From Litoreibacter sp. (lineage in GTDB: Bacteria > Pseudomonadota > Alphaproteobacteria > Rhodobacterales > Rhodobacteraceae): a DNA stretch of 44,427 nucleotides. The translations under genes and the position numbers were made by a program. Under the pieces are notes generated by a model that was not told where the DNA came from, did no database searches, and saw only the letters and a program-made list of their open reading frames with translations. Positions 1 to 44,427 of the stretch are shown here, one piece after another; position 1 is the stretch's first letter; each line of letters starts with the position of its first letter. Location of the stretch: positions 1 through 44,427 of the forward strand of contig JAPORH010000137.1 of the NCBI GenBank assembly GCA_026710325.1, written 5' to 3'.

Positions 1-2
1 TC

Positions 3-470
3 TGGGTGTTCCATGAAACGTGCCCTCACAGCCTTCAACAACACGATTTATATAGGAAATATTATAAAAGGGACAGCAAAATCAGCGGATTACTTGGGGA
101 ATGTGGGTTTAAGGCGGTCGAGCATGTCGCCCGTATGGCGGCGCATATGCAAAACCTCGAAGCCTTGTTGAAAGGTGGCGAGGTTCTGTCGATGGATCTG
201 CCAAATAATTGCGTGCCCAAATCCTGGGTCGTGCCAGGTATGGCCGAGCCTGCTGGCGCGCTTCTGGGCATGCCGCAACCGCGCGGCCGCGGCAAGATAG
301 AGGGCATGCCGCTCTCTGACGTGATGGTGGTTCCGATCACCCCAATCTTCCCGGAAGAACTGGAATCCTGTGTTGTCGAGGGCCCGGATGAGCGTCAGGC
401 GCTTACCAATGACCTGCTGACAACCTATGCCGGCCATCGCGCTGATATGGACCGCACAAGCCTGCGTTAA
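3..470 (+). CDS. Partial SUFU-like (YqcF-type) protein, C-terminal part
   Basis: The reading frame is open from the left edge, so the true start lies upstream and only about 155 residues are visible. The C-terminal third reads like the end of bacterial suppressor-of-fused (YqcF-type) domains: a hydrophobic GALLGMPQP strand, then VMVVPITPIFPEELE and a Gly-Pro-Asp segment before a terminal helix. The first 110 bases are clearly more AT-rich than the rest, so the visible N-terminal part may be divergent or disturbed. Bacterial SUFU proteins are often linked to toxin immunity, but nothing here shows a partner. A hairpin terminator follows. The family call is tentative; a generic hypothetical protein is the alternative. 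Confidence 0.45.
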   Translation, partial: WVFHETCPHSLQQHDLYRKYYKRDSKISGLLGECGFKAVEHVARMAAHMQNLEALLKGGEVLSMDLPNNCVPKSWVVPGMAEPAGALLGMPQPRGRGKIEGMPLSDVMVVPITPIFPEELESCVVEGPDERQALTNDLLTTYAGHRADMDRTSLR

Positions 471-495
471 GAGTGATTATTTTCAAGTAAGCGAG

Positions 496-523
496 CGGCG
501 CCGCCGGGCGCCGTTTGTTTTTG
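496..523 (+). terminator. Rho-independent terminator
   Basis: A 7-bp GC stem (CGGCGCC / GGCGCCG) with a 4-base loop is followed directly by TTTGTTTTT. It sits 25 bases after the stop of the partial first gene and before dnaE, so it separates the two transcripts. Confidence 0.75.
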
Positions 524-602
524 AAATTGACGTTTACGTAAGTGGAAGCCTGGGGCGCATTTTGACGCTGGTGCTTGGACGCCATCCATATAATGTGTCG
601 GC

Positions 603-3600
603 ATGTCTGATACCCCACGATTCATACACCTGCGCACCCATTCCGAATATTCGCTTCTGGAAGGCGCGCTGCGCGTCAAAAAGCTGCCGGGCATGTGCGC
701 GGATGCCGGCATGCCAGCCGTCGCGCTGACCGACACGAATAACATGTTCGCAGCATTGGAGTTTTCCGAATACGCCGCCGGGGCCGGGGTGCAGCCCATC
801 ATCGGATGCCAGGTCGATCTGGCCTATGAGCAGGCCGCACCAGGCGAAAAGCCCCGCGCGCCCGCGCCTATCGTGCTGCTCGCCCAGAATGAGCAGGGCT
901 ATGAGAATCTGATGAAGCTGAACTCCTGCCTTTATCTCGATGCAGAAGGGCAGCTGCCGCAGGTCACTTTGGAGGAGCTTGCGCTTTACTCAGACGGCCT
1001 CATTTGCTTAACCGGTGGCCCGGATGGCCCCATCGGGCGGCACCTGCGCAACGGACAGCACCCGAAGGCCGAGGCGCTGTTGCGCCAGCTCGCCCAGACC
1101 TACCCCGACCGCCTTTATGTCGAGCTGCAACGCCACCCGGGCGAAGACGGCTTGCCCGAGGCCGAAAAACTGTCGGAACGCGGCCATATCGAAATGGCCT
1201 ATGCGATGGAGCTTCCCATCGTCGCGACCAACGATGCCTATTTTCCCAAGTCTGAGATGTATGAGGCGCATGACGCGCTGATCTGCATCGCCGAAGGCGC
1301 CTATGTCGATCAGCAGGGCGAACGCCGCAAGCTCACCCCCCAACACTATTTCAAATCCCCGCAGGAGATGGCGACGCTGTTTGCCGACCTGCCCGAAGCG
1401 CTTGAAAACACAGTCGAAATCGCGCGTCGCTGCGCTTTCAAAGCTTATAAGCGCGACCCGATCCTGCCGAAATTCGCCGATGACGAGGTCGAGGAATTAC
1501 GCCGCCAGGCGGTCGAGGGCCTCAAAGCCCGGCTCGAGGTGACACCGCATGCAGCCTCGGTCGAGGAATATGAAAAACGCCTCGAATTCGAGCTTGGCAT
1601 CATCGAAGGCATGGGTTTTCCTGGCTACTTCCTGATCGTGGCCGACTTCATCAAATGGGCCAAGGATCACGATATTCCGGTGGGGCCGGGCAGGGGCTCC
1701 GGCGCGGGCTCGCTCGTGGCCTATGCGCTTACGATCACCGACCTAGACCCTTTGCGCTACTCGCTGCTCTTCGAGCGGTTCCTGAACCCCGAACGCGTCT
1801 CCATGCCCGATTTCGACATCGACTTCTGCATGGACCGCCGGGAGGAAGTGATCCGCTACGTCCAGGAAAAATACGGCCGCGACAAGGTGGGGCAGATTAT
1901 CACTTTCGGCGCGCTGCTCTCCAAAGCCGCCGTGCGCGACATCGGTCGGGTGCTGCAAATGCCTTACGGGCAGGTGGATCGGCTCTCCAAAATGATCCCC
2001 GTGGAAGGCGTCAAACCTGTCAGCATCGAAAAGGCGCTGGCAGATGAGCCCAAGCTTCGTGAGGAGGCCAAGAACGAAGAGGTCGTCGACCGTCTGCTGA
2101 CCTATGGCCAACAGGTCGAAGGGCTGCTCCGCAACGCCTCCACCCACGCAGCAGGCGTTGTGATCGGGGACCGTCCTTTGGACGCGCTGGTGCCCCTTTA
2201 CCAAGACCCGCGCTCCGACATGCCCGCCACCCAGTTCAACATGAAATGGGTCGAACAGGCGGGGTTGGTGAAGTTCGACTTCCTTGGCCTCAAAACCCTC
2301 ACCGTCATCCAGAACGCCATCGACCTGCTCGACCGGCCCCTGCATATCGCCGCCGACGGCTCGCAAATCTACGAACCGGCGGCAGGGGCGGAGAACGATA
2401 TCGGGGCCATCCCGCTCGACGACAAGAAGTCCTACGACCTCTATTCCTCGGCCAAAACCGTCGCCGTGTTCCAGGTGGAATCGACGGGCATGATGGACGC
2501 GCTCAGGCGCATGAAACCGACGTGCATCGAGGATATCGTGGCTCTTGTGGCGCTCTATCGCCCTGGCCCGATGGAGAATATCCCGACCTATTGTGAGGTG
2601 AAGAACGGGCAAAAAGAGCTCGAGTCCATCCACCCGCTGATCGACCATATCCTGGCCGAAACCCAAGGCATCATCGTCTATCAGGAACAGGTGATGGAGA
2701 TCGCGCAGGTCATGGCGGGGTACTCCCTGGGCGGTGCGGACCTGCTTCGCCGCGCCATGGGTAAGAAGATCAAAGAGGCGATGGATGCGGAGCGTCCCAA
2801 GTTCGAAGACGGTGCCAAAAAGAATGGCGTCGACGCAAAGAAAGCGCGCGAAGTCTTTGACCTGCTTGAGAAATTCGCCAATTACGGCTTCAACAAATCC
2901 CACGCCGCCGCCTATGCCGTGGTCAGCTATCAGACCGCCTGGCTGAAGGCGAACCACCCGGTCGAGTTCATGGCTGGTGTGATGAATTGCGACCTGCACC
3001 TGACCGACAAGCTGGGCGTCTATAAAGAAGAGATCGTCAAAACGCTTGATATCGAGATCGTGCCTCCTTGTGTTAACCGTTCCTCCGCGACCTTCACCGT
3101 GGCGGATGGCAAGGTCGTTTATGCGCTCGGGGGGCTGAAGAATGTGGGCGTCGAGGCGATGCGGCTGATCACCGATGCGCGCGTGGTGGATGGCGTAGAG
3201 AAACCCTTCGCCACGCTCTTTGATTTCGCCCGCCGGGTGGACCTGAAACGCGTCGGAAAGCGGCCTTTGGAGATGCTCGCGCGCTCCGGTGCGTTTGACC
3301 AGCTCGACCCCAACCGCCACCGGGTCTTCGCGTCTCTCGATGCTCTCGTTAGATACAGCGATGAGGTGCACAACCCGAAAGAGGGAGCTTTGGGTGACCT
3401 TTTAGGCGGCGTTGAAGCAGGCGAAGAACCGCGCCTGTCACCGGTCAATGACTGGCTCCCATCAGAACGCCTCGCTCAGGAATTCACCGCGATCGGCTTC
3501 TATCTCTCCGGCCACCCGCTGGACGATTACGCGCTGGCTTTGAAGCGCAAAGGCGTCTCGTCGCTGGCGGAGATCGAAGAAAAGGTGCAAGGCGGCGCGC

Positions 3601-4100
3601 TCATCGCAAAGCTTGCGGCGACCATTTCTGGCCGCCAAGAACGCAAGTCCGCCCGCGGCAATCGCTTCGCCTTCGTCCAAGGCTCCGACCCGTCGGGTAT
3701 GTTCGAGGTCACGGTCTTCTCCGACACGCTGGAGGCCGCAGGCGACCACCTTGTCCCCGGCCAGAACGTTGTCCTGACGGTGGAAGCCATCTATGAGGCG
3801 GAGCAATTAAAGCTGCTCTGTCGTGGTGCCCAGCCGATCGATGGCGCGGTCGATGCGGGGTCCATGGGGCTTAAAATCTTCGTCGAGGATGACGGCGCCA
3901 TCGCCTCCATCGCCTCGGTTCTTGAACGCTCCGGCGCCGACAAATCCATCCGTGCCCGTGGCCCGGTCTCCCTGTGCCTGATGAACCCGGAGCTTCCGGG
4001 CGAGGTCGAGGTCGATCTCGGCGACAAGTTCGCGATCAACCCCAAGGTCAAAGGCGCGATCAAATCGCTCGGCGGCGTGGTGATGGTGGAAGAAATTTAG
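603..4100 (+). CDS. dnaE: DNA polymerase III alpha subunit
   Basis: Replicative C-family DNA polymerase, the catalytic core of the Pol III holoenzyme. It has 1165 residues, the usual length for alphaproteobacterial DnaE. The N-terminal PHP domain starts with HLRTHSEYSLLEGA. The palm carries the PDFDIDF motif (catalytic Asp403 and Asp405), and a third acidic residue lies in KFDFLGLK (about Asp559). A helix-hairpin-helix and an OB-fold region follow in the C-terminal part. The ATG start is immediately before SDTPRFIHLRTH, where family members begin; no strong ribosome binding site is visible. The gene ends in TAG and overlaps the convergent phhA by 4 bases. A 542-codon antisense ORF inside it is a codon-bias shadow. 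Confidence 0.98.
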   Translation: MSDTPRFIHLRTHSEYSLLEGALRVKKLPGMCADAGMPAVALTDTNNMFAALEFSEYAAGAGVQPIIGCQVDLAYEQAAPGEKPRAPAPIVLLAQNEQGYENLMKLNSCLYLDAEGQLPQVTLEELALYSDGLICLTGGPDGPIGRHLRNGQHPKAEALLRQLAQTYPDRLYVELQRHPGEDGLPEAEKLSERGHIEMAYAMELPIVATNDAYFPKSEMYEAHDALICIAEGAYVDQQGERRKLTPQHYFKSPQEMATLFADLPEALENTVEIARRCAFKAYKRDPILPKFADDEVEELRRQAVEGLKARLEVTPHAASVEEYEKRLEFELGIIEGMGFPGYFLIVADFIKWAKDHDIPVGPGRGSGAGSLVAYALTITDLDPLRYSLLFERFLNPERVSMPDFDIDFCMDRREEVIRYVQEKYGRDKVGQIITFGALLSKAAVRDIGRVLQMPYGQVDRLSKMIPVEGVKPVSIEKALADEPKLREEAKNEEVVDRLLTYGQQVEGLLRNASTHAAGVVIGDRPLDALVPLYQDPRSDMPATQFNMKWVEQAGLVKFDFLGLKTLTVIQNAIDLLDRPLHIAADGSQIYEPAAGAENDIGAIPLDDKKSYDLYSSAKTVAVFQVESTGMMDALRRMKPTCIEDIVALVALYRPGPMENIPTYCEVKNGQKELESIHPLIDHILAETQGIIVYQEQVMEIAQVMAGYSLGGADLLRRAMGKKIKEAMDAERPKFEDGAKKNGVDAKKAREVFDLLEKFANYGFNKSHAAAYAVVSYQTAWLKANHPVEFMAGVMNCDLHLTDKLGVYKEEIVKTLDIEIVPPCVNRSSATFTVADGKVVYALGGLKNVGVEAMRLITDARVVDGVEKPFATLFDFARRVDLKRVGKRPLEMLARSGAFDQLDPNRHRVFASLDALVRYSDEVHNPKEGALGDLLGGVEAGEEPRLSPVNDWLPSERLAQEFTAIGFYLSGHPLDDYALALKRKGVSSLAEIEEKVQGGALIAKLAATISGRQERKSARGNRFAFVQGSDPSGMFEVTVFSDTLEAAGDHLVPGQNVVLTVEAIYEAEQLKLLCRGAQPIDGAVDAGSMGLKIFVEDDGAIASIASVLERSGADKSIRARGPVSLCLMNPELPGEVEVDLGDKFAINPKVKGAIKSLGGVVMVEEI

Positions 4101-4882
4101 GCGGCAACCTCAAACCGGCGCGGCAGGTCACCCAGTCTCTGGGCTTCCGCAATGATGGACCGCATGTCGCGCTTGATGACATCTGCGAGCTGTTCAAAGC
4201 TTTTGATCACGAAATAGACCGGCTGCACGATGTCGATCCGGTAGTCTGTGCGAAGAACGGTCATAAGGTCGAACTCCACCATTTCTGCGTCCCCAGACGT
4301 CGCGAAAGCCGCCTCCGCGGGCGACGACATGATGCCCGCGCCGAAGGTTTTCAACTGGCCACCCTCGCGGATCATGCCGAATTCCACAGTGAACCAGAAC
4401 AAACGATACAGATGCTTGATCTGGTGTTTCGGCAGGCTCAGCGCAAGCGCGCCAAAGCGCTCCAGAAACTGGCAAAACGCCTCGCTCGTCAGCATAGGCG
4501 CGTGGCCGAACACTTCGTGAAAAATGTCGGGCTCCTCCAGGTAGTCCATGTCTTCCCGGGTCCGGATGAAGGTCGCCACGGGGAATTTGCGGTTGGACAA
4601 CAGCGTCGAAAACTCCGCCTGCGGTATAATGACTTCCACGCCCTTGACGCCCGCCCCCGTCAGCGCTTTGAGGCGCGCGTCAATCTCCTTGACTTGCGGC
4701 ACCGTGTCTGCGCTCAGCCCCAGCATCTTCACGCCCGACAGGTAGGAGCTGCAGGCGCAGGAGGGCAGAAATTCCATCTGGCGCAAAAACAGGTCGCGCC
4801 ACACGGCGATTTCTTCTTTTGTATAGGCGTAAAGCCCGTCCGGGTCGGGGGTTTTGGACGCATAGGCTGGGTTTAAGGGCAT
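4097..4882 (-). CDS. phhA: Phenylalanine 4-hydroxylase
   Basis: Monomeric bacterial aromatic amino acid hydroxylase. It oxidises phenylalanine to tyrosine with O2, tetrahydropterin and non-haem iron. The 261-residue length fits the bacterial form, which lacks the ACT regulatory domain. The iron-binding facial triad is visible: His122 and His127 in FHEVFGHAP and Glu167 in FWFTVEFG. The start codon follows an AGCGGAG-like ribosome site. It is divergent from an Lrp/AsnC regulator across 116 bp, the usual arrangement for Lrp-type control of amino acid catabolism, so that regulator probably controls it. The pterin-recycling dehydratase (phhB) is not in the window. Confidence 0.95.
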   Translation of the reverse strand: MPLNPAYASKTPDPDGLYAYTKEEIAVWRDLFLRQMEFLPSCACSSYLSGVKMLGLSADTVPQVKEIDARLKALTGAGVKGVEVIIPQAEFSTLLSNRKFPVATFIRTREDMDYLEEPDIFHEVFGHAPMLTSEAFCQFLERFGALALSLPKHQIKHLYRLFWFTVEFGMIREGGQLKTFGAGIMSSPAEAAFATSGDAEMVEFDLMTVLRTDYRIDIVQPVYFVIKSFEQLADVIKRDMRSIIAEAQRLGDLPRRFEVAA

Positions 4883-4998
4883 GTCTTCGCTCCGCTTGAT
4901 ACTTACTCCACTCTTTAGGATTACAGGCGAAATGACTTTCCAAACTTTCCAATATATGGCTGTTAACTTAGTCAGAATTTTTCATTATCGGCAAAAGA
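4883..4998. promoter_or_regulatory. Divergent phhA / Lrp promoter region
   Basis: This short intergenic region is richer in A+T than its flanks and must hold both start sites. It contains a tandem CTTTCCAA / ACTTTCCAA repeat and the symmetric ATAT stretch of TTCCAATATATGG, plausible contacts for an Lrp/AsnC octamer. No exact operator consensus can be claimed from sequence alone. Confidence 0.4.
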
Positions 4999-5460
4999 AT
5001 GAATTTAACTGATCAAGATAAGTCGATCTTGCGAGAATTACAGCAAGACGCATCTCTGTCCCTTGGTGAGCTCTCGGCACGCTGCGCTATGGCGCAAAGC
5101 ACGCTTTGGCGTCGCCTGCAGGAGTTGGAGAAAACCGGTGTGATCACTGGGCGCGTGGCCTTGCTGTCACCGTCCAAAGTCGAGGCCAAGCTCTGCGTTC
5201 TGGCCTCCGTCAGCCTGCATGAGCATACCGAGGCCGCGATCAACGCTTTCGCCTCGCTGGTCAGCCAGCATCCCGAGATCCTCGAATGTCACAAAGTGTC
5301 GGGCGGGGCGGATTACAGCCTCAAGATCAGATGCCGAGATGTCGACGCCTATGAAGAGTTCATGTCCCACGCCCTTTTGCGCCAGCCCTTCATCCGGTCG
5401 GTCACCTCGAGCTTTGTGTTGAAAGAGATCAAGTCGACCACGGCACTGCCGCTTCAATAA
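4999..5460 (+). CDS. Lrp/AsnC family transcriptional regulator
   Basis: Feast/famine-type DNA-binding regulator of 153 residues, the normal family size. Residues 1-60 form the winged HTH (LTDQDKSILRELQQDASLSL followed by an STLWRRLQELEKTGVI recognition region). Residues 65-150 form the RAM/AsnC effector-binding domain, with the typical HPEILECHKVSGGADYSLKI strand. It is transcribed away from phhA, so it most likely senses an aromatic amino acid and controls phenylalanine hydroxylation. This is inferred from gene order. Its last 7 bases overlap the 3' end of the convergent slyX. Confidence 0.92.
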   Translation: MNLTDQDKSILRELQQDASLSLGELSARCAMAQSTLWRRLQELEKTGVITGRVALLSPSKVEAKLCVLASVSLHEHTEAAINAFASLVSQHPEILECHKVSGGADYSLKIRCRDVDAYEEFMSHALLRQPFIRSVTSSFVLKEIKSTTALPLQ

Positions 5461-5657
5461 TGCGGCGGCCGCTCATCGCCCAAGACCACATGCCCGCCCG
5501 CGTCCTGGCTACGCTCCACCTCGCGCTCCATCAGCATCCGCACCCGGTGCGTGAGCTTCGCGATCTCGTCCTCCTGGCGGGCCACAATATCCGACATCTC
5601 CTCCACCGCGCGGGTGAGATGGGCGATCTTTTCTTCCAAGTCGGTCTCTGTGCTCAT
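5454..5657 (-). CDS. slyX: SlyX family protein
   Basis: Small coiled-coil protein of 67 residues. Almost the whole chain is heptad-rich (LEEKIAHLTRAVEEMSDIVA and onward), and it ends in RPPHY, the characteristic SlyX C-terminus. SlyX has no firmly assigned biochemical function. The gene is convergent with the Lrp regulator and divergent from hisS, with about 84 bp separating its start from the hisS start. Confidence 0.88.
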   Translation of the reverse strand: MSTETDLEEKIAHLTRAVEEMSDIVARQEDEIAKLTHRVRMLMEREVERSQDAGGHVVLGDERPPHY

Positions 5658-5741
5658 GCCCGTCCTCTTGGCAGGTTGCTTGTCTTGCGTCCAGCCCTTC
5701 GCTAAAGGCTTGGCCCAAGTTCAGACGTAGGATCGCCGCCC

Positions 5742-7313
5742 ATGGCCAAAGTCAAAAAACAACCACGGCCCAAGGCCGAAACGCCCAAAGGCTTCCGCGA
5801 CTATTTCGGCGCCGAGGTCGCGCAACGCAAGGCGATGCTGGATGAAATCACCGCCGTCTACCAGCTTTATGGCTTTGACGCGCTGGAAAGCTCCGCCGTC
5901 GAAACCGTGGAGGCTTTGGGCAAGTTCCTCCCCGATGTGGACCGCCCGAATGAGGGTGTTTTCGCGTGGCAGGAAGAGGACGACTGGCTCGCCCTGCGCT
6001 ACGATCTCACCGCGCCCTTGGCCCGCGTCTACGCACAATTCCGAAACGATCTACCCACACCCTATCGCCGGTTTGCCATGGGCCCCGTCTGGCGCAATGA
6101 AAAACCGGGACCCGGCAGGTTTCGCCAGTTTTATCAATGTGATGCGGACACAGTCGGCGCGCCATCAGTGGCAGCGGATGCGGAGATCTGCGCGATGCTG
6201 TCCGACGTGCTCGAACGCGTCGGCATCCCGCGCGGCGACTATCTGATCCGGGTCAACAACCGCAAGGTTCTGAACGGTGTGCTGGAGGTCATGGGTCTTG
6301 CAGATCCAGCGCAACAGGCTGATGTGCTTCGTACAATAGACAAATTTGACAAGGTGGGCGCTTCGGGCGTGCGCGAACTATTGGGTAAAGGCAGGCTGGA
6401 CTCCTCTGGTGCATTCATCGACGGGGTGGGACTGGCGGAAGCACAAATCGAACCTGTCGTCTCGTTTTTGACGACTGGGCATCAGCAAGCAAACCTTGGT
6501 GGAATGGGAATTCAAAGACCGTTAGGACAAGGTGGCGGACAAATTGCGACAAGCAATGAAGGCGCGTTCATAACTCCAGAGCTTAGTGGTGCTGTTCAAA
6601 AAAACATCCTAGAGGAGTTGAGGCGAATTGTAGGCTCGAGCACTCAAGGAAACGAAGGTGTCGATGAATTAGCTGAAATCTCTAGGCTCTTGAATGTCCA
6701 AGGCTATGGCCCCGACCGCATCGTTATCGACCCCTCTGTTGTGCGCGGACTTGGCTATTATACCGGCCCGGTCTACGAGGCCGAGCTGACCTTCGAGATC
6801 AAAGACGAAAAAGGCCGCCCTCGCCAATTTGGTTCCGTCGCGGGCGGCGGGCGTTATGACGATCTGGTCAAGCGCTTCACCGGCCAAGCCGTACCCGCAA
6901 CCGGCGTTTCCATCGGCGTCGACCGATTACTCGCCGCGCTGCATGCCAAAGGACGGCTCGACAAAGCCACGGTCGGTCCCGTGATTGTCACCGTCATGGA
7001 CCGCGACCGCATGTCCGACTACCAGGCAATGGTGTCCGAGCTGCGCGCCGCGGGGATCCGCGCGGAGGTCTATCTGGGCAACCCGAAGAACTTCGGCAAC
7101 CAGCTCAAATATGCCGACAAGCGCAACGCGCCAGTGGCCGTGATCGCCGGGTCGGAGGAGTTCGACCAGGGCGTGGTGCAGCTCAAAGACCTCGTGCTTG
7201 GAGCCAAGATCGCCGAGACCGCCACCCATGAGGAATGGAAAGAGCAGCCTGCGCAGTTCGAAATCAAACGCGCCGACCTTGTTGCCGAAATTCAGAAAAT
7301 CCTGGCGGGTTAA
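5742..7313 (+). CDS. hisS: Histidine--tRNA ligase, with an atypical low-GC central segment
   Basis: Class II aminoacyl-tRNA synthetase that charges tRNA-His. Motif 2 ([12 protein letters not shown]), the Rossmann-like [16 protein letters not shown] region, motif 3 ([14 protein letters not shown]) and a C-terminal anticodon-binding domain are present. At 523 residues it appears about 25-30 residues longer than I would expect for this group. The excess is around residues 245-290, in the insertion domain, where the sequence becomes Gly/Gln-rich ([15 protein letters not shown]). A hand count gives about 50% GC over 300 bases there, against roughly 57-67% in lines just after. The frame stays open, so the enzyme is probably functional. 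It is first in an operon with hisZ and hisG. Confidence 0.95.
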
Positions 7314-8402
7314 GTGGCCGACAAAGCAGACATAAAGGCAGAGGCGGAGCGCCTCTTTGCGGCCTTCCAGGACGCAGGCGCTGCGCCCGTGGAAACTGCA
7401 CTTTTGCAACCCGCAGAGGTGCTTTTGGACCTCTATGGCGAAGACATCCGCGCCCGCGCCTATGTGACCTCCGACGGCGTTCTGGGCGAGCAGATGCTGC
7501 GCCCCGATTTCACCGTCCCCATTGTGCAAGCTCACATGCAAGACGGAGCCGAGCCCGCGCGCTACACCTATATGGGCGCCGTGTTTCGCCAGCAGCAGGC
7601 AGGCACCGGCCGTGCGAATGAGTATATGCAAGTGGGATATGAGGTGTTCGACCGCACCAATCCGGCAGAGGCCGATGCCGAGGTTTTCGCACTGTTTGAC
7701 CGCACTCTGTCAGGGCGTGGCTTGCAGGCCTCCACCGGCGATATCGGCATCCTGATCGCCGCGGTCCAAGGCCTTGAAACCTCCCCGCGCCGCCGTGCGG
7801 CCCTTCTGCGCCACATCTGGCGCCCTAAGCGGTTCCGCGCGCTTTTGGATCGGTTCGCAGGCCGTGGGCCCGCTCCGGAAGGACGCGCCGAACTCGTCGA
7901 CGCGTTGGCGGGACTCGACTTGGGGCAAATCGTGCAAGGCGCGGGACCAGAGATCGGTCTGCGCAGCGCCCACGAAGTTGTTGCGCGCCTTGACGCCTTG
8001 CGCATGGACGCTGACGTACCTGCCATTCCCGGCGCGCAAATCGACGCAGTACTTGCGCTGCTCGACATTGCGGAACCGGTTGAAACGGCAGCAGAAACCT
8101 TGAACGAAGTTGCTGCGCAGTTACCCAGCATCAAAAACGCCGTCACCAATTTTCAGGCGCGCCTTGATGCCCTGAAAACGCATGCCGTAGACCTGTCGTG
8201 GGTCACCTATGAAGGCGCCTACGGCCGGACGTCTATGGAATACTACGACGGCTTCGTCTTCGGTTTCGCGCAAAACGGCGCGGCCCCCGTGGCCTCTGGC
8301 GGGCGCTATGACGCGCTGACCCGCGTGCTGGGGCAGGGGCGCGAAATCCCGGCCGTGGGTGGCGTGATCCGGCCCGCACAGTTGTTGGAGGCAGGGCTAT
8401 GA
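7314..8402 (+). CDS. hisZ: ATP phosphoribosyltransferase regulatory subunit
   Basis: HisZ is a HisRS paralogue without aminoacylation activity. It forms a hetero-octamer with short-form HisG and is needed for the first step of histidine synthesis. The 362-residue chain keeps HisRS-like segments (LRPDFTVPIVQAHM, ARYTYMGAVFRQQQ, NEYMQVGYEVF, VASGGRYDAL). The start is GTG directly after the hisS stop codon, and the end overlaps hisG by 4 bases (ATGA), so translation of the three genes is coupled. The presence of hisZ agrees with the short HisG that follows. Confidence 0.93.
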   Translation: MADKADIKAEAERLFAAFQDAGAAPVETALLQPAEVLLDLYGEDIRARAYVTSDGVLGEQMLRPDFTVPIVQAHMQDGAEPARYTYMGAVFRQQQAGTGRANEYMQVGYEVFDRTNPAEADAEVFALFDRTLSGRGLQASTGDIGILIAAVQGLETSPRRRAALLRHIWRPKRFRALLDRFAGRGPAPEGRAELVDALAGLDLGQIVQGAGPEIGLRSAHEVVARLDALRMDADVPAIPGAQIDAVLALLDIAEPVETAAETLNEVAAQLPSIKNAVTNFQARLDALKTHAVDLSWVTYEGAYGRTSMEYYDGFVFGFAQNGAAPVASGGRYDALTRVLGQGREIPAVGGVIRPAQLLEAGL

Positions 8403-9082
8403 GCGTGAAACTCGGCGTGCCCTCCAAAGGCCGTTTGATGGAAGACACGTTCGCCTGGTTTGCCAAACGCGGGGTCACGCTGGCGCGCACCGGATCGGAC
8501 CGCGAATATGCGGGAGCTGTGTCGGGGATCGACGGCGTCGAGCTGGTTCTCTTAAGCGCTGGTGAAATCCCACGGGAGCTCGTCGCGGGTCGCATTGATC
8601 TGGGCGTCACAGGCACCGATCTTGTGCGCGAGAAAATCCCGCTCTGGGACGAGAAAGTCGAACCGCTCGCGGAAATGGGGTTCGGCTTTGCTGATTTGAT
8701 CCTTGCCGTGCCGCGCTTCTGGGCGGATGTCTCCAGCCTCGATGACCTCGACGCGGTGGCCGCCGCCTTCCGGGCGGAGCACGGGTTCAGGCTCCGGATC
8801 GCCACGAAGTACCACCGCCTCGTGCGCGAGCATCTGCAAGCGGCAGGTGTCGCCGACTACCAGCTCGTCGACAGCCAGGGCGCCACGGAAGGCACGATCA
8901 AGAACCTTACCGCCGAGGCCATCGCAGATATCACGACCACTGGTGCAACGCTTGAGGCGAACCACCTGAAAATCCTCAGCGGTGAGCCGATCTTGCGGAG
9001 CCAAGCCACGCTCTTTGCCTCGAAAACCTCCAATATGGATCAGGCGGTGCTCACCAAGCTAAAGGCCAAACTCGGGCTCTAA
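8399..9082 (+). CDS. hisG: ATP phosphoribosyltransferase catalytic subunit, short form
   Basis: Joins ATP and PRPP to give phosphoribosyl-ATP, the committed step of histidine biosynthesis. The 227 residues match the short HisG form that lacks the C-terminal regulatory domain and depends on HisZ. Visible family segments are LGVPSKGRLMEDT at the N-terminus, AGRIDLGVTGTDLVRE, and the PRPP-binding TEGTIKNLTAEAIADITTTG region near residues 160-180. The ATG overlaps the end of hisZ. A repeat with two strong hairpins begins 6 bases after the stop and may end the transcript. Confidence 0.95.
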   Translation: MSVKLGVPSKGRLMEDTFAWFAKRGVTLARTGSDREYAGAVSGIDGVELVLLSAGEIPRELVAGRIDLGVTGTDLVREKIPLWDEKVEPLAEMGFGFADLILAVPRFWADVSSLDDLDAVAAAFRAEHGFRLRIATKYHRLVREHLQAAGVADYQLVDSQGATEGTIKNLTAEAIADITTTGATLEANHLKILSGEPILRSQATLFASKTSNMDQAVLTKLKAKLGL

Positions 9083-9088
9083 ACCCAA

Positions 9089-9144
9089 TTCATTGCTTTA
9101 AAAATATCCCGGGGGAGCGCGGAACGCGCGGGGGCAGAGCCCCC
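9089..9144 (+). repeat. TTCATTG-type intergenic repeat with double hairpin (copy A)
   Basis: The lead sequence TTCATTGCTTTAAAAATATC is followed by CCGGGGG and two adjacent hairpins: GCGCG-GAA-CGCGC and GGGGGC-AGA-GCCCCC. The same lead occurs three more times in the window (near 19344, 19490 and 28251). The copy near 19490 carries the same two-hairpin layout. It starts just after the hisG stop, so it could act as a terminator or an mRNA-stabilising 3' structure. Confidence 0.7.
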
Positions 9145-9170
9145 CAATGTTGAAAGTCTGATGGAGCCCT

Positions 9171-9614
9171 TCAACGCACCCCGATATCGGCCAATGCGGC
9201 GCTTAACCCCGGCGGCAATTGCTCCTCCCGCGCACGGTGTTCGGGCAGGTCGGCAGGTGCGTCTTCGGGTTTGAGATAGCGCCAGCCTTGGAACGGCCGC
9301 TTGGTCATGTTTTCAACCCGGATCAGCTTAGGATCAAACACCAATGCGCAACGCCTGATCCCGTCGCCCCGGTCATAGTCATCGAGCCGCAAAACCCTTT
9401 GGCGGCATTGCACGACGCCCTTGATCACCCAATAGATTGAACCGCCATTGACGATCTCCGCCTCGCGCTTTGGCCACATGCGGGTGACGTGACGCGGCAG
9501 CCCGTCCGGGCCTTTGGGCCGGGGGCTCGCTTGCCAGGCGGCAAGGTCGTCGATTGTCTCTGTGCCGACAGAGAGCTTAATAAGGTTCACGAACGGTTGA
9601 TTCTTAGTCGCCAT
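9171..9614 (-). CDS. DUF1489 family protein
   Basis: Conserved alphaproteobacterial protein of unknown function with 147 residues. Recognised from LIKLSVGTETIDDLAAWQ near the N-terminus, the HVTRMWPKR segment, GGSIYWVIKGVVQCRQRVL, GDGIRRCALVFDP and RPFQGWRYLKPEDAP. The frame extends 38 codons upstream, but family members begin at MATKNQPFVNLIKL, so the ATG there was chosen. The start faces the nrdJ promoter region across about 90 bp. No membrane segment or catalytic motif is apparent. Confidence 0.88.
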   Translation of the reverse strand: MATKNQPFVNLIKLSVGTETIDDLAAWQASPRPKGPDGLPRHVTRMWPKREAEIVNGGSIYWVIKGVVQCRQRVLRLDDYDRGDGIRRCALVFDPKLIRVENMTKRPFQGWRYLKPEDAPADLPEHRAREEQLPPGLSAALADIGVR

Positions 9615-9661
9615 GCTGTATATTGTAGTGCCTTCGCGCCGACCCTCAATGCTTGGTATAT

Positions 9662-9684
9662 TGATCCACAGCTGCTTGTGGAAA
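9662..9684. promoter_or_regulatory. Pair of inverted DnaA-box-like sites upstream of nrdJ
   Basis: TGATCCACA on the plus strand and TTTTCCACA on the minus strand face each other a few bases apart. Each differs by one base from the classical DnaA box TTATCCACA. Together they form a CCACA/TGTGG dyad. They lie 23-45 bases before the nrdJ start. DnaA control of ribonucleotide reductase is known for E. coli nrdAB; its relevance here is inference. Confidence 0.35.
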
Positions 9685-9706
9685 ACCCTCAGGAGATTGC
9701 TGCCCC

Positions 9707-12241
9707 ATGTCCGCCTTCGCCGCCCCAATCGCTGATCAAATCTGGGATATGAAATATCGGTTCAAACAGGCCGATGGCACGCCGATTGACGTCACGGTAG
9801 AGGACAGCTGGCGGCGCATCGCCCGCGCGCTTGCCGCGCCTGAGAAAGACCCGGCAAAGTGGGAGGACACATTCTATCACGCGCTTGAGGATTTCAAATA
9901 CCTGCCCGCAGGCAGGATCACCGCAGGGGCTGGCACGGAACGCTCGGTGACGCTGTTCAATTGCTTCGTGATGGGCACGATCCCCGACAGCATGGGCGGC
10001 ATTTTCGACATGTTGAAAGAGGCCGCGCTGACCATGCAGCAGGGCGGCGGCATCGGCTACGATTTCTCGACCATCCGGCCCAAAGGCGCGGATGTGAAAG
10101 GCGTGGCGGCGGATGCGTCGGGACCTTTGAGCTTCATGGATGTATGGGACGCGATGTGCCGCACGATCATGTCGGCAGGCTCGCGCCGCGGGGCGATGAT
10201 GGCCACGATGCGTTGCGATCACCCGGATATTGAGGGTTTTATCACCGCCAAACAGGATTCCGCCCGGTTGCGTATGTTCAACCTGTCGGTGCTGGTCACG
10301 GATGACTTCATGGCCGCCGTGAAAGCCAAAGGCGATTGGGAGCTCAAATTCGACGGCAAGACCTACAAGACGATAAAAGCGGTCGAGCTGTGGGACCTGA
10401 TCATGCGCTCCACCTATGACTTTGCCGAGCCGGGCGTGATCTTCATCGACCGCATCAATGAGGCCAACAACCTAGGGTATTGTGAGACGATTTCGGCCAC
10501 CAACCCATGCGGGGAGCAGCCATTGCCACCCTATGGAGCGTGTTTGTTGGGCTCGATCAACCTCGCGCGTCTGGTCTACTACCCGTTCGAAGAAAAGGCG
10601 CATTTGTGCGAGACGGCCTTGAATGAGCTTGTCGGCACTGCGGTACGAATGATGGACAATGTTGTTGACGCATCGCGCTTCCCATTGCCCGAACAAGCGG
10701 CAGAGGCGCAGGCGAAGCGCCGTATTGGACTCGGCGTCACGGGGCTGGCAGATGCGCTGCTGATGGTAGGTGAACGCTATGGATCAGAGGAGGCGGCGCG
10801 TCTGACCGAGCGTTGGTTGCACGCCATCGCCCGCGCCGCATATCTGGCCTCAGTGGAGCTTGCGAAGGAGAAAGGCGCCTTCCCCTTGTTCGACGCGGAC
10901 GCTTATTTGGCGAGCGGCGCAATGGAGCAAATGGACGAAGATGTGCGCGACGCGATCCGCGAACATGGCATCCGCAACGCGCTGCTGACCTCTATCGCGC
11001 CCACGGGCACGATCTCGCTCTACGCAGGCAACGTATCGTCGGGCATCGAGCCGGTCTTCGCCTATAGCTACACCCGCAAGGTGCTTCAGAAAGACGGCTC
11101 CAAGACCGAGGAAGAGGTAGTGGATTACGCCGTCCAGATGTGGCGGGAAAAGCATGGCGAGGCGGAGTTGCCCGAGTATTTCGTCAACGCCCAGACCCTC
11201 GCGCCTTTGGACCACGTACGCATGCAGGCTGCGGCGCAGAAATGGGTGGATTCGAGCATCTCCAAGACCATCAACTGCCCCGAGGATATCAGTTTCGAGG
11301 ATTTCAAAGAGGTCTACATGGCCGCTTGGGATCAGGGCTGTAAGGGCTGCACGACCTACCGGCCCAATGATGTGACGGGGTCGGTGTTGAGTGTGAGTGA
11401 ACAACCCCAAACGAGCGAAGTCGCAGAAGATGCGCACGGTCGTCTTAAAGCCGCCAGGTTGTCAGCTGGATTTAAGAGTGCCAAAGACGCTGTCGAGGAG
11501 CATGGCTGGGTTTACCAGACTTACGCAAAACATGAAAATGGCGGAGCAGGTTTTCACAAGCAAGCAGTAGAATACGCAAGCGCCTTTGGTGTGGAAGCGA
11601 GCTGGCTTTTATTGGGTTCCACCGAAACGCCCGGCATCGCCGGGCAGCCCCCGACCCTCGCCACGGGAGGGGGATTCACCCCCACCCAGGGCCAGGGGCA
11701 GCCCTCGGGAGGGGATGTGGTCTACATGTCCGAGCCGCTCGACCGGCCCAATGAGCTGGAAGGCCAGACCTACAAGGTCAAATGGCCCGATAGCGAGCAT
11801 GCGCTTTACATCACCATCAATGATATCGTGCTGAACGGGCATCGCAGGCCCTTTGAGGTCTTCATTAACTCCAAAAACATGGAGCATTTCGCCTGGACCG
11901 TGGCGCTGACGCGGATGATTTCGGCGGTGTTCCGGCGCGGGGGCGATGTGTCTTTCGTGGTGGAGGAGCTGAAGGCGGTGTTCGACCCGCGCGGGGGCGC
12001 TTGGATGGGAGGCAAATACATCCCGTCCATCCTCGCGGCCATTGGCGGGGTGATCGAACAGCATATGATCGCCACGGGGTTCATTGCGGGAGAAGGCATG
12101 GGGCTAAAGGCCGACCCGTCAGCCAAGGTCGCGGTTGTCGGTCAACGCGGCAAGGCCTGCCCGAGCTGCGGTTCCTATGAGATGCGGATGATCGAGGGCT
12201 GCATGACCTGCGCGTCTTGCGGCTATTCGAAATGCGGGTGA
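9707..12241 (+). CDS. nrdJ: Adenosylcobalamin-dependent class II ribonucleotide reductase with embedded HTH domain
   Basis: Reduces ribonucleotides to deoxyribonucleotides using a B12-generated radical. The 844-residue chain shows the NrdJ_Z layout: an N-terminal ATP-cone-like start, the barrel with NPCGEQPLPPYGACLLGSIN, the GSRRGAMMATMRCDHPDI region, a C-terminal DUF-type domain (NGHRRPFEVFINSKNMEHFA) and a Cys-rich tail (CPSCG...CASCGYSKCG) that can relay electrons. Residues 579-637 are unexpected: they read as an XRE/C1-type helix-turn-helix (RLKAARLSAGF, YAKHENG, YASAFGVEASWLLLG). Residues about 643-669 are encoded by a palindromic repeat. Both lie between the barrel and the C-terminal domain and keep the frame. 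A ribosome site AGGAGA lies 10 bases before ATG. No cobalamin riboswitch was seen upstream. Confidence 0.95.
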   Translation: MSAFAAPIADQIWDMKYRFKQADGTPIDVTVEDSWRRIARALAAPEKDPAKWEDTFYHALEDFKYLPAGRITAGAGTERSVTLFNCFVMGTIPDSMGGIFDMLKEAALTMQQGGGIGYDFSTIRPKGADVKGVAADASGPLSFMDVWDAMCRTIMSAGSRRGAMMATMRCDHPDIEGFITAKQDSARLRMFNLSVLVTDDFMAAVKAKGDWELKFDGKTYKTIKAVELWDLIMRSTYDFAEPGVIFIDRINEANNLGYCETISATNPCGEQPLPPYGACLLGSINLARLVYYPFEEKAHLCETALNELVGTAVRMMDNVVDASRFPLPEQAAEAQAKRRIGLGVTGLADALLMVGERYGSEEAARLTERWLHAIARAAYLASVELAKEKGAFPLFDADAYLASGAMEQMDEDVRDAIREHGIRNALLTSIAPTGTISLYAGNVSSGIEPVFAYSYTRKVLQKDGSKTEEEVVDYAVQMWREKHGEAELPEYFVNAQTLAPLDHVRMQAAAQKWVDSSISKTINCPEDISFEDFKEVYMAAWDQGCKGCTTYRPNDVTGSVLSVSEQPQTSEVAEDAHGRLKAARLSAGFKSAKDAVEEHGWVYQTYAKHENGGAGFHKQAVEYASAFGVEASWLLLGSTETPGIAGQPPTLATGGGFTPTQGQGQPSGGDVVYMSEPLDRPNELEGQTYKVKWPDSEHALYITINDIVLNGHRRPFEVFINSKNMEHFAWTVALTRMISAVFRRGGDVSFVVEELKAVFDPRGGAWMGGKYIPSILAAIGGVIEQHMIATGFIAGEGMGLKADPSAKVAVVGQRGKACPSCGSYEMRMIEGCMTCASCGYSKCG
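11629..11718 (+). repeat. Palindromic repeat inserted in frame in nrdJ
   Basis: It starts with a 17-base palindrome (GCCCGGC-ATC-GCCGGGC), continues with CAGCCCCCGACCCTC, and ends in GGGAGGGGG / CCCCCACC arms. Nearly the same start occurs between genes at 31656. It is translated as a Pro/Gly/Gln-rich linker right after the HTH domain of NrdJ. Confidence 0.75.
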
Positions 12242-12274
12242 CACGGGTAGGCGCTATTTGATGCCCGACACTTT

Positions 12275-12385
12275 GGCCCGGCACCGCCGGGCCGCGCCCG
12301 ACCTCCCCGTTTTGCCAAAGGCGAACTTTCAGTTCGAAGGGAGGGCGGAGGGCGCTTCGCACCCACCCGAGGTTGGGCGCGGCCC
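12275..12385. repeat. Large inverted-repeat element between nrdJ and copA
   Basis: It begins with a palindrome of the same type as the nrdJ copy (GGCCCGGC-ACC-GCCGGGCC). A 17-base arm (GGGCCGCGCCCGACCTC) then pairs with GAGGTTGGGCGCGGCCC 63 bases further on, with one mismatch (a G-T pair in RNA). It occupies most of the gap between the convergent nrdJ and copA genes, so it may serve as a bidirectional terminator. Confidence 0.7.
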
Positions 12386-12427
12386 TCTCGTATCGAAAGC
12401 AAGCGATGCGTCTTGGCCAGACACGAT

Positions 12428-14875
12428 TTAAACCTCCCGCCACCCCCGCAGCCTCAGCGCATTGCCCAACACAAAGACCGAGCTGAGCGCCATGGCGCCT
12501 GCGGCAAAGATAGGCGACAGCAGCAGCCCGAAGGCAGGGTAAAGCGCGCCGGCGGCGACCGGTACCAGCGCGGTGTTATAGGCAAAGGCCCAGAACAGGT
12601 TCTGGCGGATGTTGCGGATTGTGGCGGAGGATAAAGCGATTGCGCGGGGCACGCCTGACAGCGCGCCGGAGATCAGCACTACGTCAGCCGCCTCAATCGC
12701 GACATCAGTGCCGGTGCCTATTGCGATGCCGACATCGGCGGCGCTGAGGGCAGGGGCGTCGTTGATCCCGTCACCCACAAAAGCCAACGCGCCGTGTTGG
12801 GATTGAAGGCTGCGCACGGCGTCCAATTTGCCGTCGGGCAGAACCTCCGCCACCACCTCGTCAATGCCCAGCTCGGCCGCGATGGCCTGCGCCGTGCGGG
12901 CATTGTCGCCGGTGATCATGACCGTTTTCAAACCTTGCGCGTGGAGTGCTGCGATGGCGGCTTGGCTTGTCTCTTTCACCGGGTCGGCGACGGCAATGAT
13001 CGCGCCAAGTTTGCCATCTATAGCGGCAAAGAGCGGCGTTTTGCCCTGCGCGGCGAGGTGGTCGCGGGTGGCCTCAAACGGGGTTAGATCAATCCCAAGC
13101 TCAGACATGAAACGATCCGCGCCGACCTCAACACGCTTTCCGCCTACATCAGCGCGTACGCCGTGTCCGGTCAGGCTTTCGAAATTGGAGACCTCTGGCA
13201 GGGTCAGCCCCTCTGCTGCGGCCACGATTGCCCGGGCGATAGGGTGTTCGGACCTCGTCTCTACAGCAGCGATCAGGGGGAGGAGCTTGGATCGGTCCCA
13301 GCCCTCCACCATCTCCAGATCGGTCAGGCGCGGCGCGCCTTCGGTCAGGGTGCCGGTCTTGTCGAAGGCGACCACCTTGACGTCGGAGAGCGCCTGCAAG
13401 GCCTCCCCTTTGCGGAGCAAGACCCCCATCTCCGCGCCGCGCCCGGTGCCCACCATAATCGAGGTCGGCGTCGCCAAACCCATGGCGCAGGGGCAGGCGA
13501 TGATCAGGACCGCCACCGCGTTGACCAGCGCGAAGCTGAGCGCGGGGGCGGGGCCGGTGAACAGCCAAACCCCAAAGGTCAGTGTCGCAATGGCGAGAAT
13601 GGCGGGCACAAAATAGAGCGTTACCCGGTCGACCATGGCTTGGATGGGCAGCTTGCCGCCCTGCGCGTCTTCAACCATGCGAATGATCTGCGCGAGCATC
13701 GTATCCTCGCCAACAGCCGTCGCGCTGTAGGTCAGGCTGCCGGTCTGGTTGACCGTGCCGCCGACGACCCTGTCGCCCGGGGATTTGGCAACGGGGACCG
13801 GCTCGCCTGTGATCATGCTTTCATCCACATAGCTTTCGCCTGTCAGCACTAGGCCATCCACTGGCAAGCGCTCGCCGGGGCGCAGCTCGATCTTGTCGCC
13901 TTTTGTCAGTGCGCTGATTGCGACTTCCACGATCTCTCCGCTACGTCGGACCCGCGCGGTTTTGGGGGCGAGACGGATGAGGCGCTGAATGGCTTGGGAG
14001 GTGCGGCCCTTGGCGCGCGATTCCAGCCACCGGCCCAACAGGATCAGCGTCACGATGACGGCGGCGGCCTCGAAATAGACGTTCACACTGCCTTGGGGCA
14101 GCAGGGCAGGCGCGAAGGTGGCGACAACAGAATAGAGGTAAGCCGCCGCCGTGCCGACCGCGACGAGGCTGTTCATATCTGGCGCGCCCTTGAAGAGGGC
14201 GGGGAAGCCGTCGCTGTAGAAGCGCCGTCCGGGACCCGCCAACACGGCAGTGGTGAGCGCAAATTGGATCAACCAGCTGGCTTGCAACCCAATAGTTGTG
14301 TGGATCAGATGATGGAATGCCGGGAAGATGTGGCTGCCCATTTCGAGCGCAAAGACGGGCAGCGTTAGCAGGGCTGCGAGCAGGGTTTGCCGCTTGAGCG
14401 CTTGCGCCTCCGCTTCGCGTTTGGCGGCGGGGTCGTCGCGCGCTTCTTCGGTCAGTCTGCGTGCGGTTTTCCCTTTACTTTCAACGGCTTTGAATAGGGT
14501 GTCGATCGTGACGGTGCCTTTGACTACGGCGCGTTCGGTTGCGAGGTTGACGGAGACTTGTGTGACCCCCGGGACTGAGAGCAGCGCGCGTTCGACCCCG
14601 CTGGCGCAACCAGCGCAGCTCATTCCTTCGATGGCGAGCGTGACGACGGGCAGCGGCACGCGGTAGCCAAGGTCTTCGACGGTTTGCACCAGCGCGCCGG
14701 GGTCGAGCGTCGGCGCAAAGTTAACCTCGGCCCGCTCTGTCGTGAGGTTGACGGCGGCGTCGCGCACGCCCGGAACCGCCTGCAAAGCCCGTTCGACCCG
14801 GCCCACGCAGGAGGCACAGCTCATCCCCTCGATGGGCAGGCTCAGGGTTTGCGTCATACCGGTTTCGGCATTCAT
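12428..14875 (-). CDS. copA: Copper-exporting P1B-type ATPase
   Basis: Inner-membrane pump that expels Cu(I) at the cost of ATP. Two N-terminal heavy-metal-associated domains carry GMSCASC (Cys20, Cys23) and GMSCAGC (Cys87, Cys90). The membrane metal site CPC is in [12 protein letters not shown]. The phosphorylation site is DKTGTLTEG and the hinge is [20 protein letters not shown]. The open frame runs 61 codons further upstream, across the CueR-type promoter, so the start was placed at MNAETGMTQ (815 residues); MTQ, six codons on, is an alternative. It is divergent from cueR, with the operator in between. Confidence 0.95.
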
Positions 14876-14909
14876 CGCGCGCGGTCCTTGTCTTTTGCAT
14901 TCAGGTTGG

Positions 14910-14940
14910 CAGATAGGGGTTCCAGTGACTGGAAGGTCAA
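14910..14940 (-). promoter_or_regulatory. CueR-type promoter/operator of copA
   Basis: On the minus strand a -35 box TTGACC and a -10 box TATCTG are separated by exactly 19 bases. This is the overlong spacing typical of MerR-family activated promoters. The spacer holds a perfect dyad TTCCAG-TGA-CTGGAA. The arrangement matches CueR/copA promoters, where Cu(I)-CueR twists the DNA to allow transcription. Confidence 0.88.
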
Positions 14941-15008
14941 GGGAAAAGCTGCTATATTTCGCGCGGGTGCAGCAATTCGTGCCCAAAGTCGCAAAGGACC
15001 GCCTGCCC

Positions 15009-15407
15009 ATGAATATCTCAGATGCGTCGCGTAGCAGCGGCTTGCCCGCCAAAACCATCCGGTATTACGAGGATATTGGTCTTGTCCGCCCCGCGCGCGG
15101 GGAGAACGGGTACCGCGATTTCAGCGAAACGGATGCGCATAAGCTGGCGTTTCTGGGCCGCTCCCGCTCACTTGGGTTCTCGATTGAGGAGTGCCGCACG
15201 CTGATGTCGCTTTACGAGGATCGCAGCCGCGCCAGTGCTGATGTGAAAGCCGTCGCGGCGGAGCATCTGGAGCGTATCGCGCAAAAGATTGCGGAGCTGC
15301 AGGCGTTGCAAAGCACGTTGCAAACACTCGTCACCCGTTGCCACGGTGATGACAGGCCGGACTGCCCGATCCTCGATGGGTTGTCTGGGGAAGAGGTTGC
15401 GCAATGA
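15009..15407 (+). CDS. cueR: Cu(I)-responsive MerR-family regulator
   Basis: MerR-type activator of 132 residues. The N-terminal winged HTH reads [20 protein letters not shown], a long dimerisation helix follows, and the metal-binding loop carries Cys111 and Cys119 in [10 protein letters not shown]. That two-Cys loop is the pattern of monovalent-metal (Cu/Ag/Au) sensors. The ATG before [10 protein letters not shown] was chosen because MerR proteins start here; the frame itself is open for much longer upstream. The end overlaps copC by 4 bases. It should activate copA from the divergent promoter and may be cotranscribed with copC and copD. Confidence 0.93.
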
Positions 15408-15745
15408 TACTGCGGGTTTTGGCGGTGCTGTTTTTGTTGAGCAGCGGCGCACTGGCGCATTCGCAAAAGCTGAAGACGGTGCCCGCGGACGGCGCGATCC
15501 TGTCGGAGCCGCCTGAGGTGATCGAAATGGTCTTCGACGACCCGATGCGCATCACCTTTATCAGGCTGGTCAATTCCGACGGTGAGGAGCTGCCGTTAGA
15601 GAGGGAAACGGGCCTGGACGCATCCATCGACTTCCGCGCCTTTCCCGACAATTTGCCGCCCGGGCAGTACCGTTTTGAATGGCGCGGGTTGGCCTCTGAC
15701 GGGCATGCGATGCAAGGCGGGTTTTCCTTTGAGCTGGCTGACTAA
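15404..15745 (+). CDS. copC: CopC-type periplasmic copper-binding protein
   Basis: A 113-residue protein with an N-terminal signal peptide (about 18 residues, hydrophobic LRVLAVLFLLSSGALA). Cleavage at ALA-HSQKL would leave His as the mature N-terminus, the Cu(II) ligand of CopC proteins. Family segments are VPADGAILSEPPEVIEMVFD, DNLPPGQYRFEWRGLASDGH and GGFSFEL at the end, with a second conserved His in SDGHAMQG. It overlaps cueR and is followed 6 bases later by copD, the usual CopC-CopD pairing for copper trafficking across the inner membrane. Confidence 0.9.
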   Translation: MILRVLAVLFLLSSGALAHSQKLKTVPADGAILSEPPEVIEMVFDDPMRITFIRLVNSDGEELPLERETGLDASIDFRAFPDNLPPGQYRFEWRGLASDGHAMQGGFSFELAD

Positions 15746-15751
15746 CTTCTG

Positions 15752-16648
15752 ATGCTGGCGGCTATGATGCAGGCCGATGCGGTGACCTGGATCGGGATCG
15801 CCATCAAGGCGCTGGCCTATGGGGCAAGCCTTTCGGCGATTGGTGCGGTCTTGGTTTTGGCGTTCCTGGCGGGGCTCAGCGCGGACGGGTCTGCCGCTTT
15901 GCGCCGCACTGCTGTGGCGTCGGCGCTTCTGGCTGCGGTTTTCACGGCGCTGCGCTTGCCCGCGCAAGTAAGCTTTCTGATGGGGGGCATGCTGCAAGGA
16001 AGCTTTGACCCTGCAGTGCTGGCCCTGGTGGCGCAAAGTCCCTTGGGGGAAAGCATCGCGGTTCGGCTTGTGGGGCTTATGCTGATCTGCGCTGTGATCT
16101 GGCGATCGGTGCCAGGACTCAGGGTCGCGGTCTTTGGCGCGGTGATTGCGGCGAGCTCTTTCACGCTGCGCGGTCACACGCTCGATGAGCCGCGCCTCCT
16201 ACTGGGGGGCTTGATCACCTTGCACATGCTCTGTCTGGCATATTGGATCGGCGCGCTTGCCCCGCTGGCCCGCGCCGCGCGGTTGGAGCCCCCGGCGCAA
16301 GCAGGGCTGCTCGCGCGCAATTTCGGGCGTCAGGCGCTTTGGGTCGTGTTTGCTTTGGTGGTCGCTGGGGGTGCGCTTTTGGCGATGTTTGGGGTCACAT
16401 CACCTGCGGGGTTTACAAGCCCCTACGGGCAGGGCGTCGCGCTGAAGCTTATCCTGTTTGCCGGAGTGCTGGCCTTGGCTGCACGCAACAAATTGTCACT
16501 GACGCCCGTTTTGATGGCCGCTGAGCCGAGCGCCGCTGCGCGCCTGCAACGCGCGATCAAATGGGAGGCTGTGTTGATCGCCACGATCCTCATCGTAACG
16601 GCGATCTTCACCAGCTTATCCGCACCGCCAACTCTCGCGGCAGCATAG
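15752..16648 (+). CDS. copD: CopD family copper resistance/import membrane protein
   Basis: Integral inner-membrane protein of 298 residues with about eight hydrophobic segments. The CopD signature region is the LHMLCLAYWIGALAPLARA stretch near residue 155, followed by helices around GVALKLILFAGVLALAARNK. CopD works with periplasmic CopC and is thought to move copper into the cytoplasm. The ATG at MLAAMMQADAV was used; MMQADAV four codons later is also possible. It closes the cueR-copC-copD gene group. Confidence 0.88.
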   Translation: MLAAMMQADAVTWIGIAIKALAYGASLSAIGAVLVLAFLAGLSADGSAALRRTAVASALLAAVFTALRLPAQVSFLMGGMLQGSFDPAVLALVAQSPLGESIAVRLVGLMLICAVIWRSVPGLRVAVFGAVIAASSFTLRGHTLDEPRLLLGGLITLHMLCLAYWIGALAPLARAARLEPPAQAGLLARNFGRQALWVVFALVVAGGALLAMFGVTSPAGFTSPYGQGVALKLILFAGVLALAARNKLSLTPVLMAAEPSAAARLQRAIKWEAVLIATILIVTAIFTSLSAPPTLAAA

Positions 16649-16937
16649 CATGCGCCCGGCGCGGCAGGGTGCCGGTCGGGTAAAGTGCGCTCTTACTCAT
16701 AAGCGAGAGGAAAGGTGGGCCCACCCGGAGCATATCCGGAATTTGCGGTTCCCCCAGCGGGTCTCCCCGCCAGCGGCCTTGCCTTGTCACCGGTGATCGC
16801 AAGGCAGCCCTGACACGAACTGCCGCAATCCCATTCATGCGTCGCGCCCGAAAGAGGCGCAGGTACCGGGGAGAGGTTTTATGCCTGATGTCTTAAGCAA
16901 ACCTGTCTTGGCCGCACGCAGGCCTTAACAATGCTTG
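16649..16937. other. Intergenic region with many short stems, no supported gene
   Basis: Several stem-forming segments are visible, for example GCGGG-GAGA-CCCGC and CCGGA-TATGC-TCCGG (both as read on the minus strand), and the palindromes GGTGGGCCCACC and TCACCGGTGA. A 76-codon minus-strand ORF covers part of it but lacks protein-like features. It lies downstream of the two tRNA genes on their strand. It could encode a structured RNA, but I do not recognise 6S, SRP, tmRNA or RNase P motifs. Confidence 0.3.
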
Positions 16938-17012
16938 TGGCGGTCGCGACGGGACTCGAACCCGCAACACCCGGATATACAATCCGGCGCTCTCCCATTG
17001 AGCTACGCGACC
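16938..17012 (-). tRNA. tRNA with anticodon GUA, short variable loop (atypical tRNA-Tyr-like)
   Basis: A complete 75-base cloverleaf with encoded CCA can be drawn. The acceptor is GGTCGCG/CGCGACC, the D-stem GCTC/GAGC, and the anticodon stem CCGGA/TCCGG with loop TTGTATA. The variable loop is five bases (GTGTT), the T-arm GCGGG-TTCGAGT-CCCGT, and the discriminator is G73. Positions 34-36 are GUA, the tyrosine anticodon. Bacterial tRNA-Tyr is a class II tRNA with a long variable arm and A73; both features are absent. The T-arm resembles tRNA-Asp and the variable loop and G73 resemble tRNA-Asp or tRNA-Trp. Amino acid identity is therefore uncertain. It follows tRNA-Glu by 9 bases on the same strand. 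Confidence 0.8.
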
Positions 17013-17021
17013 GCAGCGCGC

Positions 17022-17096
17022 TGGTAGGGTGTAGGGGAGTCGAACCCCTGCTTTTCGTTGGAAAGACGAATGTCCTGACCACTAGACGAACACCCC
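17022..17096 (-). tRNA. tRNA-Glu (anticodon UUC)
   Basis: A 75-base cloverleaf with encoded CCA: acceptor GGGGTGT/ACACCCT, anticodon stem TTCGT/ACGAA with loop CTTTCCA giving anticodon TTC, a T-arm AGGGG-TTCGACT-CCCCT and discriminator A. The GTCTAGTGGTCAGGAC D-arm is typical of tRNA-Glu. It is the first gene of a two-tRNA transcript. Confidence 0.93.
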
Positions 17097-17111
17097 TTAG
17101 CGCGTGTCGGA

Positions 17112-17140
17112 GTGATATTGGATCGGGTCAGGCATTTCAA
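17112..17140 (-). promoter_or_regulatory. Sigma-70-type promoter for the tRNA pair
   Basis: On the minus strand, TTGAAA and TATCAC are separated by 17 bases, ending 15 bases before the 5' end of tRNA-Glu. The upstream DNA is very AT-rich, as expected for an UP-element-like region of a strong stable-RNA promoter. Confidence 0.6.
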
Positions 17141-17243
17141 ATAATTATTTTAAAACAGTTACTTACGTCATAATTTTCCCGTTCACTGCCGGAAAGGCAG
17201 CGTTGCAACAGAGCGCTGGCGTCGTATGCGTGAAGGTGAAAGC

Positions 17244-17280
17244 GCGAGCGGGGGCCGAATGACGTGTTCGGCCCCCTCGC
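17244..17280. other. Strong isolated hairpin
   Basis: GGGGGCCGAA and TTCGGCCCCC pair perfectly across a 7-base loop, and the stem extends by GCGA/TCGC after a 2-base bulge. There is no clear T-run on either strand. It lies between the tRNA promoter and the metG-side terminator and could be a terminator arm or insulator. Confidence 0.5.
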
Positions 17281-17343
17281 TATCGTCGGGTTCTTCAATC
17301 AGCTGAGTGTGCACAGCCTGGATCTCCTTCTTGTTTGGGCATG

Positions 17344-17373
17344 AAAAAAGGCGGCTACCGTCTGGTGCCGCCT
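17344..17373 (-). terminator. Rho-independent terminator downstream of metG
   Basis: On the minus strand, AGGCGGC pairs with GCCGCCT across an 11-base loop, followed by TTTTTC. It lies 43 bases after the stop of the putative micro-ORF and about 190 bases after metG, so it should end that transcript. Confidence 0.85.
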
Positions 17374-17415
17374 GTCTTGCCTAGGGTCGTATCGCCTAAG
17401 TGTTGAGGATGCGCG

Positions 17416-17493
17416 TCACCAATCCACGCACCCGGCTGCCCAGAATGGGCGGGTGTTGGTTTGGTGATCTCGTTCTGACAGCTGTTGCGTCAT
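17416..17493 (-). CDS. Putative 25-residue micro-protein downstream of metG
   Basis: An ATG ORF translating to MTQQLSERDH followed by QTNTRPFWAAGCVDW. It is preceded by an excellent ribosome site, GAGAGGA, 6 bases before the ATG. It lies between the metG stop and a clean terminator, so it should be transcribed. In another frame the same DNA continues as PILGSRVRGLVTRILNT to a TAG, so the longer product might need a frameshift, or the reading may have been disrupted. I know no family for it; it may equally be part of an untranslated 3' region or a small RNA. Confidence 0.4.
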   Translation of the reverse strand: MTQQLSERDHQTNTRPFWAAGCVDW

Positions 17494-17560
17494 TGCGTGT
17501 CCTCTCAAAGGCGGTTGGACCTATCGCTTTTCCCACGTTCAGGCAACTTGAGATTTAGCG

Positions 17561-19270
17561 CTAGTCGCGCGTCCCAGCAAAACGCGCCGCCCAGTCTTCG
17601 CGTTGCTCATCCGTGATCTTGGCGAAAAGTACCTCTGGCACGGTAAATGCGTGTCCTGCAGGCAGCGCGTTGACGGCGGCTTCGACATCGTCGGGCCAGC
17701 TGGTGTCGAGCGTGTTCATGCTCGACAGCATTTTGGCGGCAGCCTCCGGAATGAAGGGCGCAGATAGGACCGCATAGAGGCGGATCAGGTTCAACGCCAG
17801 CCGGATTTGCCCGGCGGCTTTGTCGGGGTCGGTTTTGAAGGTGGACCAGGGCGCCTCCGCCTGCAGATACTCGTTGCCCGCGACCCAGATGCCGCGCAGC
17901 TCGGATGCGGCCTTTCTGATCTCCATGGCGGAAATATGCGTCTCATAGGCGCGGATTTTTGTCGTGAGGTCGGCGATTAACGCGTTTTCGGCCTCTCCGA
18001 ACGCGCCGCCCTCGGGCACGGCCTCTGAAAACTTAGAGCGGCAGAATTTAGTGACACGGGAGACGAAATTGCCCAGCACATCGGCGAGGTCCTTGTTCAC
18101 ACCCGCCTGGAAATTCTCCCAAGTGAACTCGCTATCCGAGTTTTCCGGGGCATGGGAGAGCAGCCACCAGCGCCAATAGTCCGCCGGCAGGATTTCGAGC
18201 GCCTGGTCCTGGAAGATGCCGCGCCCCTGGCTGGTCGAGAATTGCCCGCCGTCATAATTCAGGTAGTTGAAGGATTTGATGTAGTCCACGAGCTTCCAAG
18301 GCTCGCCCGAACCCATGATCGTGGCGGGGAAGGAGAGCGTGTGGAAGGGCACATTGTCCTTGCCCATGAACTGCACATAGCGCACGTCGTCGGCACCCTT
18401 ATCGGTGCGCCACCAGCGTTCCCAATCCCCGCCGGTTTTGTCGGCCCATTCCTTGGTCGCGGCGATATATTCGATGGGGGCGTCGAACCAGACATAGAAG
18501 ACTTTGCCCTCCATGCCGGGCCAATCCTCCGTACCCTTTTTGACCGGCACGCCCCAATCGAGGTCCCTGGTGATGCCGCGATCCTGCAACCCGTCGCCAT
18601 CATGCAGCCACTTCTTGGCGATGGATGTGGTCAGCACGGGCCAATCGGTCTTGCTGTCAATCCATTCATCCAATTGATCCTTCAGCGCCGATTGGCGCAG
18701 ATACAGGTGCTTGGTTTCCCGGACTTCCAGATCGGTGGAGCCGGAAATGGCCGAGCGCGGGTTGATCAGGTCAGTTGGGTCGAGCTGCTTGGTGCAGTTC
18801 TCGCACTGATCCCCGCGCGCGTTCTCATAGCCGCAATTGGGACACGTCCCCTCGATATAGCGGTCGGGCAGGAAGCGGCCATCTGCGTTGGAATAGACCT
18901 GGCTTTCGCTCACCTCTTCGATCAGACCGGCGTCTGCCAATTTGCCAGCAAAATGCTGCGTGAGCACTTGGTTCTGGGGGGAGGATGAGCGGCCGAAATG
19001 ATCAAAGCTCAACCCAAAACCCGCGCCGATTTTGGCCTGCACTTCATGCATTTCCGCGCAGAACTCCGCCACGGGCTTGCCGGCCTTTTTGGCGGCGAGT
19101 TCAGCAGGTGTTCCGTGTTCATCAGTCGCGCAGATGAACATCACCTCGTCACCCCGTGCACGGCAGTAGCGGGCGTAAAGATCCGCGGGCAATTGCGAGC
19201 CCACAAGATTTCCCAAATGCTTGATCCCGTTGATATAGGGAATGGCGGAGGTGATAAGGATACGGGCCAT
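17561..19270 (-). CDS. metG: Methionine--tRNA ligase
   Basis: Class I aminoacyl-tRNA synthetase that charges initiator and elongator tRNA-Met. The N-terminal Rossmann fold starts with [20 protein letters not shown], where HLGN is the HIGH-type signature. The zinc knuckle reads [17 protein letters not shown]. The KMSKS-type loop is replaced by [10 protein letters not shown], as in several MetG subfamilies. The helical anticodon-binding domain fills the C-terminal third. At 569 residues the enzyme lacks the C-terminal tRNA-binding dimerisation domain found in some MetRS. It stands alone; downstream on its strand lie a micro-ORF and a terminator. Confidence 0.96.
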
Positions 19271-19343
19271 AAGACGCGCCTTCGTTGTTGAGGTTTCCCC
19301 CTGTAAACCAAGGCCGCGCGGCTTGCTAGTGTCGGAGCCTCCG

Positions 19344-19370
19344 GCGGGGATATTTTTAAAGCAATGAAGG
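19344..19370 (-). repeat. TTCATTG-type intergenic repeat (copy B)
   Basis: On the minus strand the lead TTCATTGCTTTAAAAATATC is identical over 20 bases to copy A, then CCCGCCGG. It lies upstream of metG and is divergent from copy C, about 120 bases away. The DNA between copies B and C holds no convincing gene. Confidence 0.65.
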
Positions 19371-19489
19371 GCAATCCACCGCCCCGACCCAACCGGATCG
19401 AGGCGGCTTCATCGCTTGCGGCCATCGGCATCCCTGCCTGTACCGCGATTTAGTGGTCGCACGCGTTAGGTAAATGCGCGCTTAATTGT

Positions 19490-19550
19490 CTTCATTGCTT
19501 CACAAATATCCTGGGGGTGAGGCGCGAGAGCGCCGAGGGGGCGAGCCCCC
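19490..19550 (+). repeat. TTCATTG-type intergenic repeat with double hairpin (copy C)
   Basis: The lead CTTCATTGCTTCACAAATAT is followed by CCTGGGGG and hairpins GGCGC-GAGA-GCGCC and GGGGGC-GA-GCCCCC, the same layout as copy A. It lies just beyond the 3' end of the MFS gene. The gap between metG and the MFS gene (312 bp) holds only copies B and C and the DNA between them. Confidence 0.68.
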
Positions 19551-19582
19551 TGCCATCGCGACGCCGATAGGCGGCGCAAATC

Positions 19583-20809
19583 CTAGTCTTTTCGGTCGCG
19601 CTGTCGTTTGAGCAAGCGCCCGATCGTGATCGAGGTGCGCGGCGTGTAAATGTAGGGCGTTTTATCGTCGACCGTTTTACGGACTTTCATGCGGCTTATG
19701 CCAAATAAGATAAGCGCAAAATGTCCGACCGATATGAGCAAAAACAGTGCGGACGGACCGTAAGCATCAATCAAACCAGACGCCAGAAGCGGGGAGGCGA
19801 TCGCGCCGATAGCGTAGAAGAACATCAAAGCTGCAGACAGCTCCACACGCTCTGCGGATGATGCGAAGTCATGGGCATGTGCGGCTGAGACCGAGAATAT
19901 TGGGAAAGTCGTGATGCCAAACAGGATTGCGGCTGCCATCACGGCGGATGTTCCTCCGCCTGCCAAACCAATCGTTACCGCGCAGGAGAGGATCGACGCG
20001 GCAGAGAGCCAGATCAGGACCCAGCGGCGGTCAAATTTGTCGGCCAGCCAACCCGCTGGGTATTGGGCCAACGCGCCGCCCAAGACGAAGGCTGCTAGGA
20101 AATAGCCGATTTCTTCGACACGGAGGCCGACCTCCTGCCCATAGATAGGTCCGACCATCCGAAATGCGCCTGATGTCAGACCGGCCACCATCACGCCTGC
20201 CACGGCCAGTGGCGATTTCGCCCAGCCAAGTTTTGGGCGCAGGCGCGGCGCTTCTGGGGTGCTCGGTTGTGACGCTTTGGTCAGGGTGAGCGGCAGGATC
20301 GAGGCGCAGCATAAAAGCGCCAGCAGGTTGTAAGACACGTAAGAGGCCGGTTCCAAGATGCCAATCATCAGTTGCGCAACCAGCGATGCGCCCATATCGG
20401 CAATCCGGTAGGTGCCCATGGCGCGTCCGCGTGTCTCATTCGTGACCTTTGCGTTCAGCCAGGCCTCGATCACCGTGTAGCAGCCCGCCACGCACAGGCC
20501 TGAGGCCACACGCATCGCCGCCCAGGCATAGGGGTTGATCACCAACATATGGGCCAAAAGCCCGATGGCCCCCATGGCGGTAAAAGCGGCGAAGGCGCGG
20601 GAATGCCCGACCGAACCCATCAACCGGGGCGCCCACCAGCAGCCGACGAAGAAGCCCACAAAATGGGCGGAGCCGAGAAGACCGACCTGTGCCGTCGAGA
20701 AATCAAGCGCGAGGCCCGACAGCGCGTCGAGAGGGCCGACGCCACCCGAGCTCAGCTGCAACAATATGACAGACAGGAACAGGGCGGCGAAGGAGATGAG
20801 CATGCGCAT
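19583..20809 (-). CDS. MFS transporter
   Basis: Major facilitator superfamily permease of 408 residues with about 12 hydrophobic helices. The helix 2-3 loop contains APRLMGSVGHSRAF, and the equivalent loop in the second half is ADKFDRRWVL, the pseudo-symmetric MFS signature. The segment VASGLCVAGCYTVIEAWLNAKVTNETRGRAMGTYRI resembles YcaD-type carriers; the substrate is unknown. It lies 75 bp downstream of the YceI gene on the same strand and may be cotranscribed. The C-terminal tail is short, basic and cytoplasmic. Confidence 0.9.
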   Translation of the reverse strand: MRMLISFAALFLSVILLQLSSGGVGPLDALSGLALDFSTAQVGLLGSAHFVGFFVGCWWAPRLMGSVGHSRAFAAFTAMGAIGLLAHMLVINPYAWAAMRVASGLCVAGCYTVIEAWLNAKVTNETRGRAMGTYRIADMGASLVAQLMIGILEPASYVSYNLLALLCCASILPLTLTKASQPSTPEAPRLRPKLGWAKSPLAVAGVMVAGLTSGAFRMVGPIYGQEVGLRVEEIGYFLAAFVLGGALAQYPAGWLADKFDRRWVLIWLSAASILSCAVTIGLAGGGTSAVMAAAILFGITTFPIFSVSAAHAHDFASSAERVELSAALMFFYAIGAIASPLLASGLIDAYGPSALFLLISVGHFALILFGISRMKVRKTVDDKTPYIYTPRTSITIGRLLKRQRDRKD

Positions 20810-20884
20810 GGTGCCACTGAGAGCACGCGCAGGTCGACGCTACTGTCGGGTTTTCGACCTAGCTGCGTCGAATTTGACCTTTTG

Positions 20885-21460
20885 CTATCTTTTTACGCGC
20901 GCGACGATGTCGAGCTTGATCGTGTCATCCACCAGCTTGGGGTAGCCGTTCACTCCGAAGGCTTTCCGGCTCAGTGTGCCGTTCAGTCGAAAGCTTAGGC
21001 GCGACAGGTCACTTGGGTCGGTGCCGCGTTGGCGGAACAGCGCTGCGTTTAATGTGACGGGGCGCGTGACCCCACGAATGGTCAGGTTGCCGTCGATCTT
21101 TGCCCCATCTGAGAGCCGGCCAGAGCCGTTCAAACGCACCCGGGTTGATGTGAAGCGGATCGTGGGATAGGCCTTCGCGTTTAAAACGCTGGCCCCTTTC
21201 AATGCTTCGGTGGCGAAGAAAAATCCCGTCTTGGCACGGCGCACATCGACCGTGACATCAACGCGGGAGCGGGTCAGGTTTTGCAGGTCAATTGCGATGT
21301 CGGAGGTAGCCACAGGCATGTCGCCACGCGCCTCGGCATTGTTCAATGTGAACACAAATCCGACCTGAGATTTGTCGGGCTCCAATGCATAAGCTGTCGG
21401 GGCGGCGAGCAGGGCGGCAGGCAACAAGAGAGCGGTGATGAGAGCGAGTATTCTGAGCAT
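20885..21460 (-). CDS. YceI family periplasmic lipid-binding protein
   Basis: A 191-residue secreted protein with a lipocalin-like beta-barrel that in homologues binds polyisoprenoids. The signal peptide is MLRILALITALLLPAALLAA, and the mature part starts near YALEPDKSQVGFVF. Typical YceI strands are VDVTVDVRRAKTGFFFATEA, AYPTIRFTSTRVR, DGNLTIRGVTRPVTLNA and NGYPKLVDDTIKLDIVARVKR. A TTG seven codons upstream is open, but the ATG with AAGGA eight bases before it is the better start. An MFS gene follows downstream. Confidence 0.9.
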   Translation of the reverse strand: MLRILALITALLLPAALLAAPTAYALEPDKSQVGFVFTLNNAEARGDMPVATSDIAIDLQNLTRSRVDVTVDVRRAKTGFFFATEALKGASVLNAKAYPTIRFTSTRVRLNGSGRLSDGAKIDGNLTIRGVTRPVTLNAALFRQRGTDPSDLSRLSFRLNGTLSRKAFGVNGYPKLVDDTIKLDIVARVKR

Positions 21461-21613
21461 AGGAAGGATCCTTTGAAACAAGATGATAGCCTCAAAACAC
21501 TGACCCTCTAGCGTTTATGCGTTCACGCCAGATCACCGATGCGTGCTTGCCCTCGCTGTCAGAGCCGTTAGCTTGGCGGCGAACGACCCTCCCATTCAGA
21601 AAGTCCGTGAGAC

Positions 21614-22654
21614 ATGAAAACAATTCCGCTTGGCCAAACCGATATTCAAGTTTCCCAACTTTGCCTGGGCTCGATGACCTGGGGGACGCAGACCTCGGAA
21701 GCGGGCGGGCATGCGCAGATGGACATGGCGCTCGAGGCGGGGATCAATTTCATCGACACGGCGGAGGCTTATCCGGTTAATCCGATGAACAAGGAAAATG
21801 CGGGCAAGACCGAAGCCATTATCGGCAACTGGTTTGAGGCGCGTGGCAATCGCGACCAGGTGGTGTTGGCCACCAAATGCGCGGGTGCGGGGAATTACAT
21901 TCGGGACGGGGAGGAGATTTCGGGCCGTGTCATCCATGAGGCCATAGACGGCTCGCTGAAGCGGCTCAAGACCGATTATATCGACCTCTACCAGCTGCAT
22001 TGGCCCAACCGGGGCAGCTACATGTTCCGCCAAAACTGGACCTATGACCCGTCCAAGCAAGACAAGGCCAAGACGCGGACGCATATGGAGGACGTGCTGG
22101 GCGCGTTGCAAAAAGAGGTCGAGCGGGGCCGCATTCGCGCCTTTGGGCTCAGCAATGAAAGCGCCTGGGGAACCTGCCAATGGCTCGACGTGGCCGAGAA
22201 AATGGGCGGGCCGCGGGTGGAGACGATCCAGAACGAATACTCGCTCATGTGCCGCATGTATGACACCGATCTGGGCGAGCTGGGCCATAATGAACAGATC
22301 ACGCTCTTGGCGTTTTCGCCCTTAGCCACAGGGCTTTTGACTGGGAAGTATCAGGGCGGGGCGGTGCCCGAAGGTTCCCGCGCCTCCATCGGGCCAACGC
22401 TTGGCGGTCGCATGTCCGAGCGCGCGCTTCCGGGCGCGCAGGTCTATCTGGATGTGGCGGAGAAACACGGGCTGGACCCGGTGCATATGTCGTTGGCCTT
22501 CTGCAACCAACGCCCCTTCCCGGTCTCCCCGATCTTTGGGGCCACGACGTCGGAGCAGCTCAAGCACATCATCGACGGCAAGGACCTGGTCTTGAGCCAG
22601 GAGGTGCTGGAGGATTTGGATGCGGCCAACCGGTCCTTCCCGATGCCTTATTGA
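21614..22654 (+). CDS. Aldo/keto reductase (Tas-like)
   Basis: NADPH-dependent oxidoreductase with a TIM-barrel fold, 346 residues. The catalytic tetrad is visible: Asp48 (NFIDTAEAY), Tyr53, Lys88 (LATKCAG) and His129 (LYQLHWPN). LLAFSPLATGLLTGKYQGG and the FGATTSEQLKHII cofactor region follow. The long insertion after His129 (NRGSYMFRQNWTYDPSKQ) is typical of the Tas subgroup. The physiological substrate is unknown. The stop overlaps the start of the next gene (TGATG), so the two are translationally coupled. Confidence 0.93.
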   Translation: MKTIPLGQTDIQVSQLCLGSMTWGTQTSEAGGHAQMDMALEAGINFIDTAEAYPVNPMNKENAGKTEAIIGNWFEARGNRDQVVLATKCAGAGNYIRDGEEISGRVIHEAIDGSLKRLKTDYIDLYQLHWPNRGSYMFRQNWTYDPSKQDKAKTRTHMEDVLGALQKEVERGRIRAFGLSNESAWGTCQWLDVAEKMGGPRVETIQNEYSLMCRMYDTDLGELGHNEQITLLAFSPLATGLLTGKYQGGAVPEGSRASIGPTLGGRMSERALPGAQVYLDVAEKHGLDPVHMSLAFCNQRPFPVSPIFGATTSEQLKHIIDGKDLVLSQEVLEDLDAANRSFPMPY

Positions 22655-23097
22655 TGGACATCCGCCCGGCGAGGGCCTCCGATTTGGACGCCATCCGTGC
22701 CTGCGCGGAGGCGGCCTACGCACCTTATGTCGACAGGATCGGGCGCAAACCTGCGCCGATGATCGCGGATTTTGGGGCGTATATCAGCGCTGGCCAGGTG
22801 CATGTTGCCGTCTCAGAGACGGGCGTTCTGGGCTACATCATCTTCTTCATGCGCGAGGACGCGATGTTTTTGGAAAACGTCGCCGTGCTGCCTGAAGCGC
22901 ATGGCCGCGGTGTGGGCAGGGCGCTCATCGCGTTTTGCGAGGCCGAAGCGCGGTCGGCCGGGGCACAGCGTGTCGCGCTCTATACCAACGCGAAAATGGT
23001 CGAAAACCTCGCGCTTTATCCGCGTCTTGGCTACCGCGAGTTGGACCGTCGGTGCGAGGACGGGTTCGACCGGGTGTTTTTTGAGAAGCAGCTTTGA
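22654..23097 (+). CDS. GNAT family N-acetyltransferase
   Basis: Acetyl-CoA-dependent acetyltransferase of 147 residues. The fold can be followed through MDIRPARASDLDAIRACAEA, the LENVAVLPEAHGRGVGRALI strand with the acetyl-CoA-binding R/Q-x-x-G-x-G/A motif (RGVGRA), and the final ALYPRLGYRELDRR motif. The acceptor substrate is unknown. The ATG overlapping the stop of the aldo/keto reductase was preferred to a TTG one codon earlier. Confidence 0.88.
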   Translation: MDIRPARASDLDAIRACAEAAYAPYVDRIGRKPAPMIADFGAYISAGQVHVAVSETGVLGYIIFFMREDAMFLENVAVLPEAHGRGVGRALIAFCEAEARSAGAQRVALYTNAKMVENLALYPRLGYRELDRRCEDGFDRVFFEKQL

Positions 23098-23101
23098 GCG
23101 T

Positions 23102-24055
23102 TTACTGAAGTTTCGGTAGCGGCGTCCGGCGCGCAGCGTCGACGGCTTGGTCAAGAAATTGGACGTAGCGGGACATAGAAGCAAGAAGCTCTTTCATGGG
23201 CGGGCCGCACTCCCATCGGGGTTTGAAAACAGTGCAGTCGGCGGTGTCCCATTCAGTATCGTGCCAGCTGAACTGGATCAGCTCTTGGACGTGGAGCGTT
23301 TTGAGCCCTTGATCCTCGGCAAAGCTGATCGTCTGCATCTCGCACCTGTCATTGCAGAGCAGGATGACATGGCGCCCTTGAAACATCCGCGCCTTCGAAA
23401 GGTAGATGCGTGCGCCGCCTGTTTGCAGTTCTGGGTCGAATAGGTCAAACTCCGCCGTCGCGGGCAGCAAGAGCGGTCGGCGCGAGGCATAGGTGGGCTT
23501 TGGGTCCGTTTCGCGGAAATGCCTTGGTCCCAAAAGCTCAAGATAGACATTGTTTCGACCGGGCTCTGCGGCGCTAAGCCGCCCGCCATAGATGATGGCA
23601 AAGTCCTCCCACCTTGTGAATGGGGAGGATTTTGCGCCGCATTGGACCCAATAAGGCTGGGCTATATGGCCAAGCGCTGCGCCACGGACCACCTTGCCAT
23701 CGATGTATTCCGTCTGGTCATAACTGTCGCTTGTGAGCCAGCACCCGCCTTCTCTGCGGGGCTGTATCCGGTGGATAAAGCTTAGCGTGTCGCCGCCGAT
23801 CTCTTTAACAACGCGGCCTTCAGGAATGTCGGCGCAGTCGTATTTTGTGCAGAAGGCCTTCCATTTCTCGGCTTTGCTGCGCAATTTCTCTGCGCGTTCG
23901 GCGGCAATTCTCTCGGAGCGGGAGGGACGGTTCGCAACGTCTGCGACGACGCTAGAGACTTTGAAGAGGCCGTAAGCGGCAAAGCCAACCCCGACGACCG
24001 TGGACAAAACCGCGACGGTTAAGAATGCGCCCAGAAGGTATTTGAGCAAAGGCAT
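23102..24055 (-). CDS. Membrane-anchored protein of unknown function
   Basis: I do not recognise this 317-residue protein. Residues about 6-32 form one N-terminal hydrophobic helix (YLLGAFLTVAVLSTVVGVGF). A basic, probably coiled-coil stretch follows (SRSERIAAERAEKLRSKAEK). The large C-terminal part would be periplasmic if the anchor is of type II. It has paired Cys residues (FCTKYDCAD, LCNDRCEM, ADCTVFKPRWECG) that could form disulfides. It is convergent with the GNAT gene, 4 bases apart, and divergent from the carnitine-type operon. Length and codon use look genuine. Confidence 0.75.
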   Translation of the reverse strand: MPLLKYLLGAFLTVAVLSTVVGVGFAAYGLFKVSSVVADVANRPSRSERIAAERAEKLRSKAEKWKAFCTKYDCADIPEGRVVKEIGGDTLSFIHRIQPRREGGCWLTSDSYDQTEYIDGKVVRGAALGHIAQPYWVQCGAKSSPFTRWEDFAIIYGGRLSAAEPGRNNVYLELLGPRHFRETDPKPTYASRRPLLLPATAEFDLFDPELQTGGARIYLSKARMFQGRHVILLCNDRCEMQTISFAEDQGLKTLHVQELIQFSWHDTEWDTADCTVFKPRWECGPPMKELLASMSRYVQFLDQAVDAARRTPLPKLQ

Positions 24056-24262
24056 TAAGCGCTCATAGATTATTCAAAATGGTCTTGGGCGCAGTTTAGT
24101 GGGCCAATCAGGCGTAAATTTGACGTCAGCACTTTAGTCGCAAGAGCACGTATTCCCTTGGCAACAGTGACGAAGTCGCTTTTCGCCCAAGCCCGGCGAA
24201 AACGTACTTGCGCCGCCTTCGCGAAACTGGCCCTGTCTGCGAAAAGCTTACGGGAGGGCGCT

Positions 24263-25171
24263 ATGCCACTGACCATGAACCGGGACGTTTTCATCACTTG
24301 CGCCGTGACGGGCTCGGGGGGCACGCAGGATCGCTCTCCGCATGTGCCGCGCTCGCCCAAGGAGATTGCCGACAGCGCCATCGCGGCGGCCAAGGCGGGG
24401 GCCGCGATTGTGCATTGCCACGTGCGCGACCCGGAGACAGGGGTGCCGTCGCGCAAGCTGGAATATTACCGCGAAGTCACTGACCGCATTCGGGATGCGG
24501 AAGTGGATGTGGTGCTGAACCTGACGGCGGGCATGGGGGGCGATATCGTCTTCGGCTCGGCCTCGCAGCCTTTCCCGGTGGCCGAGGGCACGGACATGAT
24601 CGGCGCGGAGGAGCGCGTAGCCCATGTCGCCGAATGCCTGCCGGAGATTTGCACGCTTGATTGCGGGACAATGAATTTCGCTGAGGCCGATTACGTGATG
24701 ACCAACACGCCCGGCATGCTGACCGCGATGGGCACCATGATGACCGAGCTGGGCGTGAAGCCGGAGATCGAGGCGTTCGACACGGGCCATCTGTGGTACG
24801 CCAAGCAGCTGGTCAAAGACGGTGTTTTGGATAGCTCCGCGCTGGTGCAGCTTTGTATGGGCGTGCCCTGGGGCGCGCCCAATGACCTGAACACCTTCAT
24901 GGCGATGGTGAACAATGTGCCCGACGACTGGACCTGGTCCGCTTTCTCGCTGGGCCGCGACCAGATGCCATATGCGGCGCAAGCCGTGCTGGCGGGCGGC
25001 AATGTGCGCGTGGGGCTGGAGGACAACCTGATGCTCGACCGCGGCGTTCTGGCGACCAATGAGGCGCTGGTGGCACGCTCGGTTGAGATCATCGAGCGGC
25101 TAGGTGCCAACATCATGGGACCCGACGCTGTGCGGGAGAAGCTGGGGCTGGTTAAGCGGGCGCCGAAGTGA
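24263..25171 (+). CDS. BKACE family enzyme (DUF849), probable 3-dehydrocarnitine cleavage enzyme
   Basis: Beta-keto acid cleavage enzyme of 302 residues. It condenses a beta-keto acid with acetyl-CoA and splits off acetoacetate, using a zinc-bound TIM barrel. The N-terminal CAVTGSGGTQDRSPHVPRSP and the metal-binding His51-x-His53 in IVHCHVRDPETG are diagnostic. The frame is open 35 codons upstream, but the ATG preceded by GGGAGGG fits the family start. A carnitine dehydrogenase-thioesterase fusion lies three genes downstream, so the likely substrate is 3-dehydrocarnitine (CdhC role), giving betainyl-CoA and acetoacetate. Family assignment is strong; the substrate is inferred from context. Confidence 0.92.
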   Translation: MPLTMNRDVFITCAVTGSGGTQDRSPHVPRSPKEIADSAIAAAKAGAAIVHCHVRDPETGVPSRKLEYYREVTDRIRDAEVDVVLNLTAGMGGDIVFGSASQPFPVAEGTDMIGAEERVAHVAECLPEICTLDCGTMNFAEADYVMTNTPGMLTAMGTMMTELGVKPEIEAFDTGHLWYAKQLVKDGVLDSSALVQLCMGVPWGAPNDLNTFMAMVNNVPDDWTWSAFSLGRDQMPYAAQAVLAGGNVRVGLEDNLMLDRGVLATNEALVARSVEIIERLGANIMGPDAVREKLGLVKRAPK

Positions 25172-25692
25172 GGGGTTTTGCGCTAGTTGCATTGCTGGCG
25201 GTGGCGGGTTGCGCCTCCGTCGTGCCGCCGAGCTACCGGGATCAAAGCGTCACGATCTCCTCCAAAGCGGCATTTGACGCGCAGGCCTATGCGGGGCTGT
25301 GGTACGAGATTGCGAGCTTCCCGACCCCGTTTCAGGAGGGCTGCACCCGCACGCAAGCCAACTATTTTCCGCTCACTCCAGGGCCAGGCTACCGCGTCGT
25401 GAACACCTGTGAGGTGGATGGCGTGCAGAAGGATATCGAAGGCTTTGCGACGCCCGATGGGCCGGGGCGGCTTTTGGTCAAATTCGACGGCGTGCCTTTC
25501 GTCAAAGCACCTTATTGGGTGCTCTGGGTCGACGCGGATTATGAGACGGCCGTGGTGGGGACCCCATCGGGCCGGGGCGGCTGGATCCTGAGCCGAACAC
25601 CTGACATTCGTGACGACAAGCTGACCGCCGCCCGCCAGATTTTGCAGTTCAACGGCTACGACCTGAGCGCGCTGAGGACGACGCCGCAATGA
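25168..25692 (+). CDS. Blc-type lipocalin lipoprotein
   Basis: Outer-membrane-type bacterial lipocalin of 174 residues. The signal peptide ends in a lipobox, LAVAGC, with Cys15 as the lipidated residue. The lipocalin signature is AYAGLWYEIASFPTPFQEGC, and later strands include VVNTCEVDG and APYWVLWVDADYETAVVG. Blc proteins bind fatty acids or lysophospholipids. The start is GTG overlapping the BKACE stop. Its place inside a carnitine-type operon is unusual and hints at a link to acylcarnitine or membrane lipid handling, which is inference. Confidence 0.88.
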   Translation: MRGFALVALLAVAGCASVVPPSYRDQSVTISSKAAFDAQAYAGLWYEIASFPTPFQEGCTRTQANYFPLTPGPGYRVVNTCEVDGVQKDIEGFATPDGPGRLLVKFDGVPFVKAPYWVLWVDADYETAVVGTPSGRGGWILSRTPDIRDDKLTAARQILQFNGYDLSALRTTPQ

Positions 25693-25970
25693 TGATCGTC
25701 ATCCTGCTGCTGGTGGCGATGGGCCTTGCTTTCCTGATGTCTGTTTTTGGCGGACGGTTTGACATACGAAAACCTGCAATTTGGCTTACAGGTCTGGGTG
25801 TCGCTGGTGCTGTGTTTTTCGTGATCGCCGTCGGACTGTCTGATAATGGGCCCTTCGCCATCATGGCTATCCTTGGCACGCTTATCAGCCTTGTCTCAAT
25901 GTTTGGGCTGCTGAGCTTGGTGATACTCTGGGCCTACCGCCGCTGGAGCGGCTTTTATGAGGAGCGGTGA
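25689..25970 (+). CDS. Small membrane protein of unknown function
   Basis: A 93-residue protein with three probable transmembrane helices: residues about 2-20 (MIVILLLVAMGLAFLMSVF), 31-50 and 57-83 (MAILGTLISLVSMFGLLSLV). It starts with ATG overlapping the lipocalin stop, and its stop overlaps nothing: the dehydrogenase start follows directly after it. I recognise no family. The tight spacing shows that it belongs to the operon. Confidence 0.7.
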   Translation: MMIVILLLVAMGLAFLMSVFGGRFDIRKPAIWLTGLGVAGAVFFVIAVGLSDNGPFAIMAILGTLISLVSMFGLLSLVILWAYRRWSGFYEER

Positions 25971-25971
25971 G

Positions 25972-27411
25972 ATGAAAACGGCATGCATTGTCGGCGGCGG
26001 GGTGATTGGCGGCGGCTGGGCCGCGCGGTTCTTGCTGATGGGCTGGGATGTGCGGGTGTTTGACCCTGACCCGGAAGCGGAGCGCAAGATTTCTGAAGTG
26101 CTGAGCAATGCGCGCAGGTCGCTTCCGGGCCTGTCGGATCAGGCGATGCCCGAAGAAGGGGCGTTGAGCTTTCACGCGGAACTGGTTGACGCGGTCGCAG
26201 GGGCGGCCTGGATACAGGAAAGCGTGCCCGAGCGGCTCGAGCTGAAGCATAAGGTTTATGCGTCATTGCAGTCGGTCTGTGATGAGGGGGCGGTGATCGC
26301 GTCCTCGACCTCCGGGTTTAAACCCTCGGAGCTGCAGGAGGGGGCTTTGCGGCCGGGGCAGATCCTCGTCGCGCATCCGTTTAACCCGGTTTACCTGCTG
26401 CCTTTAGCTGAGCTGGTGCCCTCGGACGCGAATGCGCCAGAGATGATCGCGGGCGCGCAAGGCATTTTGCGCGAGATCGGGATGTACCCGTTGCATGTGC
26501 GCAAGGAAATTGATGCGCATATTGCCGACCGGTTTCTAGAAGCCGTTTGGCGGGAGGCGCTTTGGCTCGTCAAGGACGGCATCGCCACGACCGAAGAAAT
26601 CGACGACGCCATCCGCTACGGGTTCGGGCTCAGATGGGCGCAGATGGGGCTGTTTGAGACCTACCGGATTGCAGGCGGCGAAGCAGGGATGAAGCATTTC
26701 ATGGCGCAGTTTGGCCCGGCGCTGAAATGGCCCTGGACCAAGCTGATGGATGTGCCGGAGTTCACCGACGAGCTGGTTGATCTGATCGCCGGGCAGTCGG
26801 ACGCGCAATCGGGGCATCACTCGATCCGGGAGCTGGAGCGCATTCGCGACAACAATCTTGTGGCGATGATGCGCGCGCTCAAAGCGCAGGACTTTGGTGC
26901 AGGCGCGATTTTGAACAAGGCGCAAGCGCCCGCGCCAGAGTTGGGCGACATCTCCAAGCCGATCCTGACGATCTCCCGCGCCATCCCGCTCGATTGGACG
27001 GATTACAACGGGCATATGAACGAGGCGCGGTATTTGCAGGCCTTTGGCGACGCGACGGACCGGTTCATGGAGATGATCGGGTGTGATGCGGAGTATATCG
27101 CGTCGGGCGGCAGCTATTTTACGGCGGAGACGCATATCCGGCATCTCGATGAGGTGCATGCGGGCGCGCGGATCACCGTGGAGACGCAGGTGATCCTGGG
27201 CGAGGGCAAGAAAATGCATCTGTTCCATGTGATGCGAGAGGGCGACCGTATGCTGGCCACGGGCGAGCATATGTTGATCCATGTGTCGTTGGAGACGCGG
27301 AAAGCGTCCGTCCCCGCGCCACATATTGAAGCCAAGCTGGTCGAGATTTCCCAGGCGCATGCCGGTTTGGGGCTGCCTGAAGGGGCCGGTGCGGCCGTGG
27401 GCAAAAGGTGA
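25972..27411 (+). CDS. lcdH: L-carnitine dehydrogenase fused to thioesterase
   Basis: A two-domain enzyme of 479 residues. Residues 1-310 are a 3-hydroxyacyl-CoA dehydrogenase-type NAD enzyme: Rossmann motif VGGGVIGGGWAARF, the catalytic region ILVAHPFNPVYLLPLAELV, and a helical C-terminal part with RYGFGLRWAQMGLFETYRIA. Residues about 325-470 are a hot-dog 4HBT domain (LDWTDYNGHMNEARYLQAFG). This fusion matches carnitine dehydrogenases that oxidise L-carnitine to 3-dehydrocarnitine and carry a betainyl-CoA thioesterase (CdhA plus CdhB of Pseudomonas in one chain). With the BKACE enzyme it would take carnitine to glycine betaine. An ATG five codons upstream is possible. Confidence 0.9.
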   Translation: MKTACIVGGGVIGGGWAARFLLMGWDVRVFDPDPEAERKISEVLSNARRSLPGLSDQAMPEEGALSFHAELVDAVAGAAWIQESVPERLELKHKVYASLQSVCDEGAVIASSTSGFKPSELQEGALRPGQILVAHPFNPVYLLPLAELVPSDANAPEMIAGAQGILREIGMYPLHVRKEIDAHIADRFLEAVWREALWLVKDGIATTEEIDDAIRYGFGLRWAQMGLFETYRIAGGEAGMKHFMAQFGPALKWPWTKLMDVPEFTDELVDLIAGQSDAQSGHHSIRELERIRDNNLVAMMRALKAQDFGAGAILNKAQAPAPELGDISKPILTISRAIPLDWTDYNGHMNEARYLQAFGDATDRFMEMIGCDAEYIASGGSYFTAETHIRHLDEVHAGARITVETQVILGEGKKMHLFHVMREGDRMLATGEHMLIHVSLETRKASVPAPHIEAKLVEISQAHAGLGLPEGAGAAVGKR

Positions 27412-28163
27412 GGGTTCTGATCACAGCTGGTGCGTCGGGCATAGGGCGCGCTATGGGGCAGGCGTTTGCCGCCGAGGGTGCGGAGGTCTGGGTGACAGAT
27501 GTGGATGCGGCCGCTTTGGCAGAGGTGCCCGAAGCGTGGCGCGCATCGCAGGTTGATGCGAGTGACGAGGCGAGTGTCGCGAGTCTCTTTAGCGAGATCG
27601 AAACCGCCTGGGGTGGGCTCGACGTGCTTTGCGCCAATGCGGGCATCGCGGGGCCGACGGCGCTGATTGAAGATGTGGCGCTGACGGATTTTCGGTCCTG
27701 CGTTGCGGTGAACTTGGAAGGTGCGTTTTTGGCCGCGAAATATGCGGCGCCAATGATGAAACGGGCTGGGGCCGGGGCGATGGTCCTAACCTCATCAACT
27801 GCGGGGCAATATGGCTTTCCGAACCGCGCGCCCTACGCGTCGGCCAAATGGGCTGTGATCGGTTTGATGAAGACACTTGCGATGGAGCTGGGGCCTTTTG
27901 GCATCCGCGCCAACGCGATTTGCCCCGGTGCAGTGGAAGGCCCGCGTATGCAAGGCGTCATGGAGCGGGAGGCGGCGGCGAAGGGCATGTCCTACGCGGC
28001 GGTCTACGAGGGGTATGCCAAGGGTACCTCGATGGGATCGCTGGTGCGCGCCGAAGATATTGCGGATATGGCCGTGTTCTTGGCGAGTCCGCGCGCGAGA
28101 ATGGTGTCGGGCCAGGTGATTGCGGTGGATGGGCATACGGTGAACCCGGACCCGAAGCTTTGA
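27408..28163 (+). CDS. SDR family oxidoreductase
   Basis: Classical short-chain dehydrogenase of 251 residues. The cofactor motif is TAGASGIG (residues 6-13, a variant of TGxxxGIG), with Asp31 suggesting NAD preference. CANAG, Ser130, Tyr143 and Lys147 (YASAK) form the active site. The C-terminal region reads MVSGQVIAVDGHTVNP. The start is GTG overlapping the end of the carnitine dehydrogenase. Its substrate is not evident; it could act on acetoacetate or another product of the pathway. Confidence 0.9.
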   Translation: MRVLITAGASGIGRAMGQAFAAEGAEVWVTDVDAAALAEVPEAWRASQVDASDEASVASLFSEIETAWGGLDVLCANAGIAGPTALIEDVALTDFRSCVAVNLEGAFLAAKYAAPMMKRAGAGAMVLTSSTAGQYGFPNRAPYASAKWAVIGLMKTLAMELGPFGIRANAICPGAVEGPRMQGVMEREAAAKGMSYAAVYEGYAKGTSMGSLVRAEDIADMAVFLASPRARMVSGQVIAVDGHTVNPDPKL

Positions 28164-28209
28164 TCAGATTGGGCGGGCTGTCGCCCGCGCATATTTGATT
28201 TTGCTCTTT

Positions 28210-28228
28210 GAGGAAGCTTTGCTTCCTC
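28210..28228. terminator. Perfect hairpin after the carnitine-type operon
   Basis: GAGGAAGC-TTT-GCTTCCTC forms an 8-bp stem with a 3-base loop between the convergent SDR and XRE genes. There is no T-run, so it is only a candidate terminator. Confidence 0.45.
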
Positions 28229-28250
28229 AGCCGCAAGGGCAAACTCCATC

Positions 28251-28273
28251 AGGATATTTTTGAAACAATGAAG
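28251..28273 (-). repeat. TTCATTG-type intergenic repeat (copy D)
   Basis: On the minus strand CTTCATTGTTTCAAAAATAT followed by CCT, directly after the stop of the XRE regulator. It matches copies A-C in the lead but not in the downstream hairpins. Confidence 0.6.
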
Positions 28274-28275
28274 CT

Positions 28276-29136
28276 TTAGGCGATTTCTGCGCGTAGGTCA
28301 GTCAGAAGAGCAGGCAGGTCGCGCGAAGAGCTTTCAGACGCGCGGATGAGGCCGTCGAAATGGGCCGTGATGGCTTGGACGCGCTCGGTGTCGCGGAAGG
28401 CGATGTAGTTGCGGCCCAAATAGATCACGGCGAGGAGCGGGCCGAAGATTGTGACCGGCGCAGAGAAGAGCTTGCGCGCGTCAAACGGGTAGAGCCTGAG
28501 TGTTGGATAGAGCTGAGCATGCAGGTCGAGCATCCAGTCAATCTGGGCGCGCCGTGTCTCAGGCGGCAGGCCTGCGTAGTAGCCCTCGGCCCGCGCGAAA
28601 GCGTGCAGATCATGGATTGGCATGGCGATTTCATAGTCAGAGCGGGCTTGTCGCATCCAAGAGAGCCGGTCTTCTGAGGCGCCGATGGCTTGATCGGTGG
28701 TGCGGCCCAGATGTGGGGCGTATTCCCAGCGGAGCATGTCGCGGGTTTTCAGCATATCGGGCAGGCCAGCGGGGACGTGACGGATTTTGTAGCCCTTCGC
28801 TTCCTTGTGCCATTCGAAAATCTGTTCGTCGACAAGGGCACGGGGGGCTTCGGTCATGGTAAGCGAAGCCGCTAGCAGGTCTGCGGCTTGTTCAGGGCGC
28901 TCCGAGAGGCCCAGCAGCCAGTCAGCTGAGACGCCAAGCGCGCTTGCGCATTCAGCGACGAGCTGGGCATTGGGCAGCCGCGCGTCGCTGGTTTTTAGCA
29001 GTTGCGAGATGGTGGAGCGGTCAACACCTGCGGCGCGGGCGAGGCCGCTTTGGGTCTCAGCCGCCTGTTCCATGGCTTGGCTGAGGCGCGTGCGGAAAAG
29101 ATGGGCGCGGTCGCGCTTGTCGGTTTTTTCTATCAT
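28276..29136 (-). CDS. XRE family transcriptional regulator with large C-terminal domain
   Basis: A 286-residue regulator. Residues about 15-75 are an XRE HTH (QSGLARAAGVDRSTISQLLK), followed by the C1-like ALGVSADWLLGLSERPEQAADLL. The remaining 200 residues contain WMRQARSDYEIAMPIHDLHA and FGPLLAVIYLGRNYIAFRD; I do not recognise this effector domain. The frame continues upstream to a TTG, but ATG at MIEKTDKRDRAHLF is the first good start. It is divergent from the DUF2061 and desaturase genes. Three copies of TTCACAA lie in the shared upstream region, so it probably represses itself and those genes. Confidence 0.85.
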   Translation of the reverse strand: MIEKTDKRDRAHLFRTRLSQAMEQAAETQSGLARAAGVDRSTISQLLKTSDARLPNAQLVAECASALGVSADWLLGLSERPEQAADLLAASLTMTEAPRALVDEQIFEWHKEAKGYKIRHVPAGLPDMLKTRDMLRWEYAPHLGRTTDQAIGASEDRLSWMRQARSDYEIAMPIHDLHAFARAEGYYAGLPPETRRAQIDWMLDLHAQLYPTLRLYPFDARKLFSAPVTIFGPLLAVIYLGRNYIAFRDTERVQAITAHFDGLIRASESSSRDLPALLTDLRAEIA

Positions 29137-29137
29137 A

Positions 29138-29191
29138 TTGTGAATAAAATCACAGTTTGTTGTTTTTGTGAACAATTTTCTGAATTGTGAA
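29138..29191 (-). promoter_or_regulatory. Three TTCACAA repeats, putative operator of the XRE regulator
   Basis: On the minus strand TTCACAA occurs three times in the same orientation, with start-to-start spacings of 28 and 19 bases (ATTCACAATA, GTTCACAAAA, GTTCACAATT). The stretch is AT-rich and lies between the regulator start and the divergent DUF2061 gene, as expected for an autoregulatory operator. Confidence 0.6.
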
Positions 29192-29220
29192 CAGGCGCAT
29201 TGCGGGCAATCTTGCGTGCT

Positions 29221-29427
29221 ATGGAGACTAAAGCACGCAGCATAGTGAAAGCCGTGATTTGGACCCTGACGGGACTTGTGATGATGTGCGGGGTCGGGTT
29301 TGCGATGACCGGCTCGTGGGAGCTTGGCGGGCAGATGGCGGTTTTGAATTCGTGCATCGGGCTCATTTGCTATGTGGTCTACGAACGCATTTGGTCACGC
29401 ATCCGGTGGGGGCGTGATGCGGGTTGA
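29221..29427 (+). CDS. DUF2061 family membrane protein
   Basis: A 68-residue inner-membrane protein with two helices: SIVKAVIWTLTGLVMMCGVG and the AVLNSCIGLICYVVYERIW region. The basic end (WSRIRWGR) and the overall layout match DUF2061. The function is unknown, although such proteins are often next to sulfur or lipid genes. The frame opens seven codons earlier with TTG; the ATG at METKARS was preferred. It overlaps the desaturase gene by 11 bases. Confidence 0.8.
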   Translation: METKARSIVKAVIWTLTGLVMMCGVGFAMTGSWELGGQMAVLNSCIGLICYVVYERIWSRIRWGRDAG

Positions 29428-30292
29428 GTGGCCGACCGTGTTGCTTTTAGGGGCGTGTTACGGGTTGTGGGGGCTTGGGACGACGGTTGTGGCGGGGTGG
29501 AGCCTTGTGGCCGGGATTGCTTTGGTTGCGGTTGCAGTGGCACTTTATTCTTCTCTGCAGCACGAGGTAATCCATGGGCATCCCTTCGCATCGCAAAGGT
29601 TGAACGAGGCGTTGGTCTTTCCGGCCTTGAACCTGGTTATTCCCTATATCCGCTTCAGGGACACGCATTTGGCGCATCACCGCGACGCCAATCTGACGGA
29701 CCCATATGATGACCCGGAGAGCAATTTTTTGACCTCAGCGCAGTGGCGAGGGTTGCCGGGTTCAGTTCGCGCGGTTTTGCGGTTCAACAACACGCTGGCG
29801 GGGCGGCTGCTGGTGGGACCCGTTGTGGCGCAAGTGATGTTCACGCGCAGTGACTGGCAGCAGGGTGGTGCGCAGGTGCGGCACGGGTGGCTCTTGCATG
29901 GGGCCGGTGTTGCCTTGGTACTGGGGTGGCTTTGGACGGTTGGGCAGATGCCGCTTTGGGCTTATGGGGTGGCGGCCTATATCTCCCTCTCGATTGTCAA
30001 AATCCGCACCTTTCTGGAGCATCAGGCGCATGAGAAGGCGCGGGGGCGCACTGTGATTATCGAGGATCGGGGGCTGCTCGCCTTGCTGTTTTTGAACAAC
30101 AATTTCCACGCGGTGCATCATATGCATCCGGGCGTGCCCTGGTACCGGCTGCCGGCACTTTATGCGCGAGGGCGGGCTCGGTTCCTGCGGTGCAATGAGG
30201 GCTATGTCTACCGCTCTTATGCCGAGATTTTCCGGCAGTATTTCTGGCGGGCTAAGGATGAGGTGGCGCATCCGCTCTGGCATCGCGACTGA
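29417..30292 (+). CDS. Membrane fatty acid desaturase family protein
   Basis: Di-iron membrane enzyme of 291 residues. All three histidine boxes are present: HEVIHGH (His49-His55), HLAHH (His84-His88), and FHAVHHMHPGVPW near residues 235-246. Hydrophobic segments flank the boxes, as in FAD/CrtR-type desaturases and hydroxylases. The substrate is probably a fatty acyl chain, but a carotenoid or alkane cannot be excluded. The ATG at MRVEWPTVLL overlaps DUF2061. Control by the divergent XRE regulator is likely from gene order. Confidence 0.88.
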   Translation: MRVEWPTVLLLGACYGLWGLGTTVVAGWSLVAGIALVAVAVALYSSLQHEVIHGHPFASQRLNEALVFPALNLVIPYIRFRDTHLAHHRDANLTDPYDDPESNFLTSAQWRGLPGSVRAVLRFNNTLAGRLLVGPVVAQVMFTRSDWQQGGAQVRHGWLLHGAGVALVLGWLWTVGQMPLWAYGVAAYISLSIVKIRTFLEHQAHEKARGRTVIIEDRGLLALLFLNNNFHAVHHMHPGVPWYRLPALYARGRARFLRCNEGYVYRSYAEIFRQYFWRAKDEVAHPLWHRD

Positions 30293-30312
30293 GCCTGTGC
30301 CACGAGGGGGCC

Positions 30313-31218
30313 ATGTCCTGGATCGCCGTCTCCGTCTTTGCCGCCTTCATGCAAAACCTGCGCTTCATGCTGCAGCGTTTTATGAAGAAGACGCAGCTGA
30401 GCACGGCCGGGGCGACTTATTCGCGGTTTCTTTTTGCTTTGCCGTTCATGCTGGTTTTGGTGGCAGGGTACGCGAGCGTGACGGAAGGGTCGCTGCCTGA
30501 GCGGGGCAGCCTGTTCTGGGCCTACACGGTGGTCAGCGGAGTTGCGCAGATATTGGCAACGGCCTGCGTAGTGGCGCTGTTTGGGCAGCGCAATTTCACC
30601 GTTGGCATCGCGCTGAAGAAATCGGAAGTGATCCTGACCGCGATGGTTGGTTTCGTCGTGCTGGGGGAACTGGTGACCTGGGGCGCGGTGCTGGCGATTG
30701 CGATTGGGTTTGCGGGGGTGATCTTACTGTCCGACCCGCCCAAGACGGATGTGGCTTTGCGGTGGCGCAAAAGGTTGTTCAACTCGGCATCCGGGTTTGG
30801 GCTCGCGTCTGGCTTGCTCTTCGGCATCTCAGCCGTTGGCTATCGAGGGGCGACGCTGGAGGTTGCTTCGGACGATCCGCTGATGCGGGCGATGGTGGCG
30901 TTGGCTGCGGCAGTGGCCTGGCAGGTGTTCATCATGACCGTCTGGCTTTTGTGGCGCGACCGGGCGGAGATTGGCCGGGTGATGGCGAGCTGGCGCGTGT
31001 CGGTTTGGACCGGGCTCACGTCAATGCTGGGCTCGCTGGGGTGGTTTGTGGCGTTTACCCTGCAAAACGCGGCCTATGTGAAGGCCGTTGGGCAGATTGA
31101 ACTGCTCTTTACCTTCGCGGGCAGCTATTTCGTGTTTAAGGAGCGCAGCTCGGGCCGCGAAATCCTGGGCTCGGTGCTGATCGTGGCCTCAATCCTGGCG
31201 CTGATACTGACGGTATAG
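30313..31218 (+). CDS. EamA/DMT family transporter
   Basis: Drug/metabolite-type membrane carrier of 301 residues with about ten hydrophobic helices in two EamA-like halves. The first half includes FTVGIALKKSEVILTAMVGF and the second IELLFTFAGSYFVFKERSSG near the C-terminus; these are the inverted-repeat signature positions. The substrate is unknown. It begins 20 bases after the desaturase stop and may be part of that transcript. Confidence 0.87.
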   Translation: MSWIAVSVFAAFMQNLRFMLQRFMKKTQLSTAGATYSRFLFALPFMLVLVAGYASVTEGSLPERGSLFWAYTVVSGVAQILATACVVALFGQRNFTVGIALKKSEVILTAMVGFVVLGELVTWGAVLAIAIGFAGVILLSDPPKTDVALRWRKRLFNSASGFGLASGLLFGISAVGYRGATLEVASDDPLMRAMVALAAAVAWQVFIMTVWLLWRDRAEIGRVMASWRVSVWTGLTSMLGSLGWFVAFTLQNAAYVKAVGQIELLFTFAGSYFVFKERSSGREILGSVLIVASILALILTV

Positions 31219-31219
31219 C

Positions 31220-31549
31220 TTATTGACGTGCGCGCTGTGCTGCGCGGACGCGGTCATTATGGGCGCGCTCATGCAGGGCGCGCAGGCTGAGCGGATTGTC
31301 CGCTTTTTCGGCGGTTTGCTTTGGTGGCGGTAGATTGAGCTGAGGGTAGTTTTCCCTGAAGTAGCCCAAAAGCAGCTCTTGCCGCGTATCAATAAAGTCG
31401 AGCAGGAAAGGGCGTTCCGTGGCACGTTGGCCGATCTGGGTCGGGACAGCGGCGCGGGTTTCGCGTGCCTGAATGGTGTAGACGGCGGTCAGGCCCAGCA
31501 TCGTGAGGCTGATCGCAGTCAGGAAGCTTTTGATGATTTTGAGCAGCAT
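31220..31549 (-). CDS. Small membrane-anchored hypothetical protein
   Basis: A 109-residue protein with one N-terminal hydrophobic helix (IKSFLTAISLTMLGLTAVYT), followed by a soluble tail rich in Arg and Gln (RFRENYPQLNLPPPK-like region, then ALHERAHNDRVRAAQR). No family was recognised. It ends one base after the convergent DMT gene. The hydrophobic helix followed by polar sequence suggests a real gene, but no strong ribosome site is visible. Confidence 0.55.
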   Translation of the reverse strand: MLLKIIKSFLTAISLTMLGLTAVYTIQARETRAAVPTQIGQRATERPFLLDFIDTRQELLLGYFRENYPQLNLPPPKQTAEKADNPLSLRALHERAHNDRVRAAQRARQ

Positions 31550-31655
31550 ATCTGGACGTCATGACAAATTACTTGGCGTAAAGCGTGCGTGCAGAATGTG
31601 GCAGGGGTGGGGAGAGAATTGGGTTTTTGATGCTAACGCACTGATGCAAGGTTCC

Positions 31656-31712
31656 GTCCGGCATCGCCGGACAGCCCCCGACCCTCCCCCCTCGGGAGGG
31701 GGCTGTCCTTTG
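31656..31712. repeat. Intergenic palindromic repeat related to the nrdJ insert
   Basis: GTCCGGC-ATC-GCCGGAC is followed by AGCCCCCGACCCTCCC and GGGAGGGGGCTG, which pair to a second long stem. The first 30 bases match the nrdJ copy almost completely. It lies just downstream of the histone-deacetylase-like gene. Confidence 0.75.
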
Positions 31713-31724
31713 TTTTGAGGAGTT

Positions 31725-32828
31725 TTAGACCTCGCTCATCACATCCGCCAGATACGCCAAATGCATCTCATGCAGCGCCTCTGACGGTTGGCGCAGGGTG
31801 AACGTCTCCCCGAACGGGTCGGGCGCAGTGATGGGGCTTCCGCTCATCTCGGCCAGCACGGCATGGCCGCAGAAGGGGACATAGGCCTCCGAATAGCCGC
31901 CCTCATGCGCCATGACGAGCCGCCCGTCGCACAGGTCATCGGCGGCCTCCATCACCTGTGCGGTCATGGCGCGAAACGTCTCTTGCGTCGCGAGCATGTG
32001 GGAGAGCGGGTCGGGCACGGCGGCGTCAAAGCCTGACGCGATGATGATCACATCGGGTTGGAACTCGGCGAGTGCGGGCAGGGCGTAGCGCTCCATCGCG
32101 TCGAGATAAAGCGCGTGCCCGCCGCCTTGGGGCAGCGGGATGTTGAGGTTGGTGCCGTCGCCCGCGCCGACGCCGCGATCCGTCGCGTCGCCCGTGTCCA
32201 TCGGGTAGTTGCGTTCCTGATGGAGCGAGATGGTCAGCACATCCGGGCGGTCGAAGAAGATGGCCTCTGTCCCGTTGCCGTGATGCACGTCCCAGTCGAG
32301 GACCGCGACGCGGTCGGTGAGCCCTTCGGCCAAGGCAGCCTCCACTGCGATGGCGATATTGGCGAGCAGGCAGAAGCCGTTGGGGTGGTCCGGCAGGCAA
32401 TGGTGGCCGGGCGGGCGGGAGAGCGCGTAGGCGTTATCACAGCGGCCTTTCAGAACCTCAAACAATGCGGCCTTGGCGAGGCCTACGGACAAGGCCGCGA
32501 TCTCAAACCCGCCGGGGCCGAAGGGCGTGCGCAGGCCGAGCTCGCCCCCGCCTGCGTCGGAGACCTCCTTGAAGCGTTTGAGATAGGCTTCCGGGTGGAC
32601 GCGGGCGAGGTCTTCCCACGTGGCTTCCGGCGCGGATTTGGTGTCGAGCGCGTCCCAGAGCCCGGTGACGCGCATCAGGTTGACGAGCCGGCGTTTGGTC
32701 TCGGGGTTTTCGGGCAAACCGCCGGAGGCCATGGGCTGCACGAAACCGCCCAAGGGCAGCATGCCTGCGTAATTGCCGTCTGCGTGCCAGAAGCAGCGCT
32801 CATCCCAGAAAAACGCGGTTTTGGTCAT
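31725..32828 (-). CDS. Histone deacetylase family (acetylpolyamine-type) amidohydrolase
   Basis: Zinc-dependent deacetylase of the arginase/HDAC fold, 367 residues. Signature parts are the YALSRPPGHHCLPDHPNGFC region with the tandem His pair, the zinc-binding VLDWDVHHGNG, and SGFDAAVPDPLSHM with a further zinc-ligand Asp. Bacterial homologues deacetylate acetylpolyamines or other small amides; the substrate here cannot be read. The layout with an N-terminal TAFFWDERCFWHADGNYA is typical of the class II-like bacterial group. The start overlaps an 80-residue gene by 4 bases, so both are probably co-translated. Confidence 0.92.
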   Translation of the reverse strand: MTKTAFFWDERCFWHADGNYAGMLPLGGFVQPMASGGLPENPETKRRLVNLMRVTGLWDALDTKSAPEATWEDLARVHPEAYLKRFKEVSDAGGGELGLRTPFGPGGFEIAALSVGLAKAALFEVLKGRCDNAYALSRPPGHHCLPDHPNGFCLLANIAIAVEAALAEGLTDRVAVLDWDVHHGNGTEAIFFDRPDVLTISLHQERNYPMDTGDATDRGVGAGDGTNLNIPLPQGGGHALYLDAMERYALPALAEFQPDVIIIASGFDAAVPDPLSHMLATQETFRAMTAQVMEAADDLCDGRLVMAHEGGYSEAYVPFCGHAVLAEMSGSPITAPDPFGETFTLRQPSEALHEMHLAYLADVMSEV

Positions 32829-33067
32829 TTGGGCGCGCCCTTTTCAAGCCGGTAGCTGCCTTCAGGCAGGTTCAGCGCGGCAGCCATGTCGCGCAACTGA
32901 CGCATTGAAAACGTCACGCGTTGCAGCCGGTCGGTGACCGGGTCATGCTGCTCTAGCGTGACGCAATCCTCAAACGCATTGACGGAGATATCCTCCTGCA
33001 GATGGGGGCTTCCCTCATCGACAAGGGTCACGAGAGTGGAGTCAAATTCATGCTCGATGGTGAACAT
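32825..33067 (-). CDS. Hypothetical protein, 80 residues
   Basis: A small acidic soluble protein (FDSTLVTLVDEGSPHLQEDI near the N-terminus, LRDMAAALNLPEGSYRLEKG at the C-terminus). I recognise no family. It is translated just before the deacetylase gene with a 4-base overlap, and a GAGG ribosome site lies upstream of its ATG. The coupling suggests a role with that enzyme, but this is inference. Confidence 0.68.
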   Translation of the reverse strand: MFTIEHEFDSTLVTLVDEGSPHLQEDISVNAFEDCVTLEQHDPVTDRLQRVTFSMRQLRDMAAALNLPEGSYRLEKGAPK

Positions 33068-33215
33068 ATCGCCGCCTCAATTTACCATTAACTGGGATCA
33101 AACCAGCCTGCGCGGGAAAGTGCAAACGAATGCGGGGGTTGGGCAAGAGGGTTGGCGTGCCTGCGGCGCGCCATTATGTGTGACCTACCAAGAGATGGAT
33201 TTGGGGAGGTTGAGG

Positions 33216-33923
33216 ATGAAACGGTTTATGGTTCTGGCAGCCGCGGGGCTGATAGCGGCGTGCGAGCCGATCCCGGACGCGTCTGCACCCGCTCAGCGTA
33301 TCCCGACTGAGGCTGCGCGACAGCTAGGAAGCACTGACGGATTGTCCCGTTCCGCAGCGCGCGCGAACTACGTCGCAGTGGTGCGCCGGATGGAACCTGT
33401 GGCCGAGGCTGAATGCCGACGTCTTTCCCCCAATTTGAATTGTGATTTTAAGGTTATTGTCGATGGCAATGCCAAGCTGCCGCCCAATGCCTACCAGACG
33501 CGCGACCGGACGGGGCGCCCGATCATCGGCTTCACGCAAGCGCTTTTGACGGATGTCAGCAACGCTGATGAGCTGGCTTTCATCTTCGGCCATGAGGCCG
33601 CGCACCATATCAGAAACCACCTGACCAAGCGGGCAGGCGGAGCGATTGGTGGGTCTTTGATCGGCGCGATTGCCGATGCGGCTTTGGGCACCGGCGGGCT
33701 GTTTGAAGATGCGGGCGGTTTTGTCGGCGGGCGTGTGCGCTCAAAAGAGCATGAGCTGGAAGCTGACGGGCTTGGAGCGATTATCGCAGAACGCGGCGGT
33801 TATGATGGGCTGAAAGGCGCGCAGTATTTTAACCGTATTCCGGACCCGGGCGACGTGTTTCTGGGCACCCATCCCCCCAACCAAGAACGCTTCGCCGCTG
33901 TGCGCCGCGCATTGGGGCGGTAG
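33216..33923 (+). CDS. M48 family metalloprotease lipoprotein
   Basis: Zinc peptidase of the BepA/LoiP kind, 235 residues. The signal peptide ends in a lipobox (GLIAAC, Cys16), so the protein is lipid-anchored in the periplasm. The zinc site is HEAAH (His126-His130) in FIFGHEAAHHIRNH, and the third ligand Glu lies in the HELEADGLG segment. The frame is open for 94 codons upstream, but the GGGAGG site before MKRFMVLAAAGL and the signal peptide fix the start. Likely roles are envelope protein quality control. It is followed without a gap by dgkA. Confidence 0.9.
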   Translation: MKRFMVLAAAGLIAACEPIPDASAPAQRIPTEAARQLGSTDGLSRSAARANYVAVVRRMEPVAEAECRRLSPNLNCDFKVIVDGNAKLPPNAYQTRDRTGRPIIGFTQALLTDVSNADELAFIFGHEAAHHIRNHLTKRAGGAIGGSLIGAIADAALGTGGLFEDAGGFVGGRVRSKEHELEADGLGAIIAERGGYDGLKGAQYFNRIPDPGDVFLGTHPPNQERFAAVRRALGR

Positions 33924-34286
33924 ATGAACGACCTCGTCACAACCGAATGGCAACGCTTTGTGAACCGCTGCGTGTGGTCCTGGCAAGGCGTGGCCGAGGT
34001 GTGGCGGACGGAAGCCAGCTTCCGGTACTGGACGCTGATCAACATCTTTTCGGCCACGTTGGTCGTGGCCTTCCCGTTTTCGGGCGCGGAGCGGGGATTG
34101 ATCATCGCTTTGGGTATTTTGATCCTGGCGGCGGAGATGTTGAACTCCGCCATTGAGCGCGCCGTGGATTACACCGGCAAGGACATTCACCCGCTGGCCA
34201 AGGCCGCTAAAGATGCTGGCTCCGCCGGGGTGGCGCTGACCGCCTGCGCGGGCGGTCTGGCCTGGATCTGCATTCTGGTCAGTTAG
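33924..34286 (+). CDS. dgkA: Diacylglycerol kinase
   Basis: Small trimeric membrane kinase of 120 residues. It phosphorylates diacylglycerol to phosphatidic acid and recycles lipid released in glycan synthesis. The signature AEMLNSAIERAVDYTGKDIH with HPLAKAAKDAGSAGVAL is present, and three hydrophobic helices are visible. The ATG follows directly after the stop of the M48 gene. The end overlaps the convergent YHYH gene by 4 bases. Confidence 0.93.
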   Translation: MNDLVTTEWQRFVNRCVWSWQGVAEVWRTEASFRYWTLINIFSATLVVAFPFSGAERGLIIALGILILAAEMLNSAIERAVDYTGKDIHPLAKAAKDAGSAGVALTACAGGLAWICILVS

Positions 34287-35038
34287 CGGATATCCGTGAT
34301 TTCCGTGCCATAGAGGCAGCGCGGGAAGAACGGGTAAGCGTCGGTGGCAAAGTAGACGTATTCCCCGTTGAGTATGGCCCCGTTGCATTCATCGAGATTG
34401 CCGTAGCCGCGCACATACTCGAAATCCTCGTTATAAGTGCCGTCATATGTGCCGCCGGGCGCAGTCGCCCGCGTGCCGTTTTTCAGCATGTAAGAAGGCT
34501 TGGCCGAGCTGCCGACATAGTGGATTTCAAACCCGTCAGCGGCCCAGCCGATACGGGTGTCTGCGCTGGTGGGCTCTAGGGCTTCGGGCATGCCGTGATA
34601 GTGGTAGATGCCGTTGTGATCGACATGGGCGTGGTTTTCGTCCAGCCCGAGCGTGTTGTCCGGCCCCATCCCGTCGAGGTTCCAGCCGCTGGAGCGATCA
34701 CGCGAGTGGCCGCGCGGGCTGGAGGCGTCGTAATAATCGGCCGTACCGGGGCGGATGATCACGCCGTTTTCCATGATGCCCGTGGTGCGGACTTCACGCG
34801 CTGTGCTGCCTTTTTCGGGGTCCGCCGTGACGCAGACATTGATGGATTGCGCAGAGATGGAATGCGGGTTGCCGCGATTTGGGAATTGGCCGATCTCGTG
34901 ATCCGGGATGCCGTTGGAGCTGATGCATATCTGCGTGGACGCTTCATCAACATTAACGCGGTTGGTTAAGGCGAAAACGGCAGTGGCGAGGGTGGCTGTC
35001 ACGGCAAGCGCGAGGAGGGCGGGTTTGAGCACTTTCAT
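34283..35038 (-). CDS. YHYH domain secreted protein
   Basis: An exported protein of 251 residues with an N-terminal signal (LLALAVTATLATAVFA). The name-giving motif is in HAHVDHNGIYHYHGMPEAL near residue 150. YHYH proteins are of unknown function; the His-rich motif suggests metal binding. The reading frame runs on for 129 codons upstream, antisense to the IMPACT gene, but the signal peptide marks the true start. Several Cys residues (QICISS, NVCVTA, DECNGA, RCLYG) would be oxidised in the periplasm. Confidence 0.85.
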   Translation of the reverse strand: MKVLKPALLALAVTATLATAVFALTNRVNVDEASTQICISSNGIPDHEIGQFPNRGNPHSISAQSINVCVTADPEKGSTAREVRTTGIMENGVIIRPGTADYYDASSPRGHSRDRSSGWNLDGMGPDNTLGLDENHAHVDHNGIYHYHGMPEALEPTSADTRIGWAADGFEIHYVGSSAKPSYMLKNGTRATAPGGTYDGTYNEDFEYVRGYGNLDECNGAILNGEYVYFATDAYPFFPRCLYGTEITDIR

Positions 35039-35113
35039 GGGGGCTGTCCTTTTTCTTTGTCTTTCCCCTTTCACGGCTGGCGCTTTCCTTTCCGTCGCGA
35101 CAGATTGCATGCC

Positions 35114-35464
35114 ATGAAGATTTTTGAGGCGGTGCTGAGTGACCGCGGGTCGAAATACGCGGTCTCCGGCGGGGCGTGTGGCAGCAAGGCGGAGGCGCAG
35201 GCGTTTCTTAAGGCGCTGTGCCGCAACAAGAAATTCGCCAAGGCCACGCATAACACCTGGGCGGTGATGCTTCCCTGTGGCACGCCTTTGAAAAACGATG
35301 ACGGTGAAAGCGGCGCGGGGATGGTGATCTTGCGGATGCTGGAGCGCGAAGGTTTGAGCGGCGAAATCGTTGTCGTCACCCGCTGGTATGGCGGCACGAA
35401 ACTGGGCGGGGATCGGTTCCGCCATGTGCAGGATTGCGTCCGATACTATTTAGAGAACCGCTAA
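35114..35464 (+). CDS. IMPACT/YigZ family protein, single domain
   Basis: A 116-residue protein corresponding to the N-terminal UPF0029 domain of YigZ. Conserved parts are LPCGTPLKNDDGESGAGMVI and the IVVVTRWYGGTKLGGDRF strand-turn near the C-terminus. The C-terminal DUF1949 domain found in YigZ is absent. Eukaryotic IMPACT proteins regulate translation; the bacterial role is unclear. The upstream part of the frame is excluded because it runs antisense over the start of the YHYH gene. Confidence 0.85.
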   Translation: MKIFEAVLSDRGSKYAVSGGACGSKAEAQAFLKALCRNKKFAKATHNTWAVMLPCGTPLKNDDGESGAGMVILRMLEREGLSGEIVVVTRWYGGTKLGGDRFRHVQDCVRYYLENR

Positions 35465-35527
35465 GCAGGCTTGATTTTTGGCGTGGTTTGAACAGGGTGG
35501 AGGGGTATTGCGTTAAGGACCGTTAAG

Positions 35528-36322
35528 ATGACCCCCTCTGAAATTAACAAGTACCGCCACCGCAAAGAGGCCTCCCGCTTCTACCTGACGCTCTTTGTCA
35601 TCGCGCCGTTTCTGGGGCTTCTGGTGCTTTTTTCGATCCTGACGAGCGGGTATGGCTTCATCGGCATCCTGATTTTCCTCGCCTTCTTTTTCATCACCCG
35701 GTGGTTTTTGCACCATCTTGCGATGGCCAGTATTAAGAACAACATGGTGGCCGTGACGGAGAAGAGCTTTCCCGAAGTTTTCAAAGCCATTCACGAGGCG
35801 CGGGGCTTCTTTTCCTATCCTTACCCGATCGAGGCCTATGTGTTTGAGGAGGGCAGCTACAACATGCTGCTCGCGCCGATGATGCGTACGAAAGTGCTGC
35901 TTTTGCATTCCGAGGTGGTCGACCCGGAAAGCGGGGAGAATAAGGAGATGCGTTACCTGGTTGGCCGATTTGTCGGCGCCATGGCGGCGCGGCATTTCAG
36001 GTTCATGACCCTGGAGATGATCGTCGACGGGTTCGAGAAGATCGCGGTGTTCAACATTCTTTTGTACCCCTATCAGCGGGCCACGCAGCTGACTGGGGAC
36101 CGGCTGGGATATGCGTTTATTGGGCATGACATTCAGACCTCGGTTCGGACATTGCTGCGGCTAAGCGCCGGACGGAACGTGGCGCACCGGGTGAATGTGA
36201 ACAGCTTTCTCGAGCAAGGGCGTAACAGCGCGGGGTTTTTCAGCTTTGTCACCCGCATGTTTTCAAAGTTTCCGCACATGACGGAGCGGGTCAATTCGCT
36301 GGTCAGCTTTTCGCGGCGGTAA
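35528..36322 (+). CDS. M48-like membrane protein with degenerate zinc site
   Basis: A 264-residue protein with two N-terminal helices (residues about 19-40 and 44-62). Its core resembles M48 peptidases (YNMLLAPMMRTKVLLLHSEV, then EMRYLVGRFVGAMAARHFRF where the HExxH helix would lie, then PYQRATQLTGDRLGYAFIGH where the ExxxD segment would lie). Gly146-Arg147-Phe148 replaces His-Glu, and Leu188-Thr189 stands where the third ligand Glu would be, so it is probably not an active zinc protease. The 3' 335 bases recur in diverged form about 3.8 kb downstream. Family assignment by pattern only. Confidence 0.72.
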   Translation: MTPSEINKYRHRKEASRFYLTLFVIAPFLGLLVLFSILTSGYGFIGILIFLAFFFITRWFLHHLAMASIKNNMVAVTEKSFPEVFKAIHEARGFFSYPYPIEAYVFEEGSYNMLLAPMMRTKVLLLHSEVVDPESGENKEMRYLVGRFVGAMAARHFRFMTLEMIVDGFEKIAVFNILLYPYQRATQLTGDRLGYAFIGHDIQTSVRTLLRLSAGRNVAHRVNVNSFLEQGRNSAGFFSFVTRMFSKFPHMTERVNSLVSFSRR

Positions 36323-36394
36323 CGGGGTGCGACACGTGTGCGCCTAAAAGGCAATCGACGTGCCGGCGCCCACCTCGCCGACACGTGACCTTAA

Positions 36395-36736
36395 CTAAGT
36401 GGTGACTGCCACCATTGGGACTTTGCGCGCCCGTTCTTCTTGAGCGGCGTCATCCTGTGCTTCGCGTTGCACATATTCTTCAAAGAGGCGCGAGGCTTCG
36501 GCGTTTGATATGAACGAGCCTTCACCCTCCTCTTGCGCCGTGCCGTCTTCGACGGGATGGGTGTGTGCCAGGAATGCACCAATCTCAAAACAGGAGCGGA
36601 GCCATGTCTTGAGGCGGATCAGAACTTTGGATGTTTCCATATGATACCGTTGCCATCTGTCCGGGGCATTTTCGAAGATCGGTACCGAATTCCACGCGTT
36701 ATGATTGGGCATGCGTGCCCATGTATTTGTATTCAT
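36395..36736 (-). CDS. Hypothetical protein, 113 residues
   Basis: I do not recognise this ORF. It starts MNTNTWARMPNHNAWNSVPI, has an aromatic-rich central part (LIRLKTWLRSCFEIGAF) and an acidic, probably helical C-terminal tail (ASRLFEEYVQREAQDD). A GAGAG-like ribosome site lies before the ATG. A shorter start at METSKVLIRL is possible. It lies just inside the accessory segment that follows the M48-like gene. Confidence 0.42.
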   Translation of the reverse strand: MNTNTWARMPNHNAWNSVPIFENAPDRWQRYHMETSKVLIRLKTWLRSCFEIGAFLAHTHPVEDGTAQEEGEGSFISNAEASRLFEEYVQREAQDDAAQEERARKVPMVAVTT

Positions 36737-37131
36737 TTTACTGCTCTCAATTTATTTTTTTGTTGTGCGACAATGACATCGCAGCGTCAGAATATGAGGG
36801 ATCGAGTCCCGTGTAAGACCGCAAAATGGAAAAACACATTCTCCAAACTGGAAACAGTGATTTAGGCTGCCAGCCAACGTCACCTCACGCGAAGCCGCCG
36901 GTTCAGTTTGTGATGACTGTTTTGTCGGACGGAGGCGACATTTGCTGTCGCAGCAATTCTGTACTCAACTCGTTGAGCAATAGCTTTGCGCATGGGTCTC
37001 ATTGGTGTGTGCTCTTGAAATGGATCAGTGGGGGCAATCAAATGACCCAAACTCAATGAGTGGAGGTTCCGTGAAATCTTCAAACCTCATAACCAGCCGG
37101 TTTGATGGGAGTTATCCGGCGTGCTGAAGCG
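36737..37131. other. Intergenic stretch without supported gene
   Basis: AT-richer DNA (for example a run of seven T near 36763) with only short unconvincing ORFs on both strands. One 18-codon ORF with a TGGAGG site ends just before the regulator gene but was not accepted. No repeat or hairpin of note was seen. Confidence 0.5.
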
Positions 37132-38859
37132 TCAAACGCTGATTGAATTGAAGCGGCATGCTAGGCACAGCTGCTCAATGAATTCGTCGGTATGCGTCAT
37201 GAACGTAAGATATCCGCCGTCCTCAAATGTGTAGATCGTCATATTCTCAGAATATTGCGCAGCGAAACCTGTGACGGAGGCATAACTTATCGACGGATCA
37301 TGTCGCCCCTGCAGTAGGGTTATGGGAACCGGACATTTCGCAACCGCGCGACCCCAGTCTTCTGCGGCATATTCAAATACAAGGATCGGATAGTCTGTGC
37401 CCTGTGCTAAGGTTGCGTGCATGGCTTCGTCAAACGCCTCGATGACCTCCGGACTGTTTGTGGCTTCCAAATCGGGTGCAAATCCTTTGAGTTGCATGAT
37501 GTGCAGGCGCCGGGAGCCGATCACTTTCCATGCCTTGATGGCCGCATAAACCATCGCACGGTAAATCCCTTTTGACTGTTTACGCGCACGAAGTAAGGCT
37601 TGCGCCAGCGGCGATTGAACGTCGTTTGGATCAAGCATGCTCGATGGTACCATGGTTGATTTTATGACTATCCTTTTAAGGCGATCTGCGAGCAATGGAG
37701 CGACTTGATAGACAAATACCGACGACATGTAATTCGTCATCAGCACAAAGCGTTCTCGGCCCAATTGGTCGGCGACGGTGGCGATGTCATTGGCAATCGT
37801 CTCCAGATAACCGCATTCGGGTCCAGGCGGGTCCGTTTTGCCAATGCCTGGACGGCAGATAACAGCAACGCAGAGCCCGGCTTTGGCAAAGCCCTTTTCA
37901 ACTTGCGCCGGAAACCCGCGAAGCGTCGCATCTTGCAATGATATTATCAGATCGCCCTTAAGATCACCCGACAACAGCAAATCAATCGTCCGCCCGTCCT
38001 TTCCCAGGACAGAGAATTCCTTGCGAAATGGGTGCTTGGCGGTGGCTGCAATTGGCGACACGTCCTGAAAGAAATGTGAAAACGACAGCGCGTCGCGCAT
38101 CAGCTCCGTTTGGGAGCTCGCCCCTGATTTGTTGAGGATGGTCTGTATCTGGGTCCGCACAGTCACTGCGGAGGTGCCGCGCAACTGCGCAATTTCCTTC
38201 TGGGTGTGCCCTTCGAGAAAAGCCAGAAGCACCGCGCTTTCGGCACCGGTCAACCCGTACGCAGTGGTCAGAAAGGCCTGAATGTCTGCCGACCATTTGC
38301 GGTCAACGATAAAGACCAGCATGCGTTCATTGCGCGCCTCCACCGTGGGAACAAACACGAGCGTTGCGGCTTTCTCAGATGCTGTGCTGGGCGCGCGCTT
38401 GATGATAACCGAGCTGGCCGCGTTGCGTCGCAGCAGGCCCGCGCGAATGACATCGGACAGGTCCTGCCCGCCCTCGATTGCGTAGGGCAGGGTGTCGATC
38501 GCATCACCGGGGCTGACCGGCAAATGCGCAAGCGCCGTCTCATTCATGTCGCGCAACTGGCCGTCGCGGTCCACGACCATCACCGCATAGGGCAGCGCGT
38601 TGATCATTTGCCGAAGCTGCGGGGAAATGAGCCCGGCATCCTCTGCCGAAAGCGCGGTCAGTGTGTCGTCAACGCTGGTTTCCAATGCATCGATATCCGC
38701 CTGACTGGGCGCTGACCGCTCGAAAACCGCGTTCCAGCTGCGCACGAATTCCGCGATCTGAGCGGGGTTTTCCGAGACAAGGCGCAAGCTTGTTTCGACG
38801 TCCTTCAATGGGCCTGACCCGCGCACTCTCGCACCAACTCCTCGTGGCAGTTTCCGCAT
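37132..38859 (-). CDS. LuxR-type HTH regulator fused to a degenerate alpha/beta-hydrolase domain
   Basis: A 575-residue protein from the ATG used here. Residues about 85-190 look like a PAS-type sensor (INALPYAVMVVDRDGQLRDM). Residues about 203-258 are a LuxR-family HTH (LTGAESAVLLAFLEGHTQKE, then TVRTQIQTILNKSG). Residues about 285-575 have an alpha/beta-hydrolase order of strands. The nucleophile elbow reads LMTNYMSSV instead of GxSxG, and the final His position reads FEDGGYL instead of GGH; the acid Asp (GRHDPS) is kept. The domain is therefore probably a ligand sensor, not an enzyme. Upstream ATGs (38934, 38961) are possible starts. Divergent from a VPLPA-CTERM gene. Confidence 0.82.
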   Translation of the reverse strand: MRKLPRGVGARVRGSGPLKDVETSLRLVSENPAQIAEFVRSWNAVFERSAPSQADIDALETSVDDTLTALSAEDAGLISPQLRQMINALPYAVMVVDRDGQLRDMNETALAHLPVSPGDAIDTLPYAIEGGQDLSDVIRAGLLRRNAASSVIIKRAPSTASEKAATLVFVPTVEARNERMLVFIVDRKWSADIQAFLTTAYGLTGAESAVLLAFLEGHTQKEIAQLRGTSAVTVRTQIQTILNKSGASSQTELMRDALSFSHFFQDVSPIAATAKHPFRKEFSVLGKDGRTIDLLLSGDLKGDLIISLQDATLRGFPAQVEKGFAKAGLCVAVICRPGIGKTDPPGPECGYLETIANDIATVADQLGRERFVLMTNYMSSVFVYQVAPLLADRLKRIVIKSTMVPSSMLDPNDVQSPLAQALLRARKQSKGIYRAMVYAAIKAWKVIGSRRLHIMQLKGFAPDLEATNSPEVIEAFDEAMHATLAQGTDYPILVFEYAAEDWGRAVAKCPVPITLLQGRHDPSISYASVTGFAAQYSENMTIYTFEDGGYLTFMTHTDEFIEQLCLACRFNSISV

Positions 38860-38876
38860 ACTGAATTTGCAGTATG
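38857..38876. promoter_or_regulatory. Perfect dyad at the start of the LuxR-type gene
   Basis: CATACT and AGTATG form a perfect 6-base inverted repeat around an 8-base AT-rich centre. The left arm contains the start codon chosen for the regulator. A LuxR-type dimer could bind such a site, but overlap with the start codon may also mean that translation begins further upstream. Confidence 0.35.
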
Positions 38877-38973
38877 TCAGGGCAATTCGGATCTGCAAAC
38901 GTCGATTCTGTATCGCGGTGATCGGGGGGAACATGCTTCTCGTCCGCAAAATGACCTTCATATGGAGTGAAAG

Positions 38974-39678
38974 ATGAGCATTTTCCGAGTAACACTCGCA
39001 GCCGGTTGTTTGGCTGCCGGCGTAGCGCAAGCTGGCGTCGTAGATTTTACGGACGGTTTTTTCGAGCAGGCACTGATCACAATGCCGGTTGGGACCCCGG
39101 TACCAACAGAGTTCGTAGAGGAAGCTGACGGGGTGCGTTTTACGGTCACACCGCAATTCCAAGACAATGTACCACGTCCCTATATTTCATCCGACGGATT
39201 GACCTTCGGGCCGCAAGGCAGTCCGCTTACGGGTCTGAGCATCGTTCCAGATCAGGACATCGTGCTCACCTCGCTTGAGGGTCGTCTTGTAAACGCACCA
39301 CAGTTTTTCTTTTTTGAACCGAGAATCATCGTACCAGCCACACCCGATTTCCCGGGCTTCGCCGGACGGCCCTTCGTGTCGCAGACACTCATATTTGACT
39401 ACGACCTCAGTGAAGAAACACTTTTTAATGGCACTTACACTCTTGCCGCAGGAAGTACGCTCTTCATCGATTACTTTACGGACCAGCCAGGCGATGGTTG
39501 TATCACACGTCTCTTTTTTAATGGAGTTTCGGGCGGCACCGACCCGATTGACCCTGTAGACCCTGGTATCTCAGCGGTTCCGTTACCAGCCAGTGGTTTG
39601 CTCTTGCTGTTTGGTCTGGGCGGGATCGCTGGGCTCAGACATGCGAAACGAGGCGCGCCAGCCCGGCAAGACACCTAA
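38974..39678 (+). CDS. VPLPA-CTERM sorting domain protein
   Basis: A secreted protein of 234 residues. The signal peptide is MSIFRVTLAAGCLAAGVAQA. The mature region is rich in aromatic and acidic residues (VDFTDGFFEQA, GRLVNAPQFFFFEPR). The C-terminus holds the sorting signal VPLPASGLLLLFGLGGIAGL with a basic end (RHAKRG), the pattern recognised by exosortases in Rhodobacterales. GGAG lies 7 bases before the ATG. It is divergent from the LuxR/pseudo-hydrolase regulator, so that regulator may control it. No exosortase gene is in the window. Confidence 0.85.
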   Translation: MSIFRVTLAAGCLAAGVAQAGVVDFTDGFFEQALITMPVGTPVPTEFVEEADGVRFTVTPQFQDNVPRPYISSDGLTFGPQGSPLTGLSIVPDQDIVLTSLEGRLVNAPQFFFFEPRIIVPATPDFPGFAGRPFVSQTLIFDYDLSEETLFNGTYTLAAGSTLFIDYFTDQPGDGCITRLFFNGVSGGTDPIDPVDPGISAVPLPASGLLLLFGLGGIAGLRHAKRGAPARQDT

Positions 39679-39696
39679 CCTCAAAACCAGAATGCA

Positions 39697-39726
39697 GCCC
39701 AGGCTTTGCCGTGCCGAAGCCTGGGC
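39697..39726 (+). terminator. Hairpin after the VPLPA-CTERM gene
   Basis: GCCCAGGCTT and AAGCCTGGGC form a perfect 10-bp stem with a 10-base loop, 18 bases after the stop. The following CTGCTT is not a clear T-run. It ends 14 bases before the truncated M48-like copy. Confidence 0.6.
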
Positions 39727-39740
39727 CTGCTTGGCAACTT

Positions 39741-40138
39741 CGGCGCGGCATTTTCGCTTCATGACGCTGGAGATGATCGCGGACGGGTTCGAGAAAATCG
39801 CGGTTTTCAATATTCTTCTTTACCCCTATCAGCGCTCGACCAAGCTGACAGGCGACGGGCTTTGTTATGCGTTTATCGGCCATGACATTCACACCTCCTT
39901 GCGCACCTTGCTGCGGCTCAGCGCCGGACGGAATGTTGCACATCGGGTGAGCGTGAACAGCTTTCTGGAGCAAGGCCGCAACAGCGCGGGCTTCTTTAGT
40001 TTCGTGACCCGGATGTTTTCGAAATTCCCGCATATGACGGAGCGAGTGAATTCACTGGTGAGCTTTTCGCGGCGGCAGGGTGAGTTCGGTGGAGTTTGGC
40101 TCGGAATCAAGCGCGTAGCGCGCCGAGTCAGGTTCTGA
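39741..40138 (+). pseudogene. Headless, diverged copy of the M48-like gene
   Basis: From 39741 to 40075 the DNA aligns without gaps to the last 335 bases of the M48-like gene (35985-36319). The protein is mostly the same (ARHFRFMTLEMIADGFEKIA, GRNSAGFFSFVTRMFSKFPH), but many third codon positions differ. The 5' half with the membrane helices is missing, and the stop codon has been replaced by CAG, so the frame runs on for 21 codons. It is therefore a remnant rather than a working gene. Divergence suggests an old duplication, or arrival from a related strain. Confidence 0.85.
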
Positions 40139-40354
40139 GCGTTTCGCCAATGGTTCGAGAAGCGATCAGAACGCCCGCCCGGACAGGCTGACGCTTTGTT
40201 ATCTTCGCGCATCGCTCTGATGGAAGATGTGTTTTGCTGACATAGAGTTCTGCTGAATGGGCCTTGTGGCGTCACCCCACGTGCAGCCACTGGCTCGGCT
40301 TGGGGAAGAGTGGTTTGCGGACCAAGCTGACCTTCGTTTACTATTGTCGATCAC

Positions 40355-40825
40355 TCAAGAAGACCCGTGCTCTGCACGATCAATCGCCTTGGTTAGGGAC
40401 TTTGCTCCATCATCAATCTTGACACTCAAGACCTTCAAATCGGCTCTCCTGTAAACCTTCTTTGGCGAACGTGTTTCAAAGCTAAAAATGAGTCCACGAT
40501 AAATATTGACGTTCGAAATTTCCCTCTTCCCATTCACCAATAGGGCGACGCGAAACCACATATCTTGAAACTCTGGTGCGGAAAGTCGAACTTCTTCAAG
40601 CGGATCACGAAACCGCAAAACATTGATTTTACTGTTCGTTTTCTCAATAAAAAAACCTCTAAGCAGCTGCTGTTGTAGAAGTCGCTGTGCTTCGGGCTCA
40701 CAATTATTGATCCCGGCATTCAGTATAACCTGTTCATGATGCCTCAGCCTCCAACTCCCTTCACCAAACAAAACGAAGACTGTTTCGTTAGCTTGCCTGA
40801 AAAACTGTCGAATATGGTGAACCAA
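40355..40825 (-). CDS. Low-GC hypothetical protein, possibly frameshifted at the 5' end
   Basis: A 156-codon ORF of unknown family. GC falls to about 33-45% in hand-counted lines, well below the neighbours. Segments such as RQANETVFVLFGEGSWRLRH, MWFRVALLVNGKREISNVNI and YRRADLKVLSVKIDDGAKSL look protein-like. The first codon is TTG; there is no early ATG. In another frame an ATG at 40854 begins MGLIEGGSPAWFTIF and overlaps this ORF, so a frameshift near 40815 could have split the gene. Probable acquired DNA. Confidence 0.42.
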   Translation of the reverse strand: MVHHIRQFFRQANETVFVLFGEGSWRLRHHEQVILNAGINNCEPEAQRLLQQQLLRGFFIEKTNSKINVLRFRDPLEEVRLSAPEFQDMWFRVALLVNGKREISNVNIYRGLIFSFETRSPKKVYRRADLKVLSVKIDDGAKSLTKAIDRAEHGSS

Positions 40826-40934
40826 GCCGGGCTGCCCCCTTCAATCAGGCCCATTGTACTGTGCAATGAGACAGTCTTCTAACCAACCTCGAAGGTCAAC
40901 TCTGGGCTCAAAGCTGACCTTTTGAGACTGTTGC

Positions 40935-41059
40935 GCCCCGGTAACTCTGATTTGGCTCCGCCCGCGATTGGCTGAAATGATACCCCGGATCATTTCCGAG
41001 ACGCCAACTTACCGGGGCTTCGCCCGTCAAATGACCGAAACGGTCCCCCGGACCGTTTC
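40935..41059. repeat. Cluster of nested inverted repeats downstream of rimO
   Basis: Three perfect stems are present: GCCCCGGTAA with TTACCGGGGC (enclosing), GAAATGAT-ACCCCGG-ATCATTTC inside it, and GAAACGGTCC-CCC-GGACCGTTTC after it. The last ends just before the original rimO stop. It could be a terminator complex or a small miniature mobile element; no T-run or target duplication was identified. Confidence 0.6.
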
Positions 41060-41236
41060 CTAGGAGGTCATTCGACCCCACAAATCATACTCCCCCGCTT
41101 CATCCACCTCGACCGTCACCAAGTCGCCAACCGATAATTCCTCGAACCCTTCATCAATGAACAGGTTCCCGTCGATCTCCGGCGCGTCGGATTTGGTGCG
41201 GCAGGTGGCGCCGCCATTTTCGGGATCTAGGTCGAT
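41060..41236 (-). pseudogene. rimO: Detached C-terminal (TRAM) part of rimO
   Basis: After the in-frame TAG the rimO frame continues for 58 codons to a second TAG. It encodes [20 protein letters not shown] and ends [16 protein letters not shown] before MTS. This is the usual RimO C-terminus and completes the TRAM domain, which binds ribosomal protein S12 or RNA. No start codon with a ribosome site was seen, so this part is probably not translated unless the stop is read through. Confidence 0.85.
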
Positions 41237-42475
41237 CTAGTCGACAATGACTTGGCACGCCTGGCCGACTTTTGCGGCCAGTTTCGCCTCGGAGATGGCT
41301 TGGGCTTTCTCCATGAACCGTTCCCACCTCTCTTGCTTCAGCTCAGGCGCGACATGGTCGGGCAGGGCGTTGGAACGGGCGCCGTCGACATTTTCGTATT
41401 GGAAGCAGCCGACGCGGTCGAGCTGCGCTTCGCCGAGCCAATCGAGCAGCGTTTGGAACTCCTCCTCCGTCTCGCCTGGGTAGCCAACGATGAAGGTCGA
41501 GCGGAGCGTGATGTCGGGACAATCCGCGCGCCAGGCGGCGATCTCGTCCAGCGTCTTTGCCCCATGCGCGGGCCGGGCCATGCGTTTGAGCGTGTCCGGG
41601 TGGGCGTGCTGGAAGGGGATATCGAGATAGGGCAGCAGCGCGTTGCCTGCGTCCGCCATCATCGGTATGAGCTCGCGCACATGGGGGTAGGGGTAGACGT
41701 AGTGCAGACGTACCCAAAGCTCATCAGCCGGGGCAAGGCGGCCCAATTCGCGGGCCAGATCGGTGATGTGGGAGCGGACGTCGCCGGCTTTCCAAGGGTT
41801 TACATCATAGCGCCGATCCAGACCATAGGCGGAGGTGTCTTGGGAGATGACGAGCAGCTCTTTCACGCCGTTCTCCACCAGCTTTTCTGCCTCCCGCAGC
41901 ACGGCATGGGCGGGGCGGGAGGCGAGCTTTCCGCGCATATCTGGGATGATGCAGAACTTGCATTTGTGATTACAGCCCTCGGAAATCTTGAGGTAGCTGT
42001 AGTGGCGCGGGGTCAGCGAAACGCCGGTGGCAGGCAGCAGGTCAATAAACGGATCGGGGGCGGGCGGCACGGCCTGGTGGACCGCGTCGAGCACCTGTTC
42101 GTATTGGTGCGGGCCGGTGACGGCGAGGACAGAAGGGTGAGTGCCGCGGATATAGTCTTCTTCGGCGCCGAGGCAGCCGGTGACGATGACGCGGCCATTC
42201 TCATTCAGCGCCTCCCCGATGGCCTCCAGGCTTTCGGCTTTGGCGCTGTCGAGGAAGCCGCAGGTATTGACGATCACCGCCTCCGCACCGCTGTAATCAG
42301 GGGAAATCGCGTATCCTTCGGCCCTAAGCCGAGTGAGGATGCGTTCGCTGTCGACCAGCGCTTTGGGGCAGCCGAGGGAGACCATGCCGATCCGCGGTTG
42401 GCCATCGCGGGACGGCTCAGCAAGGCGCGCTTTGGGGGCGATATCGGGGCGAAGATCAGGCGGATTTTGAGACAT
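41237..42475 (-). CDS. rimO: Ribosomal protein S12 methylthiotransferase, truncated by in-frame TAG
   Basis: Radical-SAM enzyme that adds a methylthio group to an Asp of ribosomal protein S12. The N-terminal UPF0004 domain has [23 protein letters not shown] and VTGCLGA with its three Cys; the radical-SAM cluster motif is CNHKCKFC. The first 412 codons are intact to [10 protein letters not shown], then TAG stands where relatives have a Glu codon (VIVDE), and the TRAM domain follows in frame. A single G-to-T change (GAG to TAG) explains it. ATG at [10 protein letters not shown] was chosen over an upstream TTG. The product may be inactive or weak. Confidence 0.93.
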
Positions 42476-42648
42476 GGCGCTTGATAGAGCCAATAGGCGG
42501 GCGCGGAAAGAGCCAGTTTGGGCCTGGTTTCGCGCGAATTGACGTCACGTCATCACTGCGAAGTGAGAGGTTTTCCACGTTTTTCCCCTTAAAATTGACT
42601 TAAATTAAGGTCAAACAGCCTCGCAAGATCATGAGTTGGAGAACCATA

Positions 42649-43335
42649 ATGATTAAGGCATCTACGATTGCCGCGGGCCTCGCCTTCGCTTTGGCAGCAT
42701 CGGCGCAAGCTGCTGTGTTCGATTTTAACGACGCGGCCTTCCTCGACACCACCGTCGACAGCGTGACAACCAGTGACGGGTCGATCACAGCCACCCTGAC
42801 GACCAAGCGCAATGCGCGCGGGACTTTGATTGACGGCATCGCTGCGATTTTTGACACACAGAACCCAAATAACGGGTTGAGCGGCAGCAATGGCGACAAT
42901 GACCTGACCGAAGGGTCGGGCCTCTTCACAGGTACTGGCTTTGGCGGTGCCCTGATCATTTCGGAGACCGGGAAAACCGCTGGCGTTGCTCTGTCGCCTG
43001 CTGATGACAATGCCTCTGGCGGCACCATCACATTCGACTTCGGCTCGACCCTGGTTAACCTGGTGAGCTTTGACATCCTCGACGACGCGACCGTTACAGC
43101 GATTTCAAACGGCGTTTCGGTCACCGCTATCGTTGGCACAGATGGCGGCTTCGGCACGGGCTTCGACCTGAGCGCATTGACCAACGTGTCCACTGTGACC
43201 TTCGACTTTAACGGCGCATCCGGTGCGATCGACAACTTCGTCGTGAATGCAGTGACGCCGGTGCCTCTGCCTGCCGGTCTGCCTCTGCTGCTGGCTGGCC
43301 TGGGCGGCTTCGCCCTGCTGCGCCGCCGCAAGTAA
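42649..43335 (+). CDS. VPLPA-CTERM sorting domain protein
   Basis: A secreted protein of 228 residues. The signal peptide is IKASTIAAGLAFALAASAQA. The mature part is Asp/Asn/Gly-rich with repeating hydrophobic strands (FDFNDAAFLD, GGTITFDFGSTLVNLVSFDI, VSTVTFDFNGASGAIDNFVV), suggesting a beta-sandwich. The C-terminus VPLPAGLPLLLAGLGGFALL followed by RRRK is the exosortase sorting signal. The ATG with GGAG 7 bases upstream was chosen over an ATG 6 codons earlier. A clear terminator follows. It is the second such protein within 4 kb. Confidence 0.9.
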   Translation: MIKASTIAAGLAFALAASAQAAVFDFNDAAFLDTTVDSVTTSDGSITATLTTKRNARGTLIDGIAAIFDTQNPNNGLSGSNGDNDLTEGSGLFTGTGFGGALIISETGKTAGVALSPADDNASGGTITFDFGSTLVNLVSFDILDDATVTAISNGVSVTAIVGTDGGFGTGFDLSALTNVSTVTFDFNGASGAIDNFVVNAVTPVPLPAGLPLLLAGLGGFALLRRRK

Positions 43336-43356
43336 GCGACCTCTATAACCTGCTTC

Positions 43357-43388
43357 AAAACGCCCTTCCGGATCGGAGGGGCGTTTTT
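43357..43388 (+). terminator. Rho-independent terminator
   Basis: AAAACGCCCTTCCG pairs with CGGAGGGGCGTTTT (one wobble) across a 3-base loop and runs into TTTTT. It lies 22 bases after the second VPLPA-CTERM gene. Confidence 0.9.
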
Positions 43389-43469
43389 CGTTTGGGTGGT
43401 GCTATGTGCCGCTAGCTTGCGCTCGCCCTCGGCGGCCCCCATATCTTAACTATAAATGCAGGTGATTTA

Positions 43470-44348
43470 ATGGTTGAGACGTATAGACCGACGCTTGAAG
43501 ATTTGGGGATCGAACCCACCGAGGCGGAGCAGCGCTTGCTGGAGAATTGCAAGCTGGGAGTGACGTCGTTTTTTGGTCCCGGTGTCCCAAATGAGCCGAC
43601 GCATAAAAATACGATCCGGGCGGAAATCATACGGTTTCTGTTGCTTGGTGGGTGTGAGAAAAATCCGGTACATGCCAAAGGTGTTCAGATTTTTGGGGCA
43701 TGGATTGAGAGTAAGCTCAATCTTGAAGCGATAGATACGCCGCGTGAGCTTATTGCCTTCGATTGTCGGTTTTCAATGCCAATCGAAATGCGGGATGCAC
43801 GCTTGGGGTCTTTGAACCTGAGCGGGTCTCGGATAGCTGAGTTGTCCGCGCAGTGCGCGCGCTTTGATCGCAACCTGATGCTCAGAAATAAGTTCTGTGC
43901 ATCCGGAACGGTTGATCTCGGCGGCGCACGCATAGGAGGGCAGCTGAACTGCGATGGCGGGCAGTTCGAAGCCGAGGGAAATGATGCACTGAATTGTCAC
44001 CAGCTCGTTGTCGAAGAAAGCGTGTTCCTTCAAAATGGGTTCCGTGCGACTGGTCCAGTTGATTTCGGCAGCGCGCGCATAGGAGGCCAGCTGACCTGCA
44101 GTGGCGGGCAATTCGAAGCCGAAGGAAATCGAGCACTGATGTGTCAACGGCTTTTTGTCGCGGGAAGTGTGTTCCTTAGCGATGGGTTCCGTGCAGCTGC
44201 TTGCGTTGATTTCGGCAGTGCACGCATAGGAGGGCAACTGAACTGCAGTGGCGGGCAATTCGAAGCCAAAGGAAATCAAGCACTGACGTGTGATCAGCTT
44301 GTTGTCGAGGAAAGCTTACCACCCTTCAAAAGACATGCCCTGATTTGA
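43470..44348 (+). CDS. Repeat protein, probable beta-solenoid, possibly truncated at the C-terminus
   Basis: A 292-residue protein. Residues 1-100 form a non-repetitive head (RPTLEDLGIEPTEAEQRLLE, then FLLLGGCEKNPVHAKGVQIF). From about residue 150 a 49-residue unit repeats three times: IGGQLNCDGGQFEAEGN, then LVVEESVFLQNGFRA and VDFGSAR. Such short-strand repeats resemble pentapeptide-like solenoids. After the third unit starts, the sequence changes to LPPFKRHALI and stops, so the array may have been cut by a deletion or recombination. Function unknown. No clear ribosome site beyond a weak CAGGTGA. Confidence 0.75.
   Translation: MVETYRPTLEDLGIEPTEAEQRLLENCKLGVTSFFGPGVPNEPTHKNTIRAEIIRFLLLGGCEKNPVHAKGVQIFGAWIESKLNLEAIDTPRELIAFDCRFSMPIEMRDARLGSLNLSGSRIAELSAQCARFDRNLMLRNKFCASGTVDLGGARIGGQLNCDGGQFEAEGNDALNCHQLVVEESVFLQNGFRATGPVDFGSARIGGQLTCSGGQFEAEGNRALMCQRLFVAGSVFLSDGFRAAACVDFGSARIGGQLNCSGGQFEAKGNQALTCDQLVVEESLPPFKRHALI
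43931..44313 (+). repeat. Tandem 147-bp coding repeat
   Basis: CATAGGAGG recurs at 43931, 44078 and 44225, exactly 147 bases apart, with long matching tracts in each unit (for example GTGGCGGGCAATTCGAAGCC in units 2 and 3). The repeats encode the 49-residue units of the surrounding gene, and the last unit is incomplete. Confidence 0.85.
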
Positions 44349-44403
44349 CGTTCGGCTGAGATCTGTGATTCAAGGAGTCTCCCTTGCGTGTTTGGAGGCT
44401 GAT

Positions 44404-44427
44404 ATGACGGGAAACAGTTGTTTTTCA
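44404..44427 (+). CDS. Possible start of a further gene, cut by the window edge
   Basis: An ATG begins MTGNSCFS, with GGAGG 5 bases upstream. Only eight codons are visible, so nothing can be said about the product. Confidence 0.3.

Follow-up and report, generated by a model that had tools for sequence, protein, structure and literature searches.

A Cro/C1-type helix-turn-helix domain embedded in a class II ribonucleotide reductase, and its apparent exchange among Rhodobacteraceae

The stretch of Litoreibacter sp. DNA analyzed here (44,427 nucleotides, hereafter the window) carries nrdJ, which encodes a class II ribonucleotide reductase (RNR). A single unbroken open reading frame of 844 aa codes for the protein (NrdJ), and all peptides quoted in the initial annotation are in frame within it (9707-12241, forward strand). 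The features of the locus are the following:

9666..9681, + strand: exact dyad CCACAGCTGCTTGTGG (CCACA-N6-TGTGG), upstream of nrdJ, candidate operator
9707..12241, + strand: nrdJ, class II (adenosylcobalamin-dependent) ribonucleotide reductase with embedded helix-turn-helix (HTH), 844 aa
9740..9943, + strand: all-alpha N-terminal domain Ribonuc_red_lgN, residues 12-79 (Pfam)
9959..11359, + strand: catalytic barrel Ribonuc_red_lgC, residues 85-551 (Pfam)
11372..11422, + strand: N-side linker, residues 556-572 (structural model; pLDDT <50 at 556-571, probably disordered)
11423..11614, + strand: 434-repressor/Cro-type (XRE) HTH, residues 573-636, five helices (sequence and structure matches)
11624..11758, + strand: C-side linker, residues 640-684 (structural model; pLDDT <50, probably disordered)
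11628..11706, + strand: repeat-derived segment within the C-side linker, copy of a GC-rich palindromic repeat that is dispersed in the genome
11768..12067, + strand: TSCPD domain, residues 688-787 (Pfam)
12143..12238, + strand: Cys-rich C-terminal tail, residues 813-844 (sequence)

The whole protein scores 591 bits against TIGR02504 (NrdJ_Z; curated cut-off 399.95) and so belongs to this family, and the Pfam barrel, all-alpha, and TSCPD domains each exceed their cut-offs. It shares with NrdJ_Z, whose C-terminus consists of an IscU-like domain and a zinc finger, the barrel, the catalytic cysteines, the TSCPD domain, and the Cys-rich tail, and differs from it in the HTH that sits in the linker. 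Cys86, Cys268 (in NPCGEQ), and Cys279, as well as Cys 818, 821, 832, 835, 838, and 843 of the tail, are invariant across 41 aligned NrdJs including that of the window; we take them to be the catalytic and redox cysteines. The only RNA element matched at the gene was a weak hit inside it, under its gathering score. We presume that the TSCPD domain corresponds to the IscU-like domain described for class II enzymes in section 2.4 of a survey of RNR insertions (PMC9669993). That section describes the long C-termini of class II enzymes with no HTH among them, gives long-tailed class II RNRs as nearly all dimeric, and mentions higher-order oligomers of the dimeric enzymes; a term search of the main text returned none of "helix-turn-helix", "HTH", and "DNA-binding".

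The initial annotation had proposed an XRE/C1-type HTH inside this enzyme, and the analysis confirmed a Cro/C1-type HTH at about 11423-11614, after the catalytic barrel and ahead of the TSCPD/Cys-rich tail. The insert matched the DNA-binding domain of 434 repressor, a member of solved structure, in the PDB (phmmer, E 7.9e-4). Its best matches in phage and plasmid collections were unannotated or hypothetical proteins (E 3e-9 and 4e-10), and the annotated ones included an S24 peptidase (8e-10), a phage "repressor protein cI" (4e-8), and a LexA-family regulator (2e-7). Structure prediction, already suggested in the initial annotation, gave a compact five-helix fold with the topology of 434/lambda repressor: in the AlphaFold2 model of the insert, pLDDT reached at least 90 at 57 of 104 residues, with ten-residue blocks averaging 92-96 within residues 21-70, 85 at 11-20, and 74 at 71-80. 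In Foldseek, 434 Cro took the top rank, with a TM of 0.82 relative to the target, a probability of 1.00, and E 0.018, and no match had an E of 0.001 or better. Profile searches, also suggested there, had a divided outcome: Pfam and NCBIfam called no HTH in the window NrdJ or in its insert alone, whereas HTH_3 was matched at E<=0.01 by 70 of 77 distinct NrdJ inserts in the same slot. A profile of free-standing XRE domains touched 76 of these 77, 57 of them at E<0.01. The eight free-standing HTHs nearest to the window insert were all in the sample because they had been fetched for likeness to it, and six other inserts compared likewise each had another NrdJ insert as best match. The closest sequences found are those of CI/LexA-like (S24) repressors and 434 repressor/Cro, which share the HTH fold; the window NrdJ, however, has the DNA-binding half alone, inside an enzyme, and Pfam found no S24 peptidase/dimerisation domain after the HTH, where a linker and the TSCPD domain stand. 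The full-length model has moderate confidence (mean pLDDT 69.1), and the disorder of both linkers is not certain because low-confidence stretches also occur within the barrel. An intein was rejected, since the insert follows the barrel, is about 65 aa long, and has an HTH fold, and is not a core insert that splices out; intein-sized inserts near NPCGEQ do occur in other NrdJs (G052, G028).

The survey of orthologues, in collections holding one genome per species, ruled out that the HTH is a constant linker of Rhodobacterales NrdJ, as it is missing from 17 of the 19 NrdJs of the window's genus. It occurs at the same spot in at least 23 of 135 family-sample genomes with an NrdJ match (one of which, G171, matches solely through a short paralogue), a lower bound because linkers were read only in 40 frames of at least 801 aa (19 with HTH, 21 without) plus earlier-fetched frames. 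Judging from the longer frames, most family-sample genomes do without it. In a scan of named genomes, all 68 nrdJ loci with a long linker held an HTH-like domain; presence was called by eye, and by Pfam too for the 77 distinct inserts. At one locus (L055) the HTH has apparently been lost and the tail retained. The embedded HTH of the window NrdJ is one instance of a wider feature, seen here in Rhodobacteraceae alone. Among other alphaproteobacterial families, none of 20 NrdJ frames carried an HTH in what is a thin sample (385 genomes searched, 148 with a match). These frames were all 18 listed ones of 820-900 aa not seen before plus two above 1150 aa, a choice that left out frames of 800-819 aa and most above 990 aa, and the linker end was not located in three of them (L174, L178, L179). 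The pattern used in the genome scan requires D/E-P-x-x-R-P following the linker; this motif is absent from the NrdJs of several other families, so that the scan could hardly detect HTHs there. Phage-borne NrdJ was rejected as the source of the HTH, with 0 of 45 linkers (from 49 loci) holding one by eye, and the XRE profile reached a best E of 0.51 on 43 of such linkers.

The alignment of the 77 inserts has no invariant column and a mean column identity of 25%; one column, a proline in the tail (P97 of the window insert), is nearly invariant. This set includes L006 and other truncated genes, which are absent from the tree and its 64 HTH-bearers, and leaves out L025, whose frame breaks after the HTH. 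Presence of the HTH tracked the NrdJ tree, with 20 changes on 114 tips (shuffled mean 37.2, minimum 29), in a sample that is enriched for HTH-bearers and in which 13 HTH-less tips belong to the window's genus. Without the HTH-less loci of that genus there were 19 changes against 30.1 in shuffles, and on 58 tips, after also excluding those obtained with the HTH-seeking pattern, 12 against 17.4, a value reached by 2 of 500 shuffles. HTH cluster, in contrast, did not track the tree (42 changes among the 64 bearers; shuffled mean 44.4, minimum 37). Clustering depends on the cut-off, 35% identity linking 74 of 77 inserts into one cluster and 40% linking 56; at 40, 45, and 50% identity, 68, 78, and 109 of 500 shuffles were at or below the observed value. 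Among enzyme pairs 90-95% identical, 14 of 16 differed in HTH cluster, and the sole pair with core identity above 95% had the same one. Clusters also varied inside genera (Actibacterium 1,1,3,4,7; Sedimentitalea 0,3,3,4), and seven pairs chosen for close cores and differing heads were DNA mosaics with similar flanks and dissimilar inserts. A variable domain between conserved flanks and decoupled from phylogeny is the pattern known from HsdS, a likeness in mode of evolution and not in identity, with DNA recognition by the NrdJ domain being putative. In our reading of these sequences, the slot is kept and its presumed DNA-binding content exchanged.

The lower GC content noted in the initial annotation was borne out (0.49 at 11425-11574 versus 0.53-0.66 in barrel windows), as was a difference at third codon positions (GC3 0.46 versus 0.75 in the barrel part). 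Family-wide, GC3 of the inserts was 0.60 versus 0.84 and lower in 73 of the 74 genes compared, the random-window control covering 72; free-standing XRE domains had a GC3 of 0.72 (30 loci from genomes with a mean locus GC of 0.57, which are not a matched control). In 14 of 25 same-family HTH pairs, those with finite dS, dN/dS was 0.10-0.34 (dS was infinite in the other 11; the 25 are those reported of 31 pairs). Synonymous divergence of the HTH exceeded that of the barrel in 24 of the 25, the exception being L068/L084 with a less diverged HTH, and atypical codon use may inflate it. By these measures same-family HTHs are under purifying selection, some of which may have operated in donor genes, and the HTH of the window NrdJ looks laterally gained.

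The explanation that we favor, although we hold it tentatively and give it somewhat less than an even chance, is that in NrdJ of Rhodobacteraceae the linker joining the barrel to the TSCPD/Cys-rich tail would be a slot accepting small Cro/C1-type HTH domains, whose exchanged heads bind DNA and are selected for presence and change in a setting of phages or mobile DNA. The HTH that fills the slot in the window most resembles the heads at the N-terminus of S24/CI-like repressors of the phage type, and the repeat-derived linker comes after it; across the family the slot holds many different HTHs, which differ between close relatives with the enzyme otherwise conserved. Heads would be exchanged via replacement of a short segment between conserved flanks and, if the HTH still binds DNA, a dimeric NrdJ would carry a pair of tethered DNA-binding heads. 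Selection would favor the presence of some head plus frequent change of specificity. The most likely setting would be conflict with phages, prophages, or other mobile DNA, or regulation by them, since the relatives of the window head are repressors of such elements and since quick exchange of recognition domains is characteristic of conflicts of this kind. A role of NrdJ as carrier of an interchangeable phage-repressor-type recognition head in genome conflict, with diversifying selection replacing the head on a constant enzyme (for example, by silencing the operators of phages that are incoming or resident, or by sensing that a phage has taken over nucleotide metabolism), is possible, though we lean against it.

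The next best function would be that of a generic nucleoid tether, unlikely in our estimate, in which an HTH of any kind, provided that it has some affinity for DNA, holds the enzyme close to DNA so that dNTPs are supplied locally, and the identity of the HTH drifts by recombination, the change itself being unselected. Such a tether would fit a presence that tracks the tree and a content that does not, the low-confidence and probably flexible linkers that flank the HTH, and a mean charge of the HTH core (+1.7) equal to that of 30 free-standing XRE domains; the fast turnover between enzymes 90-95% identical and the many family-sample genomes that manage without an HTH speak against it. A structural or oligomerisation domain that does not bind DNA, by analogy with the XRE-like domains of some phosphonate enzymes, seems to us distinctly unlikely: the PDB matches of the insert profile do include HppE, HEPD/PhpD, and methylphosphonate synthase (MPnS), and the higher-order oligomers mentioned in section 2.4 of PMC9669993 would suit such a role, but an alignment so variable, with P97 as its one nearly invariant position, and flanking linkers that are both probably disordered argue otherwise, and a fixed interface would not survive the exchange of heads so dissimilar.

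The initial annotation had also raised binding to the enzyme's own promoter, for which we found little support. The HTH would in that case bind the nrdJ promoter, and the enzyme would repress or tune its own production in response to dNTPs. In its favor, the exact CCACA-N6-TGTGG dyad upstream of the start codon is the sole match in the window (0 mismatches), and it lies in a stretch that is missing, in the alignment, from the upstream regions of seven HTH-less loci of the genus. With one mismatch allowed, however, at least one match appeared in 66 of 100 shuffles; a like dyad stands upstream of nrdJ in 2 of 61 loci with an HTH and in 0 of 47 without, the second bearer (L112) having a different HTH type, and the dyad could be paired DnaA-box-like sites. 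Across the 61 upstreams, a set of low power, neither a dyad (observed 0.25, shuffled mean 0.19, 95% limit 0.48) nor an 8-mer (0.73, shuffled mean 0.72) tracked HTH type. Moreover, the five promoters of one related group, four belonging to NrdJs with different HTHs (three clusters) and one to an HTH-less NrdJ, share 67-77% identity, and no HTH-specific element was seen among them. We therefore regard autoregulation as improbable. The other proposal made there, a neutral passenger gained by transfer, stands as to the gain, which looks lateral, and is disfavored as to neutrality. A linker that tolerates insertions, with repressor fragments coming and going to no benefit, would agree with the atypical GC3, the apparent loss at L055, and the many NrdJs of the genus that lack the insert; yet every long linker of the genome scan holds, by eye, an HTH and not some other insert, presence is phylogenetically structured, and dN/dS is low where finite (part of this possibly being selection in donor genes), which makes this reading highly doubtful.

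Several known systems resemble parts of the exchangeable slot that we propose. PutA and BirA are bifunctional enzyme-regulators with a fixed DNA-binding domain serving a known operator; NrdJ would likewise be a metabolic enzyme with a DNA-binding domain of its own (predicted), but one that differs between close relatives. HppE, HEPD/PhpD, and MPnS have XRE-like domains in a structural role, and the likeness lies in a Cro/C1-like helical domain within an enzyme; the variability of the NrdJ inserts and their probably flexible tethers argue against a fixed interface. In HsdS, the specificity subunit of Type I restriction systems, target-recognition domains are exchanged between conserved flanks much as the NrdJ heads appear to be, whereas HsdS is part of a defence system and NrdJ is an enzyme of nucleotide metabolism. 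Our literature searches brought up no account of an HTH domain being replaced from species to species within an enzyme that itself hardly changes. If the heads do bind DNA, one protein would join nucleotide supply and DNA recognition, and the 77 inserts would form a natural series of interchangeable modules on one scaffold for binding-specificity assays; this would raise the question of what use a ribonucleotide reductase has for a DNA address that keeps changing.

The C-side linker recalls the Rickettsia palindromic elements, in which a palindromic repeat is read in frame within a protein, although in the window NrdJ the repeat forms a mere linker beside the folded HTH. Besides the copy at 11628..11706, the genome has seven matches to the repeat at 72-88% identity. 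Within the genus, the repeat is in frame in two NrdJs, those of the window and L006, whereas in a third, that of L025, it is out of frame.

The ORF at 9707-12241 on the forward strand of the window encodes a class II ribonucleotide reductase (NrdJ; TIGR02504, 591 bits, cut-off 399.95), in which Pfam recognized an all-alpha domain, the barrel and the TSCPD domain. The initial annotation had placed an XRE/C1-type helix-turn-helix (HTH) domain between the barrel and the C-terminal part, and such a segment, hereafter the insert or head, is present there. With phmmer, the insert matched the head of the 434 repressor (E 7.9e-4), but Pfam made no HTH call for this copy. Structure prediction agreed with the annotation, as AlphaFold2 yielded five helices, the majority with pLDDT >90, and 434 Cro was the top Foldseek match (TM 0.82 of the target, probability 1.00, E 0.018). 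The flanking residues 556-571 and 640-684 had pLDDT <50 in the full-length model and are taken to be disordered, the whole model being of moderate quality (mean pLDDT 69.1). The HTH and copies of a palindromic repeat discussed below were located as follows.

Residues 573-636 of the window NrdJ, (+) strand: embedded HTH, between barrel and TSCPD
11628-11706: palindromic repeat copy in the nrdJ linker, in frame
12276-12303: short partial copy of the palindromic repeat, directly after the nrdJ stop
31655-31702: further copy of the palindromic repeat in the window

The presence of the HTH varied among NrdJ orthologues. Within the genus of the window, 21 genomes were surveyed and the linkers of all 19 that carry NrdJ were read; only the window genome and G012 had an HTH, with different sequences. 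In a family sample, NrdJ matches were obtained for 135 of 150 genomes, and the 40 frames of at least 801 aa that were read comprised 19 with and 21 without an HTH, which together with the window, G027, G029 and G185 gives at least 23 of the 135 NrdJ-matching genomes. A scan of named genomes with a DNA pattern demanding only that two conserved NrdJ motifs lie far apart retrieved 68 stretches, all of which read through in frame and contained an HTH-like domain by eye. Their labels were Rhodobacteraceae, genera taken to belong to this family, or broad ones (Alphaproteobacteria, Rhodobacterales, Paracoccaceae, Pseudomonadota, Proteobacteria). Removal of duplicates left 77 distinct inserts (54 from the pattern scan and 23 from other genomes), and Pfam HTH_3 was called at E<=0.01 in 70 of them. 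None of 20 frames read outside Rhodobacteraceae had an HTH, although sample and pattern reach little beyond the family, and none was seen in the 45 readable viral NrdJ linkers. Four viral NrdJs (L256, L265, L257 and L267) had longer linkers of ~66-165 aa, with segments that did not match the XRE HMM.

The inserts shared no invariant column. Single-linkage clustering gave 30 groups at 50% identity, 18 at 45%, 8 at 40% and 2 at 35%, and this fall indicates diverse members of one broad fold rather than wholly unrelated domains. HTH presence was phylogenetically structured, with 20 changes on a 114-tip NrdJ core tree (a sample enriched for HTH-bearers and including 13 HTH-less tips from the window's genus) versus a mean of 37.2 and a minimum of 29 in 500 shuffles. 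Without those 13 tips there were 19 changes versus 30.1, and in the 58 tips left when pattern-scan loci were also removed, 12 versus 17.4, with 2 of 500 shuffles reaching the observed 12. The cluster carried by a bearer had no phylogenetic structure (42 changes among 64 bearers versus a shuffled mean of 44.4 and minimum of 37); at cut-offs of 40, 45 and 50%, 68, 78 and 109 of 500 shuffles were equal to or below the observed value. Head and enzyme are thus decoupled: NrdJ cores 90-95% identical shared a cluster in only 2 of 16 pairs, and the only pair above 95% did share it. Seven pairs selected for close cores and different heads were compared in 30-column DNA blocks, where flanks were mostly 76-100% identical (lowest 66%) and the insert mostly 16-60% (highest 73%). 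Within single genera, the Actibacterium loci carried clusters 1, 1, 3, 4 and 7, and those of Sedimentitalea 0, 3, 3 and 4.

Mean GC3 was 0.60 in the inserts versus 0.84 in the barrel part, the insert being lower in 73 of 74 genes; random barrel windows of equal length were lower in 39.6 of 72 genes on average and in 50 at most. Free-standing HTH_3 domains from 30 loci of related genomes averaged 0.72, so that part of the low GC3 is common to HTH genes. Same-family HTH pairs had dN/dS of 0.10-0.34 (the 14 of 25 listed pairs with finite dS), a signature of purifying selection on these heads that may partly have acted in donor genes. Synonymous divergence was higher in the HTH than in the barrel in 24 of the 25 pairs, as expected if heads were older than their carrier alleles, although codon composition may inflate the HTH distances. 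Two heads were each compared with 248 family genomes: for L062 the seven best matches lay in frames of NrdJ size (841-890 aa), followed by shorter frames, and for L104 the top two fell in frames as long as NrdJ, with a mixture of NrdJ and free-standing frames after them. Some heads therefore seem to be long resident in NrdJ genes, with relatives outside.

In phage and plasmid collections, CI/C repressors, LexA-like and S24 proteins were among the annotated relatives of the window insert, and the top-scoring protein of either collection was hypothetical or unannotated. When inserts were pooled with free-standing HTHs, the best eight matches of the window insert were free-standing (54-75 bits) and the next was an NrdJ insert (52.8 bits); because all eight had been picked for likeness to it, this is only suggestive of free-standing nearest kin. 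For six other inserts listed in this comparison, the best match was another NrdJ insert. A GC-rich palindromic repeat that is dispersed in the genome (seven further matches at 72-88% identity) supplies the DNA 3' of the window HTH; another nrdJ (L006) also has it at the corresponding place, and so does L025, where it is out of frame. From its repressor-type kin and this repeat copy, the window insert seems to combine a repressor head with a linker derived from the repeat. In 65 of 77 inserts the end is instead formed by a P(H/Q)GD-containing tail, so the arrangement perhaps arose at least twice. Further repeat copies occur on other contigs (L237-L243), those in L237-L239 apparently between long ORFs. 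At L025:3138-3600, from G029 of another genus, NrdJ carries an HTH of another kind with the palindromic repeat after it, and its C-terminal part lies in another frame, which may be a natural break or an assembly error. An HTH-less NrdJ (L055, from G177) still has the PEVV...PHGDVVY tail that is typical among HTH-bearing NrdJs, and seems to have lost its head.

Long class II C-termini are described in section 2.4 of PMC9669993 as carrying an IscU-like domain and a zinc finger, with no HTH among the features described there, and searching its main text for HTH terms gave no match. The literature searched (titles and abstract starts, subscription papers lying mostly outside reach) yielded no HTH inside NrdJ. 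Nearest in kind are phosphonate enzymes with XRE-like domains, which appeared among the PDB matches of the insert profile and in which this domain has a structural role, regulatory enzymes whose DNA-binding domain is fixed, and restriction enzymes that swap their recognition domains. To our knowledge, no other system has HTH heads exchanged on a metabolic enzyme, and we therefore regard the arrangement as new; this novelty concerns the arrangement, the function of the head being putative.

The fold of the head, its slot in NrdJ, the diversity of heads, their decoupling from the enzyme and purifying selection on same-family heads are established by the results above. From the mean charge of the HTH cores (+1.7, equal to that of free-standing domains), we infer that the head binds DNA. 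Class II reductases with long tails are nearly all dimeric according to the same section of PMC9669993, and NrdJ would thus present its heads as a dimer. Binding to its own promoter, as the initial annotation had proposed, would make the head an autoregulator of nrdJ; one dyad upstream of the gene in the window speaks for this, but it otherwise finds little support. We favour a putative DNA-binding head whose specificity is turned over by conflict with mobile DNA or by its regulation, with a generic tether as second choice. Heads are probably exchanged by replacement, and selection would act for change of head.

The window NrdJ need not be essential, since the genome holds a second class II-like reductase (a 34% identical match at G000:C62:5201-5815, in a 1230-aa frame); similar frames occur in most of the related genomes compared. 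Near contig ends lie fragments of another, shorter type of NrdJ with 56-58% identity (G000:C37:48-902 and C83:63-953), the latter with an in-frame TAG, and paralogue matches of this type in G020, G008 and G014 have TGA within. Two NrdJs (L047 from G052 and L048 from G028) are interrupted in frame, close to residue 268 (NPCGEQ), by a large insert whose position and length resemble those of an intein. Directly upstream of nrdJ, stretches of 103-107 nt (L023:1375-1477, L115:2978-3084 and L159:5509-5612) match an Rfam tRNA family at 39.6-47.6 bits; ARAGORN called no tRNA in them, and they are perhaps a tRNA-like leader. Of the 61 loci with an HTH, 19 had a DnaA-box-like TT(A/T)TCCACA upstream of nrdJ, as did 10 of the 47 loci lacking one.
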